The notes beneath the pieces are model-generated. The model saw only the letters and a program-made list of their open reading frames with translations, was not told the origin of the DNA and did no database searches. From Rhizobium glycinendophyticum (GTDB lineage: Bacteria; Pseudomonadota; Alphaproteobacteria; Rhizobiales; Rhizobiaceae), in the NCBI RefSeq assembly GCF_006443685.1, contig NZ_VFYP01000001.1, positions 2,914,001 through 2,978,000 of the forward strand: a DNA stretch of 64,000 nucleotides, in the 5' to 3' direction. Numbering within the stretch: position 1 is the stretch's first letter; every line of letters starts with the position of its first letter. This document shows positions 1-64,000 of the stretch, piece after piece. The translations under genes were made by a program, and so were the position numbers.

Positions 1-205
1 CCTGAAAAAACTGCGCCCCGCGCAGCTTGTTGAAGCTGTAACCCAGATCGCCACGCAGGTACCATCCAGAAGCCTCGGAAACGGTGACTTCCGGAGCGTC
101 GATATAGGGCTGCGGCTGCGGCTCGGGCTGATAAAGGTCGGCAGAATGGGCTGCCGAGCTTGCCAGCATGGCAACTGCAGCAACTGCAAGAATCATTTTG
201 GTCAT
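1..205 (-). CDS. Outer membrane protein, N-terminal part (runs off the window edge)
   Basis: Only the first 68 codons are present; the gene continues beyond base 1. The start ATG (203-205) has a GGAG-type ribosome-binding site just upstream. The protein opens with a typical Sec signal peptide (MTKMILAVAAVAML, likely cleaved after Ala22) and, after a Pro/Gln-rich linker, reaches GWYLRGDLGYSF. That looks like the first beta strand of small opacity-type or Omp25/Omp31-type barrels of rhizobia and brucellae. It is probably an eight-stranded outer membrane barrel, but the diagnostic C-terminus is missing, so the exact family is an inference. A CtrA-type box lies about 90 bases upstream. Confidence 0.7.
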   Translation of the reverse strand, partial: MTKMILAVAAVAMLASSAAHSADLYQPEPQPQPYIDAPEVTVSEASGWYLRGDLGYSFNKLRGAQFFQ

Positions 206-293
206 GACAGGAGACTCCAAAATCCCAGAGTTGTCTCATCAGGCCGTCTGCTGCCTGAGAATGTGAACTGCGACGGATAATGGAGAGGAAAAG

Positions 294-308
294 TTAAGTT
301 CGGATTAA
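294..308 (-). promoter_or_regulatory. Candidate CtrA-binding box upstream of the outer membrane protein gene
   Basis: The sequence contains TTAA, seven bases, then TTAA, which is the full CtrA consensus (TTAA-N7-TTAA). It lies about 90 bases upstream of the outer membrane protein start. A further TTAA follows nine bases later (318-321). CtrA is the cell-cycle response regulator of alphaproteobacteria. The match is exact, but the region is AT-rich, so chance occurrence is possible. Confidence 0.4.
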
Positions 309-403
309 CTACGGGCGTTAACTATAGCCAACAAATATCGTGCGGACGCGATACTTCAAGCGGCAGTCTTCCCGACAGATATCGGGAGGATTTTGAAGTG
401 AAA

Positions 404-438
404 GCACCGGCGACCCTGCCTATCAGGGGCGTCGGTGC
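404..438 (-). terminator. Hairpin terminator of the flavin-dependent oxidoreductase gene
   Basis: Bases 404-418 and 424-438 form a near-perfect 15-bp stem with a 5-base loop. Read on the minus strand it ends in GGTGCTTTC, directly after the oxidoreductase stop codon at 469. The T run is short, so this is a likely but not ideal rho-independent terminator. Confidence 0.5.
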
Positions 439-468
439 GCCGCATTTCAGGATCGCCATCTGCGATAC

Positions 469-1479
469 TTACTCAGCTGCAACACCGATATCGGCGCGGT
501 CGCGCAACTCGGCGAACAATTCGACCGAACGCAGCCGCGCAGTGAGATCGTGGATCGGCGTCGAGACGATGACCTCGTCTGGCGCCACTTCCGCCATCAG
601 CGCATCGAGTTTGCGGGCTGCCGTATCGGGCGAACCGACGATGGCGTAACGCAACGTGTGTTCGACGCCGATCCGCTCGATCTCGGTCCAGAAGCCGTCC
701 ATGCTGTCGACAGGCCGCGGGAACGGCCGGCGCACATTGCGTCTCAGATTGACGAACTGCTGCTGTGCCGACGTAAAGAGGCGCGCTGCCTCCTGATCGG
801 TCTCGGCGACAGCGGCCATCACACCCACCATCACATGCGGAGACTGCAACGCCTCTGACGGCTCGAAGCGCTGGCGATAGATTTCCACCGCCTCGCCCAG
901 CTGGTCGGGCGCGAAATGCGACGCAAAGGCGTAAGGCAGGCCGAGCGCTGCGGCGAGATGCGCGCTGTAGAGGCTGGAGCCGAGCAGCCAGATCGGCACA
1001 TTGCTGCGCATTCCCGGCACTGCCAGCAGTCCCTGATCCTCTGTCGGCTCGCCAAGCAGCCGCTGCAACTCGATGATATCATGCGGAAAACTTTCAACGC
1101 CGGCATCCATGTTGCGCCTCAAAGCGCGGGCGGTCCGCATGTCGGTGCCCGGTGCACGACCGAGGCCGAGATCGACGCGCCCCGGAAAGAGCGCCTCCAG
1201 CGTGCCGAACTGCTCGGCAATGACGAGCGGCGAATGATTGGGCAACATGATGCCGCCCGAGCCGATGCGGATGGTCGAGGTCCCTGCCCCGACATGGGCA
1301 ATCACGATGGATGTCGCGGCACTCGCGATGCCAGGCATGCCGTGGTGCTCGGCCAGCCAGAACCGTTGATAACCGTTGGCTTCCGCCACTTGCGCCAGCC
1401 GTCTCGACGCATCCAGCGCATCGCGGACCGAATGGCCCTCGGCGATCGGCGAAAGGTCGAGAATGGAAAAGGGGATCAT
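469..1479 (-). CDS. LLM-class flavin-dependent oxidoreductase (luciferase-like)
   Basis: A 336-residue protein of the bacterial luciferase-like monooxygenase superfamily (single-component LLM group, MsnO8-like). These are TIM barrels that use reduced flavin. Family marks visible are the N-terminal LDLSPIAEG strand, [11 protein letters not shown] (about residues 40-50), the [13 protein letters not shown] strand-loop (about 70-83), and [12 protein letters not shown] (about 102-113). The ATG at 1477-1479 fits the family N-terminus. The gene stands alone: the outer membrane protein gene is downstream on the same strand and ruvC is divergent. The substrate cannot be predicted. Confidence 0.9.
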
Positions 1480-1632
1480 GGCATCAATCCTGTGCTGCGC
1501 TGTTCTGTGTCATGTAGTCAGCCGGGCGCGGTGACCCAAGAGGTGACGATAATAAATTATAACCACTTCTTATGTTTTCGCTTTGTTCACATTTCACTGG
1601 CACTGATCGGCCATTCTGAACTAGGGTCTCCC

Positions 1633-2145
1633 ATGACTTCCACGATTCGCATCATCGGCATAGATCCGGGCCTGCGCCGCTGCGGCTGGGGCGTCATCGA
1701 GACGCTCGGCAACTCCCTGCGCTTCGTCGCCTCAGGCACCGTGACCTCTGACGGCGACATGGACCTTGCCTCGCGCCTGTGCCAGTTGCATGACGGCCTT
1801 TCCGAGGTCGTTCATGCCTATAAGCCGGACGAAGCAGCTGTCGAACAAACCTTCGTTAACAAGGACGCCGTTGCCACCCTGAAGCTCGGCCAGGCTCGCG
1901 GCATCGCCATGCTCGTCCCCGCCCGTGCCGGCCTGCGCGTTGCGGAATACGCGCCGAATGCCGTGAAGAAGGCAGTTATCGGCGTGGGTCACGGCGAAAA
2001 GGCGCAGATCCACATGATGCTGAAGATCCTGATGCCCAAGGCCGAATTCAAGGGCAACGACGCCGCCGACGCACTCGCAATCGCCATCTGCCACGCCCAC
2101 AACCGCGGCGGGGAGCGCATGCGCAAGGTGCTGGCCTCCGCCTGA
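1633..2145 (+). CDS. ruvC: Crossover junction endodeoxyribonuclease RuvC
   Basis: A 170-residue Holliday junction resolvase, normal length for the family. It cuts symmetrically across junctions that RuvA and RuvB have bound and moved. The acidic active site is intact: Asp11 in GIDPG, Glu71 in AAVEQTF, and Asp143/Asp146 in GNDAADALA. The ATG at 1633 was chosen because it gives the conserved short N-terminus (IRIIGIDPG); an open frame extends upstream without coding character. It is the first gene of the ruv locus, but ruvA does not follow directly: a VapBC module begins 55 bases downstream. Confidence 0.98.
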
Positions 2146-2151
2146 TTTGTT

Positions 2152-2199
2152 CTTGACTTGTTCCACTTCCTCCCTTAAGTAATACCGAAGAGGTATTAC
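2152..2199 (+). promoter_or_regulatory. Promoter and putative autoregulatory operator of the first VapBC module
   Basis: CTTGAC (2152-2157), a 17-base spacer and TTAAGT (2175-2180) make a plausible rhizobial sigma-70 promoter in the 55 bases between ruvC and vapB1. It is followed by a perfect inverted repeat, GTAATACC (2179-2186) and GGTATTAC (2192-2199), with a 5-base centre. The repeat covers the start region and the AAGAGG ribosome-binding site. VapB-type antitoxins usually bind such repeats with their toxin to autoregulate. The promoter and operator roles are inferred. Confidence 0.55.
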
Positions 2200-2200
2200 C

Positions 2201-2461
2201 ATGCGCGTCACAGAAAAAGGCCAAGTCACCATCCCTAAGGACATCCGCGATCGGCTCGACATCAAGCCGGGATCGAACGTCGATTTCGTTGTGGCTGAGG
2301 ACGGCGTCATGCTGGTCAAGAACGGCGATACCAGCGATGCGTTCAAGGACTTCGACGCCTGGGCGAGAAGTGTCGAAGGGATTTTCGATACCAATGGCAT
2401 GACCGCAAACGAATATGTCGATTGGCTGCGAGGACCGCGTGATGACCTCGACCATCATTGA
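2201..2461 (+). CDS. AbrB/MazE-fold antitoxin, VapB type (module 1)
   Basis: An 86-residue protein. Residues 1-45 (EKGQVTIPKDIRDRL, then IKPGSNVDF) form a swapped-hairpin AbrB/SpoVT DNA-binding domain. The rest is an acidic and aromatic tail of the kind that binds and blocks a PIN toxin. Its last 20 bases overlap the downstream PIN-domain gene, the standard antitoxin-toxin arrangement. It should neutralise VapC1 and repress its own promoter, where an inverted repeat sits over the start region. What is unusual is its position between ruvC and ruvA. It shares only the general AbrB pattern with the antitoxin of module 2. Confidence 0.9.
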   Translation: MRVTEKGQVTIPKDIRDRLDIKPGSNVDFVVAEDGVMLVKNGDTSDAFKDFDAWARSVEGIFDTNGMTANEYVDWLRGPRDDLDHH

Positions 2462-2861
2462 CACCACTGCGCTGATTGATGTGCTCGGGCCAGATAGTGC
2501 GACGCGGGCGTGGTCAGTCAGCGCAATGCGCCGCTGCTTTGAGGAGGGTCCGCTGGTGATCAACCCGGTAATATGGTCGGAGTTGGCTGCATCGCCGTTG
2601 AGCGAGCAACAGCTCAGCCAGGCGCTCGATTGGCTCGACTTGAAGAAAGAACCCTTGTCATACGAAGTAGCCTTCCGCGCAGGCAAGGCGCATCTGTTCT
2701 ACCGACGGAACGGCGGGCAGCGCGAGCGCACATTGCCGGACTTCTTCATCGGTGCTCATGCCGCCGTGCGGTCTCATCGCCTTCTGACAAGAGATGCAGC
2801 GCGCTACCGCAGCTACTTCCCGGATATCGATATCATCTCCCCAGAAACCCATCCTCTTTAA
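2442..2861 (+). CDS. PIN-domain toxin, VapC type (module 1)
   Basis: A 139-residue PIN-domain ribonuclease. All four expected acidic residues are present: Asp7 (IIDTTALID), Glu47 (IWSELAA), Asp100 (LPDFFIGAH) and Asp118 (LTRDAARY), so the toxin looks intact. VapC proteins are Mg-dependent RNases that cut tRNA or rRNA when free of antitoxin. ATG 2442 gives the standard N-terminus and a 20-base overlap with vapB1; an in-frame ATG at 2415 would add nine atypical residues. The stop lies 17 bases before the ruvA start, so ruvA is probably read from the same transcript. Confidence 0.88.
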
Positions 2862-2878
2862 CGCGACGGACGCTTCCC

Positions 2879-3496
2879 ATGATCGGCAAACTCAAAGGCA
2901 CTATCGACGAGATCGGCGACGATTACGTGCTCGTCGACGTCCACGGCGTCTGCTACGTCGCCCATTGCTCGTCGCGTACCCTGTCGCGCATCGGCTCGGC
3001 CGGCGAAGCGGTCGTGCTGTTCATCGAGACCTATGTGCGCGAAGACCAGCTGAAACTCTTCGGCTTCATGAGCGCGCTGGAGCGCGAATGGTTCAACCTC
3101 CTGCAGAGCGTCCAGGGTGTCGGCGCCAAGGTGGCGCTCGCCGTACTCTCGACCCTCACGCCGTCGGAACTCGCCAACGCGATTGCCCTGCAGGACAAGG
3201 CCGCCATCTCCCGCGCCCCCGGCGTCGGCCCCAAGGTGGCGCTGCGCCTCGTCACCGAACTGAAGAACAAGGCCCCCGCCTTCGCCGGCGAAGCTGCAGC
3301 CAATATCGGCCTCAAGCAGGAACTCGGCGAAGGCGTCGCCTCCGCTCCTGTCGCCGATGCCGTCTCGGCGCTCACCAATCTCGGTTATTCCCGAGACCAG
3401 GCAGCCAATGCCATAGCCGCAGCGCTGAAGAATGGCGGCGAAGGGGTCGATAGCGCCAAGCTGATCCGGTTGGGGCTGAAGGAGCTATCGCGGTAG
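2879..3496 (+). CDS. ruvA: Holliday junction branch migration protein RuvA
   Basis: A 205-residue protein of normal length. RuvA tetramers bind the open four-way junction and load RuvB. Visible parts are the N-terminal OB fold ([12 protein letters not shown], residues 1-65), two helix-hairpin-helix motifs ([16 protein letters not shown] and [16 protein letters not shown]), a flexible Ala-rich linker, and the C-terminal RuvB-binding domain ([19 protein letters not shown]). ATG 2879 gives the canonical N-terminus. It starts 17 bases after vapC1 and is separated from ruvB by a second VapBC module, so RuvA supply may depend on transcription through the first module. Confidence 0.98.
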
Positions 3497-3499
3497 GAA

Positions 3500-3551
3500 T
3501 TGGTCGATAGACGAAATACTGCTATGCTTCTCGTAAGAATTCTTTGACGAG
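3500..3551 (+). promoter_or_regulatory. Promoter and putative operator of the second VapBC module
   Basis: TTGGTC (3500-3505), 17 bases, then TATGCT (3523-3528) resembles a sigma-70 promoter in the 62 bases between ruvA and vapB2. Just after it come CTCGT (3530-3534), the perfect palindrome AAGAATTCTT (3535-3544) and ACGAG (3547-3551), a nested inverted repeat that ends in the GAGG ribosome-binding site. Its sequence is unrelated to the module 1 repeat. The operator role is inferred. Confidence 0.5.
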
Positions 3552-3558
3552 GTAAGAC

Positions 3559-3843
3559 ATGGGTGCCTTTACCACGATGACCTCCAAAGGTCAGATCACG
3601 ATCCCGAGCGAAGTGCGCGAAGAGCTGAAGCTCGAGCCGGGAACACGCTTCTATGTCTCTGCACGTAACGGTCAGGTCGTGGCGATCCCGAAAAACATCA
3701 GGCTCGCAGATTTGGCTGGCATCCTCGGCACTCCCCCGTCCGGCGTCAGCCTGTCCATCGAAGAGATGGACGAGGCTATAGCCAAGGCGGTGTCCGAAGA
3801 CGACGAGCGGATCAAACGCGGATGGTCGGAGACGCAGGTGTGA
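3559..3843 (+). CDS. AbrB/MazE-fold antitoxin, VapB type (module 2)
   Basis: A 94-residue protein with an AbrB-type DNA-binding domain at residues 5-50 (TMTSKGQITIPSEVREEL, then LEPGTRFYV). The acidic C-terminal tail (SIEEMDEAIAKAVSEDDERIKRGW) is typical of the toxin-binding segment of VapB proteins. The ATG at 3559 follows a GAGG site by six bases. The stop codon overlaps the most likely start of the PIN toxin gene. Role: neutralises VapC2 and probably represses its own operon through the nested repeat upstream. It lies between ruvA and ruvB and differs clearly in sequence from VapB1. Confidence 0.9.
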   Translation: MGAFTTMTSKGQITIPSEVREELKLEPGTRFYVSARNGQVVAIPKNIRLADLAGILGTPPSGVSLSIEEMDEAIAKAVSEDDERIKRGWSETQV

Positions 3844-4235
3844 TTGGCATCGATACCAATATTCTGGTTCGATTTCTGGTTGACGACGACCCCACCCAGA
3901 ACGCTTTGGCGCGCAGTTTCCTTTCAGCAAAAACGGCCGAGGACCCGGCCTATGTCAGTGCAATCGTCATCGCGGAAACCGTCTGGATCCTGCACAACAC
4001 GATGAAATACCAGATGTCCACCGTGGTCGAGCTTCTTCAAAGCCTCCTAGCGGCAGATGGCCTCGTCATCGAATACACGGAAGAACTCGACGCCCTGCTG
4101 AGCACCGGCCAACCCCTGGCCGATCTGGCGGACCACCTGATCGCGTGGGCGGCAAAACGTGCGGGAGCCCGCACAACTCTGACCTTCGACAAACGCGCCG
4201 CCTCTCGCGTGCCCGGCATGGAACTTCTCGCATGA
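3840..4235 (+). CDS. PIN-domain toxin, VapC type (module 2)
   Basis: A 131-residue PIN-domain RNase with the complete acidic set: Asp5 (GIDTNILVR), Glu46 (IAETVW), Asp98 (LADHLIAWA) and Asp117 (TFDKRAA). GTG 3840 was preferred because it overlaps the vapB2 stop (GTGA), has GGAG eight bases upstream and gives the usual VapC N-terminus; ATG 3822 would add six residues. The stop codon overlaps the ruvB start as ATGA, so ruvB translation is probably coupled to that of the toxin. It resembles VapC1 only in the catalytic motifs. Confidence 0.88.
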
Positions 4236-5272
4236 TGACCAACAACCCCATCCTGACCCCGGAAAAGCGTGGCGAAGACCTGGACGCGGCACTGCGCCCG
4301 CAGACGCTCGACGACTTCACCGGCCAGGCGGAGGCGCGCGCCAATCTGAAGATCTTCATCGAGGCGGCGAAGAACCGCGGTGAGGCACTGGACCACGTAC
4401 TCTTCGTCGGCCCGCCCGGCCTCGGCAAGACGACGCTCGCCCAGATCATGGCCAAAGAGCTCGGTGTCAACTTCCGCTCGACCTCCGGCCCGGTCATTGC
4501 CAAGGCCGGCGATCTCGCCGCACTTCTAACCAATCTCGAAGAGCGCGATGTGCTCTTCATCGACGAAATCCATCGCCTGAGCCCCGCCGTCGAGGAAATC
4601 CTCTATCCGGCCATGGAGGATTTCCAGCTCGACCTGATCATCGGTGAAGGCCCGGCCGCCCGCTCGGTGAAGATCGACCTGTCGAAATTCACCCTCGTTG
4701 CCGCCACCACCCGCCTTGGCCTGCTGACGACGCCGCTGCGCGACCGCTTCGGCATTCCCGTGCGGCTCAATTTTTACACCGTCGAAGAACTGGAATCGAT
4801 CGTCCGCCGTGGCGCCCGCCTGTTGAACCTGCCGATGACGGAGGACGGCGCCCGCGAAGTCGCCCGCCGCGCCCGTGGCACGCCTCGCATCGCCGGCCGC
4901 CTGCTCCGCCGCGTCCGGGACTTCGCCGAAGTCGCCCGCGCCGAGGCTGTCACCCGCGAGATCGCCGACGAGGCGCTGACGCGCCTCAACGTCGACAATA
5001 TGGGCCTCGACCAGCTCGACATGCGCTACCTCTCGATGATCGCCGTCAATTTCGGCGGCGGCCCGGTCGGCATCGAAACGATTGCCGCCGGTCTCTCCGA
5101 GCCACGCGACGCCATCGAGGACATTATCGAGCCCTACATGATCCAGCAGGGCTTCATTCAGCGCACCCCACGCGGCCGTGTTTTGACCGCAAACGCATGG
5201 AAGCATCTGGGAATGCAGCCACCCAAGGATCTGGAGGCGGCGCAATTCCGGCTGACGCTCGAGGACGACTGA
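4232..5272 (+). CDS. ruvB: Holliday junction branch migration DNA helicase RuvB
   Basis: A 346-residue AAA+ motor of typical length. RuvB hexamers pump DNA through the RuvA-bound junction. Walker A GPPGLGKT lies at residues 60-67, Walker [10 protein letters not shown] with Asp111/Glu112, then sensor 1 (VAATTRLG), the arginine-finger region (LRDRFGI), and the C-terminal winged-helix domain ([13 protein letters not shown]). ATG 4232 is shared with the vapC2 stop in an ATGA overlap and gives the standard N-terminus. The stop abuts the start of the Tat-signal phosphoesterase gene, so the operon continues downstream. Confidence 0.98.
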
Positions 5273-6178
5273 ATGATCACACGACGGGGACTATTGAAGC
5301 TCTTCGGAGCCGGGTTCCTGAGCCTGATCGCAACAGCAGCCTATCCCTTCACGGAGGTTTTCAGGCGCCCAGAAATACGCCGCTACGCCGTGACTCCGAA
5401 GAATTGGCCAACGGAATTGAAGCTGCGTGTGGCCGTGTTGGCGGACTTTCACGCCTGCGAACCGTGGATGAGTCGCTCTCGGATCGAGGACGTCTGCGCC
5501 ATGGCGAATGCGCTGGACCCGGACATTTGCCTGCTTCTCGGGGACTATGCTGCGGGAACCAATGTCGTCAGCGACTACGTCGATGCGGTGGACTGGGCGG
5601 CCGCACTTGCTACCCTTCGAGCTCCGCTCGGCATCCATGCGATCCTCGGCAATCACGATTATTGGGAGGATCTTACCTTTCAGCGCGATCCCTCGGCAGG
5701 CAACATTGCCACCAGGGCCCTGCAGCAGGTGGGCATCGCGACCTACGTGAACGAGGCTGTGCGGCTGGAAAAGGATGGCCAGGCATTCTGGATAGCAGGC
5801 CTTGGCGATCAGATGGCCTTGAGGCCTGGCAAGCACTTCAACCGCAAGACCATGACCGGAATCGATGATCTGCCCTCCACTATGCGCATTGTAACCGACG
5901 ACGCGCCCGTCATCCTGATGGCGCACGAACCCGATATCTTCCCTCAAGTCACCGAGCGCGTCGCCCTGACGCTCTGCGGCCATACACATGGTGGTCAGAT
6001 CAATCTGTTCGGCTGGCATCCCGTCGCCGCATCGCGCGGCTCCTGGCGATACCCGGGCGGCCACTTTCATGAGCGAGACCGCCATCTCATCGTCTCGCGT
6101 GGTCTCGGCTGTTCGTTCCTGCCAATTCGCGTCGGTGTCAGACCGGAAATCCTCCTGCTAGAATTGGGTTCCGCCTGA
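5273..6178 (+). CDS. Tat-exported metallophosphoesterase (YkuE-like)
   Basis: A 301-residue protein with a twin-arginine signal (TRRGLLKLFGAGFL) and a hydrophobic segment to about residue 24, so it should be exported folded. The calcineurin-like metal-binding motifs follow in order: ADFHACEPW, GDYAAG, GNHDYWE, AHEPD and GHTHGGQ. Members of this group hydrolyse phosphoesters, and some act in the envelope on lipid-linked substrates; the substrate here is unknown. It begins on the base after the ruvB stop and its own stop overlaps the next start (TGATG), so it belongs to the ruvB transcript. A repair link is not implied by the domain. Confidence 0.9.
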   Translation: MITRRGLLKLFGAGFLSLIATAAYPFTEVFRRPEIRRYAVTPKNWPTELKLRVAVLADFHACEPWMSRSRIEDVCAMANALDPDICLLLGDYAAGTNVVSDYVDAVDWAAALATLRAPLGIHAILGNHDYWEDLTFQRDPSAGNIATRALQQVGIATYVNEAVRLEKDGQAFWIAGLGDQMALRPGKHFNRKTMTGIDDLPSTMRIVTDDAPVILMAHEPDIFPQVTERVALTLCGHTHGGQINLFGWHPVAASRGSWRYPGGHFHERDRHLIVSRGLGCSFLPIRVGVRPEILLLELGSA

Positions 6179-6687
6179 TGTCCAAACGCACCCTCATCAC
6201 CATCAAGGACGGCAAGCGGCGCTTCAACCACCGCATCGCCGGCCTCGCCTTTCGCGATGGTCACGTCCTCGTCCACCGCGCCACCCACGAGACCTTCTGG
6301 ACCTTTCCGGGCGGTCGGGCCGAGATCGGCGAGACGTCTACGGAGACGCTGATACGAGAGATGCAGGAGGAACTCGGCGTCGAGGCCGTCGTCGGCCCCC
6401 TCCTCTGGATCGTCGAGAATTTCTTCGACTACGAGGGCAAGGCGTGGCACGAACTCGGCTTTTACTACCGCATGGAGATCCCGGATCACTTCCCCTTCCA
6501 TACCTCTGACATCGTCCACCGCAACGAGGACGGCAAGAACAGCCTCGAATTCAAATGGGTACCGGCAACGCGGCAAGCCCTGACCGCGCTCGATATCCCG
6601 CCTTATTTCATCGCCGACGAAATCGAGACCCTGCCGACCGCGCCGAAGCACATTGTCTGGCACGACGGAGACCTGGATACGCCATGA
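6178..6687 (+). CDS. NUDIX hydrolase
   Basis: A 169-residue NUDIX-fold pyrophosphohydrolase. The NUDIX box is complete: GGRAEIGET, then REMQEELGVE (about residues 44-67). NUDIX enzymes split a nucleoside diphosphate linked to another group, for example damaged nucleotides, NADH or nucleotide sugars; the substrate cannot be told from the sequence. The start ATG shares a base with the upstream stop (TGATG), and the stop overlaps the following DinB-family start (ATGA). This is one of four closely packed genes after ruvB. Confidence 0.93.
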   Translation: MSKRTLITIKDGKRRFNHRIAGLAFRDGHVLVHRATHETFWTFPGGRAEIGETSTETLIREMQEELGVEAVVGPLLWIVENFFDYEGKAWHELGFYYRMEIPDHFPFHTSDIVHRNEDGKNSLEFKWVPATRQALTALDIPPYFIADEIETLPTAPKHIVWHDGDLDTP

Positions 6688-7250
6688 CCAATGCCCTCCG
6701 GTTCATTCGCAAGCTCGCTTTTGCCAATATGCTGGCCAACGACCGGCTGCACGAGGCGGTTTCCGCCCTTAAGCCCGGCGAATTCGAGGCGCCGCGAACC
6801 GGCTTCTTTCCGTCGCTGGTCGCAACCCTCAATCACATCCTGATCATCGACTGGTTCTACATCGACGCCCTGGAGGGTGGCGACCTTGGCCCGAGAGCCT
6901 GGCAGAACGCGGTGCCATACTCCGACGCAGCCGAACTCCGGGCCGCGCAATTGGCATCCGACCGTCGCCTGTTGACCTTGTGCCGAAAGCTTGGGGACGA
7001 AGATCTCGGACGGCCGACCCGCGTCCACCGCACGGGCCGCATTCAGGTGGAGCGCACGGACGACGTGCTCTCCCATCTCTTCCAGCATCAGACCCATCAT
7101 CGCGGCCAGGCGCATGCCATGCTGTCCGGCACCAGCGTCAAGCCGCCGCAACTGGACGAATTCATCGTCGCTGATGATGCGGCGAGCCGCGTCGACGTGA
7201 TGGAGAGGTTGGGGTTGACGGAAGCAGACGTGATGGATCTGGACAGGTGA
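6684..7250 (+). CDS. DinB/YfiT-family metal-binding four-helix protein
   Basis: A 188-residue protein with the DinB pattern: an N-terminal helix (FIRKLAFANMLANDRLHEAV), a metal-ligand histidine in LNHILIIDWFYIDAL (about residues 51-65), and the paired histidines of LFQHQTHHRGQAHAML (about 132-147). The three histidines form the usual divalent-metal site. DinB-like proteins include thiol-dependent transferases and DNA-damage-induced proteins, and the exact activity is unknown. The start overlaps the NUDIX stop as ATGA. It is the last gene of the ruvB-led chain. Confidence 0.88.
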   Translation: MTNALRFIRKLAFANMLANDRLHEAVSALKPGEFEAPRTGFFPSLVATLNHILIIDWFYIDALEGGDLGPRAWQNAVPYSDAAELRAAQLASDRRLLTLCRKLGDEDLGRPTRVHRTGRIQVERTDDVLSHLFQHQTHHRGQAHAMLSGTSVKPPQLDEFIVADDAASRVDVMERLGLTEADVMDLDR

Positions 7251-7349
7251 GACCGTGATGCGCTAGCGAGCGCAGCACGTGAAGCCCTTGTCCCCTCGGC
7301 AGTCGATCGAGGGGAGGAGCCGTTGAGACTTTCGCCGCCGGAGAATGCC

Positions 7350-7796
7350 ATGACATCCCTATCCATTTCCCTCTCCGGCGAAATCACTGACGGCGTGCAT
7401 TCCCTCACACAGCGCGTCTACTACGAAGACACCGACTTTTCCGGCGCCGTCTATCACGCCCGCTATCTGCATTTCATGGAGCGCGCCCGAACCGATTATC
7501 TGCGCTGCCTCGGCGTCGAGCAGTCGGCGCTGTTCGAGAGTTCGGATGAAGGCCTCGCCTTCATGGTTCATCGCATGGAAATCGACTTCAAGGCCCCGGC
7601 CCGCATGGACGACGTCATCACCGTCCGCACCCGCACCGAAAAGGCCGGTGGTGCCAAGATGGTGTTGCAGCAGGAGATCGTGCGCGATGACCGGCTGCTG
7701 ATCGCTGCCAAAGTCGTCATCGCTGTGGTCAATCGGTACGGGCGTCCCCGCCGCCTGCCCGAATCCCTCGCCGCGCAGTTTCTCGGCGAAAGCTGA
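7350..7796 (+). CDS. ybgC: Tol-Pal associated acyl-CoA thioesterase YbgC
   Basis: A 148-residue hotdog-fold thioesterase. The signature QRVYYEDTDFSGAVYHARYLHFMERARTD carries the catalytic Asp of the 4HBT group in YYEDTD. YbgC hydrolyses acyl-CoA or acyl-ACP and is the usual first gene of tol-pal clusters, linked to phospholipid metabolism. ATG 7350 has a GGAG site at a suitable distance; a TTG at 7323 would add nine residues. About 240 bases separate it from tolQ, more than in many genomes. Confidence 0.94.
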   Translation: MTSLSISLSGEITDGVHSLTQRVYYEDTDFSGAVYHARYLHFMERARTDYLRCLGVEQSALFESSDEGLAFMVHRMEIDFKAPARMDDVITVRTRTEKAGGAKMVLQQEIVRDDRLLIAAKVVIAVVNRYGRPRRLPESLAAQFLGES

Positions 7797-8033
7797 CAAG
7801 CCCGTGATCGACCCCGAAAGTAACGCCTTCTTAACCATAATAGGGTCTTACTCCGGAGTGGGAGTTTGTGCACCGCACGCCTTCCTTTGACCAAATTTTC
7901 AGCCCAGAAGGCATTCTGGGAGCTTAGGCGGGATAGGGATGTCGGCGGCAGCGACCGCATTCTTCCAGCAGCACAGCTCATGTCGCCGCCCGGTCCTCTC
8001 ACCGGGCGTTTGGATTTCGGGGATTTTTAGGCG
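7797..8033 (+). promoter_or_regulatory. tolQ leader region with a strong hairpin
   Basis: This 237-base non-coding stretch separates ybgC from tolQ. CGCCCGGT (7987-7994) and ACCGGGCG (8001-8008) form a perfect 8-bp stem with a 6-base loop, 25 bases before the tolQ start and without a T run. A second possible hairpin lies near 7895-7920. The region also has an AT-rich CATAAT patch near 7830 that could be a -10 element. It is probably the tolQ promoter and leader. Confidence 0.35.
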
Positions 8034-8753
8034 ATGGAACAAGTTGGAATGGCAGCAGCGACCCACGACGTAAGCTTGTGGGGACTGTTCATGCAGGCAG
8101 GCCTGATCGTCAAGCTGGTCATGCTCGGCCTCTTGGCCGCCTCGGTCTGGACCTGGGCGATCGTCATCGACAAATATCTGAGCTATGCCCGTGCGCGCCG
8201 CCAGTTCGACCAGTTCGAACAGGTCTTCTGGTCCGGTCAGTCGCTGGAAGAGCTTTACCGCACACTCGCCGAGCGCAACAACACCGGCCTTGCCGCCATG
8301 TTCGTCGCCGCCATGCGCGAGTGGAAGAAGAGTTTTGAGCGCGGCGCCCGCTCGCCGATCGGCCTGCAGATGCGTATCGACCGCGCCATGGACGTGACCA
8401 TGGCCCGTGAGTCCGAGACACTGGAAGGTCGCCTCTCCTCGCTCGCCACCATCGGCTCTGCCGCGCCATTCATTGGCCTGTTCGGTACCGTCATCGGTAT
8501 CATGACCTCGTTCCAGGCGATTGCCGGTTCGAAGAACACCAGCCTCGCCGTCGTCGCCCCCGGTATCGCCGAAGCACTGCTCGCGACCGCGATCGGCCTC
8601 GTTGCCGCTATCCCCGCGGTCATCGCCTACAACAAGTTTTCCGGCGAAGCCGGCAAGCTGACGGCCCGCATGGAAGGCTTCGCCGACGAATTCTCGGCCA
8701 TCCTCTCGCGCCAGATCGACGAGAAGCTGCAGCCCCGCCAGGCGGCGCAATAA
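8034..8753 (+). CDS. tolQ: Proton channel subunit TolQ
   Basis: A 239-residue inner membrane protein with three membrane segments, near residues 15-38, 133-155 and 172-194. A large cytoplasmic loop lies between the first two. Segments 2 and 3 carry the conserved small-residue helices of the ExbB/MotA/TolQ family (IGSAAPFIGLFGTVIGI; EALLATAIGLVAAIPAV). With TolR it uses the proton gradient to drive TolA, pulling the outer membrane in at the division site. TolR follows 25 bases downstream and the tol genes through tolB form one operon. Confidence 0.97.
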   Translation: MEQVGMAAATHDVSLWGLFMQAGLIVKLVMLGLLAASVWTWAIVIDKYLSYARARRQFDQFEQVFWSGQSLEELYRTLAERNNTGLAAMFVAAMREWKKSFERGARSPIGLQMRIDRAMDVTMARESETLEGRLSSLATIGSAAPFIGLFGTVIGIMTSFQAIAGSKNTSLAVVAPGIAEALLATAIGLVAAIPAVIAYNKFSGEAGKLTARMEGFADEFSAILSRQIDEKLQPRQAAQ

Positions 8754-8778
8754 GGCCTCGACAGCAGGAGATTAGCGC

Positions 8779-9231
8779 ATGGGTATGTCGGTCGGTTCAG
8801 GTGGAGGAGGCGGAGGCCGTCGCGGACGTCGCAGCGGCAAGCGCGCCCTCGTCAGCGAAATCAACGTCACCCCGATGGTCGACGTCATGCTGGTGCTTCT
8901 GATCATTTTCATGGTCGCAGCGCCGATGATGACGGTTGGCGTTCCCATCGACCTGCCGCAGACGCAGGCCAAGGCGATGAACAGCGAAACCCAGCCGATC
9001 ACCGTCTCGGTCAATCCGAAGGGCGAGATCTATCTGCAGGAAACGGCGATCCCCATCGACGAGGTCGTGCCCAAGCTGCAGGCGATCGCCACCACCGGCT
9101 ACAACGAACGCATCTACGTGCGCGCCGATACCGCCGCCACCTATGGCATTGTCATGCAGGTCATGGCGCGGATCTCGGCCGCCGGTTTCACCAATATCGG
9201 TCTCGTGACCCTACAGGAACAGCAGAACTGA
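8779..9231 (+). CDS. tolR: Proton channel subunit TolR
   Basis: A 150-residue ExbD/TolR-family protein. A Gly/Arg-rich cytoplasmic N-terminus (six Gly at 8-13) precedes one membrane helix with the proton-carrying Asp35 in TPMVDVMLVLLIIF. The periplasmic domain (residues about 60-150) has the usual beta-alpha pattern ending in AAGFTNIGLVT. It works as a dimer inside the TolQ pentamer. The next gene, tolA, starts nine bases after the stop. Confidence 0.96.
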   Translation: MGMSVGSGGGGGGRRGRRSGKRALVSEINVTPMVDVMLVLLIIFMVAAPMMTVGVPIDLPQTQAKAMNSETQPITVSVNPKGEIYLQETAIPIDEVVPKLQAIATTGYNERIYVRADTAATYGIVMQVMARISAAGFTNIGLVTLQEQQN

Positions 9232-9240
9232 TCGGACGAC

Positions 9241-10314
9241 ATGAAGGGCAGCCTCTTCACATCCTCGTTTCTGCATGGACTGGCGCTCGTAGCGACGCTG
9301 GTGAGCCTCGGCTCGCCTGAAAAGCTGGAAGTGGTCAACATGGAATCGCTTCCGGTCGACATCGTGCCGATCGAGGAGTTCACCCAGATCCAGCAGGGCG
9401 ACAAGAAAGCCCCGCCCGCCGAAAAATCCGCGCCCGTTCCGACCAAAAAGCCGCCGATTGCCCAGCCCGCCGAAAACTTCGGCGACAATGAAGTCGACCT
9501 GAAATCGCCGCCGACGCCGTCGCAGCGTCCCGTGGAGCAGGAAGTCGCTGCCGCCCCGGAAAAGGTCGAGACCCCGGTGCCGGAGCCCGATCCCGAGGTC
9601 AACGACGTCAAGGAAATCGTCAAGGAAGAGACGGCGCCGCCACCGGAGCCGAAACCCGCCGAGCCGACGCCGCCGGAAGAGACCAAGCCGCCCGAACCCG
9701 CGCCCGCCGAGCAGGCCGCTGCCGAGGAAATCCCACTTCCCGAACAGGCGCCGATCCCGGCCGCCCGTCCGCAGCCGGAAGTCGCCAAGCCCGCCGAGAA
9801 AAAGCCGGAGCCGAAGTCGACGCCGAAGAAGGACGCCAAGCAGGATACCAAGACGCAGGAAACCGCCAAGTCGAAGCAGCAGATGGAAAGCGATTTCAAC
9901 GCTGACGAAGTGGCCGCCCTGCTCAACAAGACGGATGCGGCCGGTGGCGGCGCCAAGCGCTCGACCGACAAGGCAGCACTTGGCGGCAAGACCAATACCG
10001 GTGGCTCCAAGCTCAGCCAGAGCGAACTCGATGCCCTGCGCGGCATCATTCAGAACAACTGGCTGATCACCCCGGGCATGGCCGATGCCGCCGACGTGCG
10101 CATCCGCGTCACCTTCCGCCTGGACGAAAACGGCGAACTGGTCGGTGAACCGGAGGCAAGCGCCACCGGTGGCTCCCCCAGCGCTCAACAGGTCCTCATG
10201 AGCGGCGCCGTGCGTGCCGTTCGCAAATCCGCCCCGTTCACCAATCTGCCGCGGGACAAATACGACGCTTGGTCTGAAGTTGTCGTCAATTTCGACCCCA
10301 GCGAACTGATGTAA
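9241..10314 (+). CDS. tolA: Cell envelope integrity protein TolA
   Basis: A 357-residue protein. A short membrane anchor (about residues 7-23) is followed by a long periplasmic spacer very rich in Pro, Glu, Lys and Ala (about 50-220), and a C-terminal TonB/TolA-like domain (LDALRGIIQNNWLITPG to the end). TolA links TolQR to Pal and TolB through the periplasm. The spacer is Pro-rich rather than the Ala/Lys/Glu helix of Escherichia coli, which is common in alphaproteobacteria, so whole-gene similarity to the enterobacterial protein would be low. Placement between tolR and tolB confirms the call. Confidence 0.93.
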   Translation: MKGSLFTSSFLHGLALVATLVSLGSPEKLEVVNMESLPVDIVPIEEFTQIQQGDKKAPPAEKSAPVPTKKPPIAQPAENFGDNEVDLKSPPTPSQRPVEQEVAAAPEKVETPVPEPDPEVNDVKEIVKEETAPPPEPKPAEPTPPEETKPPEPAPAEQAAAEEIPLPEQAPIPAARPQPEVAKPAEKKPEPKSTPKKDAKQDTKTQETAKSKQQMESDFNADEVAALLNKTDAAGGGAKRSTDKAALGGKTNTGGSKLSQSELDALRGIIQNNWLITPGMADAADVRIRVTFRLDENGELVGEPEASATGGSPSAQQVLMSGAVRAVRKSAPFTNLPRDKYDAWSEVVVNFDPSELM

Positions 10315-10335
10315 GAGCTGAAAGGCTTCGAGAGC

Positions 10336-11640
10336 ATGAAAAACGCATTCCTCCGACTTCTGCTGGTCTGTGCCGGCCTGGCCGGTGCCTTCGTTTCCCC
10401 CGCGAACGCAGCCGTGGAAATCAATATCAATCGTGGCAACGTCCAGCCGCTGCCGATCGCCATCACCGACTTCATCTCGGGCGACGGCATCGGTGCGCAG
10501 ATCTCGGCCGTGGTCGAGGCCGACCTGAAGCGATCCGGCCTGTTCGCCCCGATCAACCGCCAGGCCTTCATCGAGAAGATCTCCAATCCCGACCAGCCGC
10601 CGCGCTTCGAGGACTGGAAGGTTATCAAGGCAGACGCGCTTGTCGTCGGCCGCATCACCCGCGAGGCCGATGGCCGGCTGCGCGCCGAATTCCGCCTGTG
10701 GGACACCTTCGGCGGCCAGCAGATGACCGGCCAGCAGTTCTTCACCGACCCGAAGAACTGGCGCCGCGTGGCCCACATCATCGCCGACGCCATCTACGAG
10801 CGCATCACCGGCGAAAAGGGCTATTTCGACACCCGCGTCGTCTTCGTCTCCGAAAGCGGCCCGAAGACGGACCGCAAGCGCCAGTTGGCGATCATGGACC
10901 AGGACGGTGAAAACGTCCGCATGCTGACCAACAGCAAGGACATCGTTCTGACCCCGCGTTTCTCCCCGAGCCGCCAGGAAATCACCTACATGTCCTTCGA
11001 GGGCGACCAGCCCCGCGTCTACCTGCTCCAGCTGGAGACCGGTGGCCGTGAAGTTGTCGGCAATTTCCCAGGTATGACGTTTGCCCCCCGCTTCTCGCCC
11101 GATGGCCAGCGTGTCATCATGAGCCTGCAGCAGGATGGCAATGCTAATATCTACACCATGGACCTGCGCTCCCGCACGACCACCCGCCTGACTTCGACCG
11201 CCGCGATCGACACCTCGCCCTCCTACTCTCCGGATGGTAGCCAGATCGTGTTCGAAAGTGACCGTGGCGGCCGCCAGCAGCTCTATGTCATGGGTGCCGA
11301 CGGCTCCGGCCAGCGCCGCATCTCCTTCGGCGATGGCTCCTACTCGACCCCGGTCTGGTCTCCGCGCGGTGACCTGATCGCCTTCACCAAGCAGTCGGGC
11401 GGCAAGTTCTCGATCGGCGTGATGAAGACCGACGGCTCGGGCGAACGCATCCTGACCACCGGCTTCCACAACGAAGGCCCGACCTGGGCACCGAACGGCC
11501 GCGTGTTGATGTTCTTCCGCCAGAATGCCGGCGCCGGTGGCCCGCAACTCTACTCGATCGACCTCTCCGGTTACAACGAGCAGCTGGTCAAGACGCCCTC
11601 CTTTGCATCCGACCCGGCCTGGTCGCCGTTGATGGAATAG
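10336..11640 (+). CDS. tolB: Tol-Pal system beta-propeller protein TolB
   Basis: A 434-residue periplasmic protein. It has a signal peptide (cleavage near ANA-AVEI, residue 27), an N-terminal alpha/beta domain (about 30-165) and a six-bladed propeller marked by repeated FSPDG-type turns ([48 protein letters not shown]). TolB competes with peptidoglycan for Pal and is moved by TolA. A rho-independent terminator follows directly. Confidence 0.97.
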
Positions 11641-11650
11641 CACTGACTGA

Positions 11651-11676
11651 AAAGAGGCGCGAAAGCGCCTCTTTTT
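11651..11676 (+). terminator. Rho-independent terminator after tolB
   Basis: AAAGAGGCGC (11651-11660), a GAAA tetraloop and GCGCCTCTTT (11665-11674) form a perfect 10-bp stem with a T tract. It separates tolQRAB from the pal transcript. Confidence 0.85.
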
Positions 11677-11807
11677 CGCCGTAAACTCAAGCAAATCGAG
11701 CGTCATCCCATTCGAATTGTCGATTTGTTAACCATGATTGTTGGAAGCCGGTTAACCGCGATTGGTTATGGTCCAGCAACCCTAACAGGAAATTCAAGGA
11801 GACCGGC

Positions 11808-12347
11808 ATGAGCCGCATTCACACTCCGGCCAAGAGCCGTCTGCAGACCCTCGCCAGCAACCCGGCCCTCATCGCCCTGACGGTCGCTCTGGCGCTCGCC
11901 GGCTGCGCCAACAAGAAGAACCTGCCCAACAGCGCAGGTGACCTCGGCCTCGGCGCCGGTGGCGCAGGTGCCGCCACCCCGGGTTCGACCCAGGACTTCA
12001 CCGTCAATGTCGGCGACCGCATCTTCTTCGACACGGATTCGACCTCGATCCGCGCCGATGCCGCCCAGACGCTCGACCGTCAGGCCCAGTGGCTGGCTCG
12101 CTACCCGAACTACGCCATCACCATCGAAGGCCATGCCGACGAACGCGGCACCCGCGAATACAACCTGGCACTTGGCGCGCGCCGTGCAGCCGCAACCCGC
12201 GACTACCTCGCCCAGCGTGGCGTCCCGGCGCAGCGCATGAAGACCATCTCCTACGGCAAGGAACGTCCGGTCGCCGTCTGCGACGACATCTCCTGCTGGT
12301 CGCAGAACCGCCGCGCGGTCACCGTTCTCGGTGGCGCCGGCATGTGA
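11808..12347 (+). CDS. pal: Peptidoglycan-associated lipoprotein Pal
   Basis: A 179-residue lipoprotein. The lipobox LALAGC places the acylated Cys at residue 33. A Gly/Ala-rich linker leads to an OmpA-type peptidoglycan-binding domain (about 65-175) with the signature IEGHADERGTREYNLALGARRA. Pal anchors the outer membrane to the wall and is the target of TolB. An AAGGAG site supports ATG 11808. It probably has its own promoter, because terminators flank it on both sides. Confidence 0.96.
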   Translation: MSRIHTPAKSRLQTLASNPALIALTVALALAGCANKKNLPNSAGDLGLGAGGAGAATPGSTQDFTVNVGDRIFFDTDSTSIRADAAQTLDRQAQWLARYPNYAITIEGHADERGTREYNLALGARRAAATRDYLAQRGVPAQRMKTISYGKERPVAVCDDISCWSQNRRAVTVLGGAGM

Positions 12348-12371
12348 TCCGCAACGGATCGCCTGAACACG

Positions 12372-12396
12372 AAAGGCGGCCCCCGGGCCGCCTTTT
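12372..12396 (+). terminator. Rho-independent terminator after pal
   Basis: AAAGGCGGCC (12372-12381) pairs with GGCCGCCTTT; the stem ends in TTTT shortly after the pal stop codon. Confidence 0.8.
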
Positions 12397-12504
12397 ACAT
12401 TTCTCCTTAGTTTGGCCGAACTTGGTTGCTTTTTGCAGGCAATTGGAAAAATCTCCTGTAAGCGCCGGTTCGGTGCACTTCATCGCGAAAACAGGAAAAG
12501 GGAC

Positions 12505-13482
12505 ATGAAGAAACTTGTGATGGCCGCTCTCCTAGCGACGGCCTCGCTCACGGGACTGCATGGCAGCGCAGACGCGTTCCAGCTGTTTCCGACCGTCTCG
12601 CTCGGCCACAAGAAAGCGCCGGAGCAGCCGAAGGCCGAGCTCCACCTCGCCCAGGCCACCGATCCAACGGTGCGCGTTCAGCAGCTCGAGGAAGAGCTGC
12701 GCGCGCTCAACGGCCGTATCGAAGAAATGAGCTTCCAGCTTCTGCAGATGCAGGAAACGATCCGCAAGCAGCAGGAAGACAACGAGTTCCGCTTCCAGGA
12801 TCTCGAAAAGAAGAAGACCGGCTCGCTGACGAAACCGGTCGATAGCGGCGGTGGCTCCGATTCCGTCGCCGAAATCATCACGGATACCCCCGACGTCGGC
12901 GCCAGCGCCGACGTTTCCGGTACTGCACCCGGCGAACAGACTTTGGGCGAGATCGCCCTGGACACCTCGGGTGTACCCGTTGACGCCACCATCAATGAAG
13001 CGCCCGGTGCCAATGCCTCCACGCTTCCCGGCGTAGACGCCCCGACGATTGCCCCCTCTGTCACGCCGCCTGCCGCGCCGAAGCAGACCGCATCGCTGAA
13101 CTCCGAGGCCGACGTCTACCAGGTCGCCTACGGCCATGTGCTCTCGGGCGACTACAGCCTCGCCGAAAGCGAATTCCGCGATTTCATCGAAGCCTATCCG
13201 AGCAGCGCCAAGATTGCAGACGCCAACTTCTGGCTCGGCGAAGCGCTCTACTCGCAGGGCAATTACAACGAGGCGGCCAAGACCTTCCTCAACGCCCACC
13301 AGACCTATAACACCTCCCCCAAGGCGCCTGAAATGCTGCTGAAGCTCGGCATGTCTCTCGCAGCCCTTGATAATACAGAAACCGCCTGCGCCACCCTGCG
13401 CGAAGTCTCCAAGCGTTACCCGAAAGCCTCCCGCGCCGTCGTCTCCAAGGTCGCGAGCGAGCAGAAGCGCCTGCGTTGCTGA
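12505..13482 (+). CDS. cpoB: Cell division coordinator CpoB (YbgF), tol-pal system TPR protein
   Basis: A 325-residue periplasmic protein. Signal peptide residues 1-24 (cleavage near ADA-FQ), a coiled coil of about residues 52-105 (VQQLEEELRALNGRIEEM and on), a Ser/Thr/Pro-rich linker, then C-terminal TPR repeats (about 205-320: YQVAYGHVLSGDYSLAESEF, ANFWLGEALYSQGNYNEAA, PEMLLKLGMSLAAL). In enterobacteria CpoB coordinates wall synthesis with Tol-driven constriction. ATG 12505 opens the signal peptide. Its stop overlaps the tilS start (TGATG). Confidence 0.94.
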   Translation: MKKLVMAALLATASLTGLHGSADAFQLFPTVSLGHKKAPEQPKAELHLAQATDPTVRVQQLEEELRALNGRIEEMSFQLLQMQETIRKQQEDNEFRFQDLEKKKTGSLTKPVDSGGGSDSVAEIITDTPDVGASADVSGTAPGEQTLGEIALDTSGVPVDATINEAPGANASTLPGVDAPTIAPSVTPPAAPKQTASLNSEADVYQVAYGHVLSGDYSLAESEFRDFIEAYPSSAKIADANFWLGEALYSQGNYNEAAKTFLNAHQTYNTSPKAPEMLLKLGMSLAALDNTETACATLREVSKRYPKASRAVVSKVASEQKRLRC

Positions 13483-14801
13483 TGAGAACAGAGGCCGGGG
13501 CATCAGTCCTGCCTGGCCCTCGTACGCCGCAACGGGCTGCTCACGCCTTTCTGTCATCCTTGAAAAAGCCCGCGCGTCTGCTCGTCGCCATTTCCGGCGG
13601 TAGCGACTCGACCGGTGTGCTGATTGCGCTCAAAGAGGCGCTCGACGCCGACAAGCTCCCCCATTCGCTCTGCGCCGTCACCGTCGATCATGGTCTTCGT
13701 CCGGCCTCTGCCGATGAAGCGCTGGCGGTCCAGGCCCTGTGCCGGGCCCATTCCATTCCCCACGAGATCCTCCGCTGGACGGGCGAAAAGCCGAAGACCG
13801 GTCTTTCTGCCGCCGCACGCGACGCCCGTTACCGCCTGCTTGCGGAAACCGCCACGAGGTTCGGCGCCGACGCCGTCGTGACCGGCCATACGCTCGACGA
13901 TCAGGTCGAGACCATCGCGATGCGCTCCGCACGATCGTCCGAAGGCTCGCTCGGCCTCTCCGGCATGGCCGCCGCCACGCTGTACGCGCGCCGTCTGTGG
14001 ATCCTGCGGCCCTTCCTGCAGACGCGGCGTGCCGCCATCCGATCCTATCTGGATGCACGCAACCAGAATTGGATCGACGACCCCAGCAACGAGGATCTCC
14101 GCTCCGAGCGTGCGCGCATCCGCACCCGTCATCTGGAACCTGATCTCGTAGCGATCCTTAGCGCCGCAGAGGAGCGCAGGCATCTGTCGAAACGGGCGGC
14201 GGCCTGGCTCGCCGAAAAGGCGGACTGCGCCGTCGAACAAGTCATCCGGCTCCGTCTCGACGGGACGACGTCGCACCCGGAACCCGCGGTCGGGCATGCG
14301 CTCTCGACCCTGTCGGCCGCGCTCGGCGGGCGTCCCCACCGGCCCTCGACACAATCATTGCATCGCTTGCTTACACAATTGGCGAACGGCAATGACTTCG
14401 CCCTCACGCTTTCCGGCTGCCTCGTCGTCCGGCGAAAATTGGATTTGTTCCTGACGCGCGAGAGGCGCGGTCTTTTGCCGCTCCCCCTGCCCTCGGGCAG
14501 GATCATCGTCTGGGACGGGCGATATGAAATCACGAACCACGGTCCGGTTGACGCAGTTGTGGTACCGGGCGCGACGTCGGCGATTTCGCCCGAGCTGCCT
14601 TATCCCATCCGCAGCGCCATTAGCGGAAACAGCCCGGAAATCCGGACTTTGCCCGATGCCGATGGCCGGGCTCCGCCACAGGTGACCTTGACCACGCGGC
14701 TGTCCCTCTTCGATCCATATCTATCCGACTTCGATCTCCCGCTCGCCGACCAGATCGCGCGCCTTTTCGGCCGGGAACCCGCAATTGCCTGTCCCGTTTA
14801 A
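13482..14801 (+). CDS. tilS: tRNA(Ile)-lysidine synthetase TilS
   Basis: A 439-residue N-type ATP pyrophosphatase. It converts C34 of the CAU-anticodon tRNA-Ile to lysidine, which is needed to read AUA. The PP-loop SGGSDS lies at residues 38-43, followed by AVTVDHGLR, GHTLDDQVET and the LRPFLQTRRAAI segment. The ATG shares a base with the cpoB stop (TGATG), so the two are translationally coupled. The C-terminal part is divergent, as is usual in alphaproteobacteria. Confidence 0.95.
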   Translation: MRTEAGASVLPGPRTPQRAAHAFLSSLKKPARLLVAISGGSDSTGVLIALKEALDADKLPHSLCAVTVDHGLRPASADEALAVQALCRAHSIPHEILRWTGEKPKTGLSAAARDARYRLLAETATRFGADAVVTGHTLDDQVETIAMRSARSSEGSLGLSGMAAATLYARRLWILRPFLQTRRAAIRSYLDARNQNWIDDPSNEDLRSERARIRTRHLEPDLVAILSAAEERRHLSKRAAAWLAEKADCAVEQVIRLRLDGTTSHPEPAVGHALSTLSAALGGRPHRPSTQSLHRLLTQLANGNDFALTLSGCLVVRRKLDLFLTRERRGLLPLPLPSGRIIVWDGRYEITNHGPVDAVVVPGATSAISPELPYPIRSAISGNSPEIRTLPDADGRAPPQVTLTTRLSLFDPYLSDFDLPLADQIARLFGREPAIACPV

Positions 14802-14840
14802 GACTTATTGACGGAAAACGATGCGAGACGGCCGGTTTGC

Positions 14841-14869
14841 CTTGGCAATGGCGCACTGCGCTCCTATGT
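14841..14869 (+). promoter_or_regulatory. Rhizobial sigma-70 promoter of ftsH
   Basis: CTTGGC (14841-14846), a 17-base spacer and CTATGT (14864-14869) match the rhizobial consensus CTTGAC-N17-CTATAT at 9 of 12 positions. Transcription would start near 14876, leaving a leader of about 45 bases before the ftsH ATG. Confidence 0.6.
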
Positions 14870-14921
14870 TAGCCGTTAAGACAGCGGGACTTCGTCCTGC
14901 AACACCTGTTCGGGGAATTCC

Positions 14922-16853
<1,932 letters not shown>

Positions 16854-16878
16854 GCCGCACGACCAGATCGTCGAACAT

Positions 16879-16906
16879 AAGGCCATCCTCGCGGATGGCC
16901 TTTTTT
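16879..16906 (+). terminator. Rho-independent terminator after ftsH
   Basis: AAGGCCATCC (16879-16888), loop TCGC, GGATGGCCTT, then a T run form a classic terminator 26 bases after the ftsH stop. Confidence 0.88.
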
Positions 16907-17079
16907 GTCCCGTAGCTGCCGTCTTGGCCGTAACGGCGAATGGTAACGGGATGTAATCAATTTTTGCGGTAATTTATGTGTTCTTTGCCGCGAGATGTGG
17001 CATGAGCAGCCTACGCAGTCCGTTGGCGCGCCCTCTTGAAGGGCAGCGAAGGCCTCGGCCCTGACTTGAAGGAATACAG

Positions 17080-18435
17080 ATGACACGTCGTTATTTTGGC
17101 ACGGACGGCATTCGCGGCCTGTCGAACCGTTTCCCCATGACCCCGGATCTTGCCATGCGCGTCGGCATCGCCGCCGGCACCCTGTTCCGCCGTGGCGGAC
17201 ATCGCCATCGCGTGGTGATAGGCAAGGATACCCGCCTTTCCGGTTACATGCTGGAAAACGCCATGGTTGCGGGCTTCACGGCCGCTGGTCTCGATGCCTT
17301 CGTCCTTGGCCCGATCCCGACGCCCGCCGTTGCCATGCTCACCCGCTCGCTGCGCTGCGACCTCGGCGTCATGATCTCGGCCTCGCACAATCCCTTCGCC
17401 GACAATGGCATCAAGCTCTTCGGCCCCGATGGCTACAAGCTCTCCGACGAACTGGAATCGCAGATTGAGGACCTGCTGGAGAAGGACATCTACGGCCAGC
17501 TGGCGTCTGCCCACGACATCGGCCGCGCCAAACGTATCGATGGTGTCCATGACCGCTACGTCGAATTCGCCAAGCGCACCCTGCCCCGCGACGTGACCCT
17601 GCAGGGCCTACGTGTTGCAATCGACTGCGCCAATGGTGCTGCCTACAAGGTCGCCCCCGCCGTGCTCTGGGAGCTCGGCGCCGAAGTCGTGACCATCGGC
17701 AACGAGCCGAACGGGACAAACATCAACCTCGAATGCGGCTCGACCCACCCCGACGCGCTGCAGAAGAAGGTCCATGAAGTGCGCGCCGACATCGGCATCG
17801 CGCTCGATGGCGACGCCGACCGCGTCATCATCGTCGACGAGAACGGCACCGTGATCGACGGCGACCAGCTGATGGCCGTCGTGGCCGAAACCTGGGCACA
17901 GGACGGCACGCTGCGCGGCGACGGTATCGTCGCAACTGTCATGTCCAATCTCGGCCTGGAACGCTTCCTCAGCGACAAGGGCCTCACGCTTGCCCGGACC
18001 AAGGTCGGCGATCGCTACGTCGTCGAACATATGCGCAGCCACAACTTCAACGTCGGCGGCGAACAGTCGGGCCACATCGTGCTCTCCGACTATGGTACCA
18101 CCGGCGACGGCCTCGTGGCCGCCCTGCAGATCCTGGCCGCCGTCAAGCGCACCGGCAAGACGGTCAGCGAAATCTGCCACCGCTTCGATCCCGTGCCGCA
18201 GTTGCTGCGCAATGTCCGCTTCTCCGGCGGCAAGCCGCTGGAAGACGTTGTGGTCAAGCAGGCGATCGCAGACGCGGAAGCCGAGCTTGCCAAAACCGGC
18301 CGCCTGGTCATCCGCCCCTCCGGCACTGAGCCGCTGATCCGCGTCATGGCCGAAGGCGACGACAAGGAACAGGTCGAGCGCATCGTCAACGGCCTCGTTG
18401 ACGTGATCGCCAGCGTCCGCAGCGCCGCTGCCTGA
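17080..18435 (+). CDS. glmM: Phosphoglucosamine mutase GlmM
   Basis: A 451-residue alpha-D-phosphohexomutase. It turns glucosamine-6-phosphate into glucosamine-1-phosphate for UDP-GlcNAc, hence peptidoglycan and LPS. The phosphoserine is Ser102 in MISASHNPF; the Mg loop is LDGDADRVI; the sugar-binding loop is GGEQSGHI; the C-terminal phosphate-binding loop is [15 protein letters not shown] 17080 follows a GAAGGA site. It converges on the yebC-type gene, with a shared terminator between. Confidence 0.97.
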
Positions 18436-18470
18436 GACGAGAATCCACCGCCGCATCCAAGGCGAAATGC

Positions 18471-18504
18471 AAGAAGCCCGGCTGTTCACACAGCCGGGCT
18501 TCTT
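18471..18504. terminator. Bidirectional terminator between glmM and the YebC-family gene
   Basis: AAGAAGCCCGGCTG and CAGCCGGGCTTCTT form a perfect 14-bp stem with a 6-base loop (TTCACA). It lies between two converging genes, and T runs follow the stem in both readings. Confidence 0.88.
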
Positions 18505-18527
18505 GTTTCTGCGGATGTCTTTGAAAA

Positions 18528-19274
18528 TCAGGCCGAGAGCTTGGCCATGACCTCATCCGACACTTCGAAGTTCGAATAGACGTTCTGCACGTCGTCATCG
18601 TCTTCCAGCGTATCGATCAGCTTCATCAGCGAGGTCGCCTTCTCTTCGTCGACTTCGATCGTGTTCTGCGGCTTCCAGATCGCCTTGACGGATTCGGCAC
18701 CGCCGAGAACCGCTTCCAGCGCCTTGGAAACTTCGTTCATGTCCTCGAAGGCGCAGTAGATCGTGTGACCGTCTTCGTCCGAGACGACGTCTTCGGCACC
18801 GGCCTCGATCGCCGCTTCCATGACCTTGTCGGCATCGCCGACGGAGGCCTTGTAGGTGATCTCGCCGACATGGTCGAAGGAGAAGGACACCGAGCCGGTT
18901 TCGCCCAATGCGCCGCCGGCCTTGGAGAAGGTGGAACGCACGGAGGAAGCGGTGCGGTTGCGGTTGTCGGTCAAGGTCTCCACGATGACGGCAACGCCGC
19001 CCGGACCGTAGCCTTCGTAGCGGATCGCATCATAGGTCTCGGCATCGGCGCCGGAGGCCTTCTTGATGGCGCGCTCGATGTTGTCCTTGGGCATGGATTG
19101 CGCCTTGGCGTTCTGCACGGCCAGGCGAAGGGCCGCGTTCATCGCCGGATCGGGCAGACCGGTCTTGGCAGCAACCGTGATTTCGCGCGCCAGCTTGGAG
19201 AACATCTTCGAACGGATACCGTCCTGTTTCCCCTTGCGGTGCATGATGTTTTTGAACTGTGAATGGCCAGCCAT
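18528..19274 (-). CDS. YebC/PmpR/TACO1-family protein
   Basis: A 248-residue protein with the family N-terminus [18 protein letters not shown] and the internal segments [26 protein letters not shown] (about 55-75) and [13 protein letters not shown]. Family members have been described as transcription regulators (PmpR) and as factors easing ribosome stalling or translation of particular mRNAs (TACO1, YebC). The length is normal, and the ATG at 19274 gives the invariant N-terminus. Which role applies here cannot be told. Confidence 0.95.
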
Positions 19275-19434
19275 GGCACCCCTGATCAGGTCTGATTGTT
19301 TGGAATGGGCGCCTTATACGGGCGAATCTGGTCGGGTTCAAGGGCGCCGACCGATTGGGAGAGCCGGAAAGACGCGGAACAAGTCCCTGCTCTGCTCGTT
19401 GCTCTCCTCGCAAAACGACAAGGAGACAGGACAG

Positions 19435-19938
19435 ATGGCAAGCTTCAGCGAAGCCCGCGAAAACCCGGTAGAACAGCTCTGGGAAGAGATCGAGGATATT
19501 CATGCCGGCATGCTCGGCCTCGCCGGTTCCGACATGCATATGCGGCCCATGGCGCCCTTTGCCGATCACCGCACCAACACCATCTGGTTCTTCACCAAGA
19601 CCGACACCGATCTCGTCAAGGCGCTGCGTCCCGGCAGCCGTGGTCATTTCTGCGTCGTCGGCAAGAACCACGATTACCACGCCTGCCTCTCCGGCCCTCT
19701 GACGGCCGTCAAGGACAGCGCGAAGATCGACGAATACTGGAATTCGGTCGTCGCCGCCTGGTATGAAGGCGGCAAGTCGGACCCGAGCCTCGTGCTCCTG
19801 TCGCTGTCGCTCGACGACGGCGAGATCTGGGCTTCGACCGGCAGCACGGTCAAGTTTGGCTGGGAAATCGCCAAGGCGAACCTCGATCCCGAAAAGATGC
19901 CCGACGTCGGCGTCCACCGCCACGTCCGCTTCGCCTGA
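19435..19938 (+). CDS. Pyridoxamine 5'-phosphate oxidase-like stress protein
   Basis: A 167-residue protein of the split-barrel flavin-binding fold, similar to general stress protein 26. Typical segments are LRPGSRGHFCVV-like (MRPMAPFADHRTNTIWFFT at about 40-58, then LRPGSRGHFCVVGKNHDYHA) and a C-terminal VKFGWEIAKANL. Members bind FMN, FAD or F420, and the true substrate is rarely known. The ATG follows AGGAG by nine bases. It is divergent from the YebC-family gene and convergent with the MBL-fold gene. Confidence 0.85.
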   Translation: MASFSEARENPVEQLWEEIEDIHAGMLGLAGSDMHMRPMAPFADHRTNTIWFFTKTDTDLVKALRPGSRGHFCVVGKNHDYHACLSGPLTAVKDSAKIDEYWNSVVAAWYEGGKSDPSLVLLSLSLDDGEIWASTGSTVKFGWEIAKANLDPEKMPDVGVHRHVRFA

Positions 19939-19946
19939 GGGAAGCG

Positions 19947-20789
19947 TCACACCCCCGCGAGAACCAGGATCAGCGGCTTCTTCGGCAAGGTCCGCATGGA
20001 CACCGTGAAGCCGCTGTTTTGCGACCGCTCGATGTCGAAGCTGTCGTCGAACATCGCCAGGAAGCTATCGACGATCGGTCCGCGGCGATGCATCGGCAGG
20101 ACTACGGCCGACCTCAGGCGCTTGATCGTCCGGCTCATGCTCTCTGCGCCCATGGTGAGCCCACCATCCACCGGCACCATCACGATATCCAGCCGACCGA
20201 TCTCCGCATAATGCGCATCGGTGAGCTCGTGATGCAGGTGACCGAGATGGCCGATGCACAGGCCAGCCACCTCGAAGATGAAGATTGAATTGCCGTTCGG
20301 CTCGAACTCCCCGCCCCAGCTGCGAATATCGGTCGAGACATTGCGGACATAAGCGTCACCGACGACGATCCTGTGCTCGATCTTCTCGCCCGGCCGCGCT
20401 TCATTCCAGCCCTGCAACACCGTTGCAATCGCCGGATCAGGGTTCATTGTGTAGTGGCTCGAATGCGCCTTGTTCATCGTCACGACATCGGGTGTCCGTG
20501 AGGTGCGAAGCCAACCGTTGAAGTCGGTGGCGATCGAGACGCCACCCGGTGTGTCGATCTGGAAGGTCGAATGGCCGACGAAGCTGATCGTCACGTCTTC
20601 CTGAAGCTGTGCCGGAATGACGGATCCACCGACGCTGGCGGTTGGATTGTAGCTCGCGAACTGAACCTGCGGCAGGGCTTGCGCGATCAACTGGCATTGG
20701 CTGACCGGCGGTCGCTCGGCCTCCTGCGCAAGAACACCTTGCGCAACCAGCAATAGGGCCAAGCTCGAAAACACCAGTCTCAGCATCAT
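19947..20789 (-). CDS. Exported MBL-fold metallohydrolase-like protein
   Basis: A 280-residue protein beginning with a signal peptide (MMLRLVFSSLALLLVAQGVLAQ). The rest has the beta-lactamase-like order of the UlaG/YtnP type: ISFVGHSTFQIDTPGGVSIATDF (about 63-85), then MNKAHSSHYTMNPD at the place of the HxHxDH motif, GHLGHLHHELTDAH, a VPVDGG turn, and VLPMHRRGP. The metal motif is thus reduced to HSSHY, so activity is uncertain. An open frame extends 30 codons upstream, but the double ATG at 20784-20789 starts the signal peptide. It converges on the stress-protein gene. Confidence 0.75.
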   Translation of the reverse strand: MMLRLVFSSLALLLVAQGVLAQEAERPPVSQCQLIAQALPQVQFASYNPTASVGGSVIPAQLQEDVTISFVGHSTFQIDTPGGVSIATDFNGWLRTSRTPDVVTMNKAHSSHYTMNPDPAIATVLQGWNEARPGEKIEHRIVVGDAYVRNVSTDIRSWGGEFEPNGNSIFIFEVAGLCIGHLGHLHHELTDAHYAEIGRLDIVMVPVDGGLTMGAESMSRTIKRLRSAVVLPMHRRGPIVDSFLAMFDDSFDIERSQNSGFTVSMRTLPKKPLILVLAGV

Positions 20790-20900
20790 GCCGCTCCCGC
20801 ATCGCCTTCGCGTCCATAAACGAAGCATGCGGCACCGGCGGCAGCGCGTAAAGCGGAGCGGTCGGCTCCGAGGCGTCACAATGGTGTTATCGAGGGAAAG

Positions 20901-21725
20901 TCACGCCCAGAAAGGCGGGATCGTTTCTGCCAGCCGGGGTCCGATACGCAGCGGCGCAATCTTCTCCGCCAGCCCCGTGGCATCGGAAATCTCGACGCCG
21001 ACGCCGCAGATGGTCGCCGGGCCGGATGCTGCCTCGAAGCGGCCCTTGGGCATTTTCGAGATGAAGCGGTTGAGCGGCTCTTCCTTCTCCATGCCGAGCG
21101 AGGAGTCGTAATCGCCGCACATGCCGGCATCCGACATATAGGCCGTGCCGCCGTTCAGGATCTGGTGGTCGGCGGTCGGGACATGGGTGTGGGTGCCGAC
21201 GACGAAGCTGGCGCGCCCATCGACGAAATGGCCGAAACACTGCTTCTCGCTCGTTGCTTCCGCATGGAAGTCGAAGACGATGACATCTGCCTGCTCCTTC
21301 AGCGGGGCGGCAGCAAGGATGCTCTCCGCCGACTTGAAGGGATCGTCGAGTTCCGGATGCATGAAGACGCGGCCCATGATGTTGGCGACGAGCACGCGCG
21401 CGCCGTTGCGGGCATAGAAGAGGCCCGAGCCCTTGCCCGGTGTGCCGGCAGGATAATTGGCCGGCCGCAGGAACTGGTCATGCCGGGTGCAGAAGGAGAC
21501 GGCTTCCTTCTGGTCCCAGACATGGTTGCCGGTGGTAACGACATCGGCGCCGGCATTGATCGTCTCGAGATAGATGTCCTCGGTAATGCCGAAGCCGCCG
21601 GCGGCATTTTCGCCATTGACGATGACGAAATCCAGTTTCAGATCGGAAATGAGGCCCGGCAACCGCTCCCACACAGCCGTCCGTCCGGTTTTGCCCACCA
21701 TATCTCCGAGAAACAGAAGTCGCAT
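20901..21725 (-). CDS. YmdB-family metallophosphoesterase (TIGR00282)
   Basis: A 274-residue calcineurin-like phosphoesterase with LFLGDMVGKTGR at the N-terminus, NGENAAGGFGI, TTGNHVWD, FDFHAEATSEK and VVGTHTHVPTAD. These are the metal-binding motifs of the YmdB group, described as 2',3'-cyclic nucleotide phosphodiesterases. ATG 21725 gives the standard start; a TTG nine bases further up touches the stop of the upstream cyclo-ligase gene. The two genes are adjacent on the same strand and probably co-transcribed. Confidence 0.94.
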   Translation of the reverse strand: MRLLFLGDMVGKTGRTAVWERLPGLISDLKLDFVIVNGENAAGGFGITEDIYLETINAGADVVTTGNHVWDQKEAVSFCTRHDQFLRPANYPAGTPGKGSGLFYARNGARVLVANIMGRVFMHPELDDPFKSAESILAAAPLKEQADVIVFDFHAEATSEKQCFGHFVDGRASFVVGTHTHVPTADHQILNGGTAYMSDAGMCGDYDSSLGMEKEEPLNRFISKMPKGRFEAASGPATICGVGVEISDATGLAEKIAPLRIGPRLAETIPPFWA

Positions 21726-21734
21726 TTCGTCCAA

Positions 21735-22316
21735 TCACTCCATGAATGTTCTGAGGCCACTTTCCGTCAGAACGGCCTCGAGCCGGACGTCATGCGCTTC
21801 ATCGGGCACTTCTGCCACCTCCTGACAGTCGAATGCAATGCCGATCAGGCGCGGATTACGTCCTTTTTCCCGCAAACGCGCGATTGCGCGGTCATAATGG
21901 CCCGCTCCATAGCCGATCCGGTTGCCCTTTGCATCGAATGCCGAGAGCGGCACGAGCAGGAGGTCGGGATCCAGAACCTCGGCCTCCGGCCCGGGTCCGC
22001 GCGTCCCGAACCCGGTATCGACCAGTTCCGCGCCGGTAACGAGTTCGCGAAAGACGATGGTTTCCTTGTCCATCACCACAGGCAGGCAGAGACGCGCGCC
22101 CCGCGCCTTCAACCGTGCCATCAATGGCCGGATATCCGCCTCCGACCGGATCGGGAAGAAGCCCGACACCACCATCCCGGGTTCGAGATCGATCGCCTCG
22201 CCCGCGAAGTCGGCCATGGCCAGACCAAACTCCAGCCTGACGGCTGGATCGATCTGATCCCGCAGTGCCAGGCGCTCATTGCGCAGCGCCGCCTTCAAAG
22301 CCCGTTTTTCCAACAT
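21735..22316 (-). CDS. 5-formyltetrahydrofolate cyclo-ligase (YgfA/Fau)
   Basis: A 193-residue protein. It converts 5-formyl-THF to 5,10-methenyl-THF using ATP. Motifs include KRALKAALRNERLAL at the N-terminus, SGFFPIRSEADIRPL, DLLLVPLSAFDAKGNRIGYGAGHYDRAI (the GYGxGxYDR phosphate-binding signature), and IGIAFDCQEV. ATG 22316 was chosen because the upstream 23 codons lack similarity to the family start. In many proteobacteria this gene follows zapA and the 6S RNA gene; here a chemoreceptor gene on the other strand lies between them. Confidence 0.94.
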   Translation of the reverse strand: MLEKRALKAALRNERLALRDQIDPAVRLEFGLAMADFAGEAIDLEPGMVVSGFFPIRSEADIRPLMARLKARGARLCLPVVMDKETIVFRELVTGAELVDTGFGTRGPGPEAEVLDPDLLLVPLSAFDAKGNRIGYGAGHYDRAIARLREKGRNPRLIGIAFDCQEVAEVPDEAHDVRLEAVLTESGLRTFME

Positions 22317-22478
22317 TCTCACCTCACAGACCGAAGACCCCCACATTTGGGGAGGGTGATCGATGACTTTTGTCAATTTTATCATTCGTCAAGATCTTGG
22401 GAGCTAAGCATCAAAAGGGAGGACTAACTGAATAGCTCTATATTCAAGCAAGAGCGAATATTTAAGGGGCACCATTGC

Positions 22479-24497
22479 ATGAAGATCCTCTCGCGCTTCG
22501 GCATCACAAAGACAATCACCGCCACGACAGTTTTGATCCTGGTCGCGTCGCTCGGCGCCGTCTCCTGGGTCATCTCGGGCAGCATTGCAACCCGCATTCA
22601 GGAACAGGCGATCAGCGGCCAGGATGCCAGCTTGCGCACGGCTGCCACGATCATTGAGCGCGACCTGCCGGGCACCAAGATCACGTGGGCTTCGAACGGC
22701 AACGTCGACCGGATCGTCATGCAGGCGATCCCGAAGGAATTCAACGACCACACGATGATCGACACGATCGGACGGATGACGGGCCAGACCGCGACGATCT
22801 TCGCCTGGGATGCCGAGAGCAAGGACTTCTGGCGCCGGACGACCAATATCATCAAGCCGGATGGCAAGCGCGCCGTCGGAACCGCACTTGGACAGACGGG
22901 CGCCGTCTATCCCTTCGCCAGCAAGGGTGAGGTCTATCGCGGCGAGGCCGTGATCCTGGATGTACCCTATTACACCATCTACCAGCCGATCTTCTCTCCG
23001 ACAGGTGACGTCATCGGCATTCTCTATGCCGGCGTCCGCTCGGCCGACATCAACGGCATCGCGACCGAAATGGCTTGGGCGATCGGCACAACGGCCCTGA
23101 TCGTTCTCGTCATTGCAACTGCCCTCATCGCACTCTTCGTCCGTCAGATCGTCGGCGCCCTGCCGCGCATCACCGGCGTCGCCGACCAATTGGCAAGCGG
23201 CCATCTGGAAACCGACGTGCCGCATCAGGACCTGAAGAACGAGATTGGCGCACTTGCGCGTTCAATCAACGTCTTCCGTGAAAGCGCGATCCAGAAGATC
23301 GAGATCGAACGCCGCGCCGCCGACGCCGTCGCCCAGGGCGAGCGCGAACGCCAGGAACGCGAAGCCGCCAAGGCCGAGGACGCCAAGGCCGTCGAACAGG
23401 CCGTCGATGTGCTGGCACAGTGTCTACACAAGCTGAGCGACGGTGACCTGACCGTGCGGATCGATCAGGCCTTCACCGGCAATCTCGACAAGCTGCGCGT
23501 CGACTTCAACACCTCCGTCGAGAAGCTGAGCAGCACCCTCGGCGACATCCGTGCCGAGACCTCCGGCATCGAAGCGAGCTCCGCCGAAATGCGCTCTGCA
23601 ACCGATGACCTGTCAAAGCGGACCGAACAGCAGGCCGCCTCGCTGGAAGAGACCTCTGCGGCGCTCGAAGAGATTACGGCGACCGTCCGTGGATCCTCGG
23701 CCAAGGCCGACCAGGCTGCCCAGATCGCGGCCGTCGCCCGCCAGAGCACGGAAAGCTCGAGCAAGGTCGTCTCTGATGCCATCGATGCCATGAGCCGCAT
23801 CGAACAGGCCTCCAGCGAAATCTCCAAGATCATCAACGTGATCGACGAGATCGCCTTCCAGACCAACTTGCTCGCCCTCAACGCCGGCGTCGAAGCGGCG
23901 CGTGCCGGTGAAGCCGGCAAGGGTTTTGCCGTTGTTGCCCAGGAAGTGCGCGAACTCGCCCAGCGCTCGGCCAATGCCGCCAAGGATATCAAGGCGCTGA
24001 TCAACAAGTCGGGCGAAGCCGTTGCCGGCGGCGTTTCTCTCGTCCAGCAGACGGGAACGGCACTCGGCGAAATCTCCGGCCAGGTGGCTTCGATCAACGA
24101 ACACATCTCGGCTATCGCCTCTGCTGCCCGCGAACAGTCGACGGCGCTGAACGAGATCAACGGCTCGGTCAACCACATGGACCAGTTCACCCAGAAGAAC
24201 GCCGCCATGGTCGAGGAGGCAACCGCCGTTACCCATCGCCTGGCAGACAGCGCGCGCGTGCTGGCGGGCCTGATCGGCCAGTTCCAGACCGCAGATGGCC
24301 ATCGCGCCGTACAGGCTCCGGCCCCGTCTTATCAGTCGGCCGCCCCTGCCCCGCGGTCGGCCGCACCGCGTGCAATCGAAAGCCAGTCTCGCCCGGCGCC
24401 CTCGCCGGCCCGTTCCATGGTCGGCAAGCTGACGAAAGCTTTCGGCGGCGCTGCCACCGCAACGGCCGCAGCACGAGACAACTGGGAAGAATTCTGA
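22479..24497 (+). CDS. Methyl-accepting chemotaxis protein with Cache-type sensor
   Basis: A 672-residue transmembrane chemoreceptor. TM1 is about residues 11-33; a periplasmic Cache-type sensor covers about 36-195 ([53 protein letters not shown]); TM2 is about 202-225. HAMP and a second linker follow (about 227-375), then the signalling domain with hairpin tip [21 protein letters not shown]. The last five residues, NWEEF, are the CheR/CheB tether. It should sense a small external ligand, not identifiable here. It lies on the opposite strand to its neighbours, between the 6S RNA candidate and the cyclo-ligase gene. Confidence 0.95.
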
Positions 24498-24518
24498 CCG
24501 ACGAGTAGCTTCAAAGAC

Positions 24519-24550
24519 AAAGCCGTTGCGAGCAATCGCGGCGGCTTTTT
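24519..24550 (+). terminator. Rho-independent terminator after the chemoreceptor gene
   Basis: AAAGCCGTTGCGA (24519-24531) pairs imperfectly with TCGCGGCGGCTTT and is followed by TT. It starts 22 bases after the stop codon and just before the 3' end of the convergent 6S RNA candidate. Confidence 0.65.
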
Positions 24551-24566
24551 GCGTGATGTCTTGAAT

Positions 24567-24730
24567 AAAGTGCGATCCACGGCAACCGATGGAGATTTAC
24601 GATCCTGGGTGCCTACAAACGTAGGTGGGCGCCATATGTCCGAGCCCACGGGCCCGGTCAGGGACAGCTCCCTTTGGATCGAGTATGGCCCCAGGGATTG
24701 TGGTTCCTGTCGTGAGGCGCAGACCGCAAG
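24567..24730 (-). ncRNA. ssrS: 6S RNA (ssrS) candidate
   Basis: This roughly 160-base intergenic stretch between zapA and the chemoreceptor folds, by eye on the minus strand, into one long interrupted hairpin. The 5' UGCGGUC pairs with GAUCGCA near the 3' end, CACG with CGUG, and GGAACC with GGUUGCC. After a bulged centre, CCUGGG pairs with CCCAGG, and GUGGGC/GCCCAC and CUAC/GUAG hairpins lie inside. Length, fold and position downstream of zapA fit 6S RNA, which holds sigma-70 RNA polymerase in stationary phase. The ends are estimates from the promoter-like box and the closing stem. Confidence 0.75.
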
Positions 24731-24734
24731 TCAG

Positions 24735-24764
24735 ATATAGGCGTTTCGGGACCGATCCGCCAGT
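24735..24764 (-). promoter_or_regulatory. Promoter of the 6S RNA candidate
   Basis: On the minus strand ACTGGC, 18 bases, then CTATAT, which is the exact rhizobial -10 consensus. It lies about seven bases upstream of the predicted 5' end. The -35 match is weak. Confidence 0.5.
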
Positions 24765-24805
24765 GGCAAGAATAACAAACTGACGCGCGAGATCAGAAGC
24801 AAAGA

Positions 24806-25189
24806 TCAGCTGTCCTGGCTTGCCGGTGCCGGCCGCTGGGTGAGCTTGCGGGTAATGCCGTTCAGCCGCTCGGCGACTTCGATCAGTGTCTGGGCCACCG
24901 CCTCGTCGCGCTTGCTTGCACCATCGAGCACACTGTCGCGCCCTTGCCTCAGATCGGCTAGCTCGCGTTCGGCCGAGGAAAGCCGGCGGTTGAGTTCCGC
25001 CATCTCGTCCATCACCATGATACCGGCCATGACGGTGATCCTGAGATCGCCGATCTCACCGAACTGGCTCTTCAAATGGCTGACATAACGGTCGAACTGG
25101 CCGGCGAGCGTGGTCAGATGGGGCTCCTGCCCCTCCTCGCACGCCATGCGATAGGCCTTGCCGTCGATCGTGACTGTCACCTGGGCCAT
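24806..25189 (-). CDS. zapA: Cell division protein ZapA
   Basis: A 127-residue FtsZ-associated protein. The N-terminal globular part (QVTVTIDGKAYRMACEEGQE, residues 3-22, then LTTLAGQFDRYV) and a C-terminal coiled coil (about 70-100: EMAELNRRLSSAERELADL) match ZapA, which bundles FtsZ filaments at midcell. ATG 25189 gives the conserved start. It lies downstream of a DUF4164 gene on the same strand and upstream of the 6S RNA candidate, the common proteobacterial order. Confidence 0.93.
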   Translation of the reverse strand: MAQVTVTIDGKAYRMACEEGQEPHLTTLAGQFDRYVSHLKSQFGEIGDLRITVMAGIMVMDEMAELNRRLSSAERELADLRQGRDSVLDGASKRDEAVAQTLIEVAERLNGITRKLTQRPAPASQDS

Positions 25190-25273
25190 CGGCCATCCCA
25201 CTCTTCGTTTACAAGGCCGGGACGACGCCCAACACCAAATCACACAATTGGCAGGCGCCGACGCCCGGACCAC

Positions 25274-25546
25274 TCACCGATCGAGGACGGCCCGGATCGT
25301 CTCCATGGCCGTCACAAGCCTCCGCGATACCTCGCGGTTGACCTCTTCCAGGCTGTTGGCCCGGAACTGCGACTCGTCGAGTTCCTGTGCCAACCGCGCG
25401 CGGTCGGCATGAACGCGGCGCACCTCTGCGTCGATTTCACTGCTTTCCCGCTCCGCCTCAAAGCGCATGTCGACGGCATTTTCGAGGCCGCCCACGGCCT
25501 GACGAAGCGCCGCGAGCGCGGCTTCGACCGAATTTTCCACCGGCAT
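25274..25546 (-). CDS. DUF4164-family small coiled-coil protein
   Basis: A 90-residue protein, almost entirely heptad-like and highly charged (ALRQAVGGLENAVDMRFEAE, then EIDAEVRRVHADRARLAQEL). It matches the DUF4164 family found next to zapA in Rhizobiales. No function is established; the neighbour suggests a division-related role. The start was set at the ATG giving MPVENSVE; a GTG 96 bases upstream is possible. Confidence 0.8.
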   Translation of the reverse strand: MPVENSVEAALAALRQAVGGLENAVDMRFEAERESSEIDAEVRRVHADRARLAQELDESQFRANSLEEVNREVSRRLVTAMETIRAVLDR

Positions 25547-25885
25547 CCTTGACCTCTGCCTCGTTGCTGCGCGTTCGTTTTCACGAATCGTCCAAGCAAT
25601 CCGGGTGATTTGAGCGGCGACAGTAAGCCCCGCGCTCGGCACGCGTCAATAAAGCGCGGCCATCCGGCACAGTCCAATTCTGTGGAATACACGTGCGATC
25701 TGCCCGTACGGAAGCCAGCGGGCGAGATCGCACAGGAAAGCGGCAAACCGATGTGATCTTGCACGATAAAAGGCTTCTATCGGGCCATTTTGTTGACTTG
25801 CGCGACGCACCTGATATGGATCGCTCGCTTCTCATTTGGTCCTGTGAAAGGGCCGTGATTGACACTGCGAACCAGCGGACTAGCC
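25547..25885. promoter_or_regulatory. Divergent promoter region between the DUF4164 gene and tkt, with a long hairpin
   Basis: These 339 non-coding bases separate two divergent genes. GTGCGATCTGCCCG (25693-25706) pairs with CGGGC plus AGATCGCAC (25719-25733) in a 14-bp stem with one bulged G and a 12-base loop. A possible tkt promoter lies at TTGTTG (25790-25795), 16 bases, then TGATAT. I see no coding potential or tRNA here. Confidence 0.4.
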
Positions 25886-27868
25886 ATGATCTCTCCAGAA
25901 AAACATAACCGGATGGCGAACGCGATCCGTTTCCTCGCCATGGATGCCGTCGAGAAGGCCAATTCCGGCCATCCCGGCCTTCCCCTCGGCGCGGCTGACG
26001 TCGCCACGGTCCTGTTCGGCCGTTATCTGAAGTTCGATCCGAAGAACCCGCTCTGGCCCGACCGCGACCGTTTCGTGCTGTCGGCCGGCCATGGCTCGAT
26101 GCTCCTCTATTCGTTGCTCTATCTAACCGGCTACGAGGACATGACGATCGAGGACATCAAGTCCTTCCGTCAACTCGGCGCCAAGACCGCCGGCCATCCG
26201 GAATACGGGCATGCCTCCGGCATTGAAACCACCACCGGTCCGCTCGGCCAGGGCATTGCCAATGCCGTCGGCATGGCGATCGCCGAGCGCAAGCTCTCCG
26301 AAGAGTTCGGCTCCGACCTGCAGAGCCACTACACCTATGCGCTGGTCGGCGACGGCTGCCTCATGGAAGGCATCAGCCAGGAGGCCATCGCGCTTGCCGG
26401 CCACCTGAAGCTGAACAAGCTCATCGTCATCTGGGACGACAACAAGATTACCATCGACGGCGCTGTCTCGCTGTCGGACTCGACCGACCAGATCGCCCGC
26501 CTGAAGTCGGCCAACTGGAACACCATCGAGATCGACGGTCACAACCCGGACGAGATCGCAGCCGCGATCGAAGCCGCGCACAAGTCCGACAAGCCGACCT
26601 TCATTGCCGCCAAGACCATTATCGGCTTCGGCGCCCCGAACAAGCAGGGCACCCACAAGGTTCACGGCTCGCCGCTTGGTGCAGAAGAAATCGCTGCCGC
26701 CCGCAAATCGCTCAACTGGGAAGCCGAAGCCTTCTCCGTTCCGGCTGACGTGCTGGACGCTTGGCGTCTGGTCGGCCTGCGCTCCAACAAGGCGCGCAAG
26801 GAATGGGAAGAGCGCCTGGCGAAAGCCGACACGGAGAAGCGCGCCGAGTTCAACCGCCGCTTTGCCGGCGACCTGCCAGGTGGCTTCGACACCGCGATCG
26901 ACGCCTTCAAGCAGAAGATCGCCGCCAATAACCCGACGGTTGCCACCCGCAAGGCTTCGGAAGACGTCCTGGAAGTGATCAACGGGCTGCTGCCGGAAAC
27001 GCTTGGCGGTTCCGCTGACCTGACGCCGTCGAACAACACTAAGACCAGCCAGATGAAGTCGATCACCCCGACCGACTTCTCCGGCCGCTACATGCACTGG
27101 GGCATTCGCGAACATGCGACAGCGGCTGCCATGAACGGTATCGCGCTGCATGGCGGTCTGATCCCCTATTCCGGCGGCTTCCTGATCTTCTCCGATTATT
27201 GCCGTCCGTCGGTGCGTCTGGCCGCCCTCATGGGCATCCGCGTCGTGCATGTCTGGACGCATGACTCCATCGGCGTCGGCGAAGACGGCCCGACCCATCA
27301 GCCGGTCGAGCATTTCGCCGCCCTGCGCGCAATCCCGAACCTGCTCCTCTTCCGTCCGGCCGACGAAACCGAAACGGCGGAATGCTGGCAGATTGCGCTG
27401 AAGGAAAAGCACCGTCCGTCCGGCCTGGCGCTGACCCGCCAGAACCTGATCCCGGCCCGCACCGAATACGAAGACAAGAACCTCTGCGCCCACGGTGCCT
27501 ATGAGCTGATCTCGGCCAGCGACGCCAAGGTTTCGATCTTCGCGTCCGGCTCTGAAGTCGAAATCGCCATCAAGGCGCAGCAGCAGCTGGCCGCCAAGGG
27601 CATTTCGACCCGCGTCGTCTCGGTCCCCTGCTTCGAGCTGTTCGCCGAGCAGGATGCCGACTACCGGGAAGCCATCATCGGCAATGCGCCGGTGAAGATC
27701 GGCGTCGAGGCTGGTATCCGCCAGGGCTGGGACGCGATTATCGGCTCGACCGGCGCCTTTATCGGCATGAAGTCCTTCGGCGCCTCCGGCCCGGCCAAGG
27801 ATCTCTACAAGCATTTCGGCATCACCGCAGAAGCAGTCGTCGCGGCTGCCGAAGCCAAACTTGCCTGA
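25886..27868 (+). CDS. tkt: Transketolase
   Basis: A 660-residue thiamine-diphosphate enzyme of normal length, moving two-carbon units between sugar phosphates in the pentose phosphate pathway. Conserved stretches include [15 protein letters not shown], the ThDP loop [13 protein letters not shown] through [20 protein letters not shown], and [19 protein letters not shown] in the pyrimidine domain. ATG 25886 gives the family start; a TTG at 25859 would add nine residues. It opens a central-carbon cluster followed by gap, pgk and fba, and a 7-bp hairpin separates it from gap. Confidence 0.97.
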
Positions 27869-27877
27869 CCTTCCCGC

Positions 27878-27900
27878 CAGGGCGTCCTTGTGGCGCCCTG
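27878..27900 (+). other. Hairpin between tkt and gap
   Basis: CAGGGCG and CGCCCTG form a perfect 7-bp stem with a 9-base loop, ten bases after the tkt stop. No T run follows, so it is a weak terminator, an attenuator or a processing site rather than a strong stop. Confidence 0.4.
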
Positions 27901-27940
27901 ACATTGCCCAAGAGCTCACTATTCAATCGGGAGTCCACCA

Positions 27941-28951
27941 ATGACTGTAAAAGTTGCCATCAACGGTTTCGGCCGTATCGGACGTAACGTTCTGCGCGCG
28001 ATCGTCGAATCCGGCCGCACCGACATCGAGGTCGTCGCGATCAACGACCTCGGCCCAGTCGAGACCAACGCCCATCTGCTCCGTTACGATTCCATCCACG
28101 GCAAGTTCCCGGCCGATGTGAAGGTCGAAGGCGACACGATCATCGTCGGCGGCGGCAAGCCGATCAAGGTCACCGCGATCAAGGATCCGGCCACCCTTCC
28201 GCACAAGGAACTCGGCGTCGACATCGCCATGGAATGCACCGGCATCTTCACCTCGAAGGAAAAGGCCTCGGCCCACCTGACCGCTGGCGCCAAGCGCGTC
28301 ATCGTCTCGGCCCCGGCTGACGGCGCTGACCTGACCGTCGTCTTCGGCGTAAACCACGACAAGCTGACCAAGGACCACCTGGTCATCTCCAACGCCTCCT
28401 GCACGACCAACTGCCTGGTTCCGGTCGTCAAGGTCCTGAACGACGCCATCGGCATCGATCACGGCTTCATGACCACGATCCACTCCTACACCGGTGACCA
28501 GCCGACGCTCGACACCATGCACAAGGATCTCTACCGTGCCCGCGCGGCAGCGCTCTCGATGATCCCGACCTCGACCGGCGCCGCCAAGGCCGTCGGCCTA
28601 GTGCTGCCGGAACTGAAGGGCAAGCTGGACGGCACCTCGATCCGCGTGCCGACCCCGAACGTCTCCGTCGTCGACTTCAAGTTCGTCGCCAAGAAGACGA
28701 CCTCGGTCCAGGAAGTCAACGACGCCATCATCGCCGCCTCCAACGGCGCGCTGAAGGGCATTCTCGGCTACACCGACGAGCCGCTGGTCTCCCGCGACTT
28801 CAACCACGACAGCCACTCCTCGATCTTCGCCCTTGACCAGACCAAGGTTCTTGAGGGGAATTTCGTCCGCATCCTGACCTGGTACGACAACGAGTGGGGC
28901 TTCTCCAACCGTATGTCGGACACGGCGGTAGCCCTGTCCAAAACCTTCTGA
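27941..28951 (+). CDS. gap: Glyceraldehyde-3-phosphate dehydrogenase
   Basis: A 336-residue NAD(P)-dependent enzyme, normal length. NAD-binding GFGRIGRN at residues 9-16; catalytic Cys154 in [13 protein letters not shown]; the substrate-binding tract [13 protein letters not shown]; and the C-terminal [11 protein letters not shown]. It works in glycolysis or gluconeogenesis in the cytoplasm. The start has a GGGAG site. A strong terminator follows, so pgk is on a separate transcript. Confidence 0.98.
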
Positions 28952-28973
28952 TCCCTAGAAATCGCTGTCTCAC

Positions 28974-29005
28974 AAGGGCGGGTTCGCAAGAACCCGCCCT
29001 TTTTT
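28974..29005 (+). terminator. Rho-independent terminator after gap
   Basis: AAGGGCGGGTT (28974-28984) and AACCCGCCCTT (28991-29001) form a perfect 11-bp stem followed by six T residues. Confidence 0.92.
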
Positions 29006-29279
29006 GTTCGTTCTTGCTTTCGCGCTCACCAGAGCTCGTCGGCACGCAGAACCAGTTAAAAAAAGGAGCCGGCGAATTAAATTTTTTGAATTTCGCCCCA
29101 CTCTCATCATGATCTTGTTCCAAAAAGACGAGTGCCATCCGGCACATCTGCATAATCTTACATCGCCAACCCGCCATGACAGCGGGAGAAATGTCCGCTC
29201 GACGGTTTGACAACCGGAAGCGGTGCGAGGCAGCATTGAGAGGCAGCCGCCCCCGCGGCTGTCGGGAAGGGGAGAAGGA
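29006..29279. other. Non-coding spacer between the gap terminator and the antiporter gene
   Basis: About 270 bases without a supported gene. An AT-rich block (GCGAATTAAATTTTTTGAATTTCGC region, about 29072-29096) with partial inverted symmetry may hold the antiporter promoter. I saw nothing else. Confidence 0.4.
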
Positions 29280-31109
29280 TTGACTGAATTCTACGCCGTC
29301 ACATTGGTCGCGACCGCGCTGGTACTCTTGGCTGCCTTTTCCAGTCTGATCGCCTTTCGCTTCGGCGCACCACTTCTTCTACTCTTCCTCGGCATCGGCC
29401 TCGCCGCCGGGGTCGACGGGCTCGGGATCGATTTCTCCAACTTCCCCTTCGCCTATGTCGTTGGCTCGCTCGCGCTGGCCGTCATTCTTTTCGATTCGGG
29501 TTACGGCACTTCACTGCAGTCCTTCCGGCTTTCGGCCGCACCTGCGCTCACCATGGCGACCGTCGGCGTGCTGCTGACCACCGGCATTTTCGGGGTTGCC
29601 GCCCATCTCCTGCTCGGGCTCGATTACCTGCAGGCGCTTCTGCTCGGCGCCATCGTCGGCTCGACCGATGCGGCGGCCGTCTTCTTTCTTCTGCGCATCG
29701 GCGGCATCAATATCCGCGACCGCGTACGCTCCTCGCTGGAAGTCGAATCCGGCACCAACGATCCCATGGCCATATTCCTGACGGTGGCTCTGGTCGAACT
29801 GATTGCCAAGGGTGGCGGTACTGACGGTTTCGGCCTCGACATTCTCATGCTTTTCATCGAGCAGATGGGCATCGGTCTCGCCTTCGGTCTGCTCGGCGGG
29901 ATGATCATTGTCTTCATCTTGAAGCGCATGCAGGTGGAGCGCGGTCTCGCACCGATCTTCATGCTGGCGCTGGCGCTGATGATCTTTTCGTTCACCGGCA
30001 TGATGGAAGGGAGCGGCTTCCTCGCCGTCTATGTCGCAGGCATCTACGCTGGGTCGCGCAAGCTTCCTTCGAGCATCACCATCAGCCGCTTTCAGGACGG
30101 CATGACCTGGCTCGCCCAGATCATCATGTTCCTCGTTCTCGGCCTTCTGGCGACGCCGTCGCAGTTCCTCGCCATCCTCTTGCCGGCGGGAGTTCTGGCG
30201 CTTTTCCTGATCTTCATCGCCCGACCGCTTGCCATCTGGCTCTGCCTGCTACCCTTCGACTTCACCCAGCGCGAGACGGGCTTCATTGCCTGGGTCGGCT
30301 TGCGCGGTGCTGTCTCCATCCTTCTCGGCATCCTGCCGATCGTCGGCAACCTCCCCGACGGCCACATCTTCTTCAACACCGCCTTCATTGTAGTGATGAT
30401 ATCGCTGGTCATTCAGGGCTGGACGATCAAGCCGCTTGCCAAGCGCCTCGGCCTGATCATCCCGCCGCGCATCGGTGCCATCGACAAGGTGGAACTGGAT
30501 CTGCCGGGCACGGCAAACCATGAACTTCTCGCCTACCGCGTCGTCAAAGGCAGCCCGGTGCTGCGCGGCGAACGCATCCCCCGCTGGGCCATGCCCTCGC
30601 TCGTCATTCGCGATGGCAAGTCCATGCGCTACCAGTATGCCGGCCGCCTGCGCGAGAACGATCACGTCTATCTCTTCATCGCACCCAGCTATTCGCGGCT
30701 GCTCGACAGACTGTTCGCAACCGAAGCGGCTGTTGCCGACGATGACACCGAATTCTTCGGCACATTCGCGATCTCGCCGGCAACGCAGGTGAAGAACCTC
30801 GACGATGCCTATGGCCCGCTCTCCGTCTCCGAAAGCGAGCGCGGCAAGACAGTGGCCGAGCTGATCACCCAGCGCGTCGGCGGACGCGCCGATTATGCCG
30901 ACCGTGTCCGTCTCAACACGATTGTCCTTATCGTCCGCGACATCGACGAGAACGGCCATATCGCCTCCGTCGGCGTGTCCTTGGAACCGGTCGCACCGGC
31001 GACGACGCTTCCGATCTTCCTCAATGTCCGCGAGCTCGCCCATGCCTTGCGCGACTATCTGCGCGCCAAGCGCAAGGCATCCGACGCGGGGTCGACGGGC
31101 GAAAAATGA
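29280..31109 (+). CDS. Potassium/proton antiporter, CPA1 (NhaP2/CvrA-like)
   Basis: A 609-residue membrane transporter. About 12 hydrophobic helices cover residues 5-395, with the CPA ion-site region [17 protein letters not shown] and [16 protein letters not shown]. The cytoplasmic tail holds a TrkA-C-like domain ([20 protein letters not shown] at about 420-440) and a CorC/HlyC-type segment. Such proteins exchange K+ for H+ and help with osmotic or pH balance. TTG 29280 was chosen for its purine-rich site; the longer frame upstream is hydrophilic and atypical. It sits between gap and pgk, which is unusual. Confidence 0.88.
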
Positions 31110-31188
31110 ACGTGCTTGCCTTGCACCGTCACATAAGCGGTGTAAGGTCCGGCCGTCCCATTCAACAGCATATCAGACGGGTACGACC

Positions 31189-32388
31189 ATGCCGGCTTTC
31201 AAGACACTCGACGATCTCACCGACATCGCAGGCAAGCGCGTGCTTGTCCGCGTCGACCTCAACGTTCCCGTGACGGACGGCAAGGTGTCCGACACCACGC
31301 GGATCGAACGCGTTGCACCGACGATCCTCGAACTGTCCGAAAAGGGCGCCAAGGTCATCCTGCTTGCCCATTTCGGCCGTCCAAAGGGCGAACCGGTGGC
31401 CGACCAGTCGCTGTCCCTGATCGCGCCTGCGGTCGAAGAGGTTCTCGACCAGAGTGTCGCCTTCGCCTCGGACTGCATCGGAGCAGCGGCAACGGATGCC
31501 ATCGCCAAAATGGAAAACGGCGACATTCTACTTCTGGAAAACACCCGCTTCCACAAGGGCGAAGAGAAGAACGACGCCGGTTTCACCGCCGAACTCGCGA
31601 AGAACGGCGACATTTTCGTTAACGACGCTTTCTCGGCCGCGCACCGGGCGCATGCCTCGACCGAAGGTCTTGCCCATCACCTGCCCGCCTATGCCGGCCG
31701 CACCATGCAGGCCGAACTGGAAGCCTTGGAAAAGGGCCTCGGCAAGCCGACCCGCCCCGTCGTCGCCATCGTCGGTGGTGCCAAGGTCTCCACTAAGATC
31801 GACCTTCTGTCCAACCTCGTGACCAAGGTCGATGCGCTGGTCATCGGCGGCGGCATGGCCAACACCTTCCTCGCCGCCCAGGGCATCGATGTCGGCAAGT
31901 CACTCTGCGAGCATGACCTCGCCGACACCGCCCGTTCGATCCTGGAGACTGCCAAGACCGCCGGTTGCGCCATCGTCCTGCCTGTCGACGGTGTCGTCGC
32001 GCGCGAATTCAAGGCGAACGCGGCCAACGAGACGGTCGACGTGTCCGCCATCCCGGCAGACGCCATGATGCTTGATGTCGGCCCGAAGTCGGTGGAACTG
32101 GTCAACGGCTGGATCGAAAAGGCGGCAACCCTTGTCTGGAACGGCCCGCTGGGCGCCTTCGAGATCACCCCGTTCGACAAGGCAACTGTATCGGCTGCCG
32201 AACATGCGGCAGCCCAGACCCGCGCCGGCAAGCTCGTCTCCGTTGCCGGCGGCGGCGATACCGTGTCGGCGCTCAATCACGCGGGCGTGGCGGATGATTT
32301 CTCCTACGTCTCGACGGCAGGCGGCGCCTTCCTCGAATGGATGGAAGGCAAGGAATTGCCGGGCGTGGCAGTCCTCGTCAAGGGCTGA
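31189..32388 (+). CDS. pgk: Phosphoglycerate kinase
   Basis: A 399-residue glycolytic kinase of normal length. N-terminal [19 protein letters not shown] substrate site, [39 protein letters not shown], the hinge region, and the C-terminal nucleotide loop [12 protein letters not shown]. It transfers phosphate from 1,3-bisphosphoglycerate to ADP. ATG 31189 gives the expected N-terminus. The antiporter gene ends 79 bases upstream; a terminator follows. Confidence 0.98.
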
Positions 32389-32417
32389 TCCCGGCCCCTT
32401 GCTCACCGCGTATCATC

Positions 32418-32447
32418 GACCGCGCAGTGCGAGCTGCGCGGTTTTTT
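32418..32447 (+). terminator. Rho-independent terminator after pgk
   Basis: CCGCGCA (32420-32426) and TGCGCGG (32435-32441) form the stem, followed by six T residues, 30 bases after the pgk stop. Confidence 0.85.
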
Positions 32448-32578
32448 GTGGCGTGTGCTCCAGTCTGTTCAGAAGACGGAACTTCCGCCCTGCTGCAGGA
32501 TTGTCATCACACCTCAAGGACGTTGAAGAGGCGATGAGACTGCACCGGCTGAAAAGCGTTTAAAAAGTTTAATCATTC

Positions 32579-32605
32579 AAACGATTGAAATCATTTCAAT
32601 CGTTT
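32579..32605. promoter_or_regulatory. Perfect 27-base palindrome upstream of fba (putative operator)
   Basis: AAACGATTGAAA, a 3-base centre (TCA), and TTTCAATCGTTT: two 12-base arms in perfect inverted symmetry, about 170 bases before the fba start. Flanking bases extend each arm to a nearly symmetric TTCAAACGATTGAA-like site with a central CG, as in LacI-family operators. The surrounding 386-base gap (32389-32774) otherwise contains only the pgk terminator and a leader. In Sinorhizobium the LacI-type regulator PckR controls central carbon genes; that it binds here is only inference. Confidence 0.55.
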
Positions 32606-32774
32606 CAATAGCTTAGGCTCCCATTTTCCCGTCGCAGAACTTCTGTTATCGCCGATGTGAGGCTGTCTCACGGAGATGGATCGGAGGACAGGTCAGGTCG
32701 TCAGAACCTGCTGATCGTCAGAGCAACGGACAGACATGAGCGCTCGGCGCCAAGTACAGGGATAGGAGTGAAAG

Positions 32775-33689
32775 ATGGTGGACGCGAAAATGTTGAACAA
32801 GATCACCTCGGCACCCGGCTTCATCGCCGCACTGGACCAGAGTGGCGGCTCGACACCGGGCGCCTTGCGTCTCTACGGGGTAACCGAGAGCGACTATCAG
32901 GGCGATGACGAGATGTATCGCCTGATCCACGCCATGCGGGTGCGGATCATGAAGGCGCCGGCCTTCACCGGCGACAAGGTCATCGGCGCAATCCTCTTCG
33001 AACGCACAATGGACGGCCATGTCGACGGCGAAGAGGTTCCCTCGTATCTCTGGAACAAGCGCGGCGTCGTGCCCTTCCTGAAGATCGACAAGGGCCTGCT
33101 GGACGAGCAGAACGGCGTGCAGTTGATGAAGCCCATGCCCGAGCTCGAACCTCTGCTGGTCCGTGGCCGCAACAAGGGTATTTTCGGCACCAAGATGCGC
33201 TCCGTGATTGCCCAAGCCGACAAGGCCGGCATCGCAGCCGTGGTCCGCCAACAGTTCGAAGTTGCCCGCCAGATCATCGGCCAAGGCCTCATGCCAATCG
33301 TCGAGCCGGAAGTCTCGATCAAATGCCTGACCAAGGTGGAAGCCGAAGCCATCCTGCGCGACGAAATCGCAGCACAACTCGACAAGCTGGCGGGCGATGA
33401 AACGGTGATGCTGAAGCTGACCATCCCGACGGTCGACGACTTCTATGCGCCGCTCGTCGCCCACAAGTCGGTCGTCCGCGTCGTCGCGCTCTCCGGCGGC
33501 TACAGCACGATCGATGCCTGCGACAAGCTCAGCCGCAACCACGGCATGATCGCCAGCTTCTCGCGTGCGCTCGCCGAACAGCTGCGGGTCACGATGAGCG
33601 ACGCGGAATTCAACGCGAGCATCGGCAAGACCATCGAGCAGATCTATGCCGCCAGCGTCCAGAAGGTCGGCGCGATGGCTGCGGAGTAA
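32775..33689 (+). CDS. fba: Fructose-bisphosphate aldolase class I
   Basis: A 304-residue class I (Schiff-base) aldolase of the bacterial short type. The N-terminal segment FIAALDQSGGSTPGAL and the internal VPFLKIDKGLLDEQNGV and MPIVEPEVSIKC, with candidate active-site Lys residues, match the family. It cleaves or forms fructose-1,6-bisphosphate. The ATG at 32775 follows an AGGAG site. It is preceded by a long leader containing a perfect palindrome, and a terminator follows, so it is probably a single-gene transcript in the central-carbon cluster. Confidence 0.95.
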   Translation: MVDAKMLNKITSAPGFIAALDQSGGSTPGALRLYGVTESDYQGDDEMYRLIHAMRVRIMKAPAFTGDKVIGAILFERTMDGHVDGEEVPSYLWNKRGVVPFLKIDKGLLDEQNGVQLMKPMPELEPLLVRGRNKGIFGTKMRSVIAQADKAGIAAVVRQQFEVARQIIGQGLMPIVEPEVSIKCLTKVEAEAILRDEIAAQLDKLAGDETVMLKLTIPTVDDFYAPLVAHKSVVRVVALSGGYSTIDACDKLSRNHGMIASFSRALAEQLRVTMSDAEFNASIGKTIEQIYAASVQKVGAMAAE

Positions 33690-33742
33690 GAGGCGGGTCG
33701 GAGACGATAGCGTCGCATCGTCAAACTTGTCATCAGGACACG

Positions 33743-33768
33743 AAAGCCCGGCACCTGCCGGGCTTCTT
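33743..33768 (+). terminator. Terminator after fba
   Basis: AAGCCCGGC (33744-33752), loop ACCT and GCCGGGCTT form a perfect 9-bp stem; the T run is interrupted by a C. Confidence 0.7.
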
Positions 33769-33808
33769 GCATTATGCAGAGGCTCTGTTCGCGACCCGGA
33801 GCCAGCAC

Positions 33809-34720
33809 ATGCGCAGTCTTCCCTTCGTCACTGTCGACGTCTTCACCGACACCCGCTTTGCCGGCAATCCGCTTGCCGTCATCACAGACGCACGGGACCT
33901 GACAGACCGTGAGATGCAGGCGGTGGCGGCCGAGTTCGGTTACTCCGAGACCTCCTTCATCCTCCCGCCGCGTGACCCGGCCAACACCGCCGAAGTGAGG
34001 ATCTTCACGCCCGTGACCGAAGTCCCCTTCGCCGGCCACCCCAATGTCGGCACCGCGCATGTGATCGCTTCCCTCGGCAGCCTCTTCGGCCGCGACATCG
34101 GCGATCTCCTGCGCTTCGAGGAAAAGGCCGGGCTCGTTGAAGTCTCCATACGCAGGCATCCGGATGGCTCCGTCTCCGGCACGACTATCCGCGCGCCGGG
34201 CCTGCTGACGATCGGCACTGTGCTGACGCCTGAGACTGTGGCGGTGTGCCTCCGTCTTAGAGCCGGAGAGATCGAGACCACCCGACATTTACCGGTCTTC
34301 GCCTCGGTGGGGCTGAAGTTCATCCTGGTTGAGGTGACCGATCTCGATGCGCTGGCAGCAGCATCCCCGGATCGCGACGCCTTCGAGGCGCTCAGTCTCG
34401 CGCATCCGACGGAAGAGTGCGACTGCGCCATGTTCCTTTACACCCCGATCGGCCATGATCACATCAGGGCACGCATGTTTGCACCCCTCGACAACGTGCT
34501 TGAAGATCCGGCAACCGGCAGCGCCTCGGCGGCTCTCGGCGCCTTCTTGACGACGCTGTCGCCGCCTGTAAACCACCGCAGGCTCCGGATCGAGCAGGGT
34601 GTGGAGATGGGCCGGCGCAGCCTGATCGACCTCGATGTAATCTCTGTCGACGGTGTCTTCGACCATGTCACCATCACCGGGTCATCGGTCGAGGTGATGC
34701 GCGGCACCCTCAGCCTCTGA
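33809..34720 (+). CDS. PhzF-family isomerase-like protein
   Basis: A 303-residue protein of the PhzF/diaminopimelate-epimerase fold. Characteristic pieces are VDVFTDTRFAGNPLAVI (residues 8-24), the catalytic-Glu region FGYSETSFILPP (about 44-55), the EVPFAGHPNVGTAHV tract, and DPATGSASAALGAFL near the C-terminus. Family members act on small hydroxy or keto acids, and most are uncharacterised. ATG 33809 gives the normal start. It stands alone between fba and the transporter genes. Confidence 0.9.
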   Translation: MRSLPFVTVDVFTDTRFAGNPLAVITDARDLTDREMQAVAAEFGYSETSFILPPRDPANTAEVRIFTPVTEVPFAGHPNVGTAHVIASLGSLFGRDIGDLLRFEEKAGLVEVSIRRHPDGSVSGTTIRAPGLLTIGTVLTPETVAVCLRLRAGEIETTRHLPVFASVGLKFILVEVTDLDALAAASPDRDAFEALSLAHPTEECDCAMFLYTPIGHDHIRARMFAPLDNVLEDPATGSASAALGAFLTTLSPPVNHRRLRIEQGVEMGRRSLIDLDVISVDGVFDHVTITGSSVEVMRGTLSL

Positions 34721-34863
34721 CAAGGTGGAGCGGGGCGGAGAACGTCATCACACACCGCCGCTTGCCCCTCACGTCATCAGGCCCTATATCAGGCTCAGAG
34801 GACGACCTCCCCTTTACGGGCATCACTGCGGGACGACCCGCCTGTTTCCCAGGAGGGAGAGAC

Positions 34864-35298
34864 ATGCGCTCCGTCGCAGACCGCATCCGCCATGCCGTGA
34901 GCTTCGAGCTTCTCGGCCTTGCCATCATCACCCCGATCGGCGCCTGGGCCTTTGGCATGCGGATGGCCGATATCGGTGTCGTCGGCATTGGCGCCGCCAC
35001 CCTCGCGACCGGCTGGAACTACCTCTATAATCTCGGCTTCGACCATCTGCTGCAACGCTGGACCGGCACCACACTGAAGACCCTGCCGGTGCGAATCATC
35101 CATGCCATTCTCTTCGAAGCTGGCCTTCTGACGGTGCTCCTGCCCTTCATCGCCTGGTATTTGCAGATCTCGATGTGGCAGGCCTTCGTCATGGACCTGT
35201 CGCTGTCGCTGTTTTATCTGGTCTACGCCTTTGTCTTCAACTGGAGCTATGACCGGCTGTTTCCGCTCCCCGAGTGGCAGACGGAAGCATCCCATTGA
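34864..35298 (+). CDS. PACE-family efflux transporter (AceI-like)
   Basis: A 144-residue membrane protein with four helices arranged as two tandem bacterial transmembrane pair domains (RIRHAVSFELLGLAIITPIGAW; RIIHAILFEAGLLTVLLPFIAW). The paired R-I-x-H-A-x-x-F-E motifs are the mark of the PACE family, which includes the chlorhexidine exporter AceI; the Glu in each repeat is important for proton coupling. ATG 34864 follows an AGGAGG site. The substrate is unknown, with polyamine-like or biocide export being likely. Confidence 0.9.
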   Translation: MRSVADRIRHAVSFELLGLAIITPIGAWAFGMRMADIGVVGIGAATLATGWNYLYNLGFDHLLQRWTGTTLKTLPVRIIHAILFEAGLLTVLLPFIAWYLQISMWQAFVMDLSLSLFYLVYAFVFNWSYDRLFPLPEWQTEASH

Positions 35299-35331
35299 CG
35301 GCTCCCGACTGCAGGGGCTCCGGCCTTTCAA

Positions 35332-35487
35332 TCACGGTCGGAGCAGCAGCGTTACCGACCAGGCGACAAAGGCTACCACGGCGAGCTTCCAGAAATCCGA
35401 GCGTCGTCTCAGGCCCGGCAGGCCGAGCGGCTTGATGATCTGGATCAGCATGGCAAGCAGCAGAAAGGCGGATATGGCCTTGTTCAT
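35332..35487 (-). CDS. Small hydrophobic protein, 51 residues
   Basis: A short frame starting at ATG 35487 (MNKAISAFLLLAMLIQIIKP) with a first hydrophobic stretch at about residues 5-20, a basic middle (GLRRRSDFWK) and a second hydrophobic stretch (LAVVAFVAWSVTLLL). The two-helix, positive-inside layout and its compactness favour a real small membrane protein over chance. It converges on the PACE transporter gene. I do not recognise a function. Confidence 0.55.
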   Translation of the reverse strand: MNKAISAFLLLAMLIQIIKPLGLPGLRRRSDFWKLAVVAFVAWSVTLLLRP

Positions 35488-35710
35488 TCTCAGTCCTTGT
35501 CGGCAATGGCCGATCTCGTTGAACGGCGGCTGAAGTTCTTCGCCATCGTTCGCATTATCGTTGTGGACATACGTACCAAGCCACAACGCTGTCACTTTTG
35601 CCTTCCACAGACTGTTCCCGCAAGCCCGGCGGGGTGTTCAGACAACGGTAGGAAGATGCGGCTAACATAGCAGTTCCATGCCGATGACAGGCTCGCCCAA
35701 ACTCCGATCG

Positions 35711-37012
35711 ATGAAGAATACCATGAGACGCAATCTCCTGCCCGTGATGGCCCTGCTTCTGGGCACGCTCTTCCTGTTTCTCGGCAACGGCCTCTACGGC
35801 CTGCTGCTGCCGGTACGCGGTGCCGCCGAGGGCTACTCGAACGAAGTGCTCGGCCTGCTCGGCACATCCTGGGCCACAGGCTTTGTCCTTGGCTGCTTCG
35901 TCGCACCCAAACTGGTCATGCGCGTCGGCCATGTCCGGGCTTTTTCCACTTTCGTGTCGCTGATCTCGGTCATCGCGCTCTTGAGCGGCATCATCATCGA
36001 TGCCGAATGGTGGATCGTGCTGCGCGCCATCACTGGTTTCTGCACAGCCGGCACCTCGATGATCATCGAGAGCTGGTTGAACGAGCGCGCGACCAACGAA
36101 AGCCGCGGCGCGATCTTCTCCTTCTACATCTCGATCACCCTGATCGGCGTCGTCGGCGGCCAGATGCTCGTCGGCGTCTTTGACCCGACCACCACCATCC
36201 TCTTCATGATCTGCGGCATCGTCTATGGCGTCGCCGTCATGCCAACCACCATGTCGACGGCCGCCTCCCCTCAGCCGCTCAAGTCGTTGAAGCTCGACCT
36301 CCCGCTGCTCTATCGCAATTCGCCCGTCTCCTTTGTCGGCATCCTGCTGATTGGCATCGCCAACGGGGCCTATGGCACGCTCGGCGCCGTCTTCGGCACC
36401 CGCGTCGGACTGGATGCGGCAACGATCGCCTCTCTGCTCTCCGTCACCATCTTCCTCGGTGCCATTATGCAGTTTCCGGCCGGCAAGCTGTCCGACCGCA
36501 TCGACCGCCGCTATGTGCTGGCAGCCCTCTCGGCCCTTGCAGCCTTCGCCGCTGTTGCTCTGGTGTTCATCGAGCCGACCAGCGCGACCTGGATCTTCAT
36601 CCTCGTTGGCATCTATGGTGCAGCGGCAAACGCCCTCTACCCGATCGCGGTTGCGCATGCCAACGACTTCGCCAAGCCGGATGAATTCGTGAAGGTCTCT
36701 GGCGGCCTGCTGCTGCTCTTCGGCATCGGGACTATCATCGGCCCGACGATCGGCGGCCCCGTAATGACGGCGGCGGGTCCTTACTCCCTGTTCACCGTGA
36801 CAGCCATCGCCCATCTCTCGATCTCGGCCTATGCGATCTACCGCAGCCGCCTGCGCGCCGCGATCCCGGCCGAGGACCGCGAGAACATGCCGAACCTGCC
36901 GATCAGCGCATCGCCGCTCAGCACACCGGAAAGCCTCAGCCTCGACCCCCGCGCAGCCCCGCTGCCGGAACAGGATGAAGAGCCGCAATTCAGGACAGGA
37001 ACCAGCGGATGA
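35711..37012 (+). CDS. MFS transporter (YcaD-like)
   Basis: A 433-residue major facilitator superfamily permease with 12 hydrophobic helices. The first helix is LPVMALLLGTLFLFLGNGLYGLLLPVRG; the loop 2-3 signature is in APKLVMRVGHVRAF; and FPAGKLSDRIDRRYVL is the equivalent in the second half. It resembles the YcaD group, of unknown substrate. Several ATGs are possible near 35678-35723. Its stop overlaps the start of the DUF1192 gene as ATGA. Confidence 0.9.
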   Translation: MKNTMRRNLLPVMALLLGTLFLFLGNGLYGLLLPVRGAAEGYSNEVLGLLGTSWATGFVLGCFVAPKLVMRVGHVRAFSTFVSLISVIALLSGIIIDAEWWIVLRAITGFCTAGTSMIIESWLNERATNESRGAIFSFYISITLIGVVGGQMLVGVFDPTTTILFMICGIVYGVAVMPTTMSTAASPQPLKSLKLDLPLLYRNSPVSFVGILLIGIANGAYGTLGAVFGTRVGLDAATIASLLSVTIFLGAIMQFPAGKLSDRIDRRYVLAALSALAAFAAVALVFIEPTSATWIFILVGIYGAAANALYPIAVAHANDFAKPDEFVKVSGGLLLLFGIGTIIGPTIGGPVMTAAGPYSLFTVTAIAHLSISAYAIYRSRLRAAIPAEDRENMPNLPISASPLSTPESLSLDPRAAPLPEQDEEPQFRTGTSG

Positions 37013-37203
37013 TCCAGGACGAGGACAACAAGAAGCCGAAAACGGAGCACCATCTGGGCTGCGAGCTCTCGGCAATCTCTGCCGATGAACTCAGACACCG
37101 AATCAGCCTGCTGCGGGGGGAAATCCTGCGCATTGAGGCAGAAATCGAGCGCAAGGAAGCGAGTCGCAAGGCTGCAGACAACCTCTTCGGCCCCAAAGTA
37201 TAG
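37009..37203 (+). CDS. DUF1192-family small protein
   Basis: A 64-residue protein with the family pattern LSAISADELRHRISLLRGEILRIEAEIERKE read in two segments: a short acidic N-terminus, then one amphipathic coiled-coil helix (about 20-52). It is widespread in alphaproteobacteria without known function. The start overlaps the MFS stop (ATGA), so the two are translationally coupled. Confidence 0.85.
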   Translation: MIQDEDNKKPKTEHHLGCELSAISADELRHRISLLRGEILRIEAEIERKEASRKAADNLFGPKV

Positions 37204-37267
37204 ATCGCCTTTTCTTGCTTGGGCCGGCAGACGCCTCGAAAAGGACCATTTTTCCCCCTTCTGTTTA

Positions 37268-37297
37268 CTTGGCGTTAAGCCTTTTCAGGGAAACTAT
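37268..37297 (+). promoter_or_regulatory. Promoter-like element of the candidate small RNA
   Basis: CTTGGC (37268-37273), 18 bases, then AACTAT (37292-37297) resembles the rhizobial sigma-70 promoter. A transcript would start near 37304 and run into the terminator at 37371-37397. Confidence 0.45.
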
Positions 37298-37303
37298 GTT
37301 CAT

Positions 37304-37397
37304 CCAGAGCTTCTGGACTCAGGCAGTTTCACCTCATGGCGATGGTCTGATTTTCTCCCTGTTTTACCTTAAGAGCCGCATTTGCGGCTCTTTTTTT
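37304..37397 (+). ncRNA. Candidate trans-acting small RNA, about 94 nt
   Basis: In the 362-base gap between the DUF1192 gene and rcdA a promoter-like element is followed by no reading frame and then by a strong terminator. The predicted RNA begins with a CCAGA-GCT-TCTGG hairpin, has single-stranded stretches including UCUCCCUG and CACCUCA that could pair with ribosome-binding sites, and ends in AAGAGCCGCA/TGCGGCTCTT plus U tail. This is the layout of Hfq-type rhizobial sRNAs. I cannot assign it to a named family. It could also be an attenuated leader. Confidence 0.45.
37371..37397 (+). terminator. Rho-independent terminator of the candidate sRNA
   Basis: AAGAGCCGCA (37371-37380) pairs with TGCGGCTCTT and is followed by a run of seven or more T. 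It is a very strong terminator about 170 bases past the nearest upstream gene. Confidence 0.88.
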
Positions 37398-37433
37398 GTC
37401 TAACGCAGAGGTCTTAGCGCAAAATTGTGGGAA

Positions 37434-37448
37434 TTAACCCTTCCTTAA
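37434..37448 (+). promoter_or_regulatory. CtrA-binding box upstream of rcdA
   Basis: TTAACCCTTCCTTAA is an exact TTAA-N7-TTAA CtrA site, 118 bases before the rcdA ATG, with GGTAAT about 20 bases downstream as a possible -10. In Caulobacter RcdA takes part in CtrA degradation, so a CtrA site here would make a feedback loop. Confidence 0.6.
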
Positions 37449-37565
37449 GTTTCGCCTTGCGCATTTGGGGTAATGGTTGCATCGTGCCTTCACCAAATGC
37501 GGCAGGAACAAGATCGTATCGCTCTCGTTACATGCCTTAGTGATGCGTTTTACAGGGAAACATCC

Positions 37566-38081
37566 ATGTCTGAGCTCGGTATGAATACGGTTAGCTTCGC
37601 CGGTCGTGCAGCAGCATCCAGCCAGTTCAAGGCGACCTATGCCGAAGGCATGGGCCTGGTCGAAGAAACGGCAGCCTTCCTCGATGGCCCCGGCCGCGCC
37701 GCCGCCAAGGTGCTGCCGCGCCAGGCCTCCGTTCTCTACGCAGCCGAATCCATGCGCCTGACCACCCGGCTGATGCAGATGGCTTCTTGGCTGCTGCTGC
37801 AGCGCGCCGTCAACAACGGCGAGATGAGCCGCGATCAGGTTCTCTCGGAAAAGAGCAAGGTGCGGCTCGACGGTTTCAACGTCGACCGCAGCGCCCCCGG
37901 CTGGAACGATCTGCCGGAAGCTTTCCGCGATCTGGTTGAGCGGTCGCTGCGCCTGCAGAACCGCATCGCCCTGCTCGACCGCGAGATCTACCGCTCAGAC
38001 GAGGAAGAGTTCCTGCCTGACAACGAAAACAGCGTCCAGGCACAGCTCAACCTCCTGCGCACTGCCTTTAACGCCGGCTGA
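37566..38081 (+). CDS. rcdA: RcdA-like regulator of CtrA degradation (DUF1465)
   Basis: A 171-residue helical protein of the DUF1465/RcdA family (FKATYAEGMGLVEETAAFLDG at about 22-42; YAAESMRLTTRLMQMASWLL at about 59-78; LLDREIYRSDEEE near 140). In Caulobacter RcdA is a ClpXP adaptor that, with CpdR and PopA, delivers CtrA for destruction at the G1-S transition. ATG 37566 was chosen to match the family; upstream codons are not conserved in character. A CtrA box precedes it and a terminator follows. Confidence 0.88.
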   Translation: MSELGMNTVSFAGRAAASSQFKATYAEGMGLVEETAAFLDGPGRAAAKVLPRQASVLYAAESMRLTTRLMQMASWLLLQRAVNNGEMSRDQVLSEKSKVRLDGFNVDRSAPGWNDLPEAFRDLVERSLRLQNRIALLDREIYRSDEEEFLPDNENSVQAQLNLLRTAFNAG

Positions 38082-38107
38082 TCCAGCCCGCGACAGCACC
38101 ACCTTTC

Positions 38108-38139
38108 AGCCGGCCTGCCTGTGCAGCGCCGGCTTTTTT
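38108..38139 (+). terminator. Rho-independent terminator after rcdA
   Basis: AGCCGGC (38108-38114) and GCCGGCT (38128-38134) with a 13-base loop and a T run. Confidence 0.8.
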
Positions 38140-38161
38140 CTGTCGTGTCCATCAATTCAGA

Positions 38162-38225
38162 TTGTAATTTTGTCATTTACAACTTTTAGCTTTATGTCAT
38201 GCTCACCCCGGTTAAAACTGGGGGA
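38162..38225 (+). promoter_or_regulatory. AT-rich promoter region and RBS-masking hairpin of the patatin gene
   Basis: TTGTAA (38162-38167) and TTACAA (38177-38182) form an inverted repeat in a strongly AT-rich stretch, a likely promoter or operator. Then CCCCGGTT (38206-38213) can pair with AACTGGGG (38216-38223). The second arm contains most of the GGGGGA ribosome-binding site, so folding would hide it. Confidence 0.4.
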
Positions 38226-38232
38226 CAAAGTC

Positions 38233-39300
38233 ATGACGAAATTCATACTCTCGATCGATGGAGGCGGTATCCGGGGCCTCATCCCGGCAACGGTTCTGGC
38301 CGTGCTGCAGGAGAAGCTCGCAAACCGCGGGAAGACCCTGCCGCTCTATCGCTACTTCCACATGATTGCCGGCACCTCGACCGGTGCCATCATCGCCGCA
38401 GGGCTTTCGAGCCCGAAGCCGAAACAGCCCACGCAGCCTGCAGCGGATCCGAAGACGCTGGTCGATCTCTATAAGAAGAAGGGCTCCGAAATCTTCGACA
38501 TCAGCATCTTTCGCAAAATCAGCAGTTGGGATGGCATCCTCGAAGAACGTTACGATGCGGCACCTTTGGAAAAGATCCTGAAAGAGATGCTCGGGCCAAA
38601 AACCTTGATCAGTGACGCACTGACAAAGCTGCTGATCACGGGCTACGACATCGAGGCCCGCCGGGCAGTCTTCATGACCAACGCGGACAAGGATCACGAG
38701 AACTTCTATGTGTGGCAGGCGGTGCGGGGCTCGTCGGCAGCGCCGACCTACTTCGAACCGGCTCTGGTCGAGAACCTGACGATGAGTAAACACGGGGAGG
38801 TGCCGTCCCTTCCGATGATCGACGGCGGCGTCTTCGCCAACGATCCGGCAATGGCCGCTTATGTCGAGGGCAGCAAACTCGGCTGGCGCGATGGCGGGGA
38901 CAAAATGGTGATCCTGTCGCTCGGCACAGGTTCGGCATGCCGCAAGATCCCCTACCAGCAGGCGAAGCGTTGGGGTGCGGCGGGTTGGCTCAATCCCGCC
39001 AATGACACGCCACTGATCTCGGTGCTGATGCAGGGGCAGTCGAGCACCGCCTCCTATCAGCTGAACAAACTGCTTAACCAGACGCCACCGGCTTTTGCAG
39101 ACGGTGCCACGGTGATCACCGCGGCCAATCGCGCAACGACAGACTACTTCAGGCTGGATGCGCCTCTGGTGGGCGTCAACGACGCTCTGGACGATGCCAC
39201 ACCTCAGAACATCGCAAAGCTCGAACGCTTCGGACAGACGCTGGCCCAGAAGCACGACCAGGCGCTCGAGGAGATCGCCGACCGCCTCTCCACGCCCTGA
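38233..39300 (+). CDS. Patatin-like phospholipase
   Basis: A 355-residue patatin-fold lipid acyl hydrolase. The oxyanion motif is DGGGIRG (residues 9-15), the nucleophile Ser49 is in GTSTG, and the second dyad member Asp197 is in MIDGGVFAND, so it should be active on phospholipid or other acyl esters. There is no signal peptide; it is cytoplasmic. Related proteins serve as membrane-degrading effectors in CBASS defence (CapV), but no cyclase or other defence gene adjoins it here. It is monocistronic, flanked by terminators, with an AT-rich upstream region unlike its neighbours. Confidence 0.92.
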   Translation: MTKFILSIDGGGIRGLIPATVLAVLQEKLANRGKTLPLYRYFHMIAGTSTGAIIAAGLSSPKPKQPTQPAADPKTLVDLYKKKGSEIFDISIFRKISSWDGILEERYDAAPLEKILKEMLGPKTLISDALTKLLITGYDIEARRAVFMTNADKDHENFYVWQAVRGSSAAPTYFEPALVENLTMSKHGEVPSLPMIDGGVFANDPAMAAYVEGSKLGWRDGGDKMVILSLGTGSACRKIPYQQAKRWGAAGWLNPANDTPLISVLMQGQSSTASYQLNKLLNQTPPAFADGATVITAANRATTDYFRLDAPLVGVNDALDDATPQNIAKLERFGQTLAQKHDQALEEIADRLSTP

Positions 39301-39322
39301 ACCTTTTCCACCACCGCAAACG

Positions 39323-39354
39323 CAGAAAGCCCGGCGCGATGGCCGGGCTTTCTG
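39323..39354. terminator. Bidirectional terminator between the patatin gene and rpmE
   Basis: A 13-bp perfect stem (39323-39335 with 39342-39354; core AAAGCCCGGC/GCCGGGCTTT) lies between two converging genes. Confidence 0.85.
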
Positions 39355-39375
39355 GTTTCACATCGCACAAGACGA

Positions 39376-39597
39376 TTAGAGGCCGAGGCCGCCGAAACGC
39401 TTGTTGAACTTCGAAACGCGGCCGCCGCGGTCCAGCAGCTGCTGGTTGCCGCCGGTCCAGGCCGGATGCGACTTCGGGTCGATTTCGAGGTTCATCACTG
39501 CACCTTCGGAACCCCAGGTCGAACGGGTCTCGTATTCGGTGCCATCGGTCATGACGACCTTGATGACGTGGTAGTCGGGATGGATGTCAGCCTTCAT
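39376..39597 (-). CDS. rpmE: 50S ribosomal protein L31
   Basis: A 73-residue protein starting [19 protein letters not shown] and ending [12 protein letters not shown]. It has no cysteine, so it is the zinc-free form. The length and the [11 protein letters not shown] tail match bacterial L31, a component of the intersubunit bridge of the large subunit. A terminator follows; the ABC exporter gene is divergent. Confidence 0.97.
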
Positions 39598-39796
39598 CGC
39601 TTTGTTCCTGCTGTGCCGTGGGGTCCATTTGCCGCAATTGCGTCAGCGGGACCTATTCAATAGACAAAGCCGCAGTCCAATGGGCTACGGCTTCCCAATT
39701 CGATGCCGTGCCTATACATGAAGGGCGCAGGGATAACAAGTGCCATGGCAGCAAAGCCTGACTGCCCTTGTGTGTTGTAAGTGGGAGCATGACAGA

Positions 39797-41599
39797 GTGA
39801 CCTTGGAAGCCGAAAACACCGAGAAGAAGCGCCGCTCCCTGAAACCGCTTGCCGACCTCCTGCCCTATCTCGCGCGCTACAAAGGCCTGGTGGCCGGTGC
39901 CCTCGCTTTCCTCTGTCTCGCCGCCGTGACGACGCTGGCATTGCCGATCGCCATCCGGCGCATGCTCGATCACGGCTTCAACGCATCCGACAGCGAATTC
40001 ATCAACAAATACTTCGCAATGATGATCGTCATGGCGCTGGTGCTCGCGGTCGCCAGTGCGCTTCGCTATTACTATGTCATCACCATTGGCGAGCGGGTCG
40101 TGGCCGATCTACGCAGCGATGTCTTCACCCATGTGACCCGCCTGTCGCCGGCTTTCTTCGACATCAACCAATCCGGCGAAATCGTCTCGCGACTCACGGC
40201 TGACACCACGCAGTTGAAATCCGCTGTCGGCGCGACTGCCTCGCTGGCACTGCGCAATTCCATCCTCTGCCTCGGCGCCATGGTGATGATGATCGCCACC
40301 AGCCCGAAACTGTCGATCATGGTGCTCGCGGCGATTCCCGTCATCGTCTTCCCGCTGGTCGCCTTCGGCCGCTCGGTGCGCAAGCGCTCGCGCGCCGCCC
40401 AGGATACCCTCGCCGAAGCGTCGTCCTATGCCGGCGAAGTGATCGGGGCCGCCCGCACTCTGCAGGCCTTCAACGCCGAGGAAACCGCCCGCAGCCGCTA
40501 TGTCACCGCCGTCGAGAGCGCCTATGAGGCCGCTCGTTCGGCCATCAAGTCGCGCGCCCTGTTGACCGGCGTCGCCATTTCGCTTGTTTTCGGCAGCGTC
40601 GTCGGCGTCTTGTGGTATGGCGCCCAGAGCGTGCTCGCAGGCACCATGACCGCCGGCACGCTCGGCCAGTTCCTGCTCTATTCGCTAATCGCCGCAGGCT
40701 CTCTCGGCACCCTGTCGGAAGTCTTCGGTGAGATGTCACAGGCGGCCGGCGCCGCCGAGCGCCTGCATGAACTGCTCGCGGAACATCCCGAGATCGCCGC
40801 CCCCGCCAATCCGGTGGCCCTGCCGATGCCCGCACGCGGCAGCGTCGATTTCGAGGCGGTACAGTTCTCCTATCCCTCGGCCAAGACCAAGTCGGCCCTG
40901 AAGGGCCTCTCCTTCTCCGTGGCCCACGGCGAGACGGTGGCAATCGTCGGTCCTTCGGGTGCCGGCAAGAGCACGATCTTCTCGCTCATCCTGCGGTTTT
41001 ACGATCCGGCCTCCGGCACCATCCGCCTTGATGGAGTCGACATCCGCGAAGCCGACCCTAAAGCGGTGCGCGACCGCATCGCGATCGTACCCCAGGATAC
41101 GACGATCTTCGCCTCCTCGATCCACGACAACATCGCCTTCGGCACGCCCGGCGCGACACGCGCCATGGTCGAGGCGGCCGCAGATGCCGCCCAGGCGAGC
41201 GAATTCATCGGCCGGCAGGTCAACGGTTTCGACACGCTGGTCGGCGAGCGCGGCATCACGCTCTCGGGCGGCCAGCGCCAGCGCATCGCGATTGCCCGTG
41301 CCCTGCTGCGCAACGCCCCGCTATTGCTGCTCGACGAGGCGACCTCCGCACTCGATGCGGAAAGCGAAACTCTGGTGCAGAAGGCGCTCGACGGCCTGAT
41401 GCGCGACCGCACCACGATTGTCATTGCCCACCGCCTGGCAACGGTGTTGAAGGCCGACCGCATCCTCGTCCTGGACGACGGCCGCATCGTCGAGGAGGGC
41501 ACGCATCAGAGCCTGATTCAGCAGGGAGGTCTCTATGCCAAGCTTGCCCGCTTGCAGTTTGAGACCGGCGGACGCGACTTTACCGCAGCCGCGCAATAA
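39797..41599 (+). CDS. ABC exporter, fused membrane and ATPase domains (MsbA-like)
   Basis: A 600-residue half-transporter. Six membrane helices lie in about residues 20-310 (YKGLVAGALAFLCLAAVT and on), then an ATPase domain with Walker A GPSGAGKST, Q-loop VPQDTTIFA, signature LSGGQRQR, Walker B LLLLDEATSALD and H-loop IVIAHRLAT. It should work as a homodimer exporting lipid or drug-like substrates. GTG 39797 was chosen because it gives a typical charged N-terminus after a GGGAG site; a frame continues 19 codons upstream. Confidence 0.92.
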   Translation: MTLEAENTEKKRRSLKPLADLLPYLARYKGLVAGALAFLCLAAVTTLALPIAIRRMLDHGFNASDSEFINKYFAMMIVMALVLAVASALRYYYVITIGERVVADLRSDVFTHVTRLSPAFFDINQSGEIVSRLTADTTQLKSAVGATASLALRNSILCLGAMVMMIATSPKLSIMVLAAIPVIVFPLVAFGRSVRKRSRAAQDTLAEASSYAGEVIGAARTLQAFNAEETARSRYVTAVESAYEAARSAIKSRALLTGVAISLVFGSVVGVLWYGAQSVLAGTMTAGTLGQFLLYSLIAAGSLGTLSEVFGEMSQAAGAAERLHELLAEHPEIAAPANPVALPMPARGSVDFEAVQFSYPSAKTKSALKGLSFSVAHGETVAIVGPSGAGKSTIFSLILRFYDPASGTIRLDGVDIREADPKAVRDRIAIVPQDTTIFASSIHDNIAFGTPGATRAMVEAAADAAQASEFIGRQVNGFDTLVGERGITLSGGQRQRIAIARALLRNAPLLLLDEATSALDAESETLVQKALDGLMRDRTTIVIAHRLATVLKADRILVLDDGRIVEEGTHQSLIQQGGLYAKLARLQFETGGRDFTAAAQ

Positions 41600-41631
41600 G
41601 CCGAGACGCCGCCTTTCAACGTGAAGCGGGC

Positions 41632-43278
41632 TCAACGCCCCGCGCTGCGCCCCGCGATACGGCCCGAAAACAGGCAACCGCCGAGGAACGTACCCTCGAG
41701 TGCATTGTAGCCATGCATACCCCCGCCGCCAAAGCCGGAGACCTCGCCGGCAGCGTAAAGACCTGGCACCGGCTTGTTTTCTCGGTTGAGCACACGGGCC
41801 TCAAGATCGGTATGCAGGCCCCCCAGCGTTTTGCGGGTAAGAATATGCAGCCGAACACCGATCAGGGGTCCAGCGGCGGGATCGAGCAATCGGTGCGGTT
41901 TCGCCGTGCGCATCAGCTTGTCGCCGAGATAGGCGCGCGCGCCCCGGATCGCTGTCACCTGAGCATCCTTGGAGAAGCGGTTGCCGATCTCGCGGTCCCG
42001 CGCCTCGATCTGGGCGCGCAGGTGATGCACGCTGAGCCGATGCTCGCCCGACAGCTCGTTCATGCCCACGACCAGATCCTCCAGCGTGTCGCGCACGACG
42101 AAATCCTCGCCCTTGTCCATGAAAGCCTGCACCGGTCCAGGTGGGTTGTTGCCCAGTCGTTTGAGCAGCAGCGGGATGTTCTTGTCGGTAAGGTCCGGGT
42201 TCTGCTCGGACCCTGACAGGGCGAACTCCTTCTTGATGATTGCCTTATTGAGGATGAACCATGAATAGTCATGCCCTCGCGCCCGGATGGCTTTGAGCGT
42301 CGCGAGCGTATCGAAGCCCGGCATGGCGGGTGGCGCGAAACGATTGCCCTCCGCATCGCACCAGAAGGAGGACGGGCCGGGCAGGATGCGGATGCCGTGA
42401 TTGGGCCAGATCGGATCCCAGTTCTTCAAACCCTCAGTGTAATGCCACATGCGGTCGCCATTGATCACTTCACCGCCGGCGGCTTGGGTGATCGCCAGCA
42501 TGCGGCCATCGACGTGATGCGGGACCCCCGCGACCATCGACTGCGGTGGAGGCCCGAGCCGCTCCACCGGCCAGCTCTTGCGCACCAGATCATGATTGCC
42601 GCCGATCCCGCCGGAGGCGACGATGACGGCCCCTGCCCGCACTTCGAAATCGCCGACCACATTGCGCGAGCTGCGCCCGCCGCGCACCGTGGCGTCACCG
42701 GCCAGCACCACGCCGGAGCAACCGGTCACGGCGCTGTTCTCGACGGTGAGCAGGTCGACCTGATGCCGGAAAAGCAAGGTAAGCTTGCCCGCCTCCGCCG
42801 CAGCCTTTGCCCGCCGCACAAAGGGAGCAAGCACACCGGGACCCGTGCCCCAGGTGACATGGAAGCGCGGTACGGAATTGCCATGGCCGTCGGCAAGCGA
42901 ACCGCCGCGTTCGGCCCAGCCGACCACGGGAAACCAGTTGACGCCCTGCCCTTTCAGCCAGGATCGCTTCTCGCCAGCTGCGAATTGCAGATAGGCCTCC
43001 GCCCACTGGCGCGGCCAGAAATCTTCCGTGCGGTCGAACGACGCTGAGCCGAACCAGTCCTGGCGGGCGAGATCCAGGCTGTCGCGAATGCCCATGCGCC
43101 GCTGTTCGGGACTGTCGATGAGGAAGAGGCCGCCGAGCGACCAAAAGGCCTGCCCGCCGAGGTTCTGCTCCCCCTCCTGGTCGATCAGGCCGACCGTCAA
43201 GCCTCGGTCCACGGCCTCCGTTGCGGCCACCAAACCGGCGAGCCCGCCACCGATCACGACGACGTCGAATTCCAGCAT
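41632..43278 (-). CDS. FAD-binding dehydrogenase (fumarate reductase/3-ketosteroid dehydrogenase type)
   Basis: A 548-residue flavoprotein. The N-terminal dinucleotide motif is VVVIGGGLAGLVAA, followed by GLIDQEGEQNLGGQAFWS; the C-terminal FAD-contacting segment is GLYAAGEVSGFGGGGMHGYNALEGT. It belongs to the succinate dehydrogenase/fumarate reductase flavoprotein-like group that includes KstD. The substrate is unknown. ATG 43278 follows a GGGAGGG site; a GTG seven codons upstream is also in frame. It converges on the ABC exporter gene. Confidence 0.9.
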   Translation of the reverse strand: MLEFDVVVIGGGLAGLVAATEAVDRGLTVGLIDQEGEQNLGGQAFWSLGGLFLIDSPEQRRMGIRDSLDLARQDWFGSASFDRTEDFWPRQWAEAYLQFAAGEKRSWLKGQGVNWFPVVGWAERGGSLADGHGNSVPRFHVTWGTGPGVLAPFVRRAKAAAEAGKLTLLFRHQVDLLTVENSAVTGCSGVVLAGDATVRGGRSSRNVVGDFEVRAGAVIVASGGIGGNHDLVRKSWPVERLGPPPQSMVAGVPHHVDGRMLAITQAAGGEVINGDRMWHYTEGLKNWDPIWPNHGIRILPGPSSFWCDAEGNRFAPPAMPGFDTLATLKAIRARGHDYSWFILNKAIIKKEFALSGSEQNPDLTDKNIPLLLKRLGNNPPGPVQAFMDKGEDFVVRDTLEDLVVGMNELSGEHRLSVHHLRAQIEARDREIGNRFSKDAQVTAIRGARAYLGDKLMRTAKPHRLLDPAAGPLIGVRLHILTRKTLGGLHTDLEARVLNRENKPVPGLYAAGEVSGFGGGGMHGYNALEGTFLGGCLFSGRIAGRSAGR

Positions 43279-43371
43279 GCCACCCTCCCGAAGCGCCACT
43301 CCTTACCTTTACGCGCACGTAACTTGAGGCGCAAGTTGTAGTCGGCACAAACTAACTGGTCGCCGAAGGAA

Positions 43372-44403
43372 TCAACGTTCGGTGAGCTTTAGCTCGATGC
43401 GGCGGTTCTGGGAGAGCACCTCTGGCGTATCCCCCTCGGCAATCGGCTGATATTCGCCGAAGCCCGCAGCGACCAAACGGTTGGCCGGAACGCCCTTCGA
43501 GATCAAATATTTGACCACCGACGTGGCGCGCGCGGAGGAAAGCTCCCAGTTGTCTCGGTAGCGACCTGTGCCGGTCAACGGCGAGGCATCCGTGTGACCG
43601 TCGACCCGGAGCACCCAGCTGATTTCGGAGGGGATCTCTTGAGCGAGTTCGAGAAGGGCAGCCGCGAGCTTGTCCATTTCCGCTTGACCCGCAGCATCGA
43701 GTTCGGCACCGCCGACGGGGAAGAGAACTTCCGACTGGAAGACGAAACGGTCACCGACGATGCGGATGTTCTCGCGATCGGAGAGGATTTCGCGAAGTCG
43801 GCCGAAGAAGTCGGAGCGATAGCGGTTGAGTTCCTGCACCCGCTGCGCAAGCGCCACGTTGAGGCGGCGACCGAGATCCGCAATCTTCGCCTGGGACGAT
43901 TGGTCTTTGGCTTCGGAAGCCTGAAGCGCCTGCTCTACCGCCGCAATTTGCGCGCGCAGGGCGGCAATCTGCTGGTTCAAGAGTTCAATCTGGCTCATGG
44001 CGCGGGCGCTGACCTGCTTCTCCGCGACCAGTTCCTCGTTCAGGCGGCCAACCTTTTCGTTCGCCGCATCCGCCGAACCGGCACCGCTGTCGAGCAATTG
44101 CTGCAGGCGTGTGCGCTCGCTTTCCGAACCGGCAAGCGAGCTTTGCAGCGAAGCGAGCATATCCTCCAGGTCCTGCTTGCCACTTTTTTCCAGCGCCAGC
44201 AGGTTCGTCAGCTCGGCAATCTGGCTGTTCAACCGGTTCAGCACCTCGTCCTTGCCGGAAATCTCGCGACTGAGGATGAACTGCGCCAGCACGAAGACCG
44301 TGAGGAGGAACATGATGGCCAGCAGCAGGGTCGACAGGGCGTCGACGAAGCCCGGCCAATAGTCGATGCTGCGCTCCCTGCGCCGGTTGCGCCCGAGCGC
44401 CAT
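43372..44403 (-). CDS. OmpA-domain stator-like protein (MotB/TolR analogue)
   Basis: A 343-residue inner membrane protein. One membrane helix at about residues 18-42 carries an Asp at position 21 (PGFVDALSTLLLAI), where MotB has its proton-binding Asp. A long coiled coil follows (about 47-175), then an OmpA-type peptidoglycan-binding domain (about 215-343; VDGHTDASPLTGTGRYRDNWELSSARA). The ATG directly follows the stop of the MotA/ExbB-like gene. The pair looks like a peptidoglycan-anchored, ion-driven stator. It is not flagellar MotB, and no flagellar or tol genes adjoin it. Confidence 0.88.
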   Translation of the reverse strand: MALGRNRRRERSIDYWPGFVDALSTLLLAIMFLLTVFVLAQFILSREISGKDEVLNRLNSQIAELTNLLALEKSGKQDLEDMLASLQSSLAGSESERTRLQQLLDSGAGSADAANEKVGRLNEELVAEKQVSARAMSQIELLNQQIAALRAQIAAVEQALQASEAKDQSSQAKIADLGRRLNVALAQRVQELNRYRSDFFGRLREILSDRENIRIVGDRFVFQSEVLFPVGGAELDAAGQAEMDKLAAALLELAQEIPSEISWVLRVDGHTDASPLTGTGRYRDNWELSSARATSVVKYLISKGVPANRLVAAGFGEYQPIAEGDTPEVLSQNRRIELKLTER

Positions 44404-45444
44404 TTACTTCGCCCCGCCAATCTTGTCGTTCAGCCGGTCAAGCGTCTTGCGCATGGCGCGCGCGTCTTCCTGCTGCGCCTCGATCCAGTCGCGCAGCATC
44501 TGCTGTTCGTTGCGCATGTTTTTGACGAGGCCCTGGATGCCTTCGGCGAGACCTGCGATGGCCGCGACCGAGCGGTCGCCCCCGGCGCCGCCTTCGCGGA
44601 TTGCGAGCTTCTGGATTTCCGCGACCAGCGCCCGGATGTCTTCCGCAGCAACCGAGCTGTCTGCATCAATCGCCACCGGGCGTTCGGAATCGAGATCGGT
44701 GACGGAGGACAGCCAGTTTTCCAGCTCGGTATAGAAGCGGTTCTGAGCCCGCCCTGCCTGCAGGTCGAGAAAACCGAGGATCAGCGATCCGGACAGGCCG
44801 AGCAGTGAAGACGAGAACGCTGTCCCCATGCCGGCAAGCGGCGCCGTCAGACCCGATTTTAGCGCCTGCAGCACGTCATTGCTGTCACCCGACGCCGGGT
44901 CCAGCGACTGGATGACGTCATTGATCGAACCGATGGTGCCGAGTAGCCCCCAGAAGGTGCCGAGGAGGCCGAGAAAGACGAGAAGGCCGATGAGATAGCG
45001 AGTGGTATCACGCGATTCGTCGAGGCGGGTGCCGATCGAATCGAGGATGGAGCGGAGTGCTGCCGTCGAGATTGCCATCGAGCGACGGCCGCCGATCAGA
45101 GCCCGCATCGGTGCCAGAAGGCGTGGATCACGCCCCACCCGCTCCGCATTGTCGCCTGCCGCACGGAAGCTGTTGAACCACCGGACTTCCGGGCGAAGCG
45201 CCCAGACATGGTTGAACACCAGGATGATCCCGACGCCGAGAACGCCGAGGATCAGGCTGTTCAGCCCGGGATTGGTGACGAAGGCGGCATGCGCCTGACG
45301 GTAGAGGATCGCTGCGATGAAGCACACGATGATCAGGAATATGACCATCGTCGTGAAGAAGGGCATCGGGCTGGAGAGTTTCTGACCGTAGTCTCCCGGA
45401 CGGGTCACCCCGACTTCCAGGTCCTCCAACTTCACTTTCGCCAT
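44404..45444 (-). CDS. MotA/TolQ/ExbB-family proton channel protein
   Basis: A 346-residue membrane protein. Hydrophobic helices lie at about 28-50, 62-80, 147-170 (LIGLLVFLGLLGTFWGLLGTIG) and 190-215 (GLTAPLAGMGTAFSSSLLGL); the last two form the ExbB/MotA-type channel pair. A cytoplasmic C-terminal tail with coiled-coil character follows (about 260-340). It should form the ring around the OmpA-domain partner encoded immediately downstream. The large tail separates it from TolQ and ExbB. The process driven is unknown. Confidence 0.88.
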   Translation of the reverse strand: MAKVKLEDLEVGVTRPGDYGQKLSSPMPFFTTMVIFLIIVCFIAAILYRQAHAAFVTNPGLNSLILGVLGVGIILVFNHVWALRPEVRWFNSFRAAGDNAERVGRDPRLLAPMRALIGGRRSMAISTAALRSILDSIGTRLDESRDTTRYLIGLLVFLGLLGTFWGLLGTIGSINDVIQSLDPASGDSNDVLQALKSGLTAPLAGMGTAFSSSLLGLSGSLILGFLDLQAGRAQNRFYTELENWLSSVTDLDSERPVAIDADSSVAAEDIRALVAEIQKLAIREGGAGGDRSVAAIAGLAEGIQGLVKNMRNEQQMLRDWIEAQQEDARAMRKTLDRLNDKIGGAK

Positions 45445-45563
45445 AATATGCCAGCCCTCCAGAATCTTACGGTCGGAGGCTAGTAGAAAATTGAGACGAA
45501 TTGAAGCCGAAGCGTCAGGGGAATTTTACCACCTTGACGCCCAACGAACCAACCGGCCCCGGA

Positions 45564-46364
45564 TCAGGCCTGCGGGATCGGACGGTTGACGACCTCTTCC
45601 AGTGCCTTGCGGATATACTCGTTGCCGGCAAGCACGGTGCCGTTCTCGAACATATCCTGGGCGCCCTTCATGTCCGACACGAAGCCACCGGCTTCCTTGA
45701 TCAGCAGAATGCCGGCTGCGATGTCCCAGGCGTTCAGCTGGGCTTCCCAGAAGCCGTCCAGGCGACCGGCGGCGACATAAGCAAGATCAAGCGCAGCAGC
45801 GCCCATCCGGCGAACGCCCGACACCTCGTTCATCACATGGCGCAGTTCGACAAGGAACTTCCCGTGCTGACCGCGGCCAAGATGCGGCACGCCGCAACCG
45901 ATGACGCAATCCGATAGAACCTTGCGGGCGCCGACGCGGATGCGGCGATCGTTGAGGAAGGCGCCGCCGCCCTTCTCGGATGTGTAGAGCTCATCGGTCG
46001 CCGGGTTGAAGATGACGCCGGCGACGATTTCGCCGTTGCGCTCAAGGGCGATGGAGACCGCGAATTGCGGAATGCCGTGCAGGAAATTGGTCGTGCCGTC
46101 CAGCGGATCGACGATCCAGCGGTGCGCGCCATCGGTGCCTTTGATCTCCTCGCTTTCCTCGCCGAGGAAGCCATAGGTAGGCCGGGCCTTCAACAGCTCT
46201 TCACGCACGATCTTTTCGGCACGGAAATCAGCCTGAGAAACGAAATCGCCGGGGCCTTTCACAGAAACCTGGAGGTTTTGAACTTCGCCGAAATCGCGCG
46301 CCAGCGACTTGCCGGCCTTGAGCGCGGCCTGAACCATGACGTTGAGAAGGGCGGAGCGGGCCAT
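45564..46364 (-). CDS. suhB: Inositol monophosphatase family protein (SuhB-like)
   Basis: A 266-residue Mg-dependent, Li-sensitive phosphatase. The metal ligands are in LGEESEE, in IVDPLDGTTNFLHGIP and in AWDIAAGILLIKEAGG, in the normal order. It hydrolyses inositol monophosphates or related sugar phosphates; SuhB proteins can also act with the transcription antitermination machinery. A Sel1-repeat gene lies downstream on the same strand after a 220-base gap at 46365-46584, in which I see no clear gene. Confidence 0.93.
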   Translation of the reverse strand: MARSALLNVMVQAALKAGKSLARDFGEVQNLQVSVKGPGDFVSQADFRAEKIVREELLKARPTYGFLGEESEEIKGTDGAHRWIVDPLDGTTNFLHGIPQFAVSIALERNGEIVAGVIFNPATDELYTSEKGGGAFLNDRRIRVGARKVLSDCVIGCGVPHLGRGQHGKFLVELRHVMNEVSGVRRMGAAALDLAYVAAGRLDGFWEAQLNAWDIAAGILLIKEAGGFVSDMKGAQDMFENGTVLAGNEYIRKALEEVVNRPIPQA

Positions 46365-46584
46365 AGATGGTAATCCTCAAGATTGGATGGTCGCCGGAGA
46401 GCGGCGAGGATGCAGCACGCGACAGCGCGGCGATTGGCGGGTTCAAGACCACAAATAACGCCGGAATTCAAGGGGCAAAGCCACGGAGCGTCCTGCACCG
46501 GGTCAGGCCAGCCCCGCTTGCAGCGAAGAGCGAGACCGACCCTAACGCGATGCTCCAAGACACCGGCGCCGTGGAAGCGCCGTG

Positions 46585-47775
46585 TCAGCCCCGGCGAAAC
46601 CGGTTGGCGCGATCGATTGCCTGCTTCTGCTGCTCCTCATTCAGGCCGAGGTAGAAATCCTCCAACGTCGGGTCTTTCAGACCAGCGCGACGAGACAGCA
46701 CATACCATTTGGCCGCCTCGACCGGATCGGGGGGCGTTCCGAGCGCGTTGATATAGACATGCGCGAGGCGATTTTGCGCCACGACATTGCCGCGCTTGGC
46801 CGCGATCGACAGCCAGCGGAAGCCACCTTCGTAATCACGCGGCCCATTGACGCCATTGACCAGCCACAGCCCCATGTCGAGCTGTGCGGTATCGAAACCC
46901 GCCCTGGCGGCGCGCTGCATCCATTCGCGGGTGCGCTTCTTCTTGTCCTCAGGCACATCCTTCAGCGCCGAATAGACCTGTGCCAGTGCATACTGCGCGT
47001 CCGCAATGCCCTGCTCGGCCGCCTTCTCATAATAGGGCATTGCGAGTTGCAGTCCGCGCACGCCGGGATTTTCCGAAACGAGGATCTGCGCCCAGTTGAA
47101 CTGGGCCGACCCATTACCGCCATCGGCAGCTTTCTTCATGTAGTCGTCGGCCTTGGCCTTGTCGCGCTCGACCAGTCGCCCCTCCATCAGGAGAAGCGCA
47201 TATTTGAACATGGCAGAGGTATCACCACCCTGTGCCGCCTGCGCATACCAGAAAGCGGCCCCCTTCGGATCACGCTTCACGCCCAGCCCCCGCGACATGA
47301 TTTCGGCCAGCAGCGTCTGCGCGGCGGGATCCCCGAGCTGTGCACGCGGCAGTGCCTTGTCCACAGCGGTCAGGAAAAGGCCGCGCTGGAAGGCACCGTA
47401 AGCCTCGTCCGGCTCGCCCTTGTATGGCTTTTCCGCCGGCAATGCCGGCAACGGCGCGCCCATGCGCAAGTAGATGTTGATCCCTTGCAGCGCGTCATCG
47501 GCCTTGTTGCCCGCCGTTACCTTGCCACCCTTGACCGGTGGAGGCGCGGCTTTCTTGTCACCACGGTCCAGAGCCGTCGCATCGCCATTGGTGCTGTCAT
47601 CGCGTTTGCCGCGATCGATATCGCCGGCATCGGAAGGATTGGCAGGCAGAATTGCCGGCGCATCGCCAATCTCCACGCCGTCTTCGCTTTGCTGAGCCAT
47701 GACAGGCATGCCCGCAAGGCAGAACCCGGTCAGGATGGCGAGAATCAGGCGAAGGGACGGAGATGAATGACGCAT
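46585..47775 (-). CDS. Exported Sel1/TPR-repeat protein
   Basis: A 396-residue protein with a signal peptide (cleaved near VMAQQ, about residue 28) and a polar linker with many Asp and Lys. At least five Sel1-like repeats follow from about residue 130 (AQTLLAEIMSRGLGVKRDPKGAAFWYAQAA; SAQFNWAQILVSENPGVRG; AQYALAQVYSALKDV; AQLDMGLWLVNGVNG; AQNRLAHVYINALG). Such repeats mediate protein contacts, often in envelope signalling (ExoR of rhizobia is one example). The start overlaps the stop of the ThiE-like gene by a few bases; a TTG four codons upstream is possible. Confidence 0.85.
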   Translation of the reverse strand: MRHSSPSLRLILAILTGFCLAGMPVMAQQSEDGVEIGDAPAILPANPSDAGDIDRGKRDDSTNGDATALDRGDKKAAPPPVKGGKVTAGNKADDALQGINIYLRMGAPLPALPAEKPYKGEPDEAYGAFQRGLFLTAVDKALPRAQLGDPAAQTLLAEIMSRGLGVKRDPKGAAFWYAQAAQGGDTSAMFKYALLLMEGRLVERDKAKADDYMKKAADGGNGSAQFNWAQILVSENPGVRGLQLAMPYYEKAAEQGIADAQYALAQVYSALKDVPEDKKKRTREWMQRAARAGFDTAQLDMGLWLVNGVNGPRDYEGGFRWLSIAAKRGNVVAQNRLAHVYINALGTPPDPVEAAKWYVLSRRAGLKDPTLEDFYLGLNEEQQKQAIDRANRFRRG

Positions 47776-47783
47776 TCCGCGGT

Positions 47784-48431
47784 TCAATCTTCAAACCGTG
47801 GCGCTTTTTCGTCAAGCTCGGCATTCACCCGCGCCACGATCGTCGCGGCATTGGCGGGATCCGCGAAGATCGCCTTGCCCAGCGCGACGAATTCGACTCC
47901 GGCTTCGGCCACGACGACGGCCGACGACGGATCGGTGCCGCCCATGACGATTGCAGGAATTTCAATCATCGCCGACCACCATTCGCCTAGCGCAATATTC
48001 TTCGAATGCGCCTCCGGCTTGATGTCGCCGTCGAGCTTGCCGAAGAAGATATAGTCCGGCTGCGTCTCGCCCATTTCCAGCGCATGGTGCCGGTCCATCG
48101 CATTGCCACCGCCGACGATGAGCTTCGGTGCATGTTTCTCGACGGCTTCGGCAAGGGTCTCGGCATTGCCGCTGATATGCAGTCCGTCGGCCTTCACGCG
48201 ACCTGCAACCCGGCTGTTGTCGACGATGAGCGCAGCGGCCCCCGCCTCCTGGATGACGGGCACAAGCAGTTCGGCATGCTTCTGGAACTCGCCGTCGTCC
48301 AGACCGTATTGTGGAATGATCACCGAGGCGACATCGCCGCCACACAGCGCATTGGCGACCGTCTCGGCGCGCATCGCCGGATCGGCAATGTCGGGAACGA
48401 TGAGGACGAGGCGGCAGCGGTCTTCGGTCAT
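47784..48431 (-). CDS. Divergent ThiE/TenI-like TIM-barrel protein
   Basis: A 215-residue protein resembling thiamine-phosphate synthase: LVLIVPDIADP at the first strand, ALIVDNSRVAGRVKADGLHISG, the YIFFGKLDGD strand, and IPAIVMGGTDPSSAVVVAEAGVEFVALGKAIF at the end. The catalytic landmarks of true ThiE are altered, for instance GLHISG in place of GxHLGQ and no GVSxH motif. It may therefore be a paralogue with another activity. ATG 48431 was chosen; the upstream 32 codons look non-coding. It precedes and overlaps the Sel1 gene. Confidence 0.72.
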   Translation of the reverse strand: MTEDRCRLVLIVPDIADPAMRAETVANALCGGDVASVIIPQYGLDDGEFQKHAELLVPVIQEAGAAALIVDNSRVAGRVKADGLHISGNAETLAEAVEKHAPKLIVGGGNAMDRHHALEMGETQPDYIFFGKLDGDIKPEAHSKNIALGEWWSAMIEIPAIVMGGTDPSSAVVVAEAGVEFVALGKAIFADPANAATIVARVNAELDEKAPRFED

Positions 48432-48534
48432 GCGGTGATATCCGTTTGCGGGACATTTCCACGACAGCGGAATTCGTCCTCGTTTTATCTCGTCAAATCC
48501 GATAGACCGCTCTTCCGAAAGGATCAACCGATCA

Positions 48535-49311
48535 ATGCTGACAGACCTTAACTTCTACGCCGTCGCCATTCCCGCTGTCGCACTGGTTGGCTTGTCCAAA
48601 GGAGGGCTCGGCGGCGCTTTCGCCTTGATCGGCGTGCCCTTGCTCGCGATCGCCGTGCCGCCAATGCAGGCGGCTGCGATCTTCCTGCCGATTCTTCTGG
48701 TGATGGACGCCGTGGCGCTGTGGGCCTGGCGCCGGCACAACAACCGGGCAACACTTTATGTCATGCTTCCGGGCGCCATCATCGGCATCATCCTCGGCTG
48801 GGCGACGTCAACGCTCGTCTCGCCCAATGCCATGCGCCTGGTCCTCGGCAGCATTTCGCTGATCTTTGCACTGCGCTACTTTATCGAAAGTTATGCTGCA
48901 CGGGACGGCGGAGAAAAGCCTCCAGCTCCCGAACGGCCAGTTGCCGGTTCCTTCTGGGGTGCCCTTGCCGGCTATTCGAGCTTCGTCGCCCATGCCGGCG
49001 GCCCGCCATTCCAAGTCTACACTCTACCATTGAAGCTCGACCCGAAGAGCTATACCGGCATGTCGACCCGCTTCTTCGCCATCCTCAACGCGATCAAGGT
49101 CATCCCCTATTTTGCCCTGGGCGAACTCGACAGCACCAATCTTACCCTGTCCGCCGTACTCCTGCCCGTGGCCCTTGTCTCGACCCTCATCGGCGCGAAG
49201 GTGGTTCACTACATGAAGCCGGCGATCTTCTATCCGCTGATGTATGGCATGGTTCTCATCGCCGGTGCGAAGCTCTTCTATGATGGCAGCACGGGCCTGC
49301 TCGGCCTTTGA
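48535..49311 (+). CDS. TauE/SafE-family sulfite/sulfonate permease-like protein
   Basis: A 258-residue membrane protein with about eight hydrophobic helices and the TauE/SafE repeat features (VALVGLSKGGLGGAFALIGVPLLAI at the start of half one; FVAHAGGPPFQVYTLPL opening half two). Family members export sulfite, sulfoacetate and similar anions. It is divergent from the ThiE-like gene. The substrate is unknown. Confidence 0.9.
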   Translation: MLTDLNFYAVAIPAVALVGLSKGGLGGAFALIGVPLLAIAVPPMQAAAIFLPILLVMDAVALWAWRRHNNRATLYVMLPGAIIGIILGWATSTLVSPNAMRLVLGSISLIFALRYFIESYAARDGGEKPPAPERPVAGSFWGALAGYSSFVAHAGGPPFQVYTLPLKLDPKSYTGMSTRFFAILNAIKVIPYFALGELDSTNLTLSAVLLPVALVSTLIGAKVVHYMKPAIFYPLMYGMVLIAGAKLFYDGSTGLLGL

Positions 49312-49380
49312 TCCGCAGATCCTTGCTGCACCGCACATCAACGCTTGCCGGACGCCGACCTTTGACATAACCTTTCGGTC

Positions 49381-49641
49381 ATGACGAACGCGGACCCTTT
49401 CATGGCGATCGCAGACCCGAACCGGCGGCACATCCTCGAGGATCTGCGCCGGGGAGCAAAGACCGTCAACGATCTGGCGAGCCGCCTGCCGATCAGCCGC
49501 CCCGCCGTGTCCCAGCACCTGAAAGCGCTTCTCGATGCCGGCTTGGTCGAGGTCACCGCCGAGGGTACCCGCCGCTTCTACAGCGTCCGCCGCCCCGGCT
49601 TCGACCGCATGAACCTCTGGCTCGATCAGTTCTGGTCCTGA
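49381..49641 (+). CDS. ArsR-type winged-helix transcription regulator
   Basis: An 86-residue protein, essentially one winged helix-turn-helix: MAIADPNRRHILEDL, then TVNDLASRLPISRPAVSQHLKALLDAGLVEV. It lacks the Cys/His metal sites of ArsR/SmtB metal sensors and resembles the small autorepressor type that pairs with SRPBCC or transport genes. It is 69 bases downstream of the permease gene and may regulate it. The ligand is unknown. Confidence 0.88.
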   Translation: MTNADPFMAIADPNRRHILEDLRRGAKTVNDLASRLPISRPAVSQHLKALLDAGLVEVTAEGTRRFYSVRRPGFDRMNLWLDQFWS

Positions 49642-49671
49642 CTCTTTGAAGTCCCGGAAAATTTCAGGCAA

Positions 49672-49706
49672 AGAAAAGCCCCGAAGTCCTTGGGAACTCC
49701 GGGGCG
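49672..49706 (-). terminator. Terminator of the minus-strand YdcH-like gene
   Basis: GCCCCGGAGTTCC and GGACTTCGGGGC pair on the minus strand and run into CTTTTCTTT. It lies between two converging genes and may act both ways. Confidence 0.7.
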
Positions 49707-49794
49707 GGGGAAGCTGACGGGCTGCTTCATGAATACATCGGGATCTCGGGAGCCCTTGCGGCCATTGGATCCCGGCGCAGCCGACATGGGAAGG

Positions 49795-49971
49795 TTAGTG
49801 GCGTGTGGAAGCCTTCAGGCGTTCCATTTCATCCTTGAGGCGCAGTTTCAGTCGCTTCAGTTCGGCGATCTGACGGTCGTCGACGGAGGGGGATGCCAGC
49901 GCGTCATGAAGCTGCTCTTCGAGCGCCCCATGCTTCTTCTGCAGCGAGTCAAGATGAGCCTGTATGGTCAT
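49795..49971 (-). CDS. YdcH family (DUF465) small protein
   Basis: A 58-residue helical protein, IQAHLDSLQKKHGALEEQLHDAL then RQIAELKRLKLRLKDEMERL, which is the DUF465/YdcH pattern of two short coiled-coil helices. Function is unknown. ATG 49971 gives the normal length. A second member lies 233 bases away on the opposite strand. Confidence 0.85.
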   Translation of the reverse strand: MTIQAHLDSLQKKHGALEEQLHDALASPSVDDRQIAELKRLKLRLKDEMERLKASTRH

Positions 49972-50204
49972 TTGATACGTCCTTCCTTGTCGCCTACCTC
50001 CAGCCCTCATCCGCTGGAGTTTCAGGCTTTGCGAAAGTAATGTGACATGAGAAATGCGGTTTGTCGAAGGCGATTTCGTGAAATCGACCCCGGAAAATCA
50101 GGGACAAGGATAACTTCCCGTTACCGGTATTTGATGATAGGAGCTTGCGCGAATCCACCGGGCATCCTTTAAGGATTGGCCACAGGGCGAAGATGGGGAA
50201 CAAG

Positions 50205-50408
50205 ATGGCCGATCAGGAACAGGCTGACATCCGGCTCTCGCTGGCGCGGCTTCGCCAGGAGCACGAGGACTACGACGCGGCGATCAATGCGATGATCTCG
50301 ACCGGCTGCGAGGCCCTGAGAATCCAGCGGATGAAGAAGAAGAAACTGGCGATCAAGGACCGGATCACCGCCCTTGAGGACCAGATCATTCCCGACATCA
50401 TCGCCTGA
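50205..50408 (+). CDS. YdcH family (DUF465) small protein, second copy
   Basis: A 67-residue protein: RLSLARLRQEHEDYDAAINAM, then EALRIQRMKKKKLAIKDRITALEDQI. It has the same two-helix layout as the divergent neighbour but a different sequence. ATG 50205 follows GGGGAA; ATG 50193 would add four residues. It ends 18 bases before purE and may be co-transcribed with purEK. Function is unknown. Confidence 0.85.
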   Translation: MADQEQADIRLSLARLRQEHEDYDAAINAMISTGCEALRIQRMKKKKLAIKDRITALEDQIIPDIIA

Positions 50409-50426
50409 GCCTTGAAGGACGTGAGC

Positions 50427-50927
50427 ATGACTGCTGACTGCCCGCCCGTCGCCATCATCATGGGAAGCCAGTCCGACTGGGAAACCATGAAGAACGCCGC
50501 CGATACGCTCGACGCACTCGGCGTCTCCTATGAAGCGCGCATCGTTTCGGCACATCGAACCCCAGACCGCATGTATGCCTTTGCCAAGGGCGCCCGTGAC
50601 GAAGGCTTCCAGGTGATCATTGCTGGTGCCGGCGGTGCCGCTCACCTGCCCGGCATGGTGGCTTCGCTCTCGCCCCTGCCCGTCTTCGGTGTGCCGGTCC
50701 AGTCGAAATCCATGTCTGGCCTCGACAGCCTCTATTCCATTGTCCAGATGCCGGCCGGCATCCCCGTCGGCACACTCGCTATCGGTCGCGCCGGTGCCGT
50801 AAACGCCGCTCTTATGGCTGCCCGTGTTCTGGCCCTGCATGACGACGAGCTGGCCGACCGGCTGGACGAATGGATCGCCCGCCAGGCAGGATCTGTCGCC
50901 GAATACCCGATGGACGAAACTCCATGA
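50427..50927 (+). CDS. purE: 5-(carboxyamino)imidazole ribonucleotide mutase PurE
   Basis: A 166-residue enzyme of purine synthesis that moves the carboxyl group from N5-CAIR to C4. The signature [14 protein letters not shown], the AHRTPDRM loop with the catalytic His, and the [11 protein letters not shown] loop are intact. ATG 50427 was chosen over an in-frame start five codons earlier. Its stop overlaps the purK start as ATGA, the usual coupled pair. Confidence 0.97.
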
Positions 50928-51988
50928 CGGTGCGCACGATCGGCATCATCGGCGGCGGCCAGCTCGGCCGCATGCTGGCCATGGCGGCAGCCCGTCTGAA
51001 CTACCGCACAATTATCCTTGAGCCGCAGGCCGACAGCCCGGCAGCGCAGGTTGCCAACCGACAGATCACCGCCGCTTACGACGACCCGGCAGCACTGGCC
51101 GAACTCGCCCGCCTCTGCGACGTCGTAACCTATGAATTCGAAAACGTCCCCGTCACGGCCGCCGAACACCTGGCGAAGAGCGTCTCGGTCTATCCGCCGC
51201 CGAAGGCACTGGAAGTCGCCCAGGACCGACTGACGGAAAAGCGCTTCCTGAATGCATCCGGCATCGAGACCGCCCGCTTTCATGCCGTCGACAGCCAGAC
51301 CGAACTTGAGACGGCTCTTGCCGATTTCGGCGGCCAAGGTGTCTTGAAGACCTGCCGTTTTGGTTATGACGGCAAGGGCCAGAAGGTTTTCCGCAAGGGT
51401 GATACGGCCGACGGCGCCTACGAGGCCCTCGGTTCTGTCCCGCTCATTCTCGAAAGCTTCGTGCCCTTCGTGCGGGAAATCTCGATCATCGCCGCCCGCA
51501 GCCTCGACGGTCAGGTGCGCTGCTACGATCCGACCGAGAACGTTCATCGGGGCGGTATCCTGCACACCTCGACACAACCTGCCGCCATCACGCCGGAAAC
51601 GGCGACGGCGGCCCGCGAAGCCGCGACCAAGCTGCTTGATGGCTTGAACTACGTCGGCGTCGTCGGCATGGAGTTCTTCGTGCTCGACGACGGCCATCTG
51701 ATCGCCAACGAGATCGCCCCGCGCGTCCACAATTCCGGCCACTGGACGGAGGCTGCCTGCATCGTCTCGCAGTTCGAACAGCACATCCGCGCCGTCGCGG
51801 GCCTGACGCTGGGCGACCCTGTCCGCCACTCCGATTGCGTGATGACGAATCTGATCGGCGACGACATCGATTCTCTGCCCGCATGGCTCGCCAAGCCGAA
51901 TGTGCTGGTCCACCTCTATGGCAAGACCGAAGCCCGCCCCGGCCGCAAGATGGGTCATGTGACGGAAATCCTGCCTTTCCGGGACTGA
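50924..51988 (+). CDS. purK: 5-(carboxyamino)imidazole ribonucleotide synthase PurK
   Basis: A 354-residue ATP-grasp enzyme making N5-CAIR from AIR, bicarbonate and ATP, the substrate for PurE. N-terminal [16 protein letters not shown], then [28 protein letters not shown] (ATP-binding Gly-rich loop), [14 protein letters not shown], and the metal site [14 protein letters not shown]. The start overlaps purE by four bases. A GC-rich hairpin (52084-52101) follows about 95 bases downstream. Confidence 0.97.
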
Positions 51989-52083
51989 TATGCCGGGTTT
52001 TTTAGCCGTTTCGGCGGGGCAATACCGCCGGACAGGTTGACAGGCAGGCCCTGCTCGGGCTAATTGCCGCCAACTCTTCAGGG

Positions 52084-52105
52084 GCGCGCCCGGCGGCGCG
52101 CTTTT
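52084..52105 (+). terminator. Terminator after purEK
   Basis: GCGCGCC (52084-52090) and GGCGCGC (52095-52101) with a short loop, followed by TTTT. It separates purK from rpmJ. Confidence 0.7.
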
Positions 52106-52164
52106 GATTGTTTAGAACAGTGGGTGAATGACACATTCCCCGACAATCGTTGTGGACCAGAAAA

Positions 52165-52290
52165 ATGAAGATCAAGAACTCGCTGAAAGCGCTTAAGGCC
52201 CGTCATCGCGACAACCGTCTGGTTCGCCGCAAGGGCCGCGTATACATCATCAACAAGGCCAACCCGCGCTTCAAGGCCCGCCAGGGCTGA
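52165..52290 (+). CDS. rpmJ: 50S ribosomal protein L36 (zinc-free type)
   Basis: A 41-residue protein reading [20 protein letters not shown] and ending [13 protein letters not shown]. It has no Cys, so it lacks the zinc ribbon of the standard L36; this longer form matches the RpmJ2/YkgO type and is the normal L36 of many alphaproteobacteria. It sits between purK and a TPR protein gene, with its own short leader (52106-52164). A CCGGATCC/GGATCCGG hairpin at 52296-52315 follows the stop. Confidence 0.95.
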
Positions 52291-52295
52291 AGACT

Positions 52296-52315
52296 GCCGG
52301 ATCCTTCAGGATCCG
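52296..52315 (+). terminator. Hairpin after rpmJ
   Basis: CCGGATCC, loop TTCA, GGATCCGG: a perfect 8-bp stem six bases after the rpmJ stop. No T run follows, so it may protect the 3' end rather than terminate. Confidence 0.45.
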
Positions 52316-52404
52316 GTTGACATGCAGGTTGCCCGCCGTCAAATGGCGTGTTGATATCGCAGAATTGAATTTGAAAGACGGCGCTGAGGGACTACCTTCC
52401 CTTC

Positions 52405-53103
52405 ATGCGCCGTTTTTCTTTGCGACTCGCTCCGAGCCTCCTTCTGGTCCCAGCCCTGCTGATTGCGGGAAGTTCTGTGGCGCAGACGCCTGACCAGCCG
52501 ATGCCGGCGCCGGTTCCGCCTGCCATGACGCCGGAATCACCTGCCACGCCTATCCCGACGCCCACCCCCGCCCCCGCGGCCAAAGAGGCGGCCATCGAGC
52601 AGGTACCGCTCAATCCGCCTGAGCCGCAGAGCATCGACCAGATGCTGAGCCAGCTGAAACGTGAGCGCGATCCTGATGCAGCCCGGGTGATCGCCAACGC
52701 CACCATGGCCGCCTGGAGCGAATCGAACAGCCCCACGGTCGACCTCCTGATGCAGTGGTCGGCCAAGGCGGCTGCCGAGAAGCGCAATGCCGCCGCCCTC
52801 GACTTCATCGACCAGGCAATCACCCTGAAGCCGGATTTTGTCGGCGGCTGGAACCAGCGTGCCACGCTGCATTTCACCATGGGCAATTACAAGAAGTCCG
52901 TCTCCGACATCGAGCACGTGCTGAAGCTGGAGCCCCGCCATTTCGGCGCAATCGCAGGCCTTGCGGGTATTCTGACCGAGCGCGGCAGCAAGCAGGCCGC
53001 CATGCAGGCCTGGGAACGTTATCTCGATATCTATCCGGCCGACCGCGAAGCGCAGGAAATCGTCGCCAAGCTCTCGGAAGAGCTGGCCGGGCAGAAGACG
53101 TAA
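52405..53103 (+). CDS. Exported TPR-repeat protein
   Basis: A 232-residue protein. It has a signal peptide (cleaved near SVAQT, residue 26), a Pro/Ala/Thr-rich linker (about 30-75) with repeated PTPTPAP-like units, and TPR repeats (about 85-220: AALDFIDQAITLKPDFVGGWNQRATLHFTM; KSVSDIEHVLKLEPRHFGAIAGLAGIL; AAMQAWERYLDIYP). It is probably a periplasmic scaffold. It stands alone before the hydrolase gene. Confidence 0.85.
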   Translation: MRRFSLRLAPSLLLVPALLIAGSSVAQTPDQPMPAPVPPAMTPESPATPIPTPTPAPAAKEAAIEQVPLNPPEPQSIDQMLSQLKRERDPDAARVIANATMAAWSESNSPTVDLLMQWSAKAAAEKRNAAALDFIDQAITLKPDFVGGWNQRATLHFTMGNYKKSVSDIEHVLKLEPRHFGAIAGLAGILTERGSKQAAMQAWERYLDIYPADREAQEIVAKLSEELAGQKT

Positions 53104-53190
53104 ACGCCACGAGCGGGACCATGGCTTGACTCTCAAGTCGAGAGCACGACTTCTGCAGGAGTACTTTTTTCGCCGCGAAAGTCCCGCCCC

Positions 53191-54261
53191 TTGCTCATCC
53201 TTCCCCGCCTCGGCCCGATCCTGCTCGGCATCCTCGTCTTGCTCGCCCTGCTGCTGGTGACGCTCGCCATCGTCACCGAGATCCGAGCCCGCGCCATCGA
53301 AGCGCAGTATCCGAACATCGGGACCCTGACCGATGTCGGCGGCTTCCGTCTCAACGCGCTGCACGTCCCCGCAGGGCCCGATGCAGACCTGCCCCCGATC
53401 GTCTTCATCCATGGCGCCTCCGGCAACCTGCGCGACCAGGCGGGCGCCTTTCTGGAGCCGCTCAGAGGCCGCGCGGAACTCCTCTTCGTCGATCGCCCCG
53501 GTCATGGCTATTCGGAGCGGGGCGGCCCCGAGAATGACACGCCCGACGGGCAGGCAAATGCCATCGCACGGCTCATGGAGATCAAGGGCATCGATCGGGC
53601 GATCATCGTCGGCCATTCCTTCGGTGGTGCGATTGCCGCGAGCTTCGGCGTGCTCCATCCTGACAAGGTCGAGGGATTGGTGTTCTTGGCCGCCGCTACC
53701 CATCCCTGGCCCGGCGGCGTCGACTGGTACTATCATCTGGCATCGGCGCCGGTGATCGGGCCGATCTTCTGCCATGCGGTCGCACTTCAGGCCGGCATGC
53801 CTCGGATAGAGCCGGCCACGGCGCATGTCTTCGCACCCAATCCGGTGCCGCCCTCCTATGTCGCCGACACCGGCCCGGCGCTGGTGCTGCGCCCCGCCAC
53901 CTTCCAGGCAAACGCGACCGACGTCGCCGGCCTCCTCGACTATGTCACGCGCTTTGCGCCCCGCTACCGCGAGATCAAGCGGCCGACAGTGATCATCACC
54001 GGAGACAGCGACGAGATCGTGCTGGAGGAGATCCATTCGAAAGGGCTCGCCCGCGACATCAGCGGTTCCGAACTGGTGTGGATCAAGGGCCTTGGGCACA
54101 AGCCGGATTACGTCGTCACTGACATCGTCATTGCTGCCCTGGAAAAGATTGCCGGCCAGTCCCGCGACCTCCAGACCATGGCGCGGGCAGCCGAACCCCG
54201 GATCGCGGCGAACCGCGTCGAACTGAAAGGATCAGCGCCTTCCCTGCAGGCGGGGCAATAA
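53191..54261 (+). CDS. Membrane-anchored alpha/beta hydrolase
   Basis: A 356-residue alpha/beta-hydrolase. An N-terminal membrane helix (about residues 8-28) is followed by the fold: PIVFIHGASGNLRDQ (oxyanion hole), FVDRPGHGYSERGG, nucleophile Ser in GHSFGGAIA, acid Asp in TGDSDEIV and His in GLGHKPDYV, so the triad is complete. The substrate is unknown, an ester or amide. No ATG fits; TTG 53191 is the likely start, so the exact N-terminus is uncertain. A terminator shared with pyk follows. Confidence 0.85.
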   Translation: MLILPRLGPILLGILVLLALLLVTLAIVTEIRARAIEAQYPNIGTLTDVGGFRLNALHVPAGPDADLPPIVFIHGASGNLRDQAGAFLEPLRGRAELLFVDRPGHGYSERGGPENDTPDGQANAIARLMEIKGIDRAIIVGHSFGGAIAASFGVLHPDKVEGLVFLAAATHPWPGGVDWYYHLASAPVIGPIFCHAVALQAGMPRIEPATAHVFAPNPVPPSYVADTGPALVLRPATFQANATDVAGLLDYVTRFAPRYREIKRPTVIITGDSDEIVLEEIHSKGLARDISGSELVWIKGLGHKPDYVVTDIVIAALEKIAGQSRDLQTMARAAEPRIAANRVELKGSAPSLQAGQ

Positions 54262-54273
54262 TCACTGCCCACG

Positions 54274-54300
54274 AAAAAAGCCGCCAGATGGCGGCTTTGA
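54274..54300 (-). terminator. Terminator of pyk (probably also of the hydrolase gene)
   Basis: AAAGCCGCC (54277-54285), loop AGAT and GGCGGCTTT form a perfect 9-bp stem. Read on the minus strand it is followed by a six-T run, as expected for pyk. The two genes converge here. Confidence 0.85.
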
Positions 54301-54325
54301 TCGAAGATAGAATGGCTTGCAGGCC

Positions 54326-55765
54326 TCAGATGCCAGATTGGCCGTCGGAGCCGATATAAGCGATGCGCAACATATTGGTCGAACCGGGCGTGCCGAGCGG
54401 CACACCGGCCGAGATGATCACGCGGTCGCCGGGCTTGCCGAAACCTTCCTCGACGACGATACGGCAGGCGCCGTTGACCATTTCGTCGAGATCCGTCGGC
54501 TCAGAGGAAACGACGCAATGCAGGCCCCACACGACCGAAAGGCGACGGGCGGTCTGGATGACCGGCGACAGCGCGATGATCGGCACTTCAGGGCGCTCAC
54601 GCGAGGCGCGCAGGCCGGTATTGCCCGACGAGGTGTAACAGACGATCGCCTGCAGCTTCAGCGTCTCGGCAATCTGGCGGGCCGCGAGCGAAATGGCGTC
54701 AGCGCCGGTTGCTTCCGGCTGGGCGCGCTGGGCGTAGATGATGCCGGGATAATGCGGCTCGCGTTCGACAGTGTGGGCGATCGAGGCCATGGTGGCGACG
54801 GCTTCGACCGGGTACTGGCCGGACGCGGATTCGGCCGACAGCATGATGGCGTCAGCGCCTTCGAAGACAGCGGTTGCGACGTCGGAGACTTCGGCGCGGG
54901 TTGGCACCGGCGCGGTGATCATCGATTCCAGCATCTGGGTCGCGACGACCACCGGCTTGCCCTCACGGCGGCAGGCGCGGATCAGCTGCTTCTGGATACC
55001 CGGAACGCGCTCAAGCGGCATCTCGACACCGAGGTCGCCACGCGCAACCATCAGCGCGTCGGAGAGCGCGATGATCTCGTCGATGCACTCTATGGCCTGC
55101 GGCTTCTCGATCTTCGACATCAGGCCGACGCGGCCCTTGGCGATCTTGCGCACTTCGGCGAGGTCTTCCGGACGCTGGATGAAGGACAGAGCGACCCAGT
55201 CGACGTCATTGGTGGCGAGCACGGCATCGAGGTCGGCGCGGTCCTTGTCGGTCAGAACGCCGGTGGCGAGAATGGTGTCGGGCAGGCTGACGCCTTTGCG
55301 GTCGGAGATCTTCGTGCCAGAAACCACTTCGGTGACGATCGTCTTGCCGTCGCAGGTGATCGCCTTCAGGTGCAGCTTGCCGTCATCAATCAGCAGGCGG
55401 TCGCCGGGCTTGACCGATTCCAGAATTTCCGGATGCGGCAGGTAAACGCGGGTGGCGTCACCGGGCGCTTCATTGCTGTCGAGGGTGAAGGTCTGGCCGG
55501 GCTTCAGTTCGACGGTGGTATCGGCGAACTTGCCGACCCGCAACTTCGGGCCCTGCAGGTCGGCGAGGATGCCGATAGGGCGCCCGCAAGCGGCTTCGAC
55601 ATTGCGGATGCGCTGGATGAGTGTCCGCAGCATCTCATGGCTCGAATGGCTCATATTGATGCGGAAAAGATCGGCGCCGGCTTCATGAAGCTTGCGGATC
55701 ATCGCCTCATCGGAAGAGGCGGGACCGAGTGTGGCGAGGATCTTTACTTTGCGGTTGCGCTTCAT
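54326..55765 (-). CDS. pyk: Pyruvate kinase
   Basis: A 479-residue glycolytic enzyme. The N-terminus is KILATLGPASSD; the substrate region is FRINMSHSS; the Mg/ADP region is ADLQGPKLRVG; the catalytic Lys is in MSKIEKPQAIECI; and the MVARGDLGVEMPLERVP signature follows. It makes pyruvate and ATP from phosphoenolpyruvate. Its ATG (55763-55765) shares a base with the stop of the upstream DUF1036 gene, so the two are coupled. Confidence 0.97.
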   Translation of the reverse strand: MKRNRKVKILATLGPASSDEAMIRKLHEAGADLFRINMSHSSHEMLRTLIQRIRNVEAACGRPIGILADLQGPKLRVGKFADTTVELKPGQTFTLDSNEAPGDATRVYLPHPEILESVKPGDRLLIDDGKLHLKAITCDGKTIVTEVVSGTKISDRKGVSLPDTILATGVLTDKDRADLDAVLATNDVDWVALSFIQRPEDLAEVRKIAKGRVGLMSKIEKPQAIECIDEIIALSDALMVARGDLGVEMPLERVPGIQKQLIRACRREGKPVVVATQMLESMITAPVPTRAEVSDVATAVFEGADAIMLSAESASGQYPVEAVATMASIAHTVEREPHYPGIIYAQRAQPEATGADAISLAARQIAETLKLQAIVCYTSSGNTGLRASRERPEVPIIALSPVIQTARRLSVVWGLHCVVSSEPTDLDEMVNGACRIVVEEGFGKPGDRVIISAGVPLGTPGSTNMLRIAYIGSDGQSGI

Positions 55766-56271
55766 CAGTTCTGGCTTTCCTGGGTGCCCGACGTATCGGA
55801 GAGCTGGACCATCCAGCTGCCTTGCCGTCCGGTGTCGTATTCCTTGAATCCCATCTGCTGATAGCCGCGCGCGAAGCAGTCCTTCACGCCGACGATCTTG
55901 AACTCGTTTTCGGCGACACACATGTTGATGTCACCAGCCCAGCGACCGCCGCGAGCAGCGTCCTCAGCATAGAGATAATAATAGCGCGATTGGAGTTCGC
56001 CTTCGATGAGCGTGGCGCAGGTACCGGCCGGAACCTGCCACCAGCCTTCGGTGATCCAGCCCTCTTCCGCACGGTAACCGACAGCGACGCCGACAAGGTT
56101 CTGGGTGCCGTTGCAGACCCTGAACTCGGCATGCGCCGCGCTGGCGGCAAGCATGGGCACGAACAGGGCACCCACGATCATGAGAGGCCTCAGAAAACGC
56201 GCGGCGACGCCTGTGCAAAACTGTCTGTATCGCTCCTGCACGATTGCCGCCGAAACTCCAAAAATACGCAT
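55765..56271 (-). CDS. DUF1036-family exported protein
   Basis: A 168-residue protein with a hydrophobic secretion segment (MIVGALFVPMLAASAAHA) followed by FRVCNGTQNLVGVAVGYRAE, WITEGWWQVPAGTCATLIEG and YYYLYAEDA, the DUF1036 pattern with conserved cysteines. It is probably periplasmic. Function is unknown. The start at 56271 leaves a 30-residue basic leader before the hydrophobic core; ATG 56181 is an alternative. It is translationally coupled to pyk downstream. The 186-base upstream gap holds a TAATCGATTA palindrome near 56318. Confidence 0.85.
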   Translation of the reverse strand: MRIFGVSAAIVQERYRQFCTGVAARFLRPLMIVGALFVPMLAASAAHAEFRVCNGTQNLVGVAVGYRAEEGWITEGWWQVPAGTCATLIEGELQSRYYYLYAEDAARGGRWAGDINMCVAENEFKIVGVKDCFARGYQQMGFKEYDTGRQGSWMVQLSDTSGTQESQN

Positions 56272-56457
56272 GGGATGCCTTCTTGCGATGCTGCCCTGAG
56301 AATGTCAACGCAACTCTAATCGATTATATTTCCAGTCTTTGCCCAGTCCCGGGACAATGTTGTCCGATCTTGGCACAAACGTGACAGGCATGAAAGCTTG
56401 CGCTCCCTATTCCCCCATGCGATCAAGCCCTCTATAGCAGACGATGGCTTCGAACTG

Positions 56458-57267
56458 ATGAACGACCTTCCCGTTTTCGAGATCATAGATGGCCGACATG
56501 ACAGCGGCTTGGTGCTTCTGGCCGATCATGCCACGAACATCGTGCCAGACCGCTATGGCCGCCTCGGTCTGCCGGACAGCGCTTTCGAACGTCACATCGC
56601 CTATGACATCGGCATCGAAGCCCTCACCCGCAGCCTGGCCCGACGCCTGCGTGTGCCGGCAGTCATGTCGCGCTTCTCTCGGCTCTTGATCGATCCGAAT
56701 CGTGGCGAGGACGATCCAACCATCATCATGCGCATCTCCGACGGCGCGATCATTCCCGGCAATCACCCGATCACGCAGACGGAATGGCAGCACCGGATCG
56801 ACACGTATCACCGGCCTTACCACCGGGCAGTGTCGGAGGTCATTGCCGAGGTCGCGCAAGCATCCGGCAAGGCGCCACTGGTTTTGTCACTGCATTCCTA
56901 TACCCCCGCCTGGAAGGGCGTGCCCCGTCCATGGCATGCAGCCGTTTTATGGGACACGGATGAACGCGCCGTGCGACCGCTGATCAACGCGCTGGAGGCC
57001 GGTGGCGACATCCTCGTTGGCGACAACGAACCCTATGACGGCGCGCTGAAGGGCGACACGATGTATCGCCATTGCATGATGTCGGGCATCCCGCATGCGC
57101 TTCTCGAAGTGCGTCAGGATCTGATCGGACACGATGGCGGCGTCGAAGCCTGGGCGGATCGGCTGGCGCCGATCTTTGCCCGCCTCAATGCCGACCCGAT
57201 GCTACACGAATATCGGATCCATCCCTCGCGCACCGGCCCCTATCCGCCGACCGCCATCAAGCCCTGA
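56458..57267 (+). CDS. N-formylglutamate amidohydrolase family protein
   Basis: A 269-residue protein of the HutG2-like fold. Conserved pieces are LLADHATNIVPDRYGRLGLP (metal-site region), HIAYDIGIEALTRSLARRL, SRFSRLLIDPNRGEDDPT, VLSLHSYTPAWKG and ALLEVRQDLIG. Enzymes of this family remove the formyl group in histidine breakdown, but no hut gene is near and many members have unproven substrates. ATG 56458 gives the family start. The DUF1244 gene follows 11 bases later. Confidence 0.9.
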   Translation: MNDLPVFEIIDGRHDSGLVLLADHATNIVPDRYGRLGLPDSAFERHIAYDIGIEALTRSLARRLRVPAVMSRFSRLLIDPNRGEDDPTIIMRISDGAIIPGNHPITQTEWQHRIDTYHRPYHRAVSEVIAEVAQASGKAPLVLSLHSYTPAWKGVPRPWHAAVLWDTDERAVRPLINALEAGGDILVGDNEPYDGALKGDTMYRHCMMSGIPHALLEVRQDLIGHDGGVEAWADRLAPIFARLNADPMLHEYRIHPSRTGPYPPTAIKP

Positions 57268-57278
57268 AGGATCACGCC

Positions 57279-57584
57279 ATGACCATGCCGACCAAGGAGC
57301 AGCAGACCGAACTGGAGGCGGCAGCCTTCCGCCGGCTCGTCTCGCACCTGCGCAACCGCGCCGATGTCCAGAACATCGACCTGATGAACCTCGCCGGCTT
57401 CTGCCGCAACTGCCTATCCAACTGGTATCTCGAGGCGGCAAAACAACAGGGGCTCGACCTAACGAAGGACGAGAGCCGCGAGATCGTCTACGGCATGCCC
57501 TATGACGACTGGAAGGCGAAGCACCAGCGGGAGGCGAGCACTGAGCAGCAGCAGGCTTTCCAGAAAAACCGCCCGCAGGAATGA
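57279..57584 (+). CDS. DUF1244-family protein
   Basis: A 101-residue protein with the family core AAFRRLVSHLRNRADVQNIDLMNLAGFCRNCLSNWY in two parts (about residues 15-50) and VYGMPYDDWKAKHQ (about 70-83). The conserved Cys pair in FCRNCLSNW suggests metal or redox binding. Function is unknown. It sits close behind the amidohydrolase gene, probably in one operon, and is followed by gapR. Confidence 0.88.
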   Translation: MTMPTKEQQTELEAAAFRRLVSHLRNRADVQNIDLMNLAGFCRNCLSNWYLEAAKQQGLDLTKDESREIVYGMPYDDWKAKHQREASTEQQQAFQKNRPQE

Positions 57585-57688
57585 TCCGTGATGGAGCTTT
57601 GGCACTTGACGTCAGACCAACTTCGCGGCACGTGAACGCCCACGAAATCCATCTCGAACTGCCATTCCCGACATGAAGGAGATTGCCC

Positions 57689-57958
57689 ATGTCTGATGCC
57701 GCCCACGGCGTCGCCCGCGACCAGCTCCGCGCTTTCGTCGAGCGCATCGAGCGCCTTGAAGAAGAAAAGAAGACGATCGCCGACGACATCAAGGACGTTT
57801 ACGGCGAAGCCAAGTCCATGGGTTTCGACACGAAGATCCTGAAGAAGGTCATTGCCCTTCGCAAGAAGGACGATCAAGAGCGGATGGAAGAGGACCTGAT
57901 CCTCGACACCTATCTACACGCGCTGGGCATGATCGAAAGCCCGCCGGAAGAAGCCTGA
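57689..57958 (+). CDS. gapR: DUF2312-family nucleoid protein, GapR-like
   Basis: An 89-residue protein that is nearly all helical: [25 protein letters not shown] (residues about 11-35), [22 protein letters not shown], then an acidic tail. This is the DUF2312/GapR family. In Caulobacter GapR encircles overtwisted DNA ahead of forks and RNA polymerase and aids topoisomerases. The ATG follows AAGGAG at good spacing. A terminator follows. Confidence 0.9.
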
Positions 57959-57975
57959 TTCTCATCGACAAACAA

Positions 57976-58002
57976 CAAAAACCCGCCTCGGCGGGTTTTT
58001 TC
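57976..58002 (+). terminator. Rho-independent terminator after gapR
   Basis: AAAACCCGCC and GGCGGGTTTT with a minimal loop and T run, just after the gapR stop and ahead of the convergent DUF882 gene. Confidence 0.85.
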
Positions 58003-58030
58003 GTGTCTTGGGGTATCATCCCGAAGTAGG

Positions 58031-59908
58031 TCAGGGTGCGCCGAAGCGGCTCGGATCCACCGTCGTCGCATCCAGGCGGAAGCCGACGGGAACGGTCGTG
58101 GTCGGGGCGAGCAGCGAGCGCGAGACGACGCGCGGCGCCTTGCCCGGCTTGATCACGGTTTCGAACTTGCCCTGATTGAGCGCCCATTGCTCGATCATGC
58201 CCTTGGTCAGCTTCGTGCCGCCATACATCGCCATATGCGCGCGCTCTGCCTCTTCCTGGCCGGGGCGACGACCCTTGACCGGGAGCGCTGCATCGGCCCC
58301 GGGCACCGCTGCTTCCGGCGCATCGAACATGTCGCCGAACTGCGGCGTAGGCTCGCCTGCGGGCTTCTGCGGCAGGGAGGCAACCTCGACCGGTCTTTCA
58401 GCCGGCGCAGCAGTTACAGCAGCAGGTGCCGCACTTGCAGTTGCCTGCGCGGTCGGTGCCTCGGCCGGAATGGGCGCGACCATCTCGGCCTGATTGCTGC
58501 TTTCCAACGCTTCGGCAGCCTCGGGCGAGAGAATCGCCTGCTCGACTTCGTCAACTTCGGATTCGTCTTCTTCCTGGGCCTTGGCGAGAAGCGCCTCGGC
58601 AACGGCCGGACGGGCGGTCGGAACCGGCACGGTCATGCCGTTTGCCAGCATCATCGCATCACTGCCCGGATCAATTGACGCCGTCATCACGGCGGGCTCA
58701 CTGCCACTCTGCTCCGGACGCGGGCCAAGCAGGGTCGGAACCGGGATCTTCATGCTGGCAAGATCAGCGAATTCACTCGACGGTGCTTCGGCCGGCACTG
58801 GCACGCCATTCGCCACTTGCTGTAACGCGTCTTCGGCAGCATTGCGCGGCGGCTGGTAAAGCGCCACGGCAAGGCTCGCGTCAGCCGGTCTCAGCGACGG
58901 ACGGGCCTGCGGCACGGGAGCGGCTTCCACGCCCGGCAGGGCATTTGCGACCATCACGGGTTCGGCCGCAGTCACGACCGGCGGAGGCGGCGGTTCAACC
59001 GCTTCCGGCTGTGCGGCAAGCGCAGGGCGTTCGGCAGGTGCCGGAATGTCTTCTTCTTCGTCCTCGTCACCACCACCAAACAACATGGCGAGGAAATTAC
59101 GCGGACGGCTCGGGCGCTTGTCATCGGCCATCATGACCGCGCCACCCGATTCAAGGCGACGCTTGTATTCGGCGAGCGCCTGCTGATAGCCCGGCAGCGG
59201 CTTGCCATCTGCGGGAATGTGAACGGTCTTGCCGTCGGGGAAGAGGCGCACGAGATCCTGACGGTTCATGCGCGGCCAGGCGCGAACGCCCGCAACGTCC
59301 ATGTGCACAAAAGGTGAGCCGGAATTGGGATAGTAGCCAACGCCGCCGGCCTGCAGCTTCACGCCGAGCTCGCGCAGCGTCTTCAGCGGCACGCCCGGAA
59401 TGTAAAAGTCCATCGCGGTGCCGCGCATGTGCTGGCTTTCCTTCGCGACACCCTTGGAGCGCGAACGCAGCATGGCATTGGTCTGCGGCGAACGGTAACC
59501 GGAGACGGCCTTGATATAGCCCTTGGCACCAGCGCGACGATAGACTTCCCAGACGAGGTCGAAGAGGCGCGGGTCCATCTTCGTCGGCTCGTTGCGGCGC
59601 CAGTCGCGCAAGATATAGTTGAGCTGTTTCAGACCCTTGGGGTCATAGCGGCCATTGCGCTTGAAGGTGATGGAAGCGCGTTCGCCGGTATGAACGAATT
59701 CGATGTTCAGCGTACGTGTCTCAGCCCGCGCCAGCCCGGTCGACCCGAACAGCGTTGCGGCTCCCACCAGCAAGAATGCAAGCACGGAGCACACCAGCCT
59801 CGCTGCAATCTTCGCGCATGCGGATGAGGGCTTGCGCCCGTCCTGCCATCGGCGCGCGCTGATGTCTTGCGATGTCTGCAATGCTATCCCCGTCAGAATA
59901 CGTCCCAC
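58031..59908 (-). CDS. DUF882 M15-type peptidase with long low-complexity tail
   Basis: A 625-residue protein. It has an N-terminal signal or anchor (about 38-60) and a DUF882 domain of the LAS/M15 fold at about 65-240: VSGYRSPQTNAMLR, SQHMRGTAMDFYIPG (HxxxxxxD zinc ligands) and PFVHMDVAG (third ligand), as in the MepK (YcbK) endopeptidases that cut peptidoglycan crosslinks. From about residue 265 it is a Pro/Ala/Glu-rich tail of over 300 residues. The start GTG at 59908 is uncertain. The domain should act in the periplasm; the tail role is unknown. Confidence 0.82.
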   Translation of the reverse strand: MGRILTGIALQTSQDISARRWQDGRKPSSACAKIAARLVCSVLAFLLVGAATLFGSTGLARAETRTLNIEFVHTGERASITFKRNGRYDPKGLKQLNYILRDWRRNEPTKMDPRLFDLVWEVYRRAGAKGYIKAVSGYRSPQTNAMLRSRSKGVAKESQHMRGTAMDFYIPGVPLKTLRELGVKLQAGGVGYYPNSGSPFVHMDVAGVRAWPRMNRQDLVRLFPDGKTVHIPADGKPLPGYQQALAEYKRRLESGGAVMMADDKRPSRPRNFLAMLFGGGDEDEEEDIPAPAERPALAAQPEAVEPPPPPVVTAAEPVMVANALPGVEAAPVPQARPSLRPADASLAVALYQPPRNAAEDALQQVANGVPVPAEAPSSEFADLASMKIPVPTLLGPRPEQSGSEPAVMTASIDPGSDAMMLANGMTVPVPTARPAVAEALLAKAQEEDESEVDEVEQAILSPEAAEALESSNQAEMVAPIPAEAPTAQATASAAPAAVTAAPAERPVEVASLPQKPAGEPTPQFGDMFDAPEAAVPGADAALPVKGRRPGQEEAERAHMAMYGGTKLTKGMIEQWALNQGKFETVIKPGKAPRVVSRSLLAPTTTVPVGFRLDATTVDPSRFGAP

Positions 59909-60065
59909 GCCAACTCAAGGTGAACGTCAAATGCGGTCACACCATGGCAAATTTGCCACATCCGCACAAGCAGTCCCGTTATGGTGAACGTCTGCCTAAC
60001 ACATGTCAGGCTCTTGGTAGGCGATTAAGCTTACCCCGGGGTTAACATCAGCGATTTGAGACAAA

Positions 60066-61610
60066 TCAAGCGGCGTCCTTTTGCGGATCGTCAGGATCGA
60101 TCCCGTAGTCCTTCAGTTTGCGGTAGAGGGTGGAGCGGCCGATGCCGAGTTTGCGGGCCACCTGGCTCATCTGGCCCCGGTAGAACTTGAGCGCGAAGCG
60201 GATCAGTTCCTCTTCGATCTCCGCAAGCTTCCGGACATTCCCGGCCTCATCAGTGCTGACGATGACATTGCCGGTTTGGATATTGCCGAAAGCTGTGGAC
60301 GAGGATGACGACGGCTGGCCGACGAAGCTCGCCGTGCGCTCGGCAAGTGCCGCTTGAACTTTCGCAAGCGGGCTTGATTCGTCTCTGACCTCACCCGCCT
60401 CGCGTTGAGCCACGCCGGAACGGTGGCCGCTGACCTGGGCCGAGATCTGCGGGAAATCGCTTTCGCCGAGGCTTCCCCCTTCGGCCAGAACGACGGCGCG
60501 AAAAACGGCATTTTCCAGCTGCCGTGTATTGCCGGGCCAGTCAAAGGCGGTCAGGAGCGCAATTGCGGACGCTTCGACCTGCAGACTGCGAGGCAGGCGC
60601 TGCTCCAGCGAGAAGCGCTCGACAAAGGCCCGCACCAGATGCGGGATGTCTTCCTTGCGCCGCCGGAGTGCCGGAATGGTGATCGGGAACACATTGAGAC
60701 GGTAGTAGAGATCCTCGCGGAAGCGGCCGGCCTTGACCTCCTCAATCAGGTCCTTGTTCGTTGCCAGCACGAGACGGACATTGACCTTGGCAGCACGCGG
60801 CGGATCGCCGCGGACCAACTCGCCCGATTGAACCACGTCAAGGAGCCGCGCCTGGGCAGACGCCGGCAGTTCACTGATCTCCTCAATGAAAAGCGTACCG
60901 CCCTCGGCTTCACCGAACTTGCCTGCGGCGTGAATAATGTCCGTATCGGAAAAACGGGCATCTCCAAACAGGATCCCATCAATCTGCGCCGGCGCAAAGG
61001 CATGGCAATTGAGCGTGACGAAGGCGCGAGATGAGCGATCGCTGGCAGCATGGATGGCGCGGGCGACGAGTTCCTTGCCGACGCCCCCCTCCCCTTCGAG
61101 CATCACCGGAATGGTGGACTGCGCTGCACGCCGCCCGAGTTCAACAACGCGGGACATCGAGGCGCTGGCCGCGACGATATCCGTGAAGCTGACGGCACCA
61201 CTGCGCGCCCGGCGTGGCGTGCGCCCCTGCAGGCTGCTGCGATGGATCTTGAGGGCTGCTTCGACGGCACCGGAGAGACGCTCTGGCGCAAAGGGCTTGA
61301 CCAGAAAATCGAAGGCTCCGGCCCGGACGGCATCTAGCGCCGTCCCCGTCGCCCCTTCGGCCGTGGCAACCAGCACCGGCACCGCCGGGTTGATCTCGGC
61401 AAGAACTGCCAGCAGCCCGGACTGCAGCCCCTCCGGGGCGGAGGCGTCGACAATGACGACGCCAATCTGATCGCGCTGGCGGCGAAAGGCATCAATGGCT
61501 GCATGGGCGGTTTCCGCCGCGTGGACGACATGGCCGTGCGCTTCAATCGCAGCCTTCATGCTGCGACGCTCGGCGGCATCTTCATCGATGAGTAGAATGT
61601 GTGAAGTCAA
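60066..61610 (-). CDS. NtrC-like response regulator lacking the GAFTGA loop
   Basis: A 514-residue protein. Receiver domain at about 1-120 (HILLIDEDAAERR; phosphoacceptor Asp in VVIVDASAPEG; KPF), AAA+ domain at about 140-375 (Walker A GEGGVGKE, Walker B GTLFIEEISELP with Glu in place of the first Asp), and a Fis-type helix-turn-helix at the end (QVARKLGIGRSTLYRKLKDYGI). The sigma-54 contact loop GAFTGA is missing: LFGDARFSDTDIIHAAG stands there. It may not activate sigma-54 and may act as another kind of regulator. The TTG start follows GGAG. No kinase gene adjoins it. Confidence 0.88.
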   Translation of the reverse strand: MTSHILLIDEDAAERRSMKAAIEAHGHVVHAAETAHAAIDAFRRQRDQIGVVIVDASAPEGLQSGLLAVLAEINPAVPVLVATAEGATGTALDAVRAGAFDFLVKPFAPERLSGAVEAALKIHRSSLQGRTPRRARSGAVSFTDIVAASASMSRVVELGRRAAQSTIPVMLEGEGGVGKELVARAIHAASDRSSRAFVTLNCHAFAPAQIDGILFGDARFSDTDIIHAAGKFGEAEGGTLFIEEISELPASAQARLLDVVQSGELVRGDPPRAAKVNVRLVLATNKDLIEEVKAGRFREDLYYRLNVFPITIPALRRRKEDIPHLVRAFVERFSLEQRLPRSLQVEASAIALLTAFDWPGNTRQLENAVFRAVVLAEGGSLGESDFPQISAQVSGHRSGVAQREAGEVRDESSPLAKVQAALAERTASFVGQPSSSSSTAFGNIQTGNVIVSTDEAGNVRKLAEIEEELIRFALKFYRGQMSQVARKLGIGRSTLYRKLKDYGIDPDDPQKDAA

Positions 61611-61899
61611 CTTGCGCTCCCCGAGGTCAGTGCTGGCGCCTTCGCGCTCCTGGGTTATCGAGCGGGAGCCTGCCAGAAAGGACTGAACATGTTGTTGGGA
61701 GAAAACCTCGGATTTTAACGATTTTTAACCTGTATTGGCACAGCCCACCGAAATTGCGCGGGACGCCGGATCTACGGGGAGAGCTCCTAGGAAACGCGTC
61801 CAGCAACCGCCCAGACAAGGAAGCCCAAACGGCCTTGCGCTTGCCGACCGTGACGGGACTGACTACATCTCCCGACAAGAGACAGGAAAGGACATCACC
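61611..61899. other. Divergent intergenic region between the NtrC-like gene and pepF
   Basis: About 290 bases with no supported gene. An open frame covers part of it in the pepF frame, but it lacks a start signal. The T-rich stretch near 61713-61735 may hold the pepF promoter. Confidence 0.35.
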
Positions 61900-63750
61900 A
61901 TGACAATCGAGCGAAGCCCCGTTTTTGCGAGCGCTGCCGAAGCCCAGGCGAAGCAAACAGCCCAGCTCGGCGATCTGCCCGTCTGGACCCTCGACCATCT
62001 CTATCCGGGCCAGACCTCGCCCGAATTCCTGTCCGCAGTCGACAAAGCGGCAGCCGACGCGCTCACTTTCGAGACGAAGTGGAAGGGGAAGCTTGAGGCA
62101 GCCCTTGAAACCGTCGGCAACGACAGTCTCGCCACGGCGCTCACGGAACTCGACGCCCTGGAAGACCTTCTCGGCCGCGTCGCCTCCTATGCCGGCCTGA
62201 CCTATTATTCCGACATGACCAACCCGGCGAACGGCAAGTTCTTCGGCGACATTCAGGCCAAGCTGACGGATATCTCTTCCCGCCTCCTCTTCTTCCCCCT
62301 CGAACTCAACCGGCTGCCCGACGATGCCGTGGACGCGGCGATGGACCGCGACCCAGCGCTCGGTCACTTCCGTCCATGGATCGTCGATCTGCGCAAGGAC
62401 AAGCCCTTCCAGCTCGACGATCGGATCGAACAGCTCTTCCTGGAAAAATCGCAGACCGGCGCTGCCGCTTTTAACCGCCTCTTCGACGAGACATTGGCCT
62501 CGCTCCGCTTCACGGTAGGCGAGGATGAAATGCCGCTGGAGCCGACGCTGACGCTGTTACAAGACGCCGATCCCGCCAGGCGCAAGCTGGCCGCAGAAGC
62601 CCTGTCGAAAACCTTCAAGGCCAATATCCGCATCTTCACTCTGGTGACCAACACGCTCGCCAAGGACAAGGAAATCTCCGACCGCTGGCGCGGCTTTGAA
62701 GACATCGCCGACAGCCGGCATCTGGCGAACCGCGTCGAGCGCGAAGTGGTCGACGCACTAGCCGAAGCCGTACGCCAAGCCTATCCGCGCCTGTCGCATC
62801 GCTATTACAATATGAAGGCGAAATGGCTCGGCATGGACCAGATGAATTTCTGGGACCGCAACGCGCCGCTCCCCGAAACGCCGGATAGACTGATCCCGTG
62901 GGATGAAGCCAAGGACATGGTGCTCTCGGCCTATGGAGGCTTTGCACCTGAAATGGCCGAGATCGCCAATCGCTTCTTCGACGGCGGCTGGATCGATGCA
63001 CCCGCCCGCCCCGGCAAGGCTCCCGGCGCCTTTGCCCATCCGACAGTCCCTTCCGCGCACCCCTACGTGCTCGTCAACTATCTCGGCAAGCCGCGTGACG
63101 TCATGACGCTCGCCCATGAACTCGGCCATGGTGTGCACCAGGTGCTGGCCGGCGGCCAGGGTGCGCTGATGTGCCAAACCCCGCTGACGCTCGCCGAAAC
63201 CGCCTCCGTCTTCGGCGAAATGCTGACCTTCCGCGCGCTCCTCGACAAGACGACCGACAAGCGCGAACGCAAGGCCATGCTCGCCCAGAAGGTCGAGGAC
63301 ATGATCAACACGGTCGTGCGTCAGATCGCCTTCTACCAGTTCGAGCGCAAGATCCATACGGCCCGCAAGGAAGGTGAACTGACGGCGGAGAAGATCGGCG
63401 AGCTCTGGCTCTCGGTCCAGGAAGAGAGCCTCGGGCCGGCGATCAAGATCTCAGAGGGCTATGAGACCTGGTGGGCCTATATCCCCCACTTCATCCATTC
63501 GCCCTTCTATGTCTATGCCTACGCCTTCGGCGATTGCCTGGTGAACTCGCTCTATGCCGTTTATCAGAACGCAGAAGACGGCTTCCAGCAGAAGTATTTC
63601 GAGCTCTTGAAGGCTGGCGGCACGAAGCATCATTCCGAGCTTCTCGCCCCCTTCGGCCTCGACGCCACGGATCCGTCGTTCTGGGCCAAGGGTCTGTCGA
63701 TGATCGAGGGGCTGATCGACGAGCTGGAAGCGCTAGATAAGGCAACCTGA
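61900..63750 (+). CDS. pepF: Oligoendopeptidase F (M3 family)
   Basis: A 616-residue M3-type zinc peptidase cutting short peptides in the cytoplasm. The zinc motif HELGH lies in MTLAHELGHGVHQVL, with the downstream Glu in LTLAETASVFGEML; C-terminal features are YETWWAYIPHFIHSPFYVYAYAFG and FWAKGLSMIEGLID. ATG 61900 was chosen because the upstream frame lacks coding character. It ends 20 bases before pabB, so the two may be co-transcribed. Confidence 0.95.
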   Translation: MTIERSPVFASAAEAQAKQTAQLGDLPVWTLDHLYPGQTSPEFLSAVDKAAADALTFETKWKGKLEAALETVGNDSLATALTELDALEDLLGRVASYAGLTYYSDMTNPANGKFFGDIQAKLTDISSRLLFFPLELNRLPDDAVDAAMDRDPALGHFRPWIVDLRKDKPFQLDDRIEQLFLEKSQTGAAAFNRLFDETLASLRFTVGEDEMPLEPTLTLLQDADPARRKLAAEALSKTFKANIRIFTLVTNTLAKDKEISDRWRGFEDIADSRHLANRVEREVVDALAEAVRQAYPRLSHRYYNMKAKWLGMDQMNFWDRNAPLPETPDRLIPWDEAKDMVLSAYGGFAPEMAEIANRFFDGGWIDAPARPGKAPGAFAHPTVPSAHPYVLVNYLGKPRDVMTLAHELGHGVHQVLAGGQGALMCQTPLTLAETASVFGEMLTFRALLDKTTDKRERKAMLAQKVEDMINTVVRQIAFYQFERKIHTARKEGELTAEKIGELWLSVQEESLGPAIKISEGYETWWAYIPHFIHSPFYVYAYAFGDCLVNSLYAVYQNAEDGFQQKYFELLKAGGTKHHSELLAPFGLDATDPSFWAKGLSMIEGLIDELEALDKAT

Positions 63751-63770
63751 ACCGGAGCAGCCGACATTCC

Positions 63771-64000
63771 ATGCGTGACCACGCGCCTTATGCGCTCTTC
63801 CGCGACGACCGCGCGGGGACAAGCCTCGTTTTTGCCGAACCGCAGACGCTCGTCGTCGCCCGGACGGCAGACGAGATTGAGCCGGCGCTTGCCATTTTGG
63901 AAGCACACCGCAAAGCCGGGAAATGGCTCGCGGGTTACCTCTCCTATGAAGCGGGCTTCCTCTTCGAGCCCAAGCTTCGGCCGCTGATTGAGGATTGGCG
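63771..64000 (+). CDS. pabB: Aminodeoxychorismate synthase component I, N-terminal part (cut by window edge)
   Basis: The first 76 codons of a gene continuing beyond base 64000. The reading MRDHAPYALFRDDRAG, then GKWLAGYLSYEAGFLFEPKL, matches the start of PabB-type chorismate-utilising enzymes, where the GYLSYEAG strand is characteristic. PabB makes aminodeoxychorismate for folate synthesis. The catalytic domain lies outside the window, so the call rests on the N-terminus alone. Confidence 0.8.
   Translation, partial: MRDHAPYALFRDDRAGTSLVFAEPQTLVVARTADEIEPALAILEAHRKAGKWLAGYLSYEAGFLFEPKLRPLIEDW

Follow-up and report, generated by a model that had tools for sequence, protein, structure and literature searches.

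Introduction

Among the closest described counterparts of the arrangement reported here is dinB–yafNO of E. coli, in which a type II toxin–antitoxin pair is served by a LexA-controlled DNA-repair promoter as well as by its own autoregulated one (accessible text of PMC2814082); the toxin, YafO, is RelE-like, and a single module lies downstream of dinB. Among rhizobia, VapBC10 of Sinorhizobium meliloti is reported as a working pair whose toxin, VapC10, cleaves tRNA-Ser, and the accessible main text of that report is without any mention of ruv (PMC10945364). In R. leguminosarum 3841 a vapBC module (RL3987–RL3988) lies directly before ruvA, and INSeq found vapB, vapC, ruvA, and ruvB all to be needed for root attachment, with vapC, ruvA, and ruvB together in one class and vapB in another (PMC11406972, in the part available). 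That strain has one module only, and a LexA box, a second position, turnover, and coupling to ruv are not discussed in the same part of PMC11406972. The LexA-regulated ruvCAB genes of alphaproteobacteria have been described, in the accessible portions of the literature, with no toxin–antitoxin module mentioned; the GTTC-N7-GTTC LexA motif used below is taken from the accessible part of PMC3323433.

Results

Organization of the Locus

The window analyzed is a 64,000-nt stretch of Rhizobium glycinendophyticum (contig NZ_VFYP01000001.1, assembly GCF_006443685.1), and all positions refer to it. The order proposed in the sequence-only reading, ruvC–vapBC1–ruvA–vapBC2–ruvB with a complete module in each gap, is borne out by coordinates and by Pfam and TIGR matches; all seven genes are intact and lie on the + strand. 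The ruvC–ruvA gap is referred to as slot 1 and the ruvA–ruvB gap as slot 2.

1574–1588, +: weak LexA-like box some 60 nt 5′ of ruvC, GTTT-N7-GTTC with one mismatch, read directly
1633–2145, +: ruvC, Holliday junction resolvase (PF02075, 156 bits)
2149–2163, +: exact LexA/SOS box GTTCTTGACTTGTTC; its first base is the fourth past the ruvC stop
2153–2158, +: TTGACT inside the exact box, a possible −35 element of a putative promoter
2179–2199, +: palindrome GTAATACC-N5-GGTATTAC from a repeat search, directly 5′ of vapB1; a likely VapBC operator, with this function predicted
2201–2461, +: vapB1, AbrB/MazE-type antitoxin (PF04014, 46.8 bits; cut-off 24.7)
2445–2861, +: vapC1, PIN toxin with the tail ISPETHP typical of the slot (PF01850, 29.4 bits; cut-off 23.6); D7/E47/D100/D118
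2865–2871, +: GACGGAC, likely ruvA ribosome-binding site adjoining the vapC1 end, junctions read directly
2879–3496, +: ruvA (TIGR00084, 192 bits)
3559–3843, +: vapB2, AbrB/MazE-type antitoxin (PF04014, 35.9 bits; cut-off 24.7)
3840–4235, +: vapC2, PIN toxin of a second group with the tail GMELLA (PF01850, 41.8 bits; cut-off 23.6); D5/E46/D98/D117
4220–4235, +: vapC2 tail with the likely ruvB ribosome-binding site GGAA (4220–4223) and a 4-nt overlap with the ruvB start
4232–5272, +: ruvB (PF05496, 267 bits)

Each vapB lies directly 5′ of its vapC, with overlaps of 17 nt in module 1 and 4 nt in module 2, and the PIN acidic residues named earlier are present in both toxins. Matches to PDB profiles are weak, while the PIN identity is clear from Pfam. 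The repeat search that returned the palindrome before vapB1 found no operator palindrome before vapB2. The genome has 15 PIN matches. Outside the rhizobia, vapBC40 of M. tuberculosis probably also lies next to ruvC, although no paper on this was found in the accessible open-licence PMC literature.

Occupancy of the Two Slots across Relatives

Of 62 loci from the genus, 42 carry a VapBC module in slot 1 and 47 carry one in slot 2. A sample of 120 Rhizobiaceae loci, of which 15 are second members of a genus, has VapBC in slot 1 at 38 (115 scorable) and in slot 2 at 40 (118 scorable); this set does not include two of the 107 other genera sampled (G155 and G157), and the slot classes do not count five loci in which ruvC and two in which ruvB was not found. 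The remaining scorable slot 1 gaps are empty (67), have other content (9), or hold an antitoxin only (1). Three slot 1 modules were found in other families (L300, L335, and L337), within an order-level set of 101 genomes, 50 of them examined, in which slot 1 could be scored at 46 loci and slot 2 at 42.

The two-slot arrangement is thus common in Rhizobiaceae and not unique to R. glycinendophyticum, and the idea of a single unusual locus falls. The related suggestion that no instance had been described holds in part: vapBC upstream of ruvAB is in print (accessible part of PMC11406972), and no paper on the two-slot pattern, on type turnover, or on a LexA box at vapBC was found in the accessible open-licence PMC literature.

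The modules in close relatives are mostly intact, as the earlier reading had required against decay, the exceptions being modules lost, reduced to remnants, or broken (L002, L013, L015, L024, L030, L061, L120, L126, and L130). One of these, L120, has an antitoxin only by its open reading frames, yet tblastn finds vapC1 in two frames, so the toxin gene looks broken. Two family loci scored as slot 2 tandems proved to be one module plus a vapC fragment (L217) and two modules (L269). The best match labeled as plasmid (L366, from Shinella) turned out to be slot 1 of a ruv locus, box included. Because most family loci have no module in a given slot, the module is dispensable.

An Exact LexA Box Precedes the Slot 1 Module

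New here is the observation that an occupied slot 1 is nearly always headed by an exact LexA box. Just past the ruvC stop, the exact GTTC-N7-GTTC box occurs at 41 of the 42 occupied slots in the genus and at none of the 20 empty ones. In the family set the box is present in 37/38 occupied slots, 4/67 empty ones, 5/9 gaps with other content, and the single antitoxin-only case (1/1), and it occurs without a module in 3/30 empty slots of the named set. Two occupied slots lack the exact form, one having no box (L238) and the other a box with one base changed (L045); it is also absent at all three other-family slot 1 modules. A tree of RuvA from 116 loci yields eight supported independent pairs for box against occupancy, a mean of 7.3 in the same direction and 0.0 in the opposite one (median p 0.016, range 0.008–0.125).

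The box in one genome proves nothing alone, because GTTCN7GTTC occurs twice in the window against 2.1 expected. The genome does encode lexA, and a like box, TTTGTTCTTTATTTGTTCT, precedes a gene read as uvrA. By the LexA-box definition of the alphaproteobacterial SOS regulon, positions 2149–2163 would place slot 1 in that regulon, with a putative promoter there; a strict scan returned no sigma-70 promoter at the box. A general trait of the VapC1 family was considered as the source of the box and ruled out: the box lies within 500 bp upstream in 0 of 10 VapC1 relatives outside ruv, and likewise in 0 of 3 loci, one of them the same gene. Since the same box also precedes ruvA without a module in other families (L307 and L336), it may predate the module.

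Upstream of ruvC, a one-mismatch box is equally frequent whether slot 1 is empty or occupied. Within 200 bp, such a box is found at 106/127 loci whose slot 1 is occupied (an exact one at 2 others) and at 102/115 whose slot 1 is empty (an exact one at 4 others), some genomes being counted twice; 8.5% of base-shuffled stretches contain one. Totals over all loci, namely the counts of boxes upstream of ruvC, overlaps, acidic residues, and tails, share this double counting because the named loci L063–L142 repeat many genomes of L001–L062; figures for the genus and for the family are given separately.

Slot-Specific Toxins and Type Turnover

VapC1 and VapC2 fall in different VapC groups, which rules out recent duplication of one module, in agreement with the sequence-only reading. 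With profiles built from slot members, and hence favoring them, all 44 VapC1 matches of at least 170 bits and all 49 VapC2 matches of at least 120 bits lie within 2.5 kb of ruvA. A tree separates slot from non-slot VapC1 with one change.

A second new feature is that the VapC groups are specific to each slot, yet close species carry either close or very divergent VapCs. Among pairs whose ruvA DNA is at least 88% alike, VapC1 identity is 40–50% in 61 of 135 and 70–100% in 74, with none between; VapC2 identity is 30–50% in 88 of 149, 50–70% in 7, and 70–100% in 54. The toxins therefore look swapped between species, the same slots often holding the same kinds of pairs in very different versions. 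Sequence identity drops sharply at the cassette edges. The tree used for swaps is a quick one built from the flanking ruv genes themselves, with 20 of its 59 forks open.

Two tandems retain a ruvB fragment at their joints; L269, one of three slot 2 tandem loci tested, has none. The joint of L166, compared with ruvC genes by BLASTN, gave no significant match (7 of 100 shuffles were as good), and the case for it rests on the translation LSGRLAKLVG, which by eye resembles its own RuvC end, LSGRLAKLAG. A self-moving cassette of integron or transposon type was rejected: in the window the two module genes take up each slot, without space for a recombinase gene, and two tandem joints carry ruvB fragments.

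Junctions with ruvA and ruvB, and Integrity of the Modules

The third new feature is the overlap of vapC2 with ruvB, with the apparent ruvB start signal inside the toxin tail. The 4-nt overlap is present in 131/135 occupied loci and a MELL-form tail in 140/141 slot VapC2 proteins (some genomes counted twice in both), and the tail likely carries the ruvB ribosome-binding site. Five loci that lack a complete module still have a closely similar vapC2 tail in front of ruvB. The ISPETHP-form tail marks 114/128 slot VapC1 proteins, again with some genomes counted twice, and 0/10 relatives elsewhere; stretches like GACGGAC also precede ruvA in several module-less loci.

Of 102 distinct VapC1 proteins, 100 retain the full set of four acidic residues, as do 102 of the 109 distinct VapC2 proteins; some exceptions are fragments. 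Median within-type pN/pS, from at most 60 pairs per type and with slot 2 types 1 and 2 left out, is 0.11–0.31 for VapC and VapB versus 0.03–0.18 for RuvA in the same genomes; the toxins and antitoxins are thus less constrained than RuvA, and these ratios point to purifying selection within VapBC types. The recurrence in genus and family, the intact acidic positions, and the low within-type pN/pS show that the arrangement is neither chance nor decay.

Discussion

Based on these comparisons, the favored model, to which we assign a probability of roughly 0.6, is that LexA-linked VapBC cassettes use two fixed docking positions in the Rhizobiaceae ruv operon and are swapped by recombination through the ruv flanks. 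Slot 1 is bounded by a LexA-box control region on one side and ruvA on the other; slot 2 separates ruvA from ruvB, and the stop of its toxin gene overlaps the start of ruvB. Because slot 1 opens with an apparent DNA-damage control signal, the toxins look wired into repair. Transcription of vapBC1–ruvA, and onward, would be under LexA together with VapBC self-repression, so that DNA damage would raise the module and RuvAB together; loss of antitoxin would then free a translation-blocking RNase and might halt growth briefly while recombinational repair proceeds. Incoming DNA could replace one type by another through homologous recombination at the conserved flanks. SOS induction, toxicity, and benefit of the modules are predictions of the model. 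The selection for linking toxins to recombination suggested at the outset gains from the LexA box, from the joining of toxin 3′ ends to the ruvA and ruvB start signals, and from the slot-specific groups, and is no longer a matter of one odd locus. Compared with dinB–yafNO, the ruv slots differ in their PIN-type VapBC, their two positions, type swapping, and toxin tails that would carry the next gene's start signal.

The modules may instead be selfish addiction elements for which the ruv operon is a good harbor and from which the cell gains nothing, the conserved flanks admitting DNA and the joining of start signals making clean loss costly. Repeated changes of type and occupancy, carriage by a minority of family loci, tandems with a ruvB fragment, and the lower GC of slots 1 and 2 (58.4 and 55.3%, versus about 63% for ruv) all fit. 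The near-constant LexA box ahead of the slot 1 module is not explained by addiction alone, nor is a separate VapC group in each slot despite the many PIN matches in the genome, and this explanation appears possible though doubtful.

Another explanation is that the gaps are simply permissive, VapBC being one passenger among many tolerated insertions and the LexA box an old ruvA control left upstream. In other families, 17 of 42 scorable ruvA–ruvB gaps exceed 300 bp, none with a VapBC module, and by eye their open reading frames include acetyltransferase-like and membrane proteins; 10/48 slot 1 and 14/54 slot 2 gaps of at least 200 bp in the family lack a complete pair; and in Vibrio, too, inserted genes interrupt ruvCAB (PMC3323433, accessible part). 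Within the genus, however, long gaps hold VapBC in 42/42 (slot 1) and 47/49 (slot 2) cases, of slot-specific groups, boxes are rare in empty slots, and purifying selection seems to act within types, which makes mere permissiveness unlikely. Anti-phage abortive infection triggered by LexA or by DNA damage, with phage counter-toxins driving diversification, an advantage to rare types, and old types persisting across species, would account for the deep VapC types shared between species at high ruvA identity but is unlikely, as PADLOC gave no family match for the four module proteins at E 0.001 and tblastn of the window's VapC1 and VapC2 against 50,697 phage records none at E 1e-5.

A bolder form of the docking-site model is offered tentatively, as something we would not bet on: a multi-allelic toxin–antitoxin locus whose old types are kept across species by diversifying selection, docked at two fixed positions, turned on together with the SOS response, and exchanged through the same recombination that the ruv genes serve.

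The docking-site model bears on annotation and knockout studies, because an insertion in either vap gene may also silence ruvAB. The R. leguminosarum INSeq classes could be read as such polarity of vapBC insertions on ruvAB, a reading that is ours and not that of PMC11406972. More generally, the role of chromosomal toxin–antitoxin modules is an old open question. The same two sites in Rhizobiaceae have been filled, emptied, and refilled with divergent types, providing natural swaps and empty sites for comparison, and whether a module helps, harms, or rides along during DNA damage can be addressed directly at the ruv slots.

Two VapBC Modules Occupy Distinct Slots in the ruv Locus

The gene order ruvC–vapBC1–ruvA–vapBC2–ruvB on the plus strand, proposed in the sequence-only reading, was borne out by family models. 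The ruvC–ruvA gap is referred to here as slot 1 and the ruvA–ruvB gap as slot 2, and either is called occupied when it holds a VapBC module, with VapC1 and VapC2 as the respective PIN toxins. As read from the window sequence, vapB1 begins 55 nt past the ruvC stop, the vapB1 and vapC1 reading frames overlap by 17 nt, and 17 nt separate the vapC1 stop from ruvA; vapB2 begins 62 nt past the ruvA stop and overlaps vapC2 by 4 nt, and vapC2 overlaps ruvB by 4 nt. A whole-genome PIN search returned 15 matches; VapC1 was absent from this list, yet it scored above the cut-off in a separate family-model test. Between ruvB and a thioesterase–tolQ–tolR-like block, the window also carries one gene each of the NUDIX and DinB (PF05163) families (6178–7250).

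Within the genus, where ruvA was located in 62 of 63 genomes, slot 1 was occupied in 42 of 62 loci, slot 2 in 47, and both in 33. The family sample comprised 120 Rhizobiaceae loci, one from each of 105 genera plus 15 second members, with 5 loci unscorable for slot 1 and 2 for slot 2. Of the 120, 38 had an occupied slot 1, one of them with a tandem (L166); slot-2 modules were present in 40, including a tandem (L269) and a module accompanied by a vapC fragment (L217). Among 50 loci from other families of the order, a VapC1-type slot-1 module was found in 3 of 46 scorable loci (L300, L335, and L337) and a slot-2 module in none of 42. In four such loci (L304, L333, L299, and L336), the ruvA–ruvB gap contains unrelated genes, by eye encoding acetyltransferase-like or membrane proteins. 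Rhizobium rosettiformans, R. rhizophilum, Peteryoungia aggregata, Agrobacterium albertimagni, and Ciceribacter selenitireducens are among the named species that carry both modules; neither is present in several loci from A. tumefaciens and one from A. pusense.

Profiles built from slot members, and hence biased toward them, were searched against 151 family genomes. All 44 VapC1-profile matches of at least 170 bits lay near ruvA, as did 3 of 21 at 140–170 bits; for VapC2, the corresponding counts were 49 of 49 at 120 bits or more, 2 of 3 at 100–120 bits, and 3 of 52 below 100 bits. Trees that included ten relatives from outside ruv for each toxin required one change between slot and outside for VapC1 and two to three for VapC2, whether or not the toxin tail was included. 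Free-standing relatives of lower identity are present on other replicons; the best match in the plasmid collection proved to be a slot 1 of a ruv locus, carried by a Shinella replicon of 4.6 Mb, and the window's VapC1 and VapC2 had no match in phage records. Locus L362 (CP090106.1) has a free-standing VapC2-like module at 7944–8393; this 3.7-Mb S. meliloti record is labelled pSymB and also contains lexA, and the label may be wrong.

A LexA Box Accompanies Slot-1 Modules

The alphaproteobacterial LexA motif is GTTC-N7-GTTC (PMC3323433), and an exact copy is found in the window at 2149–2163 (+). In occupied slot 1, GTTCTTGACTTGTTC stands directly behind the ruvC stop, starting at the fourth base past it in 87 of 126 loci. 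About two such boxes are expected per window by chance, and support for the box therefore comes from conservation rather than from a single match. The exact box was present in the ruvC–ruvA gap of 41/42 occupied versus 0/20 empty genus loci, and of 48/48 versus 3/30 in the named set, which overlaps the genus set. The family counts were 37/38 occupied, 4/67 empty, 5/9 with other content, and 1/1 with an antitoxin only. On the RuvA tree, eight supported independent pairs linked box and occupancy, on average 7.3 in the same direction and 0.0 in the opposite one (median p 0.016, range 0.008–0.125). Counting against the association, L238 lacks the box and L045 has one changed base among occupied loci; the exact box is absent from all three other-family slot-1 modules.

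None of ten VapC1 relatives outside ruv had a LexA box within 500 bp upstream. Because some loci, including those of other families (L307 and L336), retain the box before ruvA without a module, it may represent an older ruvA control element, with the module inserted between box and ruvA. Most loci, whether or not slot 1 is occupied, also have a weaker, one-mismatch box ahead of ruvC. TTGACT lies inside the main box; a strict promoter scan found no promoter.

Module Types Turn Over within the Slots

With types defined at 60% identity among genus loci, VapC1 falls into four types (22, 14, 5, and 1 members) and VapC2 into seven (14, 11, 10, 5, 4, 2, and 1). Where two loci share at least 88% ruvA DNA identity, their VapC1 proteins were 40–50% identical in 61 of 135 pairs and 70–100% identical in the other 74, with no intermediate values; their VapC2 proteins were 30–50% identical in 88 of 149 pairs, 50–70% in 7, and 70–100% in 54. 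Types mismatched in 9/20 slot-2 and 0/3 slot-1 pairs at 94–97% ruvA identity, and in 19/29 and 8/22 pairs, respectively, at 91–94%. Loci L048 and L052 are alike across ruvC and the box, drop to background level, and are alike again from the VapC1 tail; in L025 and L028 the vapC2 tail is identical and the toxins are only 39% alike.

On a quick ruvC, ruvA, and part-ruvB tree, built from the slot-flanking genes themselves and with 20 of 59 forks open, slot-1 types required 11 changes (minimum 3; shuffled mean 17.3, range 14–20) and slot-2 types 19 (minimum 6; shuffled mean 28.2, range 23–32). Types are thus both inherited and repeatedly changed. The occupied or empty state changed 3 times in slot 1 and 10 times in slot 2. 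GC content is 58.4% and 55.3% in slots 1 and 2 versus ~63% for ruv. In counts over L001–L062 made without regard to the tree, the pairing of slot-1 with slot-2 types does not look random (type 0 with type 2 in 9 loci, type 1 with type 1 in 8).

Tandem loci bear on how modules move. In L090 and L095 (gap 1568 bp), a piece resembling the beginning of ruvB lies between the two slot-2 modules, 40 nt long with 97.5% identity in L090 and 42 nt long with 97.6% in L095, and L090 has an additional 16-nt match to the ruvA end (E 0.004); the L269 tandem has neither match. The L166 gap (1523 bp) holds two slot-1 modules of differing types, each preceded by an exact LexA box; its joint translates as LSGRLAKLVG, compared with LSGRLAKLAG at its own RuvC end, and a DNA search of the joint was not significant. 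A self-moving cassette is disfavored, since the ruv-like pieces at tandem joints point to recombination of ruv-flanked DNA.

Module Edges Adjoin Likely ruv Start Signals

The full set of catalytic acids is retained by 100 of the 102 different VapC1 sequences and by 102 of the 109 different VapC2 sequences. Two otherwise full-length VapC2 proteins (L215 and L228) have glycine as the fourth PIN acidic residue (D117). In the L120 ruvC–ruvA gap (764 bp), tblastn finds vapC1 split over two frames with no single ORF, and this copy looks broken. Within-type median pN/pS, computed for part of the types and with pS near saturation, was 0.11–0.26 for VapC and 0.17–0.31 for VapB; RuvA in the same genomes gave 0.03–0.18.

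Of the 135 loci that have one module in slot 2, a count that includes some genomes twice, 131 show a 4-nt overlap between the end of vapC2 and the beginning of ruvB. The vapC2 tail, GGCATGGAACTTCTCGC, places GGAA 8 nt ahead of the ruvB start. Much the same segment precedes ruvB in five loci without a full module (L002, L013, L015, L024, and L061), which we read as module losses, and is absent from the other empty slot-2 loci. In slot 1, a C-terminal tail of one form (ISPETHP in the window) ends 114 of 128 VapC1 proteins and differs from the ends of ten relatives outside ruv; the window's vapC1 stops 3 nt before GACGGAC, the likely ruvA ribosome-binding site. Slot 1 of L030 retains pieces of both module edges, and the decaying module of L126 (gap 232 bp) is reduced to the box, a palindrome, a broken vapB1 start, and the toxin tail. 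These remnants, together with the tails at ruv starts, suggest that edge conservation may partly reflect selection on ruv start signals.

Precedents and a Model for Regulation

That vap genes can adjoin ruvAB, and that ruvCAB of alphaproteobacteria has LexA sites, has already been published. Searches of open-licence PMC papers brought up no description of a two-slot arrangement, of turnover among types, of a LexA box associated with vapBC, or of toxin tails that serve the starts of ruv genes, and a wide-ranging type II system survey contains no hit for "ruv" (PMC2701414). In an R. leguminosarum INSeq study, vapB, vapC, ruvA, and ruvB are all listed as needed for attachment, with vapC, ruvA, and ruvB in one class and vapB in another (PMC11406972); we read the pattern as polarity on ruvAB, an interpretation that is ours rather than the authors'.

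The anatomy of the modules, their conservation, and the divergent types at one place are direct observations. A measured precedent for a toxin–antitoxin pair read from an SOS promoter is dinB–yafNO of E. coli (PMC2814082). In our model, LexA and VapBC would together regulate vapBC1–ruvA, DNA damage would raise both vapBC1 and ruvA, and released VapC would cleave RNA, slowing growth while repair proceeds.
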